DNA from: Paramecium sonneborni
Lineage: Eukaryota; Ciliophora; Oligohymenophorea; Peniculida; Parameciidae
Assembly: GCA_905182985.1 (NCBI GenBank)
Contig: CAJJDN010000083.1
Coordinates: 309,880 to 373,879 of the forward strand
Reading direction: 5' to 3'
Length of the DNA stretch: 64,000 nucleotides
Shown here: positions 1 through 64,000 of the stretch, piece after piece
How the letters are laid out: each line of letters starts with the position of its first letter
Position numbering within the stretch: the first letter of the stretch is position 1
Made by a program: the position numbers and the translations under genes
The notes under the pieces: model-generated
The model's database searches: none
Seen by the model: the letters and a program-made list of their open reading frames with translations, nothing else
What the model was told of the DNA's origin: nothing

Positions 1-261
1 GCATTTAATTTAAATTTTAGAATTTAACTAAATAATTTAAGGATTAATTAAAAATCATATATGTACCGATAAATAGCAGGATATAGATTATTAGGAAAAT
101 AGTTCTGTGTTTAATTATTGAAAAATTAAAAATAATTTGTCAGACAATACAAAAAATTAATCAATCTAAAACAACTTTTTTATTCTTAATTTCATTTTTA
201 ACATTTATTAAATAATCGTCAATACAGTAAATTTTGTATTCTGTTTCATTTTTTTCATTCC

Positions 262-1440
262 TCATTCAAAAACTTTATCAAACTATTTTTATTCATCATA
301 CTTTTGAAATTAAAATGGATATCTTCTTTATTTGAAATAATTCTAAGTATCATCCCATTAAATTTTATAACCTTCCCCTGAGTCTTCTCCAATATAATAT
401 CCGCTATGCTCTTCTAAGTAATTAAAATATCTAATCATAAAAATTCTAGCCCTTGTTTTAATTATATCAATGGGATTCCATCAAAAATATACACTAATCT
501 TGTTCAAGTTAAACACATAGAAATGACTTTTTATAATTGAAAAATTAATATCAATATTTTTTTTAAATTAAATTAATATAATATAATTTATTTATTGAAA
601 ATGATATTTCTGTAATTATTTGATCCTCAAAGCTTCCAATTAATTGCATTATCCGAAAAGAAATCTGCTTAACTTCCTTTTTTATTTTTATATTGAAATA
701 TAATATTATTCTAATTATTTATATCTTATAACTTTCTTCTTAATATTCATATTTGAGTTGTTTTATTTATTTTTTTAGTATGGATGATGATTTATTTTAG
801 AAATGATACTTCAATTTTTTTCTCTTAATAGGCATTAATAGTTATGACATTATTTTTAATATGCTCTCCTCTTATTTCTGGTTCACTAAATAAACTTTTT
901 CCATATGAAGACAGGTCTGTTAGCTGAATGGCAACTTATTAAACTTTTTTAAACCATACTATGATTTCCTCTTTTAGATTTTTTATTTCCTTCTTTAATA
1001 CTAATAGTTAGGTTAATTTGACAGCTTTGTGTTGTCTTCTTAAATCTTCTTTAAGCTCGGATAATTATTAAGCAAATTCTCAAATTGTAATTTTGTAGGT
1101 CTTTGGTGTGAACATTAAATGAGATATAGATCCTCTAGAATAAACTTTAGATCCCTCAGATTTAAACTTTATTATTTTGAGTCTATTCTGTATTAAAAAG
1201 TAAATGTATCATTTTTTTTCATTTGCATTTTTTATTTTTCTTTTCTCTTCTTTATAATTTTCGATTTCTTTTTAAAGCTATTTCAACTATCTAATCTTTT
1301 TAATAGTTTTTAAATTTCTTCCAATACTTTCCTTTAATCAGCATTATTTGAGTTATGATTTCTAAATCTAAACACTTTTTGAAAATTGAACCATTTCATC
1401 TTCATTTTCTGTTAAGAACCATTATTAATTCCTTTTCAAA
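262..1440 (-). pseudogene. Unresolved coding region, broken or multi-exon
   Basis: The minus strand reads as coding in pieces. A lysine/glutamate-rich coiled-coil stretch lies at about 840-1090 and a C-terminal piece containing EDSGEGYKIQWDD at about 262-480, ending in TGA at 262-264. In the frame that joins the coiled-coil pieces there are at least two in-frame TGA codons (near 1100 and 1215), and no GT-AG intron I could find removes them cleanly. No start codon is certain and the family is not recognised. It could be a decayed gene or a real gene with introns I failed to place; the lack of closure favours decay. Confidence 0.4.
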
Positions 1441-1600
1441 ATTTATTTTCTTCAATATAATATTTTATATATTATAATATTATAGAATTAGCTCATACAT
1501 GCTTATATTAATGTTTTCATTATTTATTTTCTTAAATCGGCAAGATAAAGCTTATTTATTTCTTACCTGTCTATTTAATTATTAAATATTATTTCTAAAA

Positions 1601-2529
1601 ATGATTCTTTAAGTCAACTTTCATTATGAAATAGAACAAAAAGAAAAACTTGTGTCCATATCCGGCAAAAGTGGAGGTGAGATCTTTGTGGCACTCCAAA
1701 AACTTCTGAAAGACATCAGAAAGGAGAAAATAATCTACTTAGACAATTCCTTTTAGAAAATATTTGCTATTTCAATTTAAAAAGTTGAACTTATCAAACT
1801 TCCTTCAAAAGAAAAAGAGGATGATTTAGAAAGTTTCATAGATCTTGTTTTTCATATTTCTTGTTAGAAAGGAATTAATACTATAGCATTTCATTTAACA
1901 AACTAAGAAATATAAAATAGCACTGTAGGAATCTGTAAGAGTGAAGACATTCTTAAATAATTAAATAAGCTCTATTCTCAAAAGGATCATCCTTAATAAG
2001 AAAAGCCAGAAAAGAAAACTAATTGTTTTTTAATAAGTTCAAATACAATTCATTAGTAGATCAATGATATTTTATACGGTCGAAAAGAGAGTTTAGATCA
2101 AGAAGATCACCAAATTTTCAGTCTGATCATTCAAAAACAAAACTCAAATAGTTTTTCTTCATGTTTCCTATCTAATTAAAATTTAATAAGAGTACTATCC
2201 AATTGTAAGATAATTATTTAATAAAATTTTTAGTCTAAATTACGAAAGCACAACTTTATGAATCTAATCTAGAATGGAGTGATGATAATAATAAAAAAGA
2301 AAATCTTTAAGGAAAAGAGGCTGATTAGCCAAAACTATTGACGGCTGCAAACGTAAATGTGGAAAAATCTACTGAGATGCAAAATAAAGTTAGATATGAA
2401 ACCATTTTAAATTTAAATCATAATATAGTATCAAAACGTCATTTACTGTTTGTATTTAATGAGAAAGTCATCGCATATTAGTTTCCTTTGAAATTTAAAC
2501 AGATTGATAAAAATAATCAAATCAAATGA
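1601..2529 (+). CDS. Hypothetical protein, 299 aa, one intron
   Basis: Start ATG at 1601. One 29-nt intron at 2205-2233 (GTAAGA...TTTTTAG) restores the frame and leads to TGA at 2527-2529; the spliced length is exactly 300 codons. Many glutamines are encoded by TAA/TAG. The N-terminal third contains ISGKSGGEIFVALQKLLKDI and then an acidic and lysine-rich region; there is no signal peptide or membrane segment. I do not recognise a family. Without the intron the frame ends early at 2339-2341, so splicing is needed for the C-terminal 100 residues, which read as ordinary soluble protein (many Asn, Lys, Glu). Confidence 0.75.
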
Positions 2530-3823
2530 AAAATATTGTAAATTTATCAAATTTTATTTTACAATTTAGACCAAATAATTCTAAAATAAAAAGGGTTCTT
2601 AGAATTGTTTTTTATGACTAAATTTTATTTTTCTTAGTTTTGAATTAGGATTTTTTTTGATAAAAATAAACAAAAATGATAAATCAATTAAATATTACTA
2701 GAAAAAATTATGTAATAGATTCATTCCAAGAACATATTTATATTTTTTACTTTAAATATAAATAAATTTTAAAGTTTTGATAGCTTTTATTTTTTCATTT
2801 AGAATTTAATTTAAAAAATTTCTAAATAAAAATTATTGTGGATAAATCTAAATGAACAAACAATTCTATTAATATGAACTCCTTCTTATCGATTTTATAA
2901 TATAATCATATATAGTTTTTGAGTAAAGTTTTATTCGTATTATTTTAAAGTAGTTAAATGCTTAGTAGATACATGAGATTTTTTAAAAGAAACCCGAATT
3001 AAGCCAAAAAAAAAGATTTAAAAACTTAGAGAAAAAGAGGAAGTAAAAAATTAGAAAATAAAGACTGATACAATTAAACAAAACTCCATCATCTAAGCGC
3101 GAAGAAAATGAATCACAATAATACTTTTTTACACAATGTTTGCTCATGACTAAAATAAATCGCACAGTGATGATATTTAAAATATAGAAAACTTAAGTAT
3201 TGCTATTCATTATGAATTTTTAATTTGAATTATATTCGGAAATTTTAGTTGATTATTGAAAAATATTATAAGAATAATTAAGAATTAAATTTGAAAATCT
3301 TGAAAAATAAGGATCTAACTATTTGAAAGGTACAAATATCTAAAAAAAAATTATAATTCTAAAATGATAAAGAGTCAAATGCTTGTATGAATTTTTTGAT
3401 CTTTTAGCTGTTATTTTATTAGTAGTCATAAATATTATATTAAATATAGCATTAATCATAAATAATTTTAATGTTGCTCTTATGTTTGAGTTAAATAATG
3501 AGAACTTTCTTTAAGTTATAAATTTTTTACAAAGTCAAATGAATAAAGTAAAGGTTTAATTTAGACAATAAAGGGTGAGATAAATTATTAAAATATATAT
3601 AAAAGAAATTGAAAATGTTGGTATTAAATAATAATTTATATTATGTTTGAGATAACATTTTAAAATTCGATACTTAAATCTTTTTAGCAATAATAAATCA
3701 AAATTATAATATTAAGTAATCACTGAGAATTATTTTGTTTCTATTTATGATTGATTAATTAAAATAATGAATTTTATTCAGATTATCAATTTGATATGTA
3801 AATTAATTATAGAGTAGTAAATT
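2530..3823. other. AT-rich intergenic stretch, no gene seen
   Basis: I read both strands with TGA as the only stop and found no frame with convincing codon use, start and stop. It separates the 3' end of the plus-strand hypothetical gene from the 3' end of the K+ channel gene, so it is a convergent intergenic region, long for this genome. Confidence 0.6.
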
Positions 3824-6461
3824 TCACATCATATATTAGACTATTGATTGGCATTCATCAATAATTTGATCAATATCTCTCTCTAATTTAACAATTTCAA
3901 ATTTATGAATTGAAAATTTCATAGCTAATTGTATAATGTAATTCACATTAAGGTTTAACATCCTAAGTGATTAGACAGAGTTTTTTCTCATATTATCTTA
4001 TTTATATTTAATTTTTTATTTTTGATCGACTCTAGTTTGCAATAGTTCTTGATAAATCTATTCATGAAACTATGAATAATAAAGATCGACTTCTCTTTTT
4101 ACAGATTTTCGATGTGTATTTTTGTTCCAATCTGTAATGAGATTTTTAAGTTTGATTCTTTTAATTTTTTCATAAGATTCTTATTTTTTTTTAATGATAA
4201 ATGATTATACTTAATTTTCTTCTTCTACTACTTTACCAAATTTATTCATAAGTTTTTATAAATAGCTATTAGTATCAAACATATTAGTTTAAATAGTTTA
4301 TTGACTTCTATTGGCAATAAGTTCTCTGATGAATTTATAATCTGGATCTGCAACTAAGGCACCTCTTCTTTTTTTGGTTCTAACTATCATTTATTTGATT
4401 CTATAAACAGCCTTGATAGATATTTTTTTATACCAGTCTAAACTTTTCTCTCAACAGTTTTTTTCTAGCTTATTTTTAACCAACAACAGATAACATTAAA
4501 TCTTATTAAACACTAATATAATTTCGACAATCAATTTTGGATTTAAATTATTATCTATTTTCACTTGATCTTCTAACTTGTTGTGTTTTAACAACCTTAC
4601 CTTCAACAATAATTGCTGTAGATCTTTTAAGTCTAACAGCTTATCCTAAAATTGAATAGGTATAATACTTTATCTTTATTCTGCATAGTCAGATAGAAGG
4701 ATTTTCCTTCTCTTATACATCTAATATAATTCAAAAAACTGAGTTGAATTTTATTTGATTAAAGATTCGAAAAACCTACCTGGACACATTAACACAACAC
4801 TTTTAGTAACAGCATGAGCATGCCATCGTCTTAAAGTTTATTCTATAGATTCTACTTCTCCAAAGACTGTTCCTTCCATAACTCTGATTAGACATTCTCC
4901 AGATGCATCAGATAATCTAACATCACCACTAAGAAGGTAATAAAAATCTGAAGAACTCTAACCAATATGATAGATAGTAGAATATTCATCATATTTAGCA
5001 AAAGTACAGTGAGGTAATACCATGGTCGAGAAATTAATATCATTAGCAATAAAAGGTACCATTTTAAGGATATCTTTATGAGTTGATGTAATAATGAATT
5101 ATCTCATGCTCCAAGGTAAGGCTTATACCATATCTATCGTATTACGAGCCCAAAAGGGATTATGAGAAATATTAAATTTTGCAAATTAAATTAATTCTTT
5201 AAGCACTTCATCAATCATAAAAGTTTGATCCCCTAATTCTTCAAGTAGGATTAATTAATCTTCATACTCTTGACGTGGATTAACATTTACTAAAATACAA
5301 GTGATATCACCTATAGTAAAAGAATAAAATCCAACACCAATAAGCATCCAAATTATTTAAAGAAAGAATTCAAACGAAGAATGAGCAGCAACATCTCCAT
5401 ATCCTATAACTGTTACTGTTTATATTGCCCAATAAAAACATGTGACATACTACTTTTCTATATTGAAATCGTAAACCTTTTCTCTTATTACCCAAGTCTC
5501 TTAATTAAATTCATCCATTCTAGCACTCCAAAACCATAAACATGCAAAAATGTGTGTCAAAATAACCATATCAACAAATATTGTTAATACTCTTCTAATT
5601 CTTAAGTCTATATTATAATCTTCTCTATAAAATAAATCTTCTTTTAAAACTATTTATTTCTTTTTTATTATATCATCTGCTGTCTTATAATTTTCTCTTC
5701 TTTCATACATAAAATATTTAGCTATCCTAAATAATCTCATTAAACCCAATAACTAGGTACTTTCAAAATCCTCAAATGGAATTATAGATATTAGATCAAT
5801 TAAAAACCATCCCTTTAAATAAAATGGAATTATTGTATCAAATGTATGCAATAGGATGTTATGTTCATCTATATGACAACTTGTAAAATTAAATAGAATG
5901 TCTATTGCGAATATTGCTGAAATTAATTAAATCACGTCCTTTCCGACTCCCCTAATATTTTAAATTACAATACTTAGAAAGCCAATTATAAAGGTAATAT
6001 TATTGAAGCTAAAAAATGCAATGCTTTCATTACAACTATCCATATTATATATATTTTATCATCTGGATACAAAGGAAAAAAATTGCGATGCCGATATTTA
6101 TATTCCATATGTTATGACTTCAATTATTCAGCATATTGACGAAGTTCCTTCACAAAATTCATTGCATGAATTAATTTCTTACTAAATTGACGAAATTCTG
6201 TTTTTGTATTTTTCCTCTATTATTAAGAATGACTAGCAAAACTAAACTTCAGATGAGAGTCTGTTCTTGACAATGTTAATCTTGATTCAGTTGATGGAGG
6301 ATTTTAAAGTGGCAATCTATTCTTTACATATTCATTTACAAATATCTAGAAGTCTTTGCATTATGAAACTTTTTTATCTAATTTGACCCACTTCTATGTC
6401 CACTTCTAGATGTTATTTCATTTATAGGAGAATCATCGCCATATATTGGGTATATTTACAT
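3824..6461 (-). CDS. Six-TM K+ channel with cyclic-nucleotide-binding domain
   Basis: About 850 residues after splicing introns at 6317-6339 (23 nt), 5952-5968 (17 nt, see findings), 4646-4668 (23) and 4412-4433 (22); start ATG at 6461, TGA at 3824-3826. Seen in order: polar N-terminus; S1 (IIWIVVMKALHFLASIILPL); S2 with DILFNF; S3 (GWFLIDLISIIPF); a short voltage-sensor-like segment GLMRLFRIAKYF; S5; pore with the K+ selectivity filter TVTVIGYGD (nt 5393-5419, about residue 335); S6; then a cNMP-binding fold with LLSGDVRL and FGEVE (about residues 430-545); and a basic, coiled C-terminal tail of about 300 residues. This is the EAG/CNG-like plasma or ciliary membrane channel type that is abundant in ciliates. 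The phosphate-binding cassette lacks the usual Arg-Thr-Ala after FGE, so nucleotide binding is uncertain. Confidence 0.92.
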
Positions 6462-7476
6462 TTAATAAATTTTTTATTATTTATCATTCTAAACACAAAA
6501 ATAATAAATCTGTTATTAGAAGATTCAACTTTCGTTCACTTTTAATAACTGTTTTTTTTAATTAGTTACTTTTTTATTACCGAATTTGTATTCTTCTTTA
6601 ATAATTAATCTTATATGCTTTATATGTATTAATATCTTAAGATTTTTGTATCTTCTTAAACAAAGACAAATAAAGAATAAAATTTATTGATCCTATTTTT
6701 ATTTCAATTTATCAATTCAGATCAGACATTTTTTTCGGAATTTTTCAAATAATTGATTCTGTAAAATACCATTTAAATTAATTATTATTATTATATCAAA
6801 TAATAATAAAAATTTACACTATCTTAAACATTCGATTAAGAAAATACTCCAACCCTATCTAAAGTTCAATATAATTATCCTAAAAATTTAAATTGTATAA
6901 TATATAAGATAAAAACATAACTTAATTCAATCTAATTAATTAGTTATTTTAAATTCCCATTATTGTTAAAAATAAGTTAAGACTATTGTTTTTTTAATTG
7001 GAATTTTTTTTGAAGAGTTTTAACTGTTGTTGAACTACGATTTAGGAGTATATTAATTATAATTTCTAAATCTCTTTTTTTCATTAAGATGTAAAGATTG
7101 AGTATATTTTTGTTTATAATTTTCTGCTTTTTTACTAAAATAACAATTTTTTTTAAAAGACTTAGTGTTATTATGATGAAATTAAGATACAAAATTCTTA
7201 ATTATGTTAAACCATAATTAAACCTTTTAAACTGATTTTTTTAAATAAATAGTATTTATAAACAACTAATTTCTTAATAACCTTAATTAAGAAATAATAA
7301 ATACTAACTTATATTTGAAGAGTATTAATATTTGTATTTCATTAGGGATAATTTAGAAATAATTAGAAAAATTATTTTAATAACTTATTTAACAATAAAT
7401 TTGAATTTCTAAAGTCTAAACTACTTTATATTTAATATTAATTGATTTAGCTCGATATTTAATAATATTATATGTG
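6462..7476. other. Intergenic, no gene seen
   Basis: About 1 kb between the start of the K+ channel gene and the stop of the SDR gene, so it should hold the channel promoter. Very AT-rich, with poly-A/T tracts; ORFs here lack Gln (TAA/TAG) codons and show no family features. Confidence 0.55.
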
Positions 7477-8358
7477 TCAATAATTTTAGTTTCTTCCAAT
7501 CATTTCTTTAATGAAAGGACCCTATACTTTTAATACAATAAAATCAGCAATGGGGTGAGGTAAGAATCTTACAAGATTTGATAGCAGCCAATAAAATGAT
7601 GGAATAGAATGTACATCTTTTTAATTTTCAATTGCATCAATAATTTCTATTGCCACTCTTTCTTCTTTTAATTATGGTAGAAGAAAATCGATTTTAGATT
7701 TAACTCCTTAAAACATTCCTGTATTAATAGCCCAAGGAGCAATGAATGTACATTTAACAGGACTTTTCTTCAGTTTCAATTCAACTCTTAAACTATTATG
7801 AAAACCCAATAAGGCATGTTTTGAAGCACAATAAGCAACTACTTTTAATCCTGTTATTATTGATAAGACTGATCCAATATTTACAATATGTCCAAATTTT
7901 TAAGCTTCCATTTTAGGTATAAGTAATTTTGTTAAGAGAACAGGAGCAAAATAATTAACTGCATGAGTCAATTATAGATTTTCAAATGATTATTCTGTAA
8001 ATAATTGTAGTTTAGCAACTCCAGCATTATTGATTAAAATATGAATAGGTTCTTAAATTTAATTAATAGTTTTAATGATTTAATCTTATTAAGAGAGATC
8101 ACATTCATAAAACTATAATCTACCTCCATATTCTTCAATTGTCTTTTTAAGATCATCAGCAAGATCTTTTCTAATATCTAAAACTATAATTTAACAATTT
8201 TTCATTGCTAATAATTTACACATTTATTTTCCTATACCCATACATCCCCCTGTAATTAGGACAGTTACATTAGAATCAAGTTTGATTTTTTTTTATTTCT
8301 TTCTTAAAAAGTATGTCAGAAAAATGATGAAAAAAGTTAGGGTATAAATGATGATCAT
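7477..8358 (-). CDS. Short-chain dehydrogenase/reductase, SDR16C-like
   Basis: 293 residues, intronless, ATG at 8358, TGA at 7477-7479. An N-terminal hydrophobic segment (about residues 2-19) followed by lysines suggests membrane anchoring, probably in the ER. The NAD(P)-binding motif TGGCMGIG starts at about residue 36, NNAG follows, then NIGS and the catalytic YCASK (Tyr-x-x-x-Lys). PWAINTGMF after the active site is typical of the SDR16C group (retinol dehydrogenase 10, 17-beta-HSD11/13, DHRS types), which oxidise or reduce retinoids, steroids or long-chain lipids. Substrate cannot be told from sequence. Length is normal for the family. It sits 58 bp downstream of the RPF2 stop on the same strand. 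Confidence 0.93.
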
Positions 8359-8416
8359 AAATATTTTTATTTATAATTTAATTAGTTTAGATTTTTATAT
8401 AAACAACAAATGATTT

Positions 8417-9366
8417 TCATTCATCATTAGCTTCTACATTTTATTCTGAGGATTATATTCTAGCTTTTAATTTTTAATCACCTTTTCTAAGCTTCTTTCT
8501 TTTCTTTAAGGCTAGAGTACTAAGATCTTGTTATTAAACGAAAACCTTTCCTCTTTTATCACCTATTTCATCATAAACAACATTTTTTTCCTAAAATTAT
8601 AAAATATATATTTTACATGAGGTTTGGCTTTAGGTTTAGGTTAACGACAAGCTTTTTTAAATAGATCATCTTCTGCCCATTTAGTTCTTCTAATTTCAAA
8701 AATACTTCTAGGTCCAATTTCTTGTATTTTGATTCCATCTTCTTGTATTTATTTTTATAAAATCGTAATTGCTAATGTACTATCATCTGTAGCAGTAATA
8801 CTAATAATTAAATTAATATCTGATGATTTAATATCAGAGATTGGAACATTTTCATAGAAAAAATCAGTTAAAAGATTATGTAATTTCATATGATTAGAAT
8901 TAAACCCAAAAACTTCACCATTAAAAATAATTAAAGGTCTTGCATGCATAGGAATTTCAACTGAAGCAGCAAATTCTTCTTAACTTTTGAATTCTTTTAG
9001 ATGTAATTCAATCATATCTAATACTTTTTTATCGAATGTTCTTCCAATAATAAGATTATCAGGACGTTTCTTTGAATTTGATACAAAACAAAACATACTA
9101 CATTGACTTCTTTCGCAAAATGTTTCTAATGGTTTAGTATCTTCAAATGGTTAGATTTCATGATTCTTATTATAAGTTATACTAAAATCTCTTTTAAGCA
9201 TATGCCATTCATGTGCCAATTATCTTACACTAAGAGAAGTCTTAGGACCTCTTATGAAAAGAGTTTATTTTGGACCTTCAACTAATTTAGGTTCACGAGA
9301 CTCTAGAATTCTTTTACCTTTATGAGTCTTTGCTCCTCTATGTGTTGTTTCTTCTTGATCAGACAT
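8417..9366 (-). CDS. RPF2: Ribosome production factor 2 (Brix domain)
   Basis: 307 residues with one 26-nt intron at 8591-8616. Start MSDQEETTHRGAKTHKGKRI at 9366, TGA at 8417-8419. Diagnostic segments: KGKRILESREPKLVEGPK near the N-terminus, CSMFCFVSNSKKRPDNLIIG and VLDMIELHLKEF in the Brix domain, EIGPRSIFEIRRTKWAEDDL, and after the intron a basic tail with QQDLSTLALKKRKKLRKG. In other eukaryotes RPF2 with RRS1 brings the 5S RNP into the pre-60S particle in the nucleolus. The intron restores the conserved C-terminal frame, which confirms it. Confidence 0.95.
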
Positions 9367-9443
9367 TATAATTTTAATTTAATTTAAAGAATTTTTGTGA
9401 TAAAATAAATTTATTTTACATATATATATAAGAAATTTACTAT

Positions 9444-12197
9444 TCAATAATCACTTTCCTCACTTTCCACTTCTTCATCATCATGTTCTGATTTTATATC
9501 ATTATCTTCTAAAGCCATTAAATTTCTCTCTCGCTCTCTATTAAAATTATATATTAAGAATAATACTCTTATTTTCTTTCCTCTTCTAATAGTTTTCTTT
9601 GTCTAGCTTTGATCTCTTATTGGATTCTTAATTATTTTAATTATTCTTTTTAAATATCTTTTTATGTTTGAGGTTCTAATCTTGGTTATTTGAATTTGGT
9701 TAAAGTAGGTGGTTTTCTATTTTTGAGTTTTTTAATATGATTACTCATTCTCACTTTAAATTCATCCTCTTTATTAGTGTGTAAGTCTTTGTGCTATTTA
9801 TTATAAATAAGAATATGATTACCTTTTTGACTAAAAATGAAGTTAGAATATCTGTAAATTCAAAGAGTAACAATTCATATTTAATTATAGATGTTGCCTT
9901 TTCTAAAGTTTTTTTCTAATCTTTCTCTGCTGTTTAATCTTATTATTTTTTTCTACGTTTATTTCCATCCTCTCTGATTGTTTGATTGACAGATGATTAA
10001 TCAATTTATGAAATAGATTATTAAGTTATTTAACCTTCATCTGTATCAAAGTTTTTATCAACATAACTAATGAGTATAGCTTTATCTTATTCAGAAGCAT
10101 TAAGAAGTTTATATATTTATTCTAAATTAATAGTTCTATCAGTGAATCCAAATTAGGTTTCTCTATTTTCAATTGACCATATTTCAAAAATTGGTTTTAT
10201 TTCATCAATATAATCTCCGATAATAATTTTAGGATGAGTAGATTTTTTAGTATCATCTAAAGATTGATTCTATTTACCCTTTTTTCTTTCAAAATATGGT
10301 GTTAATTTACTGATAATGACTCTCTCAATAGCTCTGTGTAAATCAATAAGATTACCATATTTTAAATATGATAATCTAACGATCAATTCAATAAAATGTC
10401 TAAATAAGATACATCTTCTAGGATCATGAATATCTTCTACTTTCTTTTTGAATGTAACATCTTTTAGTTAAAATTCTTAATAGTTTATTTTATCATTTGA
10501 TATACAATCAAAAGCCATTTATTAATGAAATAAATCATTAAGTTCTTATAAATTAATATTGCTACCCTATCTACTAAGAACATCTATTTCAACATTCAAT
10601 TCTTATCTATCATATTTTAATCTATAATTATTTTTAGATCCTTATAAAAAATTTCTGTTCAACTCGGCCAAAGAATAATTTTAATTTAATAGTTTAGCCT
10701 AGATAAGTATATTATAAATACATCTCTAGCAATTTTCCAGAAGCCTTCTAAACTTAAAGAAAATGTGTCTTCATAGAGCATATTTTCGAATTTATTAGCA
10801 AAAAACTTATATTATGTTTTAAGTGTATAATTATGTCTCAATAACATCGTTTAAACATTTTAATCAATTTATTATGAATCTAATTACAACCCTTTATATA
10901 AGTCAGAAAAATCAATCATATAAGAATAAGGATTAGTCTCTATTGTTTTATTAAGATTAGTTTAAGTTTGATTAGGATTATTGATACCAGCCAATTTTTC
11001 AGGTCTCTTAGTAGTATTTCCCATTTTATTTTTATCTTTGTTATTATCTTTATTATTATCTTTGTTACTATCTTTATTGTTATCTTTATTATTATCTTTA
11101 TTGCTGTCTTTATTATTATCTTTATTATCTTTTTTTTTATCTTTATTACTGTCTTTATTATCTTTTTTTTTATCTTTATTATCAGTTGCTTCTTTAGGAT
11201 TATCATGTTATTAAATTAATTCATTACCTTAAGGTGCAATTTCTCTCGGTAGTATACCAGTTCTTGATTCATTTTCAGTGGTTGCATATACTTATACAAG
11301 TCTATCTTATTTAAATTCTCCTAAAATAAAACCGCCAGTATCTGTAATAAATAGTGCAACTCCATATTTAAGATTATTTTTCCAACTTCCCATATATTTA
11401 GCACCATTTGCATAATAAAATACTCCAACTCCACTTCTTTCTCCATTTTCCCATTCCCCCTCATATCTATTTCTTAAATATTTAGAACCTTCTCCTTTAG
11501 GTTCTATCCATAAGTGAACACCCCATCCATTTTATACATTATCTTTCCATTATCCATAATATTTTTCATTTGAACTCAACCAAAACATTACTCCAGTACC
11601 TTCTTTTTTATCCATTAAAAAATCTCCATCATAATAATTCTTTGAAGGATATATCATTTTTCCTTTTCCTGATTTATTCCCTTGATAAAATTGTCCTTCA
11701 AATGTAGCACTAAATTTCAAATTTTTCACTCATACCCACTTTGAAATGTAATTTTTCCAAAACCATGTCTTAAACCATTCTCCCATTAACCTTCATATAC
11801 AGCGGATTTATCTGCTGTAACAAACTTCCCTTATCCATGTCTCAATCCATTGACTACTACCCCACTGTATGTAGATCCTTCTGGCCATTAATAAGTTCCT
11901 TATCCTTCTATCTTGTTGTATGTGAATTCTCCTTTATAGATTACTCCAGATGCCCAAGTAAATGTGCCCTCACCTAGAATATTGCTATTTACTATAACCA
12001 TGTAACATTCCATTATGAAACTCTCCTTCATATTTATTCCCATTTTTGAATGTAACTTCTCCCTTCCCATGTAATGCTTTCCCATATACTTAATCAGGCT
12101 GATCCAGTATAGCCAAATCAGCATCCCATTTATCATATATGATCTTAGCCAAATCCAATGGAATTATCAGATTTTTTGGATCCTCTTTGAAATTCAT
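9444..12197 (-). CDS. MORN-repeat radial spoke protein, RSPH10B-like
   Basis: 873 residues from ATG at 12197 to TGA at 9444-9446, with introns at 11974-11998 (25 nt), 11710-11735 (26), 10699-10721 (23), 9794-9822 (29) and 9538-9566 (29). The N-terminal ~330 residues hold about ten MORN repeats (YEGEFHNGMLHG, YKGEFTYNKIEGQG, YEGQWENGLRHGFGK and so on). A low-complexity Lys-Asp-Asn linker follows, then a ~440-residue helical C-terminal region ending in an acidic tail. Architecture and length fit RSPH10B (human about 870 aa), a ciliary radial-spoke-head-associated protein, sensible for a ciliate. The assignment rests on architecture; other ciliary MORN proteins cannot be excluded. Confidence 0.8.
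11031..11184 (-). repeat. Coding AT-rich microsatellite (Lys/Asp/Asn repeats)
   Basis: Inside the RSPH10B-like gene, tandem copies of 6-, 9- and 12-nt units built from AAT, AAA and GAT codons encode a run such as NKDNNKDSNKDNNKDN. The repeat keeps several frames open on both strands, so ORFs at 10940-11219 in other frames are shadows. Such tracts are prone to slippage and length variation. Confidence 0.85.
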
Positions 12198-12554
12198 TTT
12201 TATTTATTAATTTATCTGATTCTTTATTCTTCATCTTAATATTTATTTTATGATTCATTACTCATTATATAATAACTCTCGATTTTCAAGACATTTTTTC
12301 ATTTTTTCTCAATATACAAAATCTCAATCACAAAAAACAAAAATTAATAAAACTGAATAAAAATGATCTTAAAAAGATCATTTAAATTCAAACAAATTTT
12401 TTATCTATCATCAGAAGAATGTGCCCCTAAATAATATTAAAATAGAAAATGTAAATTTAAATAATCTCAACCTGTAGTATAACAGTATAGTTCTAACATA
12501 AATCAATAAAAGAATTCACAAATGATTAAATTTTCCATAACTTACCACATATAT

Positions 12555-13340
12555 ATGCATAGCCACTTGAATTATAATAAAGATGGCACTTTTCTGATAG
12601 AAATCTCAATTAAAATAATTTTGTGCTGTTGAAATTACAATAATAAATTAAAATAATGATGCTATTCTGAACAGAAATGTATAGACTAAATTTGTTAATG
12701 AGCTCTGCTTTATTTATTTTCATAAGAAAGATTTAATTCAAGTTTAAAATGAAGAAATATAAAAGTTATCTATTCTCCAATAATTAAATCGATGTGATTA
12801 TGTAGGATTATAAAAACAAGGAATGGTCTATGAGTTTGATAAATATTTGCTTTGAGAATTATCATTGAAAAAAGAAAAGATTGAAAATATAGCAAACGGT
12901 TTCGGCAAATTTCAACATTCTAATTGTGATTTATACATAATATAATAAAAATACTTGTATCATTATGTAACTATTCATTTTAAAGCTATTTGCTTCTGAA
13001 GGTTTTTTCTTTTTATGTATTTCAAAGCTAGCTTAAATATGGTTTTTACTAATAATATATTCTATGGATTTGTCGATTTTAAAATGTTTTCATATATAGC
13101 TATAGAACATAGATGAAACTATGGAAATTGGTATTGAGTTTTGATTTCTCTGATGGTAAAGCATATGAAGTATAAAAGGATAATTCATTAGTAAGCACAA
13201 TAATATTATATTCTATGGAAAGTAGATTTCAAAATAGGAATAAATAAATTATTTAATATAATGGTGCCACGTTTAGAGGTAAGAAGATGAAAGGAAAGAT
13301 TATTATTTCAAACTAGTTTTACTACTAATAATCCTGATGT
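12555..13340 (+). pseudogene. Decayed MORN-repeat gene
   Basis: On the plus strand, scattered pieces in different frames recall MORN units: YNKDGTFL (near 12575), NGFGKFQHSNCDLY (near 12895), FSDGKAYEVQ (near 13145) and YNGATFRGKKMKGKI (near 13260, within a 74-codon ORF 13113-13337). Frames are interrupted by TGA (for example near 12855) and shifts that no obvious intron explains. A relic of a MORN/PIP-kinase-like ciliate gene is the best reading. It lies upstream of and divergent from the intact MORN gene, but similarity is too weak to say it is a direct copy. Confidence 0.45.
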
Positions 13341-14218
13341 TTAAGAATGATATTATTTTAGTAGATATTGCTTCTGATAGAATTTAATAATTATAAAATG
13401 ATACAATTCTTATTTTTTTATTTATTTTTAATATTTATTTCTCACTCCTTATTATTTCTTAATTATACTCATTGATTACAATAAAATTATAGAATTATCC
13501 CTTATTTATTGTAACAGTTTAAGCTTTAAATTCCCTTCTTGTATGCACAAATTTTATTAAAAATTGATTAAAATCACCTTTAGACAAAATTCTAATTTAA
13601 TATTTTCAAATTTCCAAAGTGAATTTTATATGAATTTGGGGAGAGTTTAATCTAACAAATATTTTAATGAACCAATTTAGAGAAAATTTTTAGAAACTAT
13701 AAATTATTATACTAAAAATATGTAAAATTAAAAAATTTTAAATCACCATTTAAGTTTTTAGCATATATACAATTGCAAAGAATAAAAGATACTTTTTTTT
13801 AGACAAATTTTATATCTGCCTAATAATTTTATTGAAAAAGTAGGTGGAGATTATTTTTCAATATATGTGAAATTTGGGTTAAAATCTGATTTAATAAAAA
13901 GTCTTTAAATTAATAATTGTAAACTTAAAAAGGAATTGTAAATATAAGTAATGTTAAAAATCAATTCTATTTTATGCTCTACTAATTCTCAAATTAAAAA
14001 TTCCAACTAGATATGATAGAATTGTAGATTACATATAGTGTCTTATACTAATTTCTTAATTTTGTAAAAGAATGCTTTCATATATTATTAAATTACTGAA
14101 TCAGAATAGATGAATATTGAAAGCTACAACCCAAATACATTGAATTAATCAATTATAGTATAATTTTATTAAAATGTTTAATATTGTAGGGGAACTTTGG
14201 AAAGCTTAATAATATGCA
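13341..14218. other. Intergenic, no gene seen
   Basis: Low-complexity AT-rich DNA between the MORN relic and the next plus-strand gene. An inverted pair ATTTTACCAG / CTGGTAAAAT at about 14283-14312 falls just inside the next gene and is not a feature of this spacer. Confidence 0.5.
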
Positions 14219-15502
14219 ATGTAGGAATGCTGTTTTGAAGTTCCTTAAACATTTTACTTGTAGGGTAGCAAAATATCACATTATTTTACCAGTTCTTAAT
14301 GTTCTGGTAAAATATTAAAGAAAAGGAAAGAGAATGTTAATTTAAAAAGCATCCTAGATACTTTTAACTCTAAAGATAAGCATGTATGTTCATTCTAGAG
14401 ATTATTGAACAAGAAAGATGTTTAATTTAAATATTTAACACGAAATGAACTTGAAGCACTAATATCTGACATCACTAATTTTTCAGAACTATATTAAGAT
14501 GTTATTATTTAATAAACATTTCCTAGTGAAAACTTTATTACATATTCTAGATAAGGTCATATAACTTAGGTTTAATAAAGAATTCCGTTATCTTCAGAAC
14601 CCTTAATAACTTTGAAGGAAAGTTAATTTGCATGTGAAAAAGTCATTTTTGAAACAAGAGTAAATAAAGTAGGAATAACAGTTGAAAAATTATTAAGTTT
14701 AATTGAAGGATAAAAGGTCAATTAGATTGAAATTTATATGAAATAGGTTGGAGATAAATTGATGATTCTTTGGAATACTAGTATTTAATTTTAAAATACT
14801 AAAAGATTATTAAATTTCATTAATTCTCTAAACTATTTACATAATTAAGAATTTTTTGAATAATATTAACCAAAAAAATAAATATCAGATGATATCACTG
14901 TAGTTTAATGTTGTGGGTGTAGAAAATTAACAAAAGTTAATGATACTTTTGAAGTGCTTAAAAATAGAATATGGAAAATAAGAATGCATAGAAATCTTCA
15001 TCATTTGAATGATTAAAAATTACATTTAGATGTAACAGGAAGAATTGTTCCTAAATTTGATGATTTTTAATTTGTGAGAGTATGTGGAATATGTTATAAT
15101 AGTTTTATTGAAACAATATCGAATATAAATAAAAAAACAGATAACACAGTAAGGAAATTACCTTAAAAGTAATAAGATTTATCTATAATGTTGCCAAATG
15201 GTCCTCGTAGAAAATTATTTAAGTTTAATGATAATTAAACAAATGGATATTTGGGAAGTCGTACAAATAGTGCTCAGATAAAAGAGAAAAGAATGACACC
15301 TTAAATAATGAATTCAACATTTGATGAGAATTATGAGAGCATTTAGAATTAAAAAATGGAAATAGATGATGAATTTGATTAGTTGTTAAATGAAGTGAAA
15401 AATGATATAAGAAGTTCTTATTAGTCGAGTAAATAGACGATAAATAAAGCAAGAATATAAAGTGCTTAAAACAGTAATAAGTTTAAATTATATTACTAAT
15501 GA
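14219..15502 (+). CDS. Hypothetical protein with two CxxC pairs, 427 aa
   Basis: Intronless frame from ATG at 14219 to TGA at 15500-15502, 428 codons, with many TAA/TAG glutamines. The C-terminal half carries CCGC (nt about 14910) and, about 60 residues on, VRVCGICYNSF. Two CxxC knuckles at that spacing suggest one zinc site holding an insert that contains WKIRMHRNLHHL. The last ~110 residues are polar and disordered. No known family recognised. The start is the first ATG of the open frame, so an upstream start could exist. It converges on the cyclin gene with only 28 bp between stop codons. Confidence 0.75.
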
Positions 15503-15530
15503 TATACATATATATATATAATAAAAAGAA

Positions 15531-16597
15531 TCAAACACAAACTAATTTAAGAATTTCTAATGAATTAATATCAAGTTGTTTTTCATTCTAGAAATATAAA
15601 AATGATATAAATACCAACTAATTAATCACTCGAATATATTTTGAAACAAATTTGATAGATAATTAAATATCTGATATGGTTTTATTATGAATCTTTAGAA
15701 AATCATCAAATTAATTTTCTTATAATTCTTTTTTATAGAGTAGAAATAAAATTGAAAAAGAGAGATCCTCTAAAGAATAACTCAAGTAATTGTGATCTAA
15801 AACAATAGCATTAATAATCTAATTAATAGTTTTATTATTTTAATCTGATTAGATTTTGTAATTAGGAAAAGTATTATAAAATCTATAAAGGACTTCATAG
15901 ATAATATCTTATAAGGTTAATGGATTAGTATGCCAGTCTAAAACTTTAAGGATGAATCTTTCATATTAGATAAGTTATTATTTAGTCATATTAAGTGATG
16001 ACTAAGATAAGAGTGAGCAAATATTTGGAGTTTCAGCATTCATTTTAGTAACAATAAAGATCATAGCTAATGAAAGAAATCTCAATTATGTTTAATTAGT
16101 TATGATCTTAGTAGTTAATTTGCAAAGGAATAGATCATATAGATATATAGCCTTATGGGAGTAAGGGTTATTCAAATTATGACAATTATCTTATATTCTA
16201 TTTAATATAATGGCCCTAGTTTTAAAGTTATATTCTTTTTCATTGTATTCTAACAAGTAGAGAGGATTGATATTATAATATTCTTTCTGAATTGGTATTG
16301 CAGAAGACTTACTCTAAAAAGTGGTATGTGCTGACTCTTCATTTTATATAACTTCATCACAATATAAATCATCTTCATAAGTATGCAGAGTACTTTCAGC
16401 ATTGACTTTGACTTTCTAATAAAAATTTCTAGAATTAATACCTTAATAATTTATGGAGATTGTATTAAATAGTCAAATTGAGTGAAATCCTAAGTACTTG
16501 TTTGAGTGTTGATGCATTTTTTTGCAGTATTTGATTTTATGGAAGAAGCAAAATAGTCTAAGATTGAATAGCAATTTCTTACTTGTTGAGCTAACAT
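15531..16597 (-). CDS. Cyclin-box protein
   Basis: 346 residues from ATG at 16597 to TGA at 15531-15533, with one 26-nt intron at 16416-16441. An in-frame TGA lies five codons upstream of the ATG, supporting the start. Cyclin features: TRAIILNRIQDNC, then KAIYLYDLFLCKLT, LAMIFIVTKMNAETP, and ERFILKVLDWHTNPLT, which matches the helix 4-5 region (E..iL..L.W....P) of a cyclin N-terminal box. A second all-helical part follows. It probably activates a cyclin-dependent kinase; the subtype (mitotic, PHO80-like or other) cannot be fixed. It converges with the CxxC gene. Confidence 0.8.
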
Positions 16598-17030
16598 AAT
16601 TAACTCCTAGCATCAGTTTAAATCTTTTGTTGTCCATCTTCATTAATTATTTTATGGCTAGAAATCCTTTTAATTATTGCCTTTTTATTTAAGACTGAGC
16701 GCAATTTTAAGATTTTTGTGTTTAATTTGTATTTTGGAACCAGAAAAAAGAAAAGTAATTTTAAAAATTTTTATAATTATAGAGTTTAATTCATAAATTT
16801 CTAATCTTCTTGTTTATATAAAACAATTAGTTGCTAAAGGAAATCTTTTTTTTAATCAAACTAACATTAGAATATAAGAATATATGTTAAATTAATATTA
16901 TTTATAAGAGTAGTTGTAGAAATGATTAATTTCACTAAACAAATTTTCATCAATCCACCCTTCCTATTTTATATTAAACATATCTAATACATACAGATCA
17001 AATAATTCATTTTATATAAATAATGTAATT
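16598..17030. other. Intergenic upstream of the cyclin gene
   Basis: No open frame of interest. It should contain the cyclin promoter and, if the gap below is a false duplication, the 3' flank of GET4. Confidence 0.5.
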
Positions 17031-17657
17031 TATAATATAATATAATATAATAATCTTAAATGTAATTTAGATTATTTATCATAACTAATAATAGTCTTAA
17101 ATCTTAAAAATTAGAGGTATCTCAAAAAGCAATAAACAAATTCCATCAAAAAAAATTAAAGATTTTATCTATCATAATAGTCTTATTAATATTAAGAGAA
17201 TCTCTTTATATAGTTGAATAACAAAATTCATAAATTGAATATTCATATTTATACAAAATGTAATTTCATTAAAAGAATTAACTCAATAATCCACCAATAC
17301 CCGATTATGATTATTCCTTTTCCTTTAGTCCAAAGTACTTTACACCTACTTTATAATATAACTAATTTATAGTTAATTTTCATACATCCTAAAAAATTGG
17401 ATCTGCATCAATCACAACTTTAAACTTATTGAAAACTAAGTCATATGCTTCCCTGCTTTAAATTCTGATTGATTTTACTAATAAATGAATAAATAAAGCT
17501 TCTTAAGTAACTGTTGTAGGAATTAACTCATTCATTATCTTAACACTCTCATTATATAATCCCTGACCTAATTTACTAATAAAATTATTTTTCATATTTA
17601 CATTAATAAGTATCTGATTAAGTTATATTGTCTTTCTTATTCAGGTAATTATTAATT
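17031..17657. repeat. Gap-flanking duplicate A of 18102-18728 (627 bp)
   Basis: Collinear with 18102-18728 at a constant offset of 1071, with no difference that I found. It contains a partial second copy of the 3' exons of GET4 (stop TGA at the position matching 17266-17268), cut off by the N gap. Most likely an unmerged contig end, not a true second gene. Confidence 0.9.
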
Positions 17658-18101
17658 NNNNNNNNNNNNNNNNNNNNNNNNNNNNNNNNNNNNNNNNNNN
17701 NNNNNNNNNNNNNNNNNNNNNNNNNNNNNNNNNNNNNNNNNNNNNNNNNNNNNNNNNNNNNNNNNNNNNNNNNNNNNNNNNNNNNNNNNNNNNNNNNNNN
17801 NNNNNNNNNNNNNNNNNNNNNNNNNNNNNNNNNNNNNNNNNNNNNNNNNNNNNNNNNNNNNNNNNNNNNNNNNNNNNNNNNNNNNNNNNNNNNNNNNNNN
17901 NNNNNNNNNNNNNNNNNNNNNNNNNNNNNNNNNNNNNNNNNNNNNNNNNNNNNNNNNNNNNNNNNNNNNNNNNNNNNNNNNNNNNNNNNNNNNNNNNNNN
18001 NNNNNNNNNNNNNNNNNNNNNNNNNNNNNNNNNNNNNNNNNNNNNNNNNNNNNNNNNNNNNNNNNNNNNNNNNNNNNNNNNNNNNNNNNNNNNNNNNNNN
18101 N
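17658..18101. other. Assembly gap (444 N)
   Basis: Run of N flanked on both sides by the same 627-bp sequence. Confidence 0.99.
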
Positions 18102-18728
18102 TATAATATAATATAATATAATAATCTTAAATGTAATTTAGATTATTTATCATAACTAATAATAGTCTTAAATCTTAAAAATTAGAGGTATCTCAAAAAG
18201 CAATAAACAAATTCCATCAAAAAAAATTAAAGATTTTATCTATCATAATAGTCTTATTAATATTAAGAGAATCTCTTTATATAGTTGAATAACAAAATTC
18301 ATAAATTGAATATTCATATTTATACAAAATGTAATTTCATTAAAAGAATTAACTCAATAATCCACCAATACCCGATTATGATTATTCCTTTTCCTTTAGT
18401 CCAAAGTACTTTACACCTACTTTATAATATAACTAATTTATAGTTAATTTTCATACATCCTAAAAAATTGGATCTGCATCAATCACAACTTTAAACTTAT
18501 TGAAAACTAAGTCATATGCTTCCCTGCTTTAAATTCTGATTGATTTTACTAATAAATGAATAAATAAAGCTTCTTAAGTAACTGTTGTAGGAATTAACTC
18601 ATTCATTATCTTAACACTCTCATTATATAATCCCTGACCTAATTTACTAATAAAATTATTTTTCATATTTACATTAATAAGTATCTGATTAAGTTATATT
18701 GTCTTTCTTATTCAGGTAATTATTAATT
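18102..18728. repeat. Gap-flanking duplicate B of 17031-17657
   Basis: Second copy of the 627-bp sequence; this copy is contiguous with the full GET4 gene. Confidence 0.9.
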
Positions 18729-19257
18729 CCATTTTACCAACATCTAAATTTCTGTATTAACATCTGATAATTAGATTAAATATCTCCATGCTAAATGAAA
18801 TTTATTATGATTAAGTAAATCAACTCCAACTTATTAACAAATTTAATCTTTATAATTTGGATATTTCTTTAGCACTTTGTTAATGAATTGAACTTTTAAT
18901 TTACTAAATTATGCAATTGAATAAATTGACATAATCTCAGCTTTCAAATAAATAGATCAATCTTACCAATATTTTAAGAATCTAATTCATCTGATAATTT
19001 AATCACTTCTGTGGCTAGATTGAATCCTGAATTATCTTAATTATTTTTAACTAAGACTTTGCTTGCTTATAAATATAAAGTGATAGCTCCATCTTTATTT
19101 TACTAATTAATAAATCTTGATCCAAAAGTCAGTATTTTTTATTCATATTCATAATATTTCTATTCTTTTAACAATGATTCTTGTTTTTAAAGAATCTAAA
19201 ATATTATTTAGAAAGTACTTGTTACACTTTCTCGGAATTTGGTGTTTCGACGTTCAT
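18337..19257 (-). CDS. GET4: GET4/TRC35 homologue
   Basis: 273 residues from ATG at 19257 to TGA at 18337-18339, with four introns at 19196-19218 (23 nt), 18941-18966 (26), 18647-18672 (26) and 18433-18456 (24). The N-terminal helix-turn region YYEYEQKILTFGSRFINQQN is followed by helical repeats, and the C-terminal block has DADPIFQDLYYKVGVKYFG then GIGGLLSQFF, which matches the conserved end of GET4 (yGGLLGnLL). GET4 with GET5/UBL4A and, in animals, BAG6 hands tail-anchored membrane proteins to GET3 in the cytosol. The first exon is only 39 nt. Start lies 26 bp from the stop of the upstream HTH gene on the same strand. Confidence 0.92.
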
Positions 19258-19283
19258 AATAATTTATATTTATTTAATATAAG

Positions 19284-19913
19284 TCAATTAATTATATTAG
19301 ATTCTTCTTTGACTTGTAGTTGTGTAATATTATTAAAGTTCTAAAATTATTTAGATTACTATTTTACTTAGATCATCATCATTAATTAAAAATTCACTAA
19401 TTTTTATTAAGCCAACTCTCTTTAACAAAGTGCCAATGCAATTTATGTATTATCAAGGTTTGGCGAACTCATTACTGGAATCATTGTTTATTAAAAAGGT
19501 TATGGTGTAGGTATTTTCTCTGGACTTATTGTTTTCATTTATAAAGGTTGTTCAAGATTGTACATTGATTAAATCTTTCTTGTCTGATTAAAATCTCCTA
19601 AATCCTATTTACTTTTATTTCGATCTCTTGTCTTTTTCTTACCAATTCGACCTTCTTTTCTATATGTTTATAGAATTGCTTTTGCTGTAGAGAAATTTAT
19701 CCCAAATTCCTTTGCTGCCTCTTTTATTGTTGTTTATTTCGAGAGTATACGACGTAATAATTATATGCGAACATTTTAATCAATAATCGCATACTTTTTA
19801 TTGTCTCTATTCCTTAATTCATCTATATTATCCTCATTCCTTATCTTTAAATTAATTATTTACTCTTATTCTGGTGTAAAACTGTTCTCACTCTCTTCTT
19901 CTGAATGTATCAT
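19284..19913 (-). CDS. HTH (homeodomain-like) protein, 209 aa
   Basis: Intronless, ATG at 19913, TGA at 19284-19286, 210 codons. After an acidic N-terminus comes a helix-turn-helix core RILSKQTTIKEAAKEFGINF STAKAILQTY followed by basic RKEGRIGKKKTRDRNKSK; the AAKEFGI..STAK core resembles homeodomain-like or transposase-type HTH domains. The C-terminal half is Gln/Met/Asn-rich without motifs. It may bind DNA. A smaller gene at 40046-40452 carries the same core, so this is a family in this genome. No nuclease or integrase domain is present. Confidence 0.8.
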
Positions 19914-20207
19914 TGATTTTTATAAATGAGATAAATTTATATATCAGATTATTAAGATTCAATTTCAATCTTTAAATCAACTTATTATATAACATAGATT
20001 TATAGACTTTTAGACAAAAGCAAATCATAATAATATTTATTATCTATTTTTTTACATCATATTTTGAGTTTAAGACTTTTATATAATCAATATATTCATT
20101 TTTGTCTATCCTAAACTTTAATACGATTATCAATATCAAGACAGATTTTTTATTATTTATTTATAAGTTATTTCAACTTAAAATTAAAAAATAGTTGATA
20201 ATATTGT

Positions 20208-21847
20208 TCAATTCAATAATTATGAGGATTACATTAATTATGGAGATTGTATCTAAGAACAAACTTTTCTTAAAAATATTTATTTAGGCTTTTATTTTAT
20301 AGGTGAAGAATAGAACCTATAACAAGTCATGTCATCATCAATTTAAGTCATTAATTTAGAAAATTAGATACGAGATTTTAAAGATGATGCAAATTTTTCA
20401 ACACTAAATTATGATAGTGTATTGATTGATTTTTTAGGTAAAATTTAATCTTTAGCTAAGTATTTTAAAACAGATTTATCTTAGAAATTAATTTCATTTT
20501 TAAGCGTTGTAAATGGTTGATCATTTGTGTTCTAATCTTGATCGTATTAATAATTAACTTTAGAAAATCTTTCACTAGATATTTTATTATGATCATGATA
20601 TTATTTAATTCTCAAAATCATTTTTTTTAATTGTGGAGAAACAAAATTATTTTATCTTTATTTTTCTGTTTCATCTTAAATTTATAAAATAGGTAATTTT
20701 TGTTTAGATTCATATTTATCATTCAAATACTTGATAAGCCATTTAGATGATAAACCATATTCAATAACATCAACAAATTATTAGATAGGTATTTTAATAA
20801 TTTTTGAATCACTTTTAACAATTGCTGTTGTTCTTCTTATAAATTTACGTTTATAAATCTTAAATAAGAATATCTCATAATCTCCAATAATTTAACCTAC
20901 ACTAAATAGACCAATATTTTTAATCCGTTATTACTTTTAAAAATTAAGAAAATACTTTTATTCTTAAACTTTAGAAGCTGCATTATCTATGAATTCTTTA
21001 AGTGAAACTTATACTTCTCCTTTAATTATAAGATAAACTGAATCTGCAGTTTATAAATCTTTATACAATATAGATCCAGCTTAAATATTTAATTCTTCTT
21101 GATTGTGTAAAATAGATTACAATTATTGTTCATTTAATAAATGAAATGGATACATTTTAGCAATCACAACTTATCTTAACTATAAATTATCAGCCTTTAG
21201 TTCACTCAATAATGTTTGATATGCGTCAAAAGTTAATATAGCAAATATACAAGGTTCTTTTGTAATAACAGTAGCAGTCCTAGGAATTCTTTGTTCTATT
21301 GCTATCTCTCCAAAATAATCATACTATTTTTTATAAGCAACTATTCTGAAATTTTGATAACGATGTAAAATTAACTCATCGAAAGTCTTAGTTGCTCCTA
21401 TTATAATATTTGATATTTCATTGTACTTCTTCGTTTATTTTCTTCCTTCTTATTATCTTCCTTTTTATGACTCTCAAAATGATCATTGCTTTTAATTAAT
21501 ATAGCAGCTTCTCCTTATAATACGATATACATTTTTCTTCCAGTTTCACTTTAATTAAATACCACACTGAATGCTTTAAATCTTTCAATTGTAATGGTTG
21601 ACATCAATTTAATTAAAATGTTGGGATTGAGTTTACTTCTTATTTATTAAAAGTAATGAACATTCTATTCAAATTTTTCACATAGTAATTCTAATTATTA
21701 ATATGACCTATTCTTTGGTTCGATACTTAATATTGCAATAATAACATCAATTTCAGATAAATTCTTACGTTATTAAATATTATTCATTTGAAATATTGAA
21801 TCATCACTATCAGATTCTTCTGAACCTTAATCAGATGCAAAACTCAT
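20208..21847 (-). CDS. Protein with two cyclic-nucleotide-binding domains
   Basis: About 538 residues from ATG at 21847 to TGA at 20208-20210. A frame change at about 21449-21471 fits a 23-nt GT-AG segment (GTCATAAA...AATAAG), a weak intron candidate, so that junction is tentative. First cNMP domain: YIVLQGEAAILI then FGEIAIEQRIPRTATVI, which has the canonical phosphate-binding cassette (GE...R-T-A). Second domain: VYLIIKGEVQVSL then IGDYEIF and FIRRTTAIV, where the GE is GD. The C-terminal tail is polar. No kinase, channel or PKA dimerisation segment is visible, so it may be a soluble cAMP/cGMP sensor of the kind expanded in ciliates. 34 bp separates it from the next gene upstream. Confidence 0.87.
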
Positions 21848-21881
21848 AAGCAAAATAATTTTATATAAATAAAATCTAAAA

Positions 21882-23198
21882 TCAAAATAATTTCTATTTT
21901 TCTTAATCAGATCCCATAAAATTATTAGTTAATTCTCTTTTTGCTTTTTGACTAAGTACTTCATGTAAATTTTAAACTTAACTAACCTGAAATTCAATTA
22001 ATTTTCTTTTGAAATGATTTTCTTATAAAAATTTATCAAATCCATCATTTGTATCTATTTCCATATCTTAATTTTTATATCGACTTCTTGCTGTATCATA
22101 ATACGAATTTAATTCTCTTCCCATTTAATTAATTCTTTTTTTTAATATCTAATTTGATATTTTATGTTCATCTTCAAATAATTCACATTTATCCATAATA
22201 GTCTTTATTTTTTAACTAAAATCAGTGTTTTATATATTTATAGGAGATCTACTATCACTAAAAGTACCGATAGAAGTTGTCATTAAGCTTGGTTTTATTT
22301 CTTAATGCATTGATGTTTATGGTGATATTTATACTGTAGTAGGTTAAGAAATAAATATATTATTTGATGGTGAAAATTATTATGAAAGTGTAACTTTATG
22401 TTTAGATTCTGGAGTATTATTTTTAGTATGAAACAAATGTTTACGTGTATTATTTTTAGAAGAATGATGATGATGATGATGATGTGATTTAACTTTAAAT
22501 ATTTCAGAAAACATTTTATCTTAAATTTCTTTTTATCTCTTTATTTTACACATATTAATTTAACCTTATTTTTTAAATTCTGGTTCAAATTAATCATATC
22601 TAGTTTCTTTGTAAATATTTACAAGATTTTAATTATATTATTATTCTAATTTCATTAATTATTCTAATTCTTCTTATTTTATTCTTTTCTATATTAGTTC
22701 CTTTAATATTTATTCTTAATTATCTAATTTTAACTCTTTCTTTTCAACATCCACTCTTAATAGTTATCCTACATCAATTTCAGGATGATTTCTACATATT
22801 TCTGTTAAAAAATATTTCACTTATTCTTCATCTTCTAATTCTACATGATTTAATTCATTTAATTAGTATGATTTTTTAGCTTGCAATTTTACTAAGTTTG
22901 CTTTTAAATTTGCTAATTTGTATTCTTAATACAATGGACTTATCTAATGTTATTTTAGTAATTCATCATTTAAATAAGATGCTAATCTAACCTCAGGTTT
23001 TACCGGTGGAGATCTAAATTTGTACCTAAACTTTTTCTCTGAATCATCTTTCTAAACTGATAAAGACTTTTTCTTTATTGATGCCTTTCTTTTTATTTTC
23101 TATCCCTCAGTATTTTTGTCTTTTGGGATTTTTATCTTTAAGTTCATTATTCTTTTAACTGATAAATCGTTGCTGCCACTTTGAACTAATATATTCAT
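21882..23198 (-). CDS. Hypothetical coiled-coil protein, 438 aa, with His tract
   Basis: Intronless frame ATG 23198 to TGA 21882-21884, 439 codons. Basic N-terminus (KIKRKASIKKKSLS), then long Gln/Glu/Leu/Lys-rich helical stretches likely to form coiled coil (nt about 22560-22960), then a run of seven histidines (CAT repeat at 22464-22484), a Ser/Thr/Pro-rich region and a second helical region. No family recognised. Gene order and strand match its neighbours but nothing indicates a shared function. Confidence 0.8.
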
Positions 23199-24043
23199 AT
23201 AATACATCGTAAATCAGCTAACTTTTTATTTATAAATAGAACAAAATTTTAATCAGTGAAATCATCATAATATACAGGCTTTTATCTTATTGGAAATTAT
23301 TGCACAGTTTTCTTAACCAAAAATCCTTAGAAACTCATTTATTAATTAAATAAATAAAATTAATATCTATTATGATTAACTATTTATCTTAAAATATTTG
23401 AAAATATATTATTATCATTACCATTTATTCCTTTTCTTGATAAACTTTTAATCTTGATGATTGTATATATAAAACTTATAATATTTAGAATTTTAATACC
23501 TGTCATTTTAACTGTGATTCAAACTTATTTTAAGATTCAAATTTAAAATAATTCTAAGATTGATTTTTTACTCATTGTTATAAGAATTTTACTTAATTAA
23601 ATTATTATCTTGAAACATTTAAAACTTAATTTAAGAATATTAGCTTGTTATTTAGTCCTTATCCTAATTATGTGATTTTTGTTGTATTTATGAAAGTACA
23701 AAGTCTCTGAATGTCCAACTAATATAACAAGAAAATAAAATATTTTCAGAAATTATTACAAATTTAAATATATTTTATTAATTAAGACTATTCAAGCAAA
23801 TTATTAATAATATATAATTTTTCATAATTTGACTTTCTTTCTACCTTAATTTTATTAAGTTTATTATTCTATTTTATTACTTATTTCGTTTTAAGTTATT
23901 TTCAAAGTTGGCTCTTGATCCATATGATCTAAATAATATTTTAATATGTTTACCATTCTAATTCGTTGGATAATCTAAATTTAAAAATCGTGAAGGACTA
24001 TCAAATGTATAAATCTATAAATATTCTTCTACTTTTTTCATAT
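23199..24043. other. Intergenic, no gene seen
   Basis: About 850 bp upstream of the His-tract gene and downstream of the next minus-strand gene. A Met-start ORF at 23966-24160 is only the opposite strand of that gene's end. Confidence 0.55.
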
Positions 24044-24985
24044 TCATTTGAAATATTTTATTTTTTTTATATCAAAAATTCCATTATGTTTCTAAAGCAA
24101 ATTAGAGATAGAAGAGACAAGACAATCAAATTTCTCACTATTTTAATCTACTTTAAATAACTTTAATATCTCTATATTTTTGTTCTCAAATAATTATTAA
24201 AGATTCTAAAACTCTTACTTAAATTGATCATCATTCCAAAAATTAATAAAATCTTTTTTGTTAAAATTTGGATTAATTGCCATATATTTCTTTGATAAAA
24301 GTTATTTTTTTCTAAAAACTTCTTCCATTAATTCTTCTAAAGCACTAATTTATAAATCTATAAAAGCAAATTAATTCTATTTATTTTCCTTTTCTTTTTT
24401 CTTCTTTAATTCATGAAAGAAATATTTAATACCATTAATCTATTATTCTAAATCAATATATTAAGTGGACTTTTAAATCTATATTTAACACTTTTCTTTA
24501 ATCAAAGTTTAATTAAATTATTTAATACGGAATATATTTTTATTACTCTTTAGTTTATATTATTGATTAAGTTAATCAAGATTATTTAAATTAGGGTTTT
24601 CTTTCTTAAATTTTATGTTAGTATCTATTAAAGTTATCCATTCTTCAATTATTTGATCAGCTACATTCTCGATCCTTTCTTTGATGTACTTATTGTTAGT
24701 ACATTTATATAGAGTCGTGACTAAAATGTTAATCACTTATTTTTAAAGATTCTTCTCAAATTTTTGTTTATCTTCTACTTCTTTGATTTTAATAAAACAT
24801 CTTTTATTTAACAATTAATCTCTAATTTTTTCTATTTTTGCTCTAGACTCTATCATTAATTGTTTTGCCTATTAAATTTTTTCCTCAGCAGTTTTTCTGA
24901 TATTCAAAGGATCAGGATCAATTTAAAATGAAAATTGATCCCTCTCATTCTCAAAATTATTGTAAACATTAGGAGAATCTGCCAT
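24044..24985 (-). CDS. Hypothetical helical protein, 313 aa
   Basis: Intronless, MADSPNVYNNFENERDQFSF at 24985, TGA at 24044-24046, 314 codons. Rich in Lys, Glu, Gln and Asn with predicted helices throughout; two short segments contain Trp (IEEWITLIDT and FINFWNDDQF). No signal peptide or membrane segment. No family recognised. Confidence 0.75.
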
Positions 24986-25166
24986 TTTAATTTTTAATTT
25001 CTATTATTTACATAAAATATTAATCCATTTAAATATTATAATACTCAAAGAAAAATTAGTATTTAAATTTTATAAATTAATTACTTTTTTAATAGTTATA
25101 TATTACTATTTAGAAATAGATTTATTAAAAGTCTTAGATCCTATATCATGTTCAAATATGATTTTT

Positions 25167-25871
25167 TCATTTTTATCTTCTGATTTTTCTGGTACCTTTT
25201 TGTAAAATACTTTTATTTGCTTTCTTACTCACAACTTATAAATCTGCATTCTCTCGGTGATAATTTATCCATTTTTTTAAAAGTTCTTTATCATTTAATT
25301 TATGTTTGACTTGGTATCTTCCTCACCATCAAACTTTATATCATCAACATTAATCTAATTTTCTTCAATAAAATCATCAATTAATTTAACAAAAGTATTA
25401 GGTGATTTATGATCTACTTCACAATTTATTAAACTAATTGGTTCACCTCTTATAGAACACAATACTTATGGTTATTAATTTTATTCTAAAAAGAATTTTT
25501 GTTTAAATTCAGATATATCAAGCTCAATTGCTACTCTACATGCTTTTTAAAAAATGTCATGTTTGTTTATTTTTTTAGACATTTTTCATAACTAAAATCA
25601 GCTCTAGTATCATCATTACGAATTAGATAAAAAGTACGATTTTATTAATATTTTGTATTCTAATCAACCATCATAGATTTGATCCCAACTCCTAACTTTT
25701 ATTTATAGTTATGATGATGCTTCAAAACATCGAGCATGAATAAAAAATCACCTTTTCTAATTATTGACCCAAGTTATATTTGTCATTTAAAATTCTTTTA
25801 ATTCTACTCTTTAGCTTTTTTTAAGTAGAAAAATTCTCGCCAGCTATTTAATATTCCTTATTGTTTCTCAT
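25167..25871 (-). pseudogene. DUF3223 (DCL-family) gene, frame broken
   Basis: The minus strand carries the parts of a DUF3223/DCL protein in order but in shifting frames: start MRNNKEYQ (25871); GDFLFMLDVLKHHHNYKQKL then GVGIKSM; TFYLIRNDDTRADFSYEKC, the signature DFSYxKC; then ACRVAIELDISEFKQKFF; CEVDHKSPNTFVKLIDDFI; and ELLKKWINYHRENADLQVVS. Frame changes near 25760, 25590 and 25310 each correspond to one missing base. The switch near 25590 lies in an A7 run; the other two could be read as 17-nt GT-AG segments, which is unusually short. So this is either a decaying gene or a gene with sequence errors. The family is of unknown function, sometimes near HNH-like motifs. TGA assigned at 25167-25169, uncertain. 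Confidence 0.6.
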
Positions 25872-26294
25872 AATAAAATTATTTCTATTTCTATTAAGTT
25901 TTTGTTTTTAATTTTTATAAGTAAAATAAATAATTTTAATATAAATTCTTAATTCTATAATTTATAGAAGCGTATGGATTATGAGTTAACAAATCTATAT
26001 AAATTTATTTATTAATTGATTAAAAATTTAAAATAAGTTAACTTATCACTTTTTTAAAGAAAATCTTCTAAAAGTATTTTAGAAAAATTGTACATACTAT
26101 TCTTTTTTCATTTTTTATAATAATTTAACTAAATACTTGATATTTGTAATATTATAAAGAATCTTTCTTCAAATTAATATTCATTTTATGTAATGAGTAA
26201 TTCTTAACCTTTCTATATTATTTCAATAAAGAAAATAATTTCAATTTAAAAATTGATTAATCATTTTACTAATTATTTTAATAATTATTTCTTG
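25872..26294. other. Divergent intergenic region
   Basis: Lies between the DUF3223 start (minus) and the WD40 start (plus), so it should hold both promoters. Poly-A/T tracts only. Confidence 0.5.
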
Positions 26295-27764
26295 ATGTAA
26301 TATACAGAATCAAAAATACTTTGCCCAATTCATAATTTAGAAATCATATTACTTGATATTAAGATTGGAATTCCATTAGGATAAAGAGCATGTTGTAAAG
26401 AATGTGATATAAAGCAACCACATAGTATAGCAAAAGGATTAGAAAGAGTTAATAATTAAAAATTAATAGAAAGTTAAATCATCAATAATAATAAAGATAA
26501 AAGTATGGAGGAGTTACAAAAGATTTAAAAATAACTTTAACAATTTTCTGAAGAAATGAAAAAAATATTTAATAAATTACTTGATTCTTTGGAAAAATAA
26601 AGAATGAATTTAGAATCCTAAGCAAGATTTGAAGATCGAATAAATATTAGAAGTTTAAGTGATATTTAGAAATTAGGAGAGATGGTATCTGATTTAGAAA
26701 ATAATAAATATGAAAAAGATAAATAGATAATATAATTAGATATCAAGAATTATTTAGATCATTTATTTAAAGAATTAAATGAGATTTAGAATATTGTTAA
26801 TAAATATTTTATATCAATAAAAAGTACTAAAACTAAAGAAGATTAATTAAATGTACATCGTAACAATTATAAACTTATTTCAACTTATAAATTATAATAA
26901 TGGGTAAATCCAATAATTATAAATTCTGAAAAACCATTAGCAGTTTTATGCGATTATTCTGGATTAATAGAAGTTAATTTTGAAGATAATAATTTTTAAT
27001 TTCAAAATTTATGTAAATAAGATCATATAACAGATATGTGTTTTGGTGCTAATAAAGATTGGATGATAACAGCAGGAAAAGATGCTTTATTAAAAATATG
27101 GAAAAGAAGTAAAAATAATTGGATTTTATGTTCATAATATTTAGGACATCAAGGTTCAATAAATAAAATAATTATAAATGAAACTAAATCTTAGGTTATA
27201 TCTGCAGGAATAGATTAAAAAATTATTATTTGGAATAGAAAAGAATATAAATTATAAAAAGATATATCTATAAAAGATCATAAGAATAATATTACTAGTT
27301 TAGCATTAAATGATTAAGGTGATTATTTTGCATCAGGAAGTGCTGATTTAAAATTAATTATTTGGAAATATAATGATGGGAAATGGATAAAACATTAAGA
27401 TATATGTGATTAACATTCAAAATTTATTTGTGATATATTTTTTGATGAAAATAACAATATATATACTGCATCTGATAAAAATATCAAGATTTGGAAATAA
27501 AATAATCAATAAATTTACATTTTATCATTTCGAATTTAAACTTAAAATTAAATCTAAAAAATATTTTATAATCAAAAACATAAATATTTAATTATTTTAC
27601 AAAAATTTATAGAAATCTGGAAAATATCATAAAATGATTTCGTTTAAAAATAAGCAATAAATGGTGAATATTAAAGTTTAGGAATTTAGAATAAAGGAGA
27701 ATTTATGATTGCTTAAAATTATTCAAAATAAGAATTAGAATTGTTTTAATTAATACAGTTATGA
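26295..27764 (+). CDS. WD40-repeat protein with N-terminal Cys/His cluster
   Basis: Intronless, ATG 26295, TGA 27762-27764, 489 residues. N-terminus CPIH...CCKECDIKQPH may bind zinc (partial B-box-like pattern). A Gln/Glu/Lys-rich coiled coil follows (about residues 60-210), then WD40 blades: DALLKIWKRSKNNW, AGIDQKIIIWNRKEY, SGSADLKLIIWKYND and ASDKNIKIWKQNN, and more degenerate ones to the end. This N-terminal Cys/His, coiled-coil and WD40 layout is a large uncharacterised class in Paramecium. Likely a protein-interaction scaffold; no enzymatic domain. Confidence 0.85.
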
Positions 27765-27977
27765 ATGAAGAAAAAATAAATAGATTGATAACCTTTGAAA
27801 ATTAATAAATTTATGTAAAAATATATTAATTTTAACAGCTACCATCCAAACAAGAAAGCAAGAAGAAACAATAAGTTATGTTAAAAAAGGTCTTAGTTTG
27901 ATTATATTTATTATAATAATAAAATTGTTCCAGAATTTCTATGTTTTATTTAGGGATGTTCAGATGGAATAATAATA

Positions 27978-28387
27978 ATGAAAAATCATTATGACATTTT
28001 AGGCTTAGAGAGAAATGCTTAACCTAATCAAATAAAGAAAGCTTATCATAAATTGGCTCTTTAGTGCCATCCAGTATTCAACTGTTGATATCTTTTTAGG
28101 ATAAGAATAGCGATTTTAGAGCAACAGATTAATTTCACTAAATAAATGAAGCCTATACTACACTATCCAAAGAAGAATCGAAATCTAAATATGATAGAAG
28201 ACTATAAAACAGAGATAATCTGAATGAACTGTTAAACTATTTTAAATAACAATAAGAAGAACCAATCCAATAATATGATATTAGAGATGATTTTATATCA
28301 AATGAAGATCGAGAATTCTTAAGAAACTTTTCAAATAAACAAGAAACAGAAACAATTAAAAAAAAGAGAATTCGAAAAAAAAAATGA
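27978..28387 (+). CDS. J-domain protein, 127 aa
   Basis: ATG 27978, TGA 28385-28387, one 26-nt intron at 28074-28099. The J domain starts at the N-terminus: HYDILGLERNAQPNQIKKAY, then HKLALQCHPDKN, FHQINEAYTTLSKEESKSKY. The catalytic HPD tripeptide, needed to stimulate HSP70 ATPase, is split by the intron after the first base of the Asp codon; only the spliced product has it. A basic, Gln-rich tail follows (ends KKKRIRKKK). No Zn-finger or client-binding domain, so a type III (class C) J protein. Confidence 0.92.
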
Positions 28388-29186
28388 AAATCTTTCCTTT
28401 ACAATAATTTTTAAAAAAATCATAAATTGGATCAGAAATAATTGTCTCTGTAAAGATGGATTGTAAATAATCCATTTATTATATTTTAAACCTATTACCT
28501 CTTATTCTAATATATTTTATTAATGTACAAATTTTATCAGTAAATAGTGTTCTCTCCTTTATTCCTTAATAGCTAACAACCTAATTACAATTAAATTCTC
28601 TAAATTCAAAACCTTATATCAATTAAATATTTTATTCATCAATTCCTTAAATTAATATATCTTTTAAATGATTCTTTTAATTCAAAATCATCGTAAAACC
28701 CTCTAATTTTTAATATTTAAAATTTGTTTATCTTGTTATCGAAGTGATTATAAAATTATAGTTTGTTGAGAAAATGCTAAAATTAACACTATTTAAATAT
28801 TAAATATAATTAATTCTATATCTCATTATGTAAGCAATATTATTCTTTCTGTATAAGTTAGAACAATTAAATAATAAACATAATAAACAATTTAATTATT
28901 TGATCTAAATATAATTAAATTTAAACATACTAAATTAGCTTATTGTTAGAGATTATTAAATAAAATATGTTAAACTAATTGATTTGAGTTTGTAACTATT
29001 AATACATATTAAATTTTGTTTAACATATCATAAAAAGTGATTAAATTAATGAATTGTAAAATAATTTATAAAAAATAATATAATATAATATAATATTTTT
29101 TATAAATAAAATAGATATATAATATAATATTTTTGATAAAAATAATAATATATTGTGTAATTTTTTTAATGTAAATATGTAATGTC
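28388..29186. other. Intergenic, no gene seen
   Basis: About 800 bp of very AT-rich DNA between the 3' ends of the J-domain gene and the large coiled-coil gene (convergent). Contains TATAA-type short repeats near 29080-29150. Confidence 0.55.
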
Positions 29187-32100
29187 TCAACTATGAACTA
29201 CTGAGGATGATTTAACAATAGTTGAATTTTGAATAAAGGAAGTTTAGAGCGGTTAAGCTTTCTTTCTTAATTCATCGCAATCAATCAAAGCATTTTGTAG
29301 AGATTAAGTTAATCTCTCATTATCATCAGTGAGCATAATAATTTAATCATTCATTCTACTATTTTCACCTTATGATTTAGAATATTTTTATATTTAGACC
29401 TCTAATTAACCTGCTAATAAAGCACATTTATTTTCAAGATCATTTTTAGATTTTTCTAATTTTTCTATTTATCTTTATAATAAATCCATTTTAGCATGCC
29501 ATTCCTCTTTTTCTTTATTTTAGGTAACAATTTATAATGATAATTTCTATTCTTCAACTTATAATTGTTTAATGATTTAGTTTTATGAATCATAATCATT
29601 TAATCTAAATAGATAAATAATAAATTTACTTTTATTTAAGATCGATTAATTCTCTATTTTTACTTTATAATTATTATAACAATTCATCAACTTATTAATT
29701 TTAAGCTTAGATTTTGCTTTCTAATTCATTTTTGATTCCATTAAATGATTTCATTTAATTACATTCATTTTATAATCTTTAAACTTCTTGTATAAGATCT
29801 TCAGATTTAACACTTAAAGTTAATTAATTAGATTTTAATGAATCAATATCTTATTATAATGTAGTATTTTTTTATTCTACATTTTCTTTAATTTATTTAA
29901 GTTCTTCACATTCTTTTTATTTAACAGTTAAATTTGATTTAATTGTATCTATTTATCCTTTCATTTAAATAATTTATTCTTCAGATCTTCTAGCATCACC
30001 TTCAAATGCTGATAATTAAGTAACTAATGTTTCTAAACGTTAATTAGCTTCCTTCAAATTATCAATATCATCATTTTTAGTTTTAACCATATGTTTTTAT
30101 CTTTCAATTTCAGATGCTAATAATGCAACTCTTGATTCTAAACTTTCTTTCCAATATTAGAATTAAGCAGCTTCAGCTTCTTTAATTTTTAATTTATCTT
30201 TAAGATCACTTAATTAATCTTATAATTATTAAGTCTCTTCAATAATTTTAGCATAATCAGTTTCGATTGCTTCTAATTTCTTTAATCTTAAAACAGCATT
30301 TTAATTTGTAACTTTTAATTAGAAATTCTCTTCTTGAATTTCATTAATTCTTTTTTAGAATTGATTCAATTATGAAATATTTTATTCATTAGCTTATTCT
30401 AATTCAACAATAATTTTAGATCTCTCTTAAATTTATTATTCTTAACTCTTCAATTACTCTTAAGCTTATTATAAGTCTTTTAAATATTAATTAGCTGCTT
30501 CTGTAGCTTAAGCCAATTAAACTTATATATTACTTATGGAATTTTAACTAAAAATATATAATATTAAAAATACTCTTTTTAAATGATATTTTGTAAATCT
30601 TCCCATTAATTTCTAAATGGTATTAATTAATTAATCTTAAATTCTTAATTTTCATTTAATGTTTAGAGTGCTTTTAATTAACTAGACATTTATTAATTTT
30701 TAGTTTATAAAGCAAAGTTCTCTTCTTAAGATTAACCTAATTAACCTTCTACAATCATAACTTTTTAACTTAATCTTTCTGCTTCAAGTGCTTTTACTTC
30801 TGCTTTTCCTAAACGATTATTCAATCTATCAACTTCCATTTATAATTGAATTAAAGTTGCTTTTATTTCTTCTTTTTCTGAAGCTGCTTTCTCATATTTA
30901 TGAACATATTCTTATTTAATCTTTTAAGTATTTTCAAGATCAGTTCCAATTAAATAATTAGATGTCTTTAATTTAGCAATATCTTAATCTTTAACATTAC
31001 TTATACTCTTTAATGAAGCATGTTCATTTTATAAAATTTAATAGTTCTTAAGTTAAAGTTAATATTTAGCAATCTTTTGATTTAATTTATCAATATCTGT
31101 ATTTAAAAGAGTCATTTCATTAAGTTAATCTTCTATTTATTATTATAATTATCTATTTTATCCTTATAATTCTGGATAACTCTTCTCTAAAAATCTTAAA
31201 TCTGTTATTCTTGATTCTTATGTATTACATCTACTTCTAAGTTCTTCACATTCTCTAACTTTATTTTAAAAAGCTAATGTTAATTTTTAATTCTCTTTTA
31301 ATAATTCATCAATTCTTTTTTATAATGGTGTCAAATCTTTATCAGCTAGTTCCTATCTTAATAATGGAATTTATGTAGCAGTATTTAAATATTCTTATTA
31401 TAGTTTATCATATCTGTTTTAGAGTTATTATAATTATTATGAAAGTACTTCATTTGAATCATTATTATTTTAATTTTAAGGTTAACTTTAAGATTATTCT
31501 CTTAATAATTAATTCAATCTTTCATTATCTAATTTACTTTATGTAAGTTAAGCATTAGCATAAGTATATTTCTCTTCAATACCTTTCAAATCGTGATTTA
31601 ATTATTCTGATTATAAATATTTTCTTCTTTAATTCTCACAATCATCTGTCTTTATTTAAAGTTGAATCTTTGTATATTATAAATCTTAAACCAATTAATT
31701 AATTTCACCTTGTTATTTTAAATTCTATTCAACAGATTATAAAGATAACTTTTAACAATTATTTTATTCATCAATCAATTAATTTTTAAGTTATTTAATC
31801 TCATTAAGTAACTTACTATTTTCAGCATTCAATATATTTTATTAAGTTTCTAATTCTTTTAGTTATTTCTTGGCTTCAGTAGCATCAACATAATAATTAC
31901 CAGCTTATCTTCTCCAATCTTCAACTTCTTATCTTCTTGCTATCAATTATTTTTATAATAATCTTAATTAATCATTTAAGAAATCACAATTTGTTTATAA
32001 CTCTTAATTTAATTTAGATAATAAATCTAATTCAGATGATAATTAATTAGATTTTAAAGCCCATTAATTTATTTCTGTTTTATCTTCGATACGAGTTTCT

Positions 32101-33894
32101 TATGAAATTTCAATTGAAACCATTTATTATGATAATATCATATTTTATTTACATTATTTATCATATTATTCTTATAGTTATGCAAATTCTGCTTTTAGTT
32201 ATTCAATAACATTCAATAGAGATTTAATTCTCGCTTCTAATTCACTTGTATCTTTGCTTTTTGGTTATAATTCAAATTAAGTTAATTTTCTTCTAAGATT
32301 TTGTATTTCATTATCTTTCAGTATAATTAATTCATTAGCTTTCTTATTTTCAATTTCAAATAATTTTAATTATTATATTCTAGCTTATAAATCTTAAATT
32401 TCAAGTTTATTAGCTTCAATTTAATCTTCTAAATATTTAACTCTTCTAATTAATGTTTAATTTTCATTATTTAATTATTTAATTTAAGTTGTTAAATATT
32501 TTGTTTCTTCTAATCTTTATTAAATTTAATTTTTTTCAATTTCTAAATTACCATATTTAATTTTAAGTGCATCTAATTGATTTTTTCTATCATTGGCAAT
32601 TTATTTAAGTTATTCTACAATTTCAACTAATCTCTTATTTTCGGTTTCAAATTCAATTTTTAATAATTTTTCATGTCTTAATTCTCCACAATTATTTTCT
32701 AATCTAGAGATTTCTTTTCTTAAATCATTCATAGCAGTTTATTAAACTTATAACATTTCATTAAGATTTTCAATTTCTTGATTTAAAACATTGATTTCAA
32801 GTAATTTATTTTCAAGATTAGTAATATCAAGACTTTGTTCATTAATTAATTTACATTTTTATTAAAGAGTCATACTTGAATTATTTAGTTATTCTTATAA
32901 TTTAATAACTTTCATTTTTTATGCTTCAACATCTTATTATTTTAATTCAATTTCAGTTTCCATTTATAATGTTTTTTTTCTCCATTCATCAACTTAACTA
33001 TTTAAATGTTAAATAAGATTTTTTAATTTTAATATTTCAGCATCTCTTAATTTAATTTCAGTAGCATGATTTCTTTAAGATGCTTCAATTTAAACAGCAT
33101 TCAATTTTTCATTTATTTCAAATAATTAATCTTATAATTTATTTCTTTCATCAACCATTTACCAATATCTATCTTACCATTAATTAGCCTGACCTTCTAA
33201 TCCTTTTAATTATCCTTCTACTTACATATTCTTAATTTCAATAGCTTGATATTTATTTAACTCAATTTCTAATTTATTATATTTATCTCTCCATTCATCT
33301 AATTCTCCTAATCTACTCTTCAATTATACTTATAAGTTTTCTAAATAATATAAACCATTAATACCATAGTTATTCTTTGTTTCTTCGATGGAATTATTTA
33401 ATTCATATGTATTTAATCTTTATTTCAATTCGTCGTTCTCTTTTATTAATTATCTAATTTACCCATATAAATCATCATTCTCTCCATATAATAATTAGAT
33501 CTTTGCATCTTATAATCTTATCTATTCATATTAATATATATAGATATACCACTTCTTCATTTGCTATATTCTTATCATATATAGCCATTAAATCTAAATA
33601 TCGTTTTCTCCATAATTCCACTTCATGTAACAAAGATTGGATTCTAACTTCATAATCAGAATAGTTTTATTAATCCACCTTTTTTGTTACAGTATATTAC
33701 ACATCTAAAGGAATTACAGTCTCTCTTGGAGTTTATGACAATATAAATTATGATTCTCTCAGTTAAGGATTTATTATTGTTTCTCTCTGAATTACTGATC
33801 CTCCATTACGTTCTCCAAGTTGAGGAGATAAGTATCTCATATGTGATTTTGTCAATGAAGACTAAATGATTGATTCTTATTTAGAAAAACTCAT
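29187..33894 (-). CDS. Giant coiled-coil protein, 1542 aa
   Basis: ATG 33894, TGA 29187-29189, introns at 33522-33549 (28 nt), 30548-30573 (26) and 29605-29629 (25); the spliced length is exactly 1543 codons. After a ~120-residue Ser/Thr/Pro-rich head, nearly the whole protein is heptad-like Leu/Ile/Gln/Glu/Lys/Asn with recurring W-R (for example DEWRDKYNKLE, EVEDWRRQAGNYYVD). About one in seven codons is TAA/TAG glutamine, which shatters standard-code ORFs. Resembles ciliate cytoskeletal coiled-coil proteins (basal body, epiplasm or axonemal), but no specific homologue can be named. The short DNA between it and the next plus-strand gene (214 bp) must serve both promoters. Confidence 0.85.
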
Positions 33895-34108
33895 TTACAA
33901 AGATATTTTTATTTAATTATTTATATATCAACCCACATTTATATATACTCATTTTTATATATAAACTCTTTTTTATATACCTATCTTCATTCTATTATTA
34001 ATTATTATTATATTTAATTTATATAATTCATTTATTCATTCATATTTACAACCTTTACTTAATTACATTCTATTTTTATTATATTCACATAAAATTAAAC
34101 AACGTTAA

Positions 34109-34837
34109 ATGAAGTTTTCTAGATCAACTTCTACTCATCTCACTAATTTGTCATTTAGATCCAATAATATTACCACTATATAAACACCACAAAGTAATTC
34201 ACGTTTAAGTGAGGTGAATAACAAAATTGATGATCTATTAAAAAAATCTTCAACTTCCATTACCAAACAAGAATTTAAATTTTCTTCGCAAGAAAAAAAG
34301 ATTAATTAAACTTACAATTATTCTCTTGTGCTTGAATAAATTTAAAAAGAAAAAAAATAATTGTTGACTATCCTTTTATAAAAAGATAGCATAATAAGGG
34401 ATCAGTAAAATAAAATTGCTTAATTGGATTTATAGAATAAGAATCTAATGAAATAATTATAATAATTTAACAATCTCCAACCACAAATGGAACAATTAGA
34501 AGAATAATGCTAACAAATTATTATGCAAAATGAATAACTGAAATATGAAAAAAACTAAATACAAACCTCTCTTAATTATCTTAAATGTTAAAATATATAA
34601 GTTATAAGTCACGAATTAAAGAATTCATTGCAATAATTACATCAACAGATTAAGAAATATTATATTTGTAATTATAAAGAAGACTATTACAATTTAGAGT
34701 AAAGTAGAAAGACTTTAAAGATTAGTGACTTCGATTTCTACACTATCTTAAGAGAATGCTTGGATTGCATTTTGTATATGATTCAAAACACTGACCATTC
34801 AATAGAAAATTATCCTAATAGAAATACTAAAATTTGA
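34109..34837 (+). CDS. Small coiled-coil protein, 242 aa
   Basis: Intronless, ATG 34109, TGA 34835-34837, 243 codons. A Ser/Thr/Asn-rich head (MKFSRSTSTHLTNLSFRSNN) precedes Gln/Lys/Leu-rich heptads and a final Cys-containing segment (SDFDFYTILRECLDCILYMI). No family recognised. Divergent partner of the giant coiled-coil gene. Confidence 0.75.
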
Positions 34838-35042
34838 TTAATACTATTTAATTAACAATAAAGTATACATCTTAGAAATTATCGACTAATTATCCTTTTA
34901 TATCTCCACTATTAAAATTTATGGTTTATAATACTAATACTTAAATGCTTAAATGATTTGATCAAAATTAATACTAATTTACATAAGCATCTTTTGTATC
35001 ACAAAATTATTATGCAAATTAATAATAAATATACTATATTAA

Positions 35043-35865
35043 TCATATTTCCACATACTATCCTTATTATATTTGATTTCTTAAGTTTTACAATCTTTTC
35101 CTTTATAAATTATCTATACTTTCTTTTTTCTTTTATAAAGTTTATAATAAGGAAAGAAATTTTGTTTTCTACTCTATGCTTTGTTTTATACTATAATTTA
35201 AAGATTTCTTTAATTCATTCTGAGTATCATCCAAAAATTTTTAACCTATTATTGTTCTATTTAACTTTTCTGATTTCTCTTCTAACGATCTATCTCGATT
35301 ATTCATTAAAAAGTATAAAGTTTAGTTAAACTTATTTACTTGATTAGTTTTTTTTTCATAATTTTAAGAAATAGTTGAATGAATTCTTCTTTAATAATAG
35401 ATATCATCTTTTCTATCTTATTTAGGATTATTATTTTTTGTTTGTTAAATTTGTTATAATTCATTAATACATTTATCTTCTATTTCTTAAGTATATTAAT
35501 CATCTATCTTAAACTTTAAATGTTCTAATCTGTTTCTACAAGTGTTCACTTTTTTTTTACAATCTTTTACACAATTTTCAATCTATATTTAATCTTTCAT
35601 CCCAAAATATTCATCTAAATCTGGTATATCTAAAGAATATCTGTAAGACATAGGAATTTGATGGAACCTTATGCATTTTTTATTCTTTGCCTTTTTAAGC
35701 CTATATCATCTTTAATTCTTAATTTTACTATACATTTTATTCATACAATAGCTCTCTCAACATAGTTTTTGGATTTCTATGAATGAAAGCACTTTTATCA
35801 TATACTGTCTCTACTGTTGTTACTGCTCTTTAAGGCCGATTTGATTTCATAGATCTTTTAATCAT
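35043..35865 (-). CDS. Coiled-coil protein, 264 aa
   Basis: ATG 35865, TGA 35043-35045, one 28-nt intron at 35701-35728; spliced length 265 codons. Basic N-terminus (MIKRSMKSNRPQRAVTTVET), then YSLDIPDLDEYFGMKDQIQI and two long Lys/Glu/Gln helices. A standard-code ORF of 123 codons on the plus strand (34958-35329) is its shadow: that ORF is almost entirely Phe/Ile/Leu with no TAA/TAG glutamine. Convergent with the small coiled-coil gene (205 bp between stops). No family recognised. Confidence 0.75.
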
Positions 35866-36527
35866 TATATGCAAATTAAAATAAATTATAAAAAACTAAA
35901 TCAATCCTAAATTCTATAAATGCTTCTAATTCATCTTCAATATAATGTATTATTTTATAAAAAAGCATTAATTTTAAATTTTTATTATAAATAATAAACC
36001 TTATGAGAATCAATAATTTTATAAAATTTATTTAACGGGAAAATTACTATATCTACTTAAGCAATTATGTTATAATAGAATCTCTATTTAATATTAAATT
36101 CAAACCTTATTCACTTGAACTTTTAGAATTTCTTTATATTTCATTATTTTATAAAACATAAATATTGTCTAATATATCATTCATTTTATTTTTGCATATT
36201 TTTCTAATTATTTTCAAGTTAAATAAAATTTAAATGATCGAATAAGTTATGAAGTAGCACTAAATAATCGTAAAAAAAGAAATGAGATTATATTTTTTAA
36301 TAATATCATATCTAGTATATTTTCAAATAAAATGATTTGGAAATTATTCTTGCATATTTCAAATTTAGATAATTAACTCTAATTAATTGTTCGATTTTAC
36401 AATTTATTTTAAAATTATATTTTTTTTTAATCATTTTATAGTTTATCTGTAAATATATTGTAATTTCATGTTTATTCAAAACATGAAGTTTTTGTTATTT
36501 TTTCGATATTAATTAAGAATTTTTTAA

Positions 36528-36772
36528 ATGAGTAAAAATGATAGTCAATAACATAAAAAAGTATTTTGCATTAATGATGATTGTGCATACATACGCAAAA
36601 ATGATCGAAAGTCATAACATTCTAAATGTAATATTTTAAAGAAATAAATTGATTTTGTAAATATTTTAATAAATTTTGGATAAAGGGATTAAAGATTTTT
36701 ATTGTTTAGTTGATAATATTGGTTGAATAAACTTCATTCTTAAATAAATATTTCAAACTAAGATTATAATGA
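36528..36772 (+). CDS. Doubtful small ORF, 71 aa
   Basis: MSKNDSQQHKKVFCINDDCAY... from 36528 with a possible 29-nt intron and TGA at 36770-36772. Contains Cys and His (FCINDDC...HSKC) but nothing diagnostic. A second open stretch without a start lies at about 36827-37072 (contains DYKFFQVMRFLKQVLSIKVI). Together they may be a decayed gene. Confidence 0.3.
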
Positions 36773-37558
36773 AAATCAAAACGAGATCATTATTTTGATA
36801 ATAAATGAATATTGATAACCTTATGACTCATTAATTTGAGTAATAATCAGGATTATAAATTCTTTTAGGTTATGCGATTTTTAAAATAAGTTTTATCTAT
36901 CAAGGTTATAGAAGATAAATACTTTTTATATTTAAATTAAATTTATGATGTTTATTTTTAAATAAATCGTTATAAGTTGTTTGAATTTTGTAAAATTATT
37001 GTTAAAGATGATCGAATTTTGAAAATCTCAATATTATAATCTAACGAATAGAATTCAATAAAAAGATTGTGATTTTTGTAAATTATGAAGGATCGACTAT
37101 TATTTAAACATAGATTATTAAATTTTTATAGTAATTACAAGGTTTCCTATTAAATTTAAAGGAAATAATTGTTAATAACAGTATTTTAGAATATCTTTTT
37201 GGAAGGACTAAATACAAATACAGAGATTAATCATGAATTAAGTATTTTATAAAAAAATAGATTAGAATTTATCAATTAAATAATTTATCTTAAAGATGTT
37301 TGAATATTTATGTAAATGTAAGTAATGTATCTAAAGCATTTATAGAATGGTTATATTATTAAAATAGAGTTTATAATTAGAAACAAATAAGAAACTAAAA
37401 TAATTAGTGTAGTAAAATAGTAAGATAATAAGAGAATGAATTGATTATGAATAGAATTTAATGATAGAAAAATCTATAATGTGATTTTGGAGATATAAAA
37501 GGGAGAAGAAAATGTAAATGAGTTAATTATAAAAATATAAAAATAATAAAAATTGTAA
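36773..37558. other. Intergenic with a possible gene relic
   Basis: Besides the open stretch to 37072 noted in the previous entry, no supported gene. Upstream flank of the HSA-domain gene. Confidence 0.4.
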
Positions 37559-39973
37559 ATGGACACAAGACAATTTGAAGCAATACCAGTTTAGGGAAGG
37601 AATACAGTTAAATAATAGGAAGTAAGATAATATGATGATAATAGGACCTATATATATCATTACCAGATTTATATATAAGAAAATATGTGCTATCTGAAAA
37701 ATTATGTGCATTAAAGAAACCATACATAGCAAAAGTGAATATGCATGATTAAACAAACTAAGAGGTATAAGTAAGTATTAATTATAGATATTGAGAGTAC
37801 CGAAGATTTGGTAATAAGTAATGAATGATGTGTAATTGAAGGCGCTAGATTTTTAAGAGAGAAAGAAATGGAAAGTAATAGAATGATATAAATTTATATA
37901 GATAGCAGTGAATTATTAATTAGCATAAGAAGCAAAGGCTACTCATTAAATGTTATAATAAGAGAGAGAAGAAATAGAGTAATTTGGTATTTGTATATCA
38001 TATTCATTATGTTAAATGGTATAAAAGGCATTTAATTAAATGGGTATAAATCATTCTTATTAATCTATTAGATATTGAAGAACCTAATTAAAAACCAATA
38101 TCTAAATATTTAAGAACTATGAAAATTGAAAATTAAGAATTAGACGAATAGAGATATTAAGATGCATTGTAAAAAGTTAAGAGATATTTATCAACTAATA
38201 GAGATGTTTATGTTTCTTTGGAATCCTTATTTCCAGAAATGTAATAAACATATTCAGAATCTAATACACATGATATTCATTCTAATGATAGAAGAAAAAT
38301 TAAATAAACTGTTGAATTTGATTTTAAAAAAAAATATGAAAATCTTTAAGAAGCATTATAATTATTTGTTAATAAAGATATTCCATTAAAAGAATCATTT
38401 GAAAAAAGTATGATGAGTATTGATAGTTTTCCAACATCATTAGATATGGTTTTTAAATATAAAGCAAAACCATTTTATTAAGAACCATGTTTAGATCCTG
38501 AATATGAAGAACTTTTATATAGAATTGGTTGTACTCCAGAATAAGTTTTAAATGATGGAGAAAAAATGATGAAAAAGTATATATCAATTTATATATGAAA
38601 GAATGAAGATATTTTCAACTAATTAACCTTTAGAATAATAATTACCATCTTAATTAGAACTTAAAGATCTATTTAGATACAAATATAATTACATTGAAAG
38701 AGATTGTCATTTTATTTAACAAAATGGAAAATTTGTACCACTTGATGCTGAAAGATTTAACTCACATCCTTAATAAATTACTAAGTCTAATGAATTAGTC
38801 AAACAATATTTCATATAGTAATCATTATACTATCATATCTAGTTATTATCATAAGTTTTAAGGAGATTTTAATTAAATTAGTTAAGCACTCTCTTCAAAT
38901 ACTGTTACAGCCAATTTATATTTATATACTCCTAATTTCTGTGCTGATCTTTATGCATGGCTAGTATTTAATAAGAGTATTCCATCTAATTCTAAATTCA
39001 TATTACCTTAATAATATCAAAAAAAATGTGATTCAATTAAATATGTTAAGAAATAACATTAATAATCTCCATAATACACTAATATTATTAATGATTATGA
39101 GACTCTTATATACAAAAAATTACCAATTAAAACATAGCATTTTAGACCACTTCCTTAAAATCCATTTAAATAATATACTAAACCTATTTTTAAAGAATTG
39201 TTATCCAAAATTAAGTTTGATGAACCTATTTAAATTAAAAGTTCAGGATAAGCAGATTATTCAATGGTTGAAAGACTTTCATTTTCTAATTTAAAAGAAT
39301 TAGTTAAGTCAGCTAATAATTCTAAAGGACATATAGAAAAAAGATATAAAAACATTTATGATATTGCTAGATAAGATTGTTATCCTATTGAATAAATCAA
39401 AAAAGAACTTGTATTCAATTCATAAATATTTTTTAGAGAAAAAATTATAAATCATAAATGCCATAAAGAATGTTTCCTATGTAAAATGGTAAGCCATACT
39501 AACCTACAAATACTGGATTGTAGATGAATTATTAAACAAAAACATCAACAATAGAAAATTTAAGTAGTAACTAACCTATTTTATTACCATAATAATAAGC
39601 TCCACCATAATAAGTGATGCCTACTTAAATTTAATAGCCATTATAATCAGTATAACCACCATAAGTTGCTTAAGCTCCTCCAATAACTTAAACTAATAAT
39701 TAACCTGCCTAAAATAGACCACGTAAAACAAAAACTGAAGCAGCTGTATAAGCTCCTTAATAAGCACTTTAAACAGGATAATAGACAGCATCTGCAAAAA
39801 AAAATAATAGAAAAAAAGATGATTCAGTAGTAACATAATAATAAGTAACTACACCAGCTAATGTTGAACCATAAGAACCACCTAAATAATCAAAAAGAAC
39901 CAAAAAAGCAACTAAGGCAAATGAAAAAAATAAATAATAACCACCAGAAGATCGTAAAGATGATAGTGTTTGA
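37559..39973 (+). CDS. HSA/SANT-like chromatin protein with Gln-rich tail
   Basis: 745 residues, ATG 37559, TGA 39971-39973, seven introns: 37622-37644 (23 nt), 37765-37787 (23), 37875-37901 (27), 38044-38071 (28), 38577-38601 (25), 38818-38842 (25), 39411-39436 (26). Every exon closes in frame. Near residue 65-110: IWQQVMNDVQLKALDFQERK followed by KWKIAVNYQLAQEAKAT, the pattern of an HSA domain (W..l...m...A.DF..ER.wK...A..la). Further on YHKFQGDFNQISQALSSNTV and FCADLYAWLVF look like a SANT/Myb-type fold. The last ~180 residues are Gln/Pro/Thr-rich with lysine clusters. HSA + SANT + Q tail is the layout of EAF1/EP400-type subunits of NuA4/SWR remodellers; this is an inference from architecture, and the SANT match is weak. 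Confidence 0.7.
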
Positions 39974-40045
39974 ATACCAAATAATTTTTATATTTTTTGG
40001 TTATTATTAAATAATTTATTATTTTTACATTTAACTCATTACGTC

Positions 40046-40452
40046 ATGGCCTTTCTTGATCAAACAAAATATACTTTTATCAAACGACGCCACTTCTCAA
40101 AAAAGCGTAGACAAGAATCTAAACCAAGAAATTATACTTACATCACAACAAATGCTAAAAATTTGTTTCTCTAACTCTTTCTATTTCATAGCTACAAAAT
40201 CCATGATGTAAACAATTTCATATTAATTTTATCTTAGGCTGCTAACAAGGCTGGAATTAAGTATTCTTCTGCTAAAACTATACTCTTTGCTCATCGCAAA
40301 TCATATAAATAACAATTAATTAGAGATAAAAAAGCTGCAGTATTTATTTATTCAAATATTAGAATTCAATACAAACTAAATGTTGTGGATACAAACTTAA
40401 ATTATCTGATTAACCTGATAATGTTTAACTTAAAACCAGAGTTGGAATGTGA
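40046..40452 (+). CDS. Small HTH protein, 108 aa
   Basis: ATG 40046, TGA 40450-40452, three introns: 40165-40191 (27 nt), 40208-40237 (30), 40340-40362 (23). Basic N-terminus (KRRHFSKKRRQESKPR), then FYKIHDAANKAGIKYSSAK and TILFAHRKSYKQQLIRD: the same AA..GI.(Y/F)S.AK.IL HTH core as the 209-residue protein at 19284-19913. The unspliced frame also stays open far downstream, so the intron placement rests on GT-AG ends and on restoring the HTH core. Probably DNA-binding. A 3' partial copy lies after the N gap (41356-41615). Confidence 0.65.
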
Positions 40453-40943
40453 TTCTATTTCTTTCACAATCCCTAAATTGTATTTATTAATCAATTAAAT
40501 TGTTAATTTATAATTAATCAACTTTATACATTAATTTATTAAATATACAAGATAATCATTCTACACATTTAATTCTACATAAATCAATCTCTTAAATCTA
40601 ACCATTCATATTAAAAATATATCACAATCAAAACAGAAAAACAAAACTTAAAAACCAAATCATGTAATATATCACGCACCATTACTTATTAGAGTAATTA
40701 ATTCGAACTCTTACAATAAAAGTAAAGGATGAGAGAGAATAGAACTTAATTTTAATAAACTTAATACATTGATTTCAATTCAAATTAAGAGATGCAGATA
40801 TTCTCATATTTCAATTAAAAACTCAAAGATACAAATAATAAATTCATTCGAAAATAATAATCAATTTTGAAACAACAATTAACCATACCATAACTAATTA
40901 ATGTAAATAAAATTTCCAAAAAATTTATTAATAAAAAAAAAAA
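40193..40943. repeat. Gap-flanking duplicate A (751 bp)
   Basis: Collinear with 41356-42134 at offset 1163, except that the second copy has 28 extra bases at 41850-41877. Ends in an A12 run at the N gap, a likely cause of the assembly break. Confidence 0.9.
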
Positions 40944-41355
40944 NNNNNNNNNNNNNNNNNNNNNNNNNNNNNNNNNNNNNNNNNNNNNNNNNNNNNNNNN
41001 NNNNNNNNNNNNNNNNNNNNNNNNNNNNNNNNNNNNNNNNNNNNNNNNNNNNNNNNNNNNNNNNNNNNNNNNNNNNNNNNNNNNNNNNNNNNNNNNNNNN
41101 NNNNNNNNNNNNNNNNNNNNNNNNNNNNNNNNNNNNNNNNNNNNNNNNNNNNNNNNNNNNNNNNNNNNNNNNNNNNNNNNNNNNNNNNNNNNNNNNNNNN
41201 NNNNNNNNNNNNNNNNNNNNNNNNNNNNNNNNNNNNNNNNNNNNNNNNNNNNNNNNNNNNNNNNNNNNNNNNNNNNNNNNNNNNNNNNNNNNNNNNNNNN
41301 NNNNNNNNNNNNNNNNNNNNNNNNNNNNNNNNNNNNNNNNNNNNNNNNNNNNNNN
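40944..41355. other. Assembly gap (412 N)
   Basis: Run of N between the two copies of the HTH-gene 3' region. ORFs spanning it are meaningless. Confidence 0.99.
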
Positions 41356-42134
41356 TACAAAATCCATGATGTAAACAATTTCATATTAATTTTATCTTAG
41401 GCTGCTAACAAGGCTGGAATTAAGTATTCTTCTGCTAAAACTATACTCTTTGCTCATCGCAAATCATATAAATAACAATTAATTAGAGATAAAAAAGCTG
41501 CAGTATTTATTTATTCAAATATTAGAATTCAATACAAACTAAATGTTGTGGATACAAACTTAAATTATCTGATTAACCTGATAATGTTTAACTTAAAACC
41601 AGAGTTGGAATGTGATTCTATTTCTTTCACAATCCCTAAATTGTATTTATTAATCAATTAAATTGTTAATTTATAATTAATCAACTTTATACATTAATTT
41701 ATTAAATATACAAGATAATCATTCTACACATTTAATTCTACATAAATCAATCTCTTAAATCTAACCATTCATATTAAAAATATATCACAATCAAAACAGA
41801 AAAACAAAACTTAAAAACCAAATCATGTAATATATCACGCACCATTACTTATAGTTTATACTCTACATTATTATTTATATTAGAGTAATTAATTCGAACT
41901 CTTACAATAAAAGTAAAGGATGAGAGAGAATAGAACTTAATTTTAATAAACTTAATACATTGATTTCAATTCAAATTAAGAGATGCAGATATTCTCATAT
42001 TTCAATTAAAAACTCAAAGATACAAATAATAAATTCATTCGAAAATAATAATCAATTTTGAAACAACAATTAACCATACCATAACTAATTAATGTAAATA
42101 AAATTTCCAAAAAATTTATTAATAAAAAAAAAAA
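41356..42134. repeat. Gap-flanking duplicate B (779 bp, with 28-bp insert)
   Basis: Second copy of the region. It begins in the middle of the small HTH gene (partial CDS to 41615) and runs into unique sequence upstream of BRR2. Confidence 0.9.
41850..41877. mobile_element. Putative retained 28-bp IES
   Basis: Absent from the first copy, where the flanks are joined as ATTACT-TA-TTAGAG (TA at 40687-40688). The insert begins TATAGTTT and is followed by TA at 41878-41879, so removing it leaves exactly one TA, as in precise IES excision. The left end fits the Paramecium IES consensus TAYAGYNR at six of seven specified positions; the right end, read inward as TATAAATA, fits TAYA only. 28 bp is in the smallest, most common IES size class. 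Noncoding location. Orientation of the element is arbitrary. Confidence 0.65.
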
Positions 42135-42482
42135 AGAAATTGAAAGACTAATCTAAGAAAATTGAAAAAAAAATAAAAAAATGCAAAATGACATTCTATT
42201 ATATTGTAGAAAGGTTGAGTTAAAAATATTATGCTTATTCAATTTAAACCATATATTAAACTTAAAATTTTAACTATTATACTTTAGGGGAAATAGATTG
42301 TAATTTAAATGGTGAAATGAAATTATAATAAAATAAGAAATAAAAATGGTAGAAATGATAATTAATGTTTGATAGAGAGTAAAATAGATGAAGAGAAAAT
42401 AAAATGAGAATTAATAATAAAAATTAGTTTGTAGTTAAAAGTAATAATATAAATTTTATAAAAATTTAATAAAATTTAATAT
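42135..42482. other. Intergenic upstream of BRR2
   Basis: A-rich spacer that should contain the BRR2 promoter; no motif recognised. Confidence 0.5.
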
Positions 42483-45400
42483 ATGTCTGAATAACACTTA
42501 TAGGAGAGTAAATTTACATATGTAAAGTGAAATAAAATTTTAGAGTTCAAATTTAGTAGTTTAGAGAGAACATGGTGTTAGAACAGAAGAGCCTTCTGGT
42601 GAGCCTGAATCTTTGGTTGGTAAAATAAATCCTAGATTAATGGGTACAAAAGCAATTAGAGAGAAACCATAAAGGAATAAAAAAGAATAAGGAATAAGAT
42701 TAGATAGATAGGGTGAGATTGAAATTGAAGATGGGATAGGGATGCCAAGATATGATAATTTATTATATATTCCAAAAACAAAAGAGAATAGATTGCATTA
42801 TGAAAAATTATTAGGAATCGTTTATGGATTATTTTAAGAGTAATCTTAAGATGTAATAAAGTCAATAGTAGATGAAGTATTAGCAATAATGAAAAATGAA
42901 AATATGAAGGATTCAGAGAGAAGATATGAAGTAGAAGCATTAATGGGGAGATTATCAAATGAATTATTTTCTGATATAGTATTATCAACAAAGGGAATAA
43001 GTGATTATTAACCAGAGATTATTTATAAAAATAATTAAGAATTAGATTTGCCATTAAATTTAGAAGAGGAAGAGGAATCAAATGATGTAGATTAAATTGA
43101 AGAAGATGATAGTGATTTATAGAAATAAAATGATTATTAATAAGATAATAATTAAATAATTAGAACAAAGAATTAAGAAGAGTAGAATAGAAATATTAAA
43201 TAATTAGATATAGATGGATTTTGGTTGTAGAGAGAATTATAAAAAATATATAAAGATGCTATATAAGCATAATAGATGGAATAACTAGTATTAGATATAT
43301 TGAAGTTAGAATTAGATATTGAATGTGAAAATTAATTGGTTTAAGTGTTTGGTTAAGAGAGATTTGATTTAATTAGATTATTACATTAAAATAGATGTAA
43401 AATATATTATTGTACATTATTAAGTAAAGTTTAGAGTAATGAATAAAGATAATAAATATATTAATAAATGGAATCAACATAAAAAGGATTGGAGTTATTG
43501 ATGGAATTATAATAATAAACTAAATATAATAAGAATACAACTAAATTATAAATAACATAAGAAGATATGGAATAATAGGATAATACTTGTGTAGTTAATA
43601 CTGATTTATAGGGCTTAACTAAATAAGTGATAGATTTAGAACATTTATAATTTAATACTTAAGGACATTTGATGTCAAATGATAAATGTCATTTACCACC
43701 TCGTTCTTTAAAAGTTACTAAAAAAGGATATGAAGAAATATATATACCAGCTCCAAAATGTAATATACGTAATTAGGATTTGATTTAAATAAATGAGTTA
43801 CCTGAATTTGCATAATAAGCATTTAGAGGATTTAAAGAATTGAATACTATATAAAGTATAGTATATGAAACTGCTTTATTAAGTGATGAAAATATGTTAA
43901 TATGTGCTCCAACAGGTGCAGGTAAGACTAATGTAGCTTTATTAACTATGTTATAAACAATTGGATAATATTATGATAATGGTATTCTTGATATTTCAAA
44001 GTTTAAGATAATATATATTGCACCAATGAAAGCATTAGTAAATGAAATGGTACACAATTTCTAAAATAGATTAGAACCATATAATATTAGAGTAGCAGAG
44101 GTTACTGGTGATACTCATTTAACTAAACATTAATTAAATACAATTTAATTATTAATTGCTACTCCTGAGAAATGGGATATATTAACACGTAAAACATAAT
44201 AGAATGATTTTATTCAATTAGTAAGATTGATTATTATTGATGAAATACATTTATTACATGATAGTAGAGGTCCTGTAATAGAATCTATAGTTGCTAGAAC
44301 ACTTAAATAAATGGAAGATAGATAAGATTATATTAGAATTATAGGATTATCAGCTACACTACCTAATTATGCAGATGTAGCAACATTTATAAGAGTTAAA
44401 TAAACTGGTGTATTCTTTTTTGATAATTCATATAGACCAGTACCATTATAATAATAATATATTGGTATTAATGAAATGAAGCCTATAAGAAGAATGTTAT
44501 TAATGAATGAAATACTATATGAAAAAGTTATTGAAAGAATTACTAAATCATAAATCTTAATATTTGTTCATTCTAGAAAAGAGACTGTTAAGACTGCTAA
44601 GATTCTTAAAGAAATAGCTTATTCTAAAGATGAATTATCTAAATTTATTAAAGATGATAGTTCATCTAAAAAGATATTAGAAACTGTGATAGCATAAGAA
44701 GATATTAAATCCATTGATCTTAAAGACTTACTTGCAAGTGGAATAGGAATACATCATGCAGGTTTATGTAGAGCAGATAGAGATTTAGTTGAAAGTCTAT
44801 TTGAAAAAAAGAATTTATAAATTTTAATATCAACATCAACATTAGCTTGGGGTGTTAATTTACCTGCACATACTGTTATTATTAAAGGAACATAAATATA
44901 TTCACCAGAATAAGGAAAATGGATGGAATTAAGTCCTTAAGATATTCTTTAAATGATGGGAAGAGCAGGTCGTCCTAGATATGATACATCTGGAGAAGGA
45001 ATTATATTAACAACATATTAAGAGTTAAAATATTATTTATCTCTTTTAAATATGTAATTACCTATTGAATCTTAATTTATAACTTAACTTGCTGATTAAC
45101 TTAATGCTGAAATTGCATAAACTAATATTAAAAATCTTAAAGATGGAGTTAATTGGTTAGCTTATACATATCTTTATGTAAGAATGCTGAGAAATCCTAC
45201 ATTATATAATATTCCTGATTCTAATCATGATTAATTTCTAATTAAATATCGTGCTGATCTATTGCATTCTGCCTCTTTATTATTAGATAAGAATAATCTA
45301 ATTAGTTATGATAAAAAAACAGGAAATTTGGAAACTACTATTCTTGGTAAAATTGCTAGTAATTATTATATTAAATATCCAAGTATGTAAGTATATAATT

Positions 45401-48400
45401 AACATCTTAAATCTAATATGGGAATGATTGATATATTTAAAGTATTCTCTTTATCCCATGAATTTAAATTAATACCTATAAGAGAAGAAGAAAAAATTGA
45501 ATTATCTAAATTAATGATGAGTGTACCAGTTCCTATTAAAGGATCTCCTGAAGATCCATCTACTAAAATCAATGTTTTACTTTAAGCATATATAAGTAGA
45601 TTAAAATTAGAAGGATATGCACTCAACTCTGATATGGTTTATATTACATAAAGTGCTGCTAGAATTATGAGAGCATTATATGAAATATGTTTATATAAAG
45701 AATGGGCTTAAAGTGCACTATAATGTCTACAATTATCTAAAATGATTGAAAAACGGATGTGGAATTGTATGACTCCTCTTAGATAATTTAAAGGATTACC
45801 AGATGATTTACTTAGACGAATTGAAAAAAAAGAAGGAATTACATGGGAACATCTTTATGCTATGTCATCATAATAATTAGGAGAATTAATTAGATATTAA
45901 AATTCAAGTATGACAAAATTAATACATAAATATATTCACAAATTTCCTAAAATTGAAATCTAAGCATATGCATAACCTATTACTAGATCATCTCTTCGAA
46001 TTGATCTTATGTTGTCTTGTGATTTTTAATGGGATGAAAAAATACATGGAAGATAAGAACCTTTTCATATCTTTGTCTTAGATTCTGATGCTGAAAAAAT
46101 TATGTATCATGAATTATTTCTAATGAAATAAAAAATATAAGAAATGTAATTTACTTTTACTGTCCCATTATATGAAATCATGCATCCAATCTATTATATT
46201 AAAGTTATATCAGATAAATGGATCTCTTGTGAAACTGAATAGCCTATACCTTTTAAAAATCTTCTATTACCAGAACCTTTCAATAGATGTACTGAATTAC
46301 TTTAATTAACTTTATTATCTATTGATCAAATTAAACATTCTCAAATTGAAAATATATTAGCAAAAAAAATTATGAATAACAGATATTTTGATTCAATTTA
46401 AACTTAAGTATTTCAAAACTTGTATTAAACAAATGATAATATTTTTATAGGAGTATCAACATATCAAACCAAAAATATATTACCAATCTTGGCTATTTTA
46501 TAAATGGTAAATCATTTTAAAGGTTATAAAGCTATTTATATATCATCTATTAATTGTGAAATTAAGTTTAATTAATTTGTTTAGCTATTTAATAAGACAC
46601 TTTCCTTAAAAATTGGCAAGCTGACTGGACAATAATAAACAGACAACAAAATTCTTGAATAATGTGATATTATCATTTCAAATCCAGTAAATTGGGATAT
46701 AATGAGTAGAAGATGGAGATCTAAAAAAGGATTTAAAGAAATTAGATTGCTAATAGCTGATGATTTACATACTCTAAATTAATCTGGAAGTGTATTAGAA
46801 GTTATTGTATCAAGAATGAGAATGGTATCAATGGAAATTCCATTCAGAATAGTTGGTTTATCATTGTCAGTTGCTGATTATAAAGAAATGAGTGAATGGT
46901 TAGGTGCCAAATACTCATACAATTTTTCTCCAATTATCAAACCAAATAATATTCAAATTTAGATTAGTTCATTTGATTAATGTTAAAGACCATTGAGGAT
47001 ATAAGCTATGATCAATGCAATGAAAACTAATTTATCTAATTCAGAATTAAATATAATATATGTTTCTGATAGAAAATTAGCTAGAGTTTGTGCCTTAGAA
47101 CTTATGATTAATAATAATTATTAATTATCTGGTTATTAAATAAAAGAAGATTAATATCTTTAACATACATTACAATCATCTGTAGGATTTTTATATGAAT
47201 GTATGAATCCATAAGATGAAAATGAAGTATTAAAGTTTATACATTCTAATCAATTAAGAATAGTTGCAATACCATATAAATAAGCCTTGCATTATAATTT
47301 AAAAGGTTAAGTCTTTATTTTAGATAATTAAAAATATGATGGAATCGAAAAAAGATACATAGATTATACAATTGCAGAGATGTTGGAAATGATAGAAAGT
47401 ACAACATCTTAATGTCATATTCTTACCTATACTCCTAAAAAGGAATATTATAAGAAATTCTTATATGAACCAATGCCAATTGAATCACATTTGAATCATC
47501 ATTTAGCAAATCATTTGAATGCTGAAATAGTTGCAAAAAATATTCATAATACTTAAGATTGTATTGATTGGATTACTTGGACATTTATGTATAGAAGATT
47601 AACATAAAATCCTAATTATTATAATCTTCATGAAGTGAATGGTGTTGCGATAAATAATTATCTTAGTGAACTTATAGAAACTACAATTGATGAATTACAT
47701 GAAAGTAAATGTATTGCAGTTGAAGAAGATAATGAATTAGAAGCAATCAATTCAGGAATTATAGCTAATTATTATTACATCAATATAGAAACTGTTAAAA
47801 ATTATTCAGATAAAATTAATTCAAATTCTAAATTAAGAGAACTTTTATTTATTTTATCTGAAGCCAAAGAATTTGAAGTCCTTAATATTCGTAATGGAGA
47901 AGAAAACTTACTTGCCTAATTACTTTAGAAAATCCCTTATTAACCAACTAATCCTAAATTGAATGAACCAAATACAAAAGCATTGATCTTATTATAAGCT
48001 CATTTTTCTAGAATTAAATTAAATTCTGATCTTAAATCAGATCTTACTATTTTAGAAATAGCTATTAGATTGAGTACTGCTATGGTTGATATAGCATCAT
48101 CTAATTTATGGCTTAAACCTGCTATTCTATCTATGTAAATTTGTTAAATGATTGTCCAAAGTCTCTGGGTTGATTAAGACAGTGTTCTCTTATAATTACC
48201 TTACTTTACCTAACAAACTATTTAAAATCTCAAAGACTACAATATTGAAGATTGGGCAGATTTTTTTGATATGCAAGAGTCTGATAGAACTTAAATTCTA
48301 TAGAACTTTACATCAAATTAGATCGAAGATATAGCTTAAGCTGGAAATAGGTATTTATAATAATTATTATTAAAGAATACCATCTATTGAAATTACTGAT

Positions 48401-48748
48401 ATCATATCAGAACCTGAAGTTGTTTAAGGGGATATTTACCATGTCTAAGTCATTCTATCAAGATAAGATAATATATACACTGATTATGTTATTGCTCCAA
48501 ATTATCCTAAACCTAAAGAAGAATAATGGTGGGTTTTGTGCGCTGATAGAACCTCGAATCGATTATTTGGTAATAAGAAGATCTCTTTTTCATCAAATAT
48601 CAGAGTTGACCTGAGATTTTAAGCCCCAGAAGCAGGTGAATATGAACTAACCATTTATGCTATTTGTGACTCCTATATTGGGGTAGATACTACATCTCAA
48701 TTTCAATTAAAAGTTAATCCTATTATAGAATAAGAATAAGAATAATGA
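42483..48748 (+). CDS. BRR2: U5 snRNP helicase BRR2 (SNRNP200)
   Basis: 2072 residues, ATG 42483, TGA 48746-48748, introns only at 42522-42543 (22 nt) and 48351-48375 (25). Seen: the N-terminal PLUG-like block [20 protein letters not shown] and DGFWLQRELQKIYKDAIQAQ; first Ski2-like cassette with APTGAGKT (residues 468-475, nt 43906-43929), DEIH (579, nt 44239-44250), SATLPN and [12 protein letters not shown]; first Sec63 module; a second cassette; and a C-terminal FNIII-like end with [15 protein letters not shown] and [19 protein letters not shown]2 unwinds U4/U6 to activate the spliceosome; the N-terminal cassette is the active motor. The N-terminal and C-terminal blocks distinguish it from ASCC3. 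In the second cassette the Walker A is replaced by GVSTYQTKN (about residue 1316) and motif II reads DDLH (about 1419), so it is probably a non-catalytic regulatory cassette. Confidence 0.97.
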
Positions 48749-51300
48749 GTTTATTAACTAAATTTTAAATTATTTATTTATTTTTATTTAATAGATTTAT
48801 TTATACACACAATGATAATATGGACTTATAGCTTCTTACAATTAATTTTATAATCTATTTATTTATGAGAAAATTACAACTTTTCAGAAAATGTGGCAAA
48901 TAATTTATCACAATAATTTTCATCCTTTGAATATATTAAATGATAATGAGACACTAATTAAATTCATTCAAATCTTAAATATTAATGTTAAGTATTTTCT
49001 TAAGTTAAGACTTATTATAAAATATTATTATTCACTTTTATATACCATGATCATTATTTATTTAATAAACTAAATCAATCGTTACATTATATTACAATTA
49101 TTGTAAATACGTTCATCCACATGATGATTGATTATAAATAATGATCACGGCTACAAAAATTACGTAATACAAATTTTCTAGATATAGGAGTTGAAATATT
49201 GATTTCTTCTTTTTATGAAATAATATTCCTATTTTGTAAATAGTTGGTCTAATAATTATTTTGTAATTTTGAATGCTTTATTTCTTTTTATAATTTGAAA
49301 ATTTATTTATTAGTTTGCTTATGATTAATTGTTTTATTAAAAATAGTGAGGTTTTGATATGTGTTCTTTAAAACTAAAAAAAATCAGTTAATTAATAATA
49401 AAATGAATCTTTTATTAGTTTATACAAATTTTACTCCTTCAGTTTGTAATGAAGATTAAATTTATATTTTAAAACTAGATTGTTAAAGTATTAAGTTTAA
49501 GTGATTCGTAATTAATAATATTAATATCTATAACTATTAATTTTGAAAGAGTAATTATCAAATGTTGAAGGTTTATTTGAAATTGAACATTTTTTAGAAA
49601 TTTAAACAACCACATTTTAATTTTTAGAATTAAAATCATATAGGTAGTAAATAAATATATTAGAAACGAAATCCTTTCGTTTGCAATTTTTGAAAGTTGT
49701 CTTGATTTAATGTATATAATTTCTCTTAAATCAAGGTTATTTGGTTTATAATATATTAATTTTTGATTTTTTTATATTTTAGATATGAAGAAATATATAT
49801 AACTGGTATGTATCAGATATTAATGTTATTAGCCAACCATTAAAATTTAAGCTTATTGATCTAAATTATATATATAAATTGAAATTCTTTGTTTTCATTT
49901 GGTCTGAAATGCAAATTTGAGAGTATTTATGATATTTGGAGCATATTTTAAAAATAAAAAAGATTTAAAATGGGAAATGCTTGTTAAAATTGTCATTAAA
50001 ATGACACATAAGTATTTACTTAAGAGTAAGGAAGTTTTATAAAAGAAGAAAGCATAAAAGTGATTCAAAGTATGAGTCCAATTATTAAAAAACATGAATA
50101 TTAATTAGAAAATCTGAATGAAGGTATTGGAGTNTACACACAATGATAATATGGACTTATAGCTTCTTACAATTAATTTTATAATCTATTTATTTATGAG
50201 AAAATTACAACTTTTCAGAAAATGTGGCAAATAATTTATCACAATAATTTTCATCCTTTGAATATATTAAATGATAATGAGACACTAATTAAATTCATTC
50301 AAATCTTAAATATTAATGTTAAGTATTTTCTTAAGTTAAGACTTATTATAAAATATTATTATTCACTTTTATATACCATGATCATTATTTATTTAATAAA
50401 CTAAATCAATCGTTACATTATATTACAATTATTGTAAATACGTTCATCCACATGATGATTGATTATAAATAATGATCACGGCTACAAAAATTACGTAATA
50501 CAAATTTTCTAGATATAGGAGTTGAAATATTGATTTCTTCTTTTTATGAAATAATATTCCTATTTTGTAAATAGTTGGTCTAATAATTATTTTGTAATTT
50601 TGAATGCTTTATTTCTTTTTATAATTTGAAAATTTATTTATTAGTTTGCTTATGATTAATTGTTTTATTAAAAATAGTGAGGTTTTGATATGTGTTCTTT
50701 AAAACTAAAAAAAATCAGTTAATTAATAATAAAATGAATCTTTTATTAGTTTATACAAATTTTACTCCTTCAGTTTGTAATGAAGATTAAATTTATATTT
50801 TAAAACTAGATTGTTAAAGTATTAAGTTTAAGTGATTCGTAATTAATAATATTAATATCTATAACTATTAATTTTGAAAGAGTAATTATCAAATGTTGAA
50901 GGTTTATTTGAAATTGAACATTTTTTAGAAATTTAAACAACCACATTTTAATTTTTAGAATTAAAATCATATAGGTAGTAAATAAATATATTAGAAACGA
51001 AATCCTTTCGTTTGCAATTTTTGAAAGTTGTCTTGATTTAATGTATATAATTTCTCTTAAATCAAGGTTATTTGGTTTATAATATATTAATTTTTGATTT
51101 TTTTATATTTTAGATATGAAGAAATATATATAACTGGTATGTATCAGATATTAATGTTATTAGCCAACCATTAAAATTTAAGCTTATTGATCTAAATTAT
51201 ATATATAAATTGAAATTCTTTGTTTTCATTTGGTCTGAAATGCAAATTTGAGAGTATTTATGATATTTGGAGCATATTTTAAAAATAAAAAAGATTTAAA
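48749..51300. other. Noncoding stretch, inflated by duplication
   Basis: No supported gene between BRR2 and the MGN-start gene. About 1.2 kb of real sequence, appearing twice because of the duplication at 48804-51464. ORFs of 60-66 codons here lack Gln codons and recur only because the DNA does. Confidence 0.55.
48804..50133. repeat. Duplicate A of 50135-51464 (1330 bp)
   Basis: Identical as far as I compared, offset 1331, separated by one N at 50134. Its right end holds the first 164 nt of the MGN-start gene (ATG at 49970). Confidence 0.92.
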
Positions 51301-51464
51301 ATGGGAAATGCTTGTTAAAATTGTCATTAAAATGACACATAAGTATTTACTTAAGAGTAAGGAAGTTTTATAAAAGAAGAAAGCATAAAAGTGATTCAAA
51401 GTATGAGTCCAATTATTAAAAAACATGAATATTAATTAGAAAATCTGAATGAAGGTATTGGAGT
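50135..51464. repeat. Duplicate B of 48804-50133
   Basis: Second copy, contiguous with the complete MGN-start gene. The single N marks a join of overlapping contigs. Confidence 0.92.
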
Positions 51465-51723
51465 AAGCACTATTACTTCATTTATCATTAAACCAAAAAA
51501 TTAGACTTAAATTCTAGAGATTTTAAGGGGAATAAAAAACATTGACACAGAAATCAGATATTATAATCAATTAGATTAGGGATCTGGCAGTCCTTCTTCA
51601 AAAAATGACTCTCAAAACTTAAAGGGTAAATGTAATAGTGAAAGGCATGTTCACTTTTAAATTCCCTAAATGCAGATAATAAAACATGAATCTAAAATTG
51701 TTCAGAAAAAGCTTAAGAAATGA
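51301..51723 (+). CDS. Small MGN-start protein, 140 aa
   Basis: Intronless, ATG 51301, TGA 51721-51723, 141 codons. The start MGNACQNCHQNDTQVFTQEQ carries Gly2 followed by Asn-Ala-Cys and a second Cys: a good N-myristoylation pattern with nearby Cys for palmitoylation, hinting at membrane attachment. The rest is Lys/Gln/Ser/Ile-rich (ESIKVIQSMSPIIKKHEYQL; GSGSPSSKNDSQ) and likely part coiled coil. No family recognised. The 5' part (to 51464) and 3' part (from 51530) each fall in different gap-flanking duplications, so partial copies exist at 49970-50133 and 52660-52853; only this copy is whole. Confidence 0.75.
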
Positions 51724-52658
51724 AGAATTAAGTTTGAAATATAAAAATTTAATTGATATAAAGATAATTAAATACAAAATTTAATATAATGTCTGCATTC
51801 TCAAATCAAAATGCACTTTAATGTTTTTGTTTTTTGAAATGTCTAATTATAAGTTCAAGATATTTGGATTTTTTATAATTACATTGAAATAAATAGATTG
51901 ATTACTTCATAAAGTTTTAGATTAATGTGAAATGAATTAAAATATTGATTAAATATGTTCATACATTCAAAAGGTAAAATTTCAATTGTAAACACTTTTT
52001 ATAATATTTTTATTTCTAAAATTTCATTTGACAAATTTAAGGCTAAAAATTCTAATCAAAAATTTCATGAGAAAAAAAACCAATATTCATACAAATATTT
52101 TTTAAGAATAGCTTTTTATCATTTTAAAATCTTTTTCAACATTTTTCTCTTTTAATATATTCAGCCGCCTTAAAAAGTAGTTTGTATTGATTTGATTAGT
52201 TTGATAAATTGATTTTTTAATTCAATTCTAATTAATTTGGCTATAAAATTTATTTAAAATATATGAATCATCTAAGTAAAAGAAAAATCACAAAACTTTT
52301 TAATATAACATTTAAAAAAAATCAAAAACTCTAACCAATAATACTAAATCGATCACTTGAGAACTTTCATCATAATGAATAGAATGAAAATTCAACCTAT
52401 TATTTGAAATTATTGGATATTTTAAGAAATTAGCCAAACCAGTGAATATGGTTTTCATAAAGCTTAATTTTATTTGATCAAGTTTATTTGAAATTGTAAT
52501 AATATTTGTTTAGTTCTATCTTTAATAAGTTTATCTAATATCAGGCTTAAGGCTACTCAATTACTTTCAAATTTAATCGATTGCAACTACAACTTTTGTT
52601 TTCTTTCAGTTATTGAAAAAATTAATTAAAATTAACAACATAAAGATATTTATTTATA
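51530..52658. repeat. Duplicate A of 52660-53788 (1129 bp)
   Basis: Collinear with 52660-53788 at offset 1130, single N at 52659. Apart from the 3' end of the MGN-start gene, no gene is supported within it; the 66-codon ORF at 51955 has no family features. Confidence 0.92.
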
Positions 52659-52659
52659 N

Positions 52660-53788
52660 GAATAAAAAACATTGACACAGAAATCAGATATTATAATCAA
52701 TTAGATTAGGGATCTGGCAGTCCTTCTTCAAAAAATGACTCTCAAAACTTAAAGGGTAAATGTAATAGTGAAAGGCATGTTCACTTTTAAATTCCCTAAA
52801 TGCAGATAATAAAACATGAATCTAAAATTGTTCAGAAAAAGCTTAAGAAATGAAGAATTAAGTTTGAAATATAAAAATTTAATTGATATAAAGATAATTA
52901 AATACAAAATTTAATATAATGTCTGCATTCTCAAATCAAAATGCACTTTAATGTTTTTGTTTTTTGAAATGTCTAATTATAAGTTCAAGATATTTGGATT
53001 TTTTATAATTACATTGAAATAAATAGATTGATTACTTCATAAAGTTTTAGATTAATGTGAAATGAATTAAAATATTGATTAAATATGTTCATACATTCAA
53101 AAGGTAAAATTTCAATTGTAAACACTTTTTATAATATTTTTATTTCTAAAATTTCATTTGACAAATTTAAGGCTAAAAATTCTAATCAAAAATTTCATGA
53201 GAAAAAAAACCAATATTCATACAAATATTTTTTAAGAATAGCTTTTTATCATTTTAAAATCTTTTTCAACATTTTTCTCTTTTAATATATTCAGCCGCCT
53301 TAAAAAGTAGTTTGTATTGATTTGATTAGTTTGATAAATTGATTTTTTAATTCAATTCTAATTAATTTGGCTATAAAATTTATTTAAAATATATGAATCA
53401 TCTAAGTAAAAGAAAAATCACAAAACTTTTTAATATAACATTTAAAAAAAATCAAAAACTCTAACCAATAATACTAAATCGATCACTTGAGAACTTTCAT
53501 CATAATGAATAGAATGAAAATTCAACCTATTATTTGAAATTATTGGATATTTTAAGAAATTAGCCAAACCAGTGAATATGGTTTTCATAAAGCTTAATTT
53601 TATTTGATCAAGTTTATTTGAAATTGTAATAATATTTGTTTAGTTCTATCTTTAATAAGTTTATCTAATATCAGGCTTAAGGCTACTCAATTACTTTCAA
53701 ATTTAATCGATTGCAACTACAACTTTTGTTTTCTTTCAGTTATTGAAAAAATTAATTAAAATTAACAACATAAAGATATTTATTTATA
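52660..53788. repeat. Duplicate B of 51530-52658
   Basis: Second copy; begins inside the MGN-start gene's coding sequence (3' part only, to 52853) and continues into unique noncoding DNA. Confidence 0.92.
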
Positions 53789-55239
53789 AAAACATTAAAG
53801 AAATTCAAACATAAATTTATCTTAACTATTTCTGATAATGATATGAACAAAAAAATATTGTTATTTCTCTTGATATTTAAAATAAAAATGAAAAATTAAA
53901 TTTTTGTTGTTTTAGGATAATTTAATGAAAAAACTTCAGTTTCTAAATAATAGTCACATCTAAAAATTTACGTATAATTGAAAAGGAAAAATGAGATATT
54001 ATTTCTGAATGGGATTTTAAATTTAAATTTTTTATATAAATGTTGCTATATAAGTTCTTGAAAATTTATTTTTTTCCTAAATTTAAATATCAAATCTGTT
54101 AAATAAATTCTTTCATTTAAATTAAGACTTTTCTTTTGAAAATATTAAATGCCTTCAATCTATAATAATTATCGTATTTGCTTTTTACTACCATTTGTAA
54201 ATTGTATCTACTTATTTGCAACAGTATTAAAACTTCCTTTCTTTTATCTTGGGATAGTTTTGTAAAACAAGTATTTTTCCAGAAACTTTGAGAATTATAT
54301 CTATCAAGGTTTCCAATCTTAAATATCTATTTTTTGGACGTATTTTTTTTAATCGTCTAATTGATGGAATTGAAAATCAAAGAAAAAAAAACATAATCTA
54401 GAACTCTTACATTGAATTTTATTTTCTTCGTCTTTTGAGGTTTGAAACTTTATTTTTTTATCCACTTTTTTGATTTTTTTTCAAAAGCACGGAATTTTAG
54501 AATTAAAAATAAATTATACTAAATAGTATTTATTTTTATTATTTAAACTCTATATCATCTAAACAATATTAAAAATAACTGAAAACTATTTGCTTTAAAA
54601 TTGATAAAATCAATTTACCTTAGTTGATAATTATTTGAATCATTTCAGAAAAATAAATATTTCTTCTTATTTTTCATATTAAATTTAAATATATTACGTT
54701 AAAACTTTAATAATTAATTTTGTTTGAAAATATTTATCTCTTTAAGAAGAGAAAAGGCCCAAATTTAAGATTCCAGATGAATTGCCAGAAAAATATAGCC
54801 AAAATCAATAAATGAGCTTTTAAATGAAGAGAACTTTAGCAAAATATTTTGATTAAAATATCAAGATTTAATCATAAATTAGCAAATTGATTAAGCTTTG
54901 CAAAATACCTAGGCACTTCTCAAAGAATTTCTCTTATCCAATCCGTTAAAGTTATTTTTGATGTTTTTGTCTGTTAATATCAATTTAATTTATCGAATAA
55001 ATAATATTTTTTCCAATGTATAATTAATTATTAATGGCGTCAATAATCGAAATTATAAAGTATTTAAGAATATTAAACATTATATTGATGAGTTATTAAT
55101 AAATTATATTTGATCAATAATCATATTAGATATACAATTTATTTTTTTTCATCTAATTGTACTTTTTCTTATTCATGCAAATCGAGTAAACATTTCAAAA
55201 GTTATTTATAATTGATAATATTTTAAGAATGTTAACTTT
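53789..55239. other. Mostly noncoding, one gene relic
   Basis: Long T- and A-rich tracts. One stretch at 54728-54961 (plus) reads LQEEKRPKFKIPDELPEKYS then a basic helical tail to TGA at 54959-54961, 78 codons without an upstream ATG: it looks like the 3' end of a decayed gene. Nothing else is supported. Confidence 0.4.
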
Positions 55240-56475
55240 TCAATAATCTCCAAATTTTATCTATATCAAATGTGTCGAGGCGAACCTAATAATTGCATTA
55301 TTAAATACCTTGTCATAATAATCTCGTAATATTTTATGAACTTACTTTAATTAATTTTGATTAGTTAACTCAAAATGGGCTTATTCTAAGCTTAAGTAAA
55401 ATTTATCATTTATTGAATTCTAATCGATAACAATGATATCTTCATTATCACTAGAAATATTATTGTCTTATTTGAATGATTCTTAAGTAACAACTTCTGA
55501 CTTCATATCTTAATAATCTCGAAAATTCTCATAATTAATCATCGTATCATGTAATCTGCTTTATCTAATTTATGATGATATTTTTTGCATTTAAAATTTT
55601 CCAATTACGGACTCTGGTAATTTAGATTTTTTAGGCTTCTTTTTTTTTTTTTTTTCTATTTATGTATTACAAATATTTTATTCTTATGGAATAAGCATAA
55701 CTTTTTCTTAAACCTATTTAATAGACTTTTTATTTTTCTATTTTTCTGATTCAATATTATAAATATAAATATGACCAATATTGCTATTTATTTCTTAATT
55801 TGATTATATTTCTGAATTATACTTTTTATTAATTTCTTGATAAATATTAACATCTTCTAATTGATTTTGATTCTTGAGATCATCCTTTTTTATTTTATGA
55901 AATATTTATCCCAAATTCTGTTCAAAATAACTTTAACAAAATAAATCCTCCATTTCCTTATCATTTATATTTAAGACATTTGGCTCAGGAATTGATAAAT
56001 CTTAATTTTCAATAAGGTAATCTTCCTACCATTGGATTGTCGTTGATTTTAGACGAATTTTAGCTTATTTAGGAAAATATTGATGCTTAGGCCATTCTTG
56101 ACTTAATCTTAAGTCGGATCTGAGTTTAAGAGCTATCATACTTAAAAGAAAATCATTATCCTCTCCTTTAATCATAAACTAATCGTTTTCATCCTATTAA
56201 GTGTTTTATTCCTAATCTATTTTTTCTTTTTTTTAATTTGAATCTTCCCTGCCTTCAGATAATTATAATTATACATTTTTACTCTGATTCTATAAACTAT
56301 CAATTTTTTATTGCTCTACTTCAGTTATGTTTGTAAGATTCTCTTTACAATCTTTAGATTTTTTATCAAAATTTCTTTATAATCTTTTTGAATCAAGCAG
56401 ATTTCTTATTGCTCTTTTTTATTTTTTATCTTGCACTTTTAATTAGATTCTTTTTGAACCTGTATTTTTTTTCAT
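55240..56475 (-). CDS. Hypothetical lysine-rich protein, 411 aa
   Basis: Intronless, ATG 56475 (MKKNTGSKRIQLKVQDKKQK), TGA 55240-55242, 412 codons. Basic head, acidic/Gln-rich middle with a Trp-containing segment (LRLSQEWPKHQYFPKQAKIR; TTIQWQEDYLI), then a run of lysines and PKKSK encoded by A16 (55640-55655), a probable nuclear localisation signal, followed by an acidic SSDNEDIIVIDQ that resembles a SUMO-interaction motif. C-terminus is helical. No family recognised. The 16-base homopolymer is in frame as given; a slip of one base would destroy the frame. Confidence 0.72.
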
Positions 56476-57099
56476 TTCTTCATATTAACTAAAAAAACAA
56501 GATGAATTATGATGTATCATTTAAAGTTAGCTGTCACATTCAAATTAGCAGTAATTGCATCTGTAGCCAGTATCTTTCTATTTCTTAACAGAACTTAAAG
56601 ACTTTAAAAAATTCATTTAATATTTTTTAAAGCCTTTCAAAATTTTGGTTTAATTTAGTAATTCTTGTACTATAAATATTAAAATATAATAATTTATAAA
56701 AATTTATAAAATTTTATAAAAATCATCTTTTCAATTATTCTTCTAACTCATAATTATATGTGCATTTCATTATAAACCCATCCTAACTTTTCTATAGCAA
56801 ATAAATGACAAATTAGAATGACAATTGAATTTTACAGTTTTCTGATTCTAATTTTAAATCATAATTATGAGTATCTAAAAATTATAATTAAGAATATGTG
56901 ATTAGAAAAGATTATCTTATTGAAATCGATAATTATCAAAAATATAATGTTTTTTATAATAATAATTAATCTACTTTTCAAAGTATAATTATATCTTTAA
57001 ATAGGACTTCAATAATTATGTATAAGTATAAAAGTATCAACAATTTTAGATGATTAATTGAATAATTAATTTTTGAAAATTTTATGATGATAATTTTAT
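56476..57099. other. Intergenic, no gene seen
   Basis: AT-rich spacer between the start of the lysine-rich gene and the stop of the TPR gene, with TATAA-type direct repeats at about 56690-56720. Confidence 0.5.
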
Positions 57100-60000
57100 T
57101 CAATTTAATTATATGGATTTTAATTTCTCATTAATATAATCATTTTCTTAAGATCCCTCTAGTAATGCATCTTCATAAACAGTAATTGCTTCTTTGTATT
57201 TTTTTAATTCTAGTAATGAATCAGCTAAATGATAAAATTGATTTAATTACCTTTTTATATAAGATATGAAGGATCTTAAGAAATGAATAAAGCAATATCT
57301 AATTAGATTACTGCTTCTTTATATCTTTTTAGGCAATGTAAAGCTTATCCTATTATATATTTAGAATTCGAAATATACCTTTTAATGCATATGCTTTATG
57401 TTAAGTGTTATCAAGGAGAATAACACTGTTCAATGAAGCTATAGCATCTTCAAAATGATGCTATTTGATTTAACTGATGGCTAAAAATAAGTAAAAATTT
57501 AACCTTTTATAAGATAAGATCCGAAACGTGAAGGATCAATCTTTATAGCTAGATTTGAAATTTTTATAGCTTCTTCATGCTGATCCATAAAGTTTAAACA
57601 TTATGCTAAATTATATTTTATTTTTAACCCTTATTTTTATGTGCAATCCAATTATTAGGATCGATTTCTATGATTTTATCAAAATATTTAATAGCCTACT
57701 AGTAATCTTTTAATTTAATTAGTTTATCACCTTATTAAAGATGAGAACTAATTTCTGAATTATCGATTTTCTTGGATTTTGTTGAATCATTTTATAACTA
57801 TATTTCGGAATTCTTTTTATATTTACATATACTAGTTTTTATTCATTTTATTAATTCTCAAAGAATTATATCAAGAAATTATTTAGAAAACTCTCGAATT
57901 AGTTTATTTATGATTATTAATAAGGATTTAGTAAAATTTATTCTTTTTTTTTATCTTTTATTTGAATTATTTAATACCTTCAATTGCTTATTAATCATCT
58001 AGTGGAATAGATTTTATCTTTTAAAAATATGTAATAATTTGCTCAGGACGAATCTCATTTAAATTTAATCATAACATTTTACCTTATTCTTAATTTTCTC
58101 CAAATATTGATAAAACTGTTCTCTTCATTTCATTCATTTCCTATGATGAAATTTGGTTTTTGTTTTATTGACCATTCATTTTATTATTTTAAAAAAGTAA
58201 TGAAAGAGTTCCTTAAGAATTTATCAAAAATCCTTTAATAATATTTTCCATAGCTTATTAATATTATTTTAATAGTAATAATGCTTCCCCTGTTAATAAT
58301 ATTAATTTTATTACCTTTTTTTAAATAAAATTAAAAACATTAAGAGTTTTAAGATATGATTTGATCACAAATTTCGATAACACTCTCAAATTCTTTCTTT
58401 TACATTAAAATTTATACTATTAATATCATAAATTTAATACTTTTCCAATTCAGAGCCTCTGAACAAGTTGGTTCAATTTTCAGAACTTATTCAAATATTT
58501 CTAATGATTATTGATAATCATTTGTAATAAATAAGTCGATTCCTAATTTTAAAATGTTAAACACTTACCTTATTGAATCATTACATCAACTATATCTTAA
58601 TTTTAAAATGCTATTTGATTTAAATTCTGATTGATAGCAACTTTTAGATTTGGATTTTGTAATATCATTTACTCTAATTTCTATAAAGAATCCATTATNT
58701 GAAATTTTTATAGCTTCTTCATGCTGATCCATAAAGTTTAAACATTATGCTAAATTATATTTTATTTTTAACCCTTATTTTTATGTGCAATCCAATTATT
58801 AGGATCGATTTCTATGATTTTATCAAAATATTTAATAGCCTACTAGTAATCTTTTAATTTAATTAGTTTATCACCTTATTAAAGATGAGAACTAATTTCT
58901 GAATTATCGATTTTCTTGGATTTTGTTGAATCATTTTATAACTATATTTCGGAATTCTTTTTATATTTACATATACTAGTTTTTATTCATTTTATTAATT
59001 CTCAAAGAATTATATCAAGAAATTATTTAGAAAACTCTCGAATTAGTTTATTTATGATTATTAATAAGGATTTAGTAAAATTTATTCTTTTTTTTTATCT
59101 TTTATTTGAATTATTTAATACCTTCAATTGCTTATTAATCATCTAGTGGAATAGATTTTATCTTTTAAAAATATGTAATAATTTGCTCAGGACGAATCTC
59201 ATTTAAATTTAATCATAACATTTTACCTTATTCTTAATTTTCTCCAAATATTGATAAAACTGTTCTCTTCATTTCATTCATTTCCTATGATGAAATTTGG
59301 TTTTTGTTTTATTGACCATTCATTTTATTATTTTAAAAAAGTAATGAAAGAGTTCCTTAAGAATTTATCAAAAATCCTTTAATAATATTTTCCATAGCTT
59401 ATTAATATTATTTTAATAGTAATAATGCTTCCCCTGTTAATAATATTAATTTTATTACCTTTTTTTAAATAAAATTAAAAACATTAAGAGTTTTAAGATA
59501 TGATTTGATCACAAATTTCGATAACACTCTCAAATTCTTTCTTTTACATTAAAATTTATACTATTAATATCATAAATTTAATACTTTTCCAATTCAGAGC
59601 CTCTGAACAAGTTGGTTCAATTTTCAGAACTTATTCAAATATTTCTAATGATTATTGATAATCATTTGTAATAAATAAGTCGATTCCTAATTTTAAAATG
59701 TTAAACACTTACCTTATTGAATCATTACATCAACTATATCTTAATTTTAAAATGCTATTTGATTTAAATTCTGATTGATAGCAACTTTTAGATTTGGATT
59801 TTGTAATATCATTTACTCTAATTTCTATAAAGAATCCATTATAGAATTTAAATTGCTCATAAATTATGCTTTTTTTTATTAAAATAATGTTTTACATTCC
59901 ATCTCCTTTTCAATTATATTATTTTAATGTTTAAGGAAATCTATATCTATTTCCTTATGAAGGTTTGGCCCTTCTTTCATATGCTAATCAATTTATTTTA

Positions 60001-60292
60001 AACTTTTGATTTAATCTTCTATTTTTTAAATGATATTTGTGATAAACTCATCAAATTTAGCCTTAAATTCTTTTAGTTATAAAATAAACTATGAATGGAC
60101 TTTTTAATTTTGATTAATCAATTTAGATAAATTTTTAAAAGTTTTACAATCATTTTAATGTTGGGAATGGAATTATTTTATACAATTATAACAAAAAGGA
60201 GAATTATTATTGCATGTTAAAGATAAGCATATTCCAATTATATCTTCTTAATGCTTTTGTCCTTTGCATTACTAATTTGATTCATTTTTCAT
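57100..60292 (-). CDS. B-box-like zinc and TPR protein (interrupted by false duplication)
   Basis: ATG 60292, TGA 57100-57102. Removing one copy of the 1143-bp duplication plus the N, and nine introns of 20-29 nt (among them 59687-59712, 59561-59584, 59434-59458, 57606-57628, 57481-57503, 57350-57378, 57225-57250), gives exactly 610 codons. N-terminus: CKGQKH...CLSLTC...FCYNC..FHSQHQNDC, a B-box-type Zn-binding pattern, then coiled coil. TPR-like repeats follow, for example DYQQAIKYFDKIIEIDPNNW and KYKEAVIQLDIAL. Repeat exons are 102, 102, then later 102, 102 and 99 nt, with phase-1 introns. One in-frame TGA remains (59213-59215, and 58069-58071 in the other copy) after GKML, so the gene may be truncated or carry an error. 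Confidence 0.75.
57556..58698. repeat. Duplicate A of 58700-59842 (1143 bp)
   Basis: Collinear with 58700-59842 at offset 1144, one N at 58699. It is part of the TPR gene; taken literally it would duplicate the middle of that gene out of register. Confidence 0.92.
58700..59842. repeat. Duplicate B of 57556-58698
   Basis: Second copy, contiguous with the 5' end of the TPR gene. The gene closes in frame only if one copy is dropped. Confidence 0.92.
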
Positions 60293-60343
60293 TTTTTAAT
60301 TATTAAAATTATTTGCTAACCATAATTATACAAAGTGTAATTA

Positions 60344-61783
60344 ATGAACTTATCTTCAGATATCGATATAGAATTAAAAAAAAGTGCAAATTATCTAATT
60401 TCTAGTTTCTTGTTTAGTTTAGTCTGGTAGATTAACCGAAGCCTTAAAAGAGGTAGATATTGCAATATTGAAAAATAAAAATGAATTAGAACTTTATAAA
60501 ACTAAAAGTATTTATTATAATTAAATCAATCTTTAGCAAGAATTTTAGATTCTTTGGGCCATTTTAATGAAATCATAGATACTTGGGAAGAAGGAATATA
60601 AAATAATAAAAATGAATTTCTCTTTTATTAAGAGAAAGGTAAATTAATTAGAACATATTTAATTAGTTTATGCATTAAAGAGTTAAAATAAGCTAGAAGA
60701 AATAATTTAATGTTATGATTATGGAATAATGAACAATAAGAATGACCCTTTATTTTATACTTATAAAAGTAAATATTCTAATTATAATATTTTAGATAGT
60801 GAGCTAGAACGATAAAATAAAAAAGAAGAAGTAATAAAAGTATGGGAGTTAGGAATTGATAATAATAAAACAGACCCTTATTATTATAAAAGAAAAGGTA
60901 ATTAAAGTTTTGTTATTTAATAGTATAGGCATTAATTGATTTGTTTGGAGCAGAAAATAGTTGGGAAAAGATTGTTTAATGTTGGGATCAAGCAATTTAA
61001 AATGGAAATGATGCTGTGTTTTATTTTAAATCTAAAGGTAATTTTGTAATCAAATTTATAGCTAGTGCTTTAGAATAATTAGAAAGATGGGATGAAGTTA
61101 TTTAATGTTTAAATTAAGGTATAAATTAACATAAACATGTTTAATTTTTGTATGATGATAAAGGTATTCAAAATTTTATTATTTTAGCAAACTATTTAAA
61201 AAAATTGAATAGATTAGAAGCAATTATTGAGTGTTGGGATGATGGAATTAAAAATAATCCACATAATAGATATTTTTATGGAAAAAAAAGTATATTTTAT
61301 TATAAAAGTTTTAGTTAAAGCATTAGAAGATTAAGAAAAAATTGAATAAATTATTAAAGAATCCAGTATTTATATCAAATAATTTAATGATATAATATTT
61401 TATGAAGCTAAAGGTAATCATTTAAATAATACTAAAAGCTAAATGTTTGTAAATTTAAGGAATGAAAGAAGAAGTAATCTAATGTTGGGATGAAGGAATT
61501 GAATAGAATTAATATTAAATATCATTTTACCTAAAAAAAAGTATTTTATTCAAATAAATTTAGTTGAAGCACTAAAGAATTAGTAAAGATGGATAGATTC
61601 AATTTAATGTTGTGATTAAGTTCTTTCGAAAAAAATTTTGGAAAGTCAAGAAATATATTCAAATAAAGGTTTTCTAAAATATAATTTGTAGAGCATTCAT
61701 TAGAATAATTAAAGTAGTTTAGGTAAGCTATCTAGTATTCAAGATTGATTCAATCAGATTAGAATCTAAAATTCTGGTTTTGA
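60344..61783 (+). CDS. TPR-like protein, one repeat per exon (12 exons)
   Basis: 387 residues, ATG 60344, TGA 61781-61783. Introns: 60384-60405, 60508-60536, 60639-60666, 60769-60795, 60898-60923, 61038-61061, 61164-61187, 61290-61314, 61414-61438, 61541-61563, 61669-61691 (22-29 nt), all phase 1 and all directly after a Lys codon. Internal exons are 102,102,102,102,114,102,102,99,102,105 nt, so each encodes one ~34-residue helical unit such as KLEEIIQCYDYGIMNNKNDP or NRLEAIIECWDDGIKNNPHN. The unit length and pattern fit TPR-type repeats (protein binding), though the TPR consensus is degenerate. The total is exactly 388 codons. Starts 51 bp from the divergent TPR gene, with which it shares repeat length and intron phase; probably related by duplication. 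Confidence 0.85.
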
Positions 61784-63829
61784 TTATATTATTCTATTAA
61801 ATTTCAATAACTTAATATAATTTGATATTATCCTAAATACAATTCTAAAAAAATAATTTTGAATTAGCTATTTAATGAGGATAATGGGGTGGTTTTAATT
61901 CTAGAATACTCTTTTATTAATACTAATTAAAAAAAAATAATTAGCTTTTTAAATTTGTATTATTTTAAATTAAAAATGTAATAATTAGTCTGATGTGAGG
62001 CTATAAAATTTGGAAATATTAAATATATACAAATAATAAAAAATTGATAAAAAATTAAGAACAATTAAGATGCAAAAAAAACAAGATTAATCTGAATTAT
62101 TTTAAGTCTTATGCATTGCTTTCAAAAAGAATAAAAATGATCACTTAAAATTTTTATCTAGTTGAAGGAAAATACAGGATTTCACAAGGGAAGTTTAAAG
62201 GAAAACTAATGAAAATGTAGAATTCGTGTTTTTGGGCATAGCCTTAATGATGACAGTAATGATATAATTAGATTAAAATTTTGAAATACAATATGATCTT
62301 GTTTGAATCAAATTAATTGTTATTCATTTTTTAGTTGGTTCATCATTATAAAGAATTTTGAATATTAAAGTATGACTTAAATTGCCTCTTTGTTAAACAT
62401 AAAATATCCCTTCTTTTTCTCAAAGAAATCTACCATTTACCCATCTCTCTTATCCTTTTTGATTCCCCTTAATTATATCTGCTGTTTCAGGGTGTGGTTA
62501 TTTAAAAAGAAAGTTTTTCAAACTCTATACCTGAGAATGTTTTCTCATTAAAATTTTGAAAATACATATTTGATTTGAAAAAATTTCAATCTTAACTTAC
62601 TCGGTAACATAAATTGGACATTTCTTTGTTTTTTTCAATATTTTGATGTTGTAAAAAGCAGAGCTACAATATTATTTGGCGAATAATTTCTATATAACTT
62701 ACCCAAATTTGCCAACTCTTTTTTTTTTTAAAATAATTGAATTGTTGATGAAAATTAAATTTTGCCCACAAAGCTTTTCAATTTGATATAAATAGATGAT
62801 AACTTAGGGATTGAGTTTTATAAAATAAAATGAATAAATAGTGAGTGATACATTCCCTTAAAATAAGTTGTAAAATTGAATTCTAAAGAAAATTCTATAT
62901 AAAATCTAAAATTTATTTTTGGATTTGATTATCTTATATTAGATTGCCTTTGTTCTCATAACAATAATTACTTCTAGAATTAAATTCTACGCATTACTTT
63001 TGATTATAATTAAAATTAATAGTTACATATAATAGCCAAAATGTAAGTATGTTTGAATTAAAACTAATATTTTGGAAGTAACCTCATTAGTATTAAAAAA
63101 AACATATTTTAAATTATGATAATTAATTTTTAACTGTGTAAATTCTTATTAAAAAAAATGCCAGCTATATTATAGTAGATATCCCTAAGTGCGCTTTTTT
63201 TTATACCTAATTTATTATAATATTATTTATTGGGTTTTCTTAAATTTACTCCATTAAATTTTATATACATTACAAATCATGTGGATAACTTTATTCAAGC
63301 AAGAACAATCAATGTTGATTTTTTGGCTTAAAAAAATATATATGTCTTCCAATATCATTAAATATATTTTTTTTTTCTAAATGGTTTTTGATTTTCTAAT
63401 TTTCAAACAGAAAATATTTTGAGTTTCTAAAGCTCAAAAGCACATCCAACAATGGCAAATTCATTTAAATGAAACGTAATCAGAGAATTTGATATTAAAA
63501 AAAAGGTAAAATTTAGGAATATAGAAATTAATTCAAGAAATATTATTTATTAATGCGCTAATTTTATATTTAGAAATGATTTTAAAATAAGTTTAATGAT
63601 TAAATTTGCATAAAAAATAAAAAATTTTAAATAAAATGATTATTTCTAAAATTATTTTAAATTTAAATTACCTATTACTGAATTTTTTTATCTACAAATC
63701 TAATGAATTATAAAATAAAATAAATATACATAAAGATCAAGCATATATTATAATATAATATATCTTCATAAAGCACTAATATAAATATCTACTTAATTTG
63801 TATCACCAGAAGGGAATGTTTAAGTAAAA
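61784..63829. other. Noncoding stretch, no gene supported
   Basis: About 2 kb, very AT-rich. A short open stretch near 62180-62310 (FTREVQRKTNENVEFVFLGI) has no start and no partner; it may be a relic. Otherwise nothing is seen on either strand. Confidence 0.5.
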
Positions 63830-63978
63830 NNNNNNNNNNNNNNNNNNNNNNNNNNNNNNNNNNNNNNNNNNNNNNNNNNNNNNNNNNNNNNNNNNNNNNN
63901 NNNNNNNNNNNNNNNNNNNNNNNNNNNNNNNNNNNNNNNNNNNNNNNNNNNNNNNNNNNNNNNNNNNNNNNNNNNNNN
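63830..63978. other. Assembly gap (149 N)
   Basis: Run of N. The two ORFs crossing it are artefacts. Confidence 0.99.
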
Positions 63979-64000
63979 AGAATAACACTGTTCAATGAAG
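63979..64000. repeat. 22 bp matching the TPR gene (57417-57438)
   Basis: The bases after the gap are identical to part of a TPR exon of the gene at 57100-60292, same strand. Either another unmerged contig or a further TPR paralogue begins here. Confidence 0.7.

Follow-up and report, generated by a model that had tools for sequence, protein, structure and literature searches.

A 28-bp, TA-bounded insert is the only difference between two printings of a single locus in the Paramecium sonneborni assembly, and we consider it probable that this insert is a germline IES of the species that was retained or incompletely excised, including the case in which it is seen through micronuclear DNA. The pair formed by the insert and its uninserted counterpart is almost certainly a product of the IES machinery. 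The window analyzed was a stretch of 64,000 nucleotides (positions 309,880-373,879 of scaffold CAJJDN010000083.1, here C83) with a GC content of 21.8%, and the assembly comprised 91.5 Mb in 289 contigs. The constitutive MAC assembly of the species, before addition of the 'MAC-variable' regions (low-coverage scaffold ends), was reported as 82 Mb, the largest of the nine species tabulated (PMC8354472). For that study, MAC and MIC reads were sequenced from P. sonneborni strain ATCC 30995, the MIC at a limited depth of 13x, and an IES set was compiled for the species.

The two copies of the locus lie on either side of a scaffold gap (Table 1). When they were aligned, 751 of 751 shared positions were identical and the insert was the sole difference, in agreement with the initial annotation. 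A direct repeat of three bases (TAT) allowed four equivalent placements of the insert, starting at 41850 to 41853, and only the first of these was TA-bounded; its removal left a single TA (ATTACT-TA-TTAGAG), again as had been claimed. A search of the genome with 131 bp around the insert matched the two copies only. The pair has the form of a TA-indel, with one locus printed twice in forms that differ by a TA-bounded segment.

Table 1. Coordinates of the features discussed (window positions unless C83 is given) and genome-wide counts of segments with the end class of the insert
Feature	Position	Strand	Remarks
Left copy, insert absent	40193-40943	+	alignment
412-N scaffold gap separating the two printings of the single locus	40944-41355		
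Right copy, insert present	41356-42134	+	alignment
28-bp TA-bounded insert, candidate IES	41850-41877		inward ends TATAG (left) and TATAA (right)
Right flanking TA	41878-41879		stays as the single TA after excision
Uninserted site in left copy	40687-40688		single TA
Small upstream gene	40046-40452	+	introns 40208-40237 (30 nt) and 40340-40362 (23 nt)
BRR2-like spliceosomal helicase gene	42483-48748 (approximate)	+	downstream
Spurious gap duplications, 0.6-1.3 kb	17031-18728; 48804-51464; 51530-53788; 57553-59842		
Spurious gap duplications, 0.6-1.3 kb	C83 33408-35585; 38439-40873; 229815-232127		
TATAG-N-TTATA, 22 bp	whole genome		1592 sites
TATAG-N-TTATA, 25 bp	whole genome		1601 sites
TATAG-N-TTATA, 27 bp	whole genome		1090 sites
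TATAG-N-TTATA, 28 bp	whole genome		1191 sites
TATAG-N-TTATA, 33 bp	whole genome		1613 sites

The double printing was a general property of the gaps in this scaffold. With three long all-N stretches set aside, the fetched parts of C83 contain nine gaps (runs of N), and eight of these had duplicated flanks; seven of the eight overlaps were perfect, and the remaining one carried the 28-bp insert. For two of the seven, the lone mismatch or alignment gap was the N letter itself, and an alignment ending at the N was 100% identical. The overlaps at the eight gaps totaled 8,440 bp and contained no SNPs and no indels besides the insert. The copies were spaced 1088, 1218, 1157, 1071, 1163, 1331, 1130 and 1144 bp apart, and this spacing held whether 1, 412 or 444 Ns remained in the gap, while the ninth gap (149 N) had no duplicated flank. 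The near-constant sum of overlap and Ns suggests gap estimates about 1.1-1.3 kb too large and filling that continued beyond the true join on either side. Newbler, SSPACE and GapCloser made up the published assembly recipe (PMC8354472); it is this recipe and the copy spacing, rather than reads, that suggest that the duplicates arose through gap filling. Among the genome-wide matches listed, identical short matches sharing a contig and strand formed nine pairs, counted by eye, with spacings of 1,011-1,329 bp, which suggests that duplicated gap flanks occur throughout the assembly; the count left aside a few further identical matches in the same listings, which lay about 1.7, 4.5 and 5.6 kb from each other. 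The insert had been proposed as a reason for the failed join at its gap, an explanation that was abandoned because the seven difference-free duplicated flanks likewise stayed unjoined.

Two further repeats were observed. An exact 241-bp copy of 57417-57657 starts at 63979, directly after the 149-N gap (63830-63978) and 6.5 kb away from the original, and is possibly a misplaced piece. A 527-bp direct repeat with 99% identity (C83 45776-46302 and 50666-51192) lies away from gaps, with its copies 4.9 kb apart.

The ends and the length of the insert were compared with those of known IESs. Its left inward end, TATAGTTT, matched the consensus TAYAGYNR at 7 of 8 positions, and the fit claimed for this end (TATAG) was upheld. 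The right inward end had been described as a poor match; read from the flanking TA, it is TATAAATA, begins with TATAA and matches at 6 of 8 positions, so that the description does not hold. Neither end is a perfect TAYAGYNR, and this was counted against the IES reading. In P. tetraurelia, the first size peak of IESs has its maximum at 26-28 bp and holds 35% of all IESs, with a minimum size of 26 bp (PMC3464196); the 28 bp of the insert falls within this peak, as annotated, but is not the minimum size that it had been taken for. The shortest P. tetraurelia IESs prefer T at the first and A at the second sub-terminal base, carry G at the third in fewer than 20%, and most frequently end in TATAG (PMC4132734). 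Given these preferences, TATAG and TATAA are both reasonable ends. The locus thus combines two flanking TAs that reduce to one, a first-peak length and ends that follow the weak consensus.

The frequency with which such features arise by chance was estimated by simulation. The window and the DNA fetched from its scaffold supplied 206,414 distinct simulated 28-bp deletions, of which 4,968 (2.4%) were TA-bounded and 55 (0.027%) additionally had one perfect TAYAGY end. When the comparison was limited to random deletions sharing 2 bp or more of microhomology, the 4,968 TA-bounded ones made up 22% of 22,288, and TA-bounding by itself is therefore weak evidence. A second simulation, with the five right-hand gap copies of the window masked, comprised 203,593 distinct random 28-bp deletions; TATNR was found at both ends in 150 of these (0.07%), and 3 (0.0015%) had, like the insert, two TATAR ends of which one or both were TATAG.

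Segments with ends like those of the insert were tested for depletion by length. Within a 303-kb set, TATAG/TATAA pairs averaged 2.3 per length at 26-28 bp (7 pairs), compared to 6.6 at 18-24 bp and 5.8 at 48-70 bp. Three TATAG/TATAG pairs were found at 26-28 bp and two at 18-24 bp, which is no depletion in a class too rare to judge at this scale. No clear depletion was detected in the same set for TATAR/TATAR (16.7 at 26-28 bp vs. 19.0 at 18-24 bp and 19.3 at 48-70 bp) or for TATNR/TATNR (162 vs. 173 and 170, respectively), indicating that depletion is confined to the stronger ends. Following this test, the end class for genome-wide counts was picked after the insert's own ends, and TATAG-N-TTATA was counted on both strands at five lengths, measured from TA to TA (Table 1). 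The counts at 27 and 28 bp were 0.68 and 0.74 of the mean at 22, 25 and 33 bp (Poisson z of -12.8 and -10.3), and the reversed-pattern controls were flat (2601, 2638, 2604, 2537 and 2581). TATAG/TATAG, counted genome-wide at two lengths, occurred 53 times at 28 bp and 210 times at 22 bp (about 25%; controls 370 and 396), which is close to the reduction to about one-fifth reported for this class in P. tetraurelia (PMC4132734). Depletion was thus graded with end quality: TATAG/TATAG at 28 bp stood at about 25% of its 22-bp count, and TATAG/TATAA at 27-28 bp kept about 68-74% of its level at the three other lengths (22, 25 and 33 bp). The depletion of the insert's class at 27-28 bp is a footprint of IES excision and shows, indirectly, that the class is recognized by the excision machinery of this species; of the five lengths counted, only 27 and 28 bp were affected.

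The class is disfavored at the insert's own length, yet 1,191 such segments still stand in the assembly, one of them (48330-48359) inside the BRR2-like reading frame, and belonging to the class therefore does not force removal. One of the 53 TATAG/TATAG 28-mers (33539-33568) overlaps a frame change in a minus-strand coiled-coil reading frame; it was set aside as an IES candidate, since an overlapping 28-nt GT...AG intron, identified by eye, explains the frame change equally well.

The insert is intergenic and lies between a small gene and a gene for a BRR2-like helicase. With code 6 (TAA and TAG read as Gln), the spliced 117-aa product of the small gene was identical to the P. sonneborni protein P0246, and relatives were found in other Paramecium species, one of which, from P. 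octaurelia, is labeled 'Transposase' by UniRef; the unspliced translation had no Pfam match. The insertion site is 234 bases past the stop codon of this gene, counted in the left copy, and the helicase ATG is 605 bp past the insert. A search with 1913 aa of the BRR2-like product returned P. octaurelia (88%) and P. pentaurelia (83%) but no entry named P. sonneborni among the 120 matches listed, so that, in the sequence comparisons, it was the single 117-aa identity that made P. sonneborni very probable as the host; a search with 600 aa returned no Paramecium-named entry among the 120 matches listed. The intergenic position of the site means that the wanted form cannot be recognized from a reading frame. 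Ohnologous loci on two other contigs (C98 and C134), which hold loci related to the small gene, aligned at 68-70%, and these alignments ended about 110 bp before the site, so the ohnologues cannot show the ancestral form either.

IESs of Paramecium are cut out at their bounding TAs by the PiggyMac complex during development, after which a single TA is left by end joining. Applied to this locus, the complex of the domesticated PiggyBac transposase (PiggyMac) would cut both TAs of the 28-bp IES during macronuclear development, and end joining would leave one TA and generate the left, insert-free form in most copies. The right form would come from sample DNA that still has the insert, either because some macronuclear copies were incompletely excised or, with lower probability, because the preparation contained micronuclear DNA. 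Both forms would have become visible because the over-sized gap was filled from its two sides and the reads followed on one side had the insert while those on the other lacked it. Germline origin, dependence on PiggyMac and the identity of the major form are what we infer for this sequence.

In standard cultures of P. tetraurelia, a few hundred IESs were described as incompletely excised (PMC8467633). This background, the assembly of both forms and the partial purging of the class from the genome are the reasons for which retention was judged probable; the weights given here to a retained IES, cryptic excision, an allele and an artifact are judgments and not measurements. In P. tetraurelia, an IES was present at the site of 689 of 739 residual TA-indels (93%), and 134 of the 689 were shorter than the IES at their site (PMC3464196), so the insert could be part of a longer element. 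The retained-IES reading of the initial annotation was supported in part, by size, TA boundary and ends and by the class depletion found here at 27-28 bp, and lost two claims attached to it, the cause of the failed join and the poor right end. The P. tetraurelia study asks for additional support before a TA-indel is called an IES (PMC3464196). The anatomy of the pair identifies a product of the IES machinery with high confidence, and does not show its direction, retention versus cryptic excision; it does not separate an IES from a cryptic TA-indel because the cryptic ones share the 26-30 nt peak and the TATNR ends.

Cryptic excision, by which the 28 bp would be normal macronuclear sequence that resembles an IES and was wrongly cut from some copies, with the left copy as the error product, is possible and, in our judgment, unlikely. 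'Low-frequency' TA-indels outnumbered residual ones in P. tetraurelia (1090 vs. 739), and 249 of the 1,090 had one end at an IES site (PMC3464196); the cryptic TA-indels described in that species peak at 26-30 nt and have TATNR ends, and 26-30 nt quasi-IESs with TATAG ends were excised at a higher rate than those with the two other end types compared there (PMC4132734). The many standing segments of the insert's class in P. sonneborni also agree with such an origin. However, these events were reported as rare and scattered over the polyploid genome (PMC4132734), whereas both forms were assembled here, and the partial purging of the class would make a standing segment less expected than an IES, a weighting that is our own. 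It is a doubtful but conceivable idea that the 28 bp are an incipient IES, that is, intergenic DNA destined for the macronucleus whose ends and length became near-optimal by chance, so that an IES would be arising without any transposon insertion. If true, the segment would be excised from a substantial share of macronuclear copies and would have been caught in both states.

An ordinary allelic indel polymorphism of the germline, independent of IES excision, is very improbable. Microhomology such as the 3-bp TAT is a usual feature of ordinary indels, and the 22% of TA-bounded deletions among those with at least 2 bp of microhomology shows how readily the boundary alone could arise; on the other hand, ends as good as those of the insert were obtained in only 3 of 203,593 random deletions, and high heterozygosity is described as uncharacteristic of the self-fertilizing relative P. 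tetraurelia (PMC8467633). The overlaps of the eight gaps displayed no background heterozygosity, and the absence of SNPs from their 8,440 bp argues against ordinary heterozygosity, with a single isolated allele formally possible. An assembly or library artifact, in which one junction never existed in the cell (a gap-filler error or a chimeric read), would suit a locus printed twice in a gap flank, as at eight of the nine gaps counted on the fetched scaffold parts, but is scarcely credible: the copies match throughout at the seven other duplicated flanks, a collapse would require an extended direct repeat where the left-copy junction offers 3 bp of homology, probably too little for an assembler, and the match to IES size and ends would stay unexplained.

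The insert pair probably belongs to a class that has already been described, the residual TA-indels or somatic IESs, which, as presented in reports on Paramecium (PMC3464196, PMC8467633), are likewise short TA-bounded segments of IES size with IES ends, carried by some copies of a MAC locus and lacking in others. The residual TA-indels of those reports were recognized by comparing reads with an assembly and the somatic IESs by retention levels, whereas the insert was recognized from two printings in one assembly. With cryptic excision and quasi-IESs (PMC4132734), it shares the 26-30 nt size, the TATNR ends and the footprint of depletion in the MAC; cryptic excision removes DNA destined for the macronucleus, in contrast to the germline-limited element of the retained-IES reading, and TATAG/TATAG is more depleted in the P. 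sonneborni genome than the mixed TATAG/TATAA class of the insert. The candidate shares its length, TA boundary and TATA-purine ends with the short first-peak IESs of Paramecium (26-28 bp).

Taken alone, the insert is a further excision variant of a well-described kind. The duplicated gap flanks act as false tandem repeats and false gene copies, such as the falsely repeated reading frames at 49113-49730 and 50444-51061, and they would mislead gene counts and studies of duplicate genes. The same flanks are the more useful outcome of this analysis: each pair gives two local, mutually independent readings of one macronuclear locus, and the set is a sample already at hand that could be mined for TA-indels.
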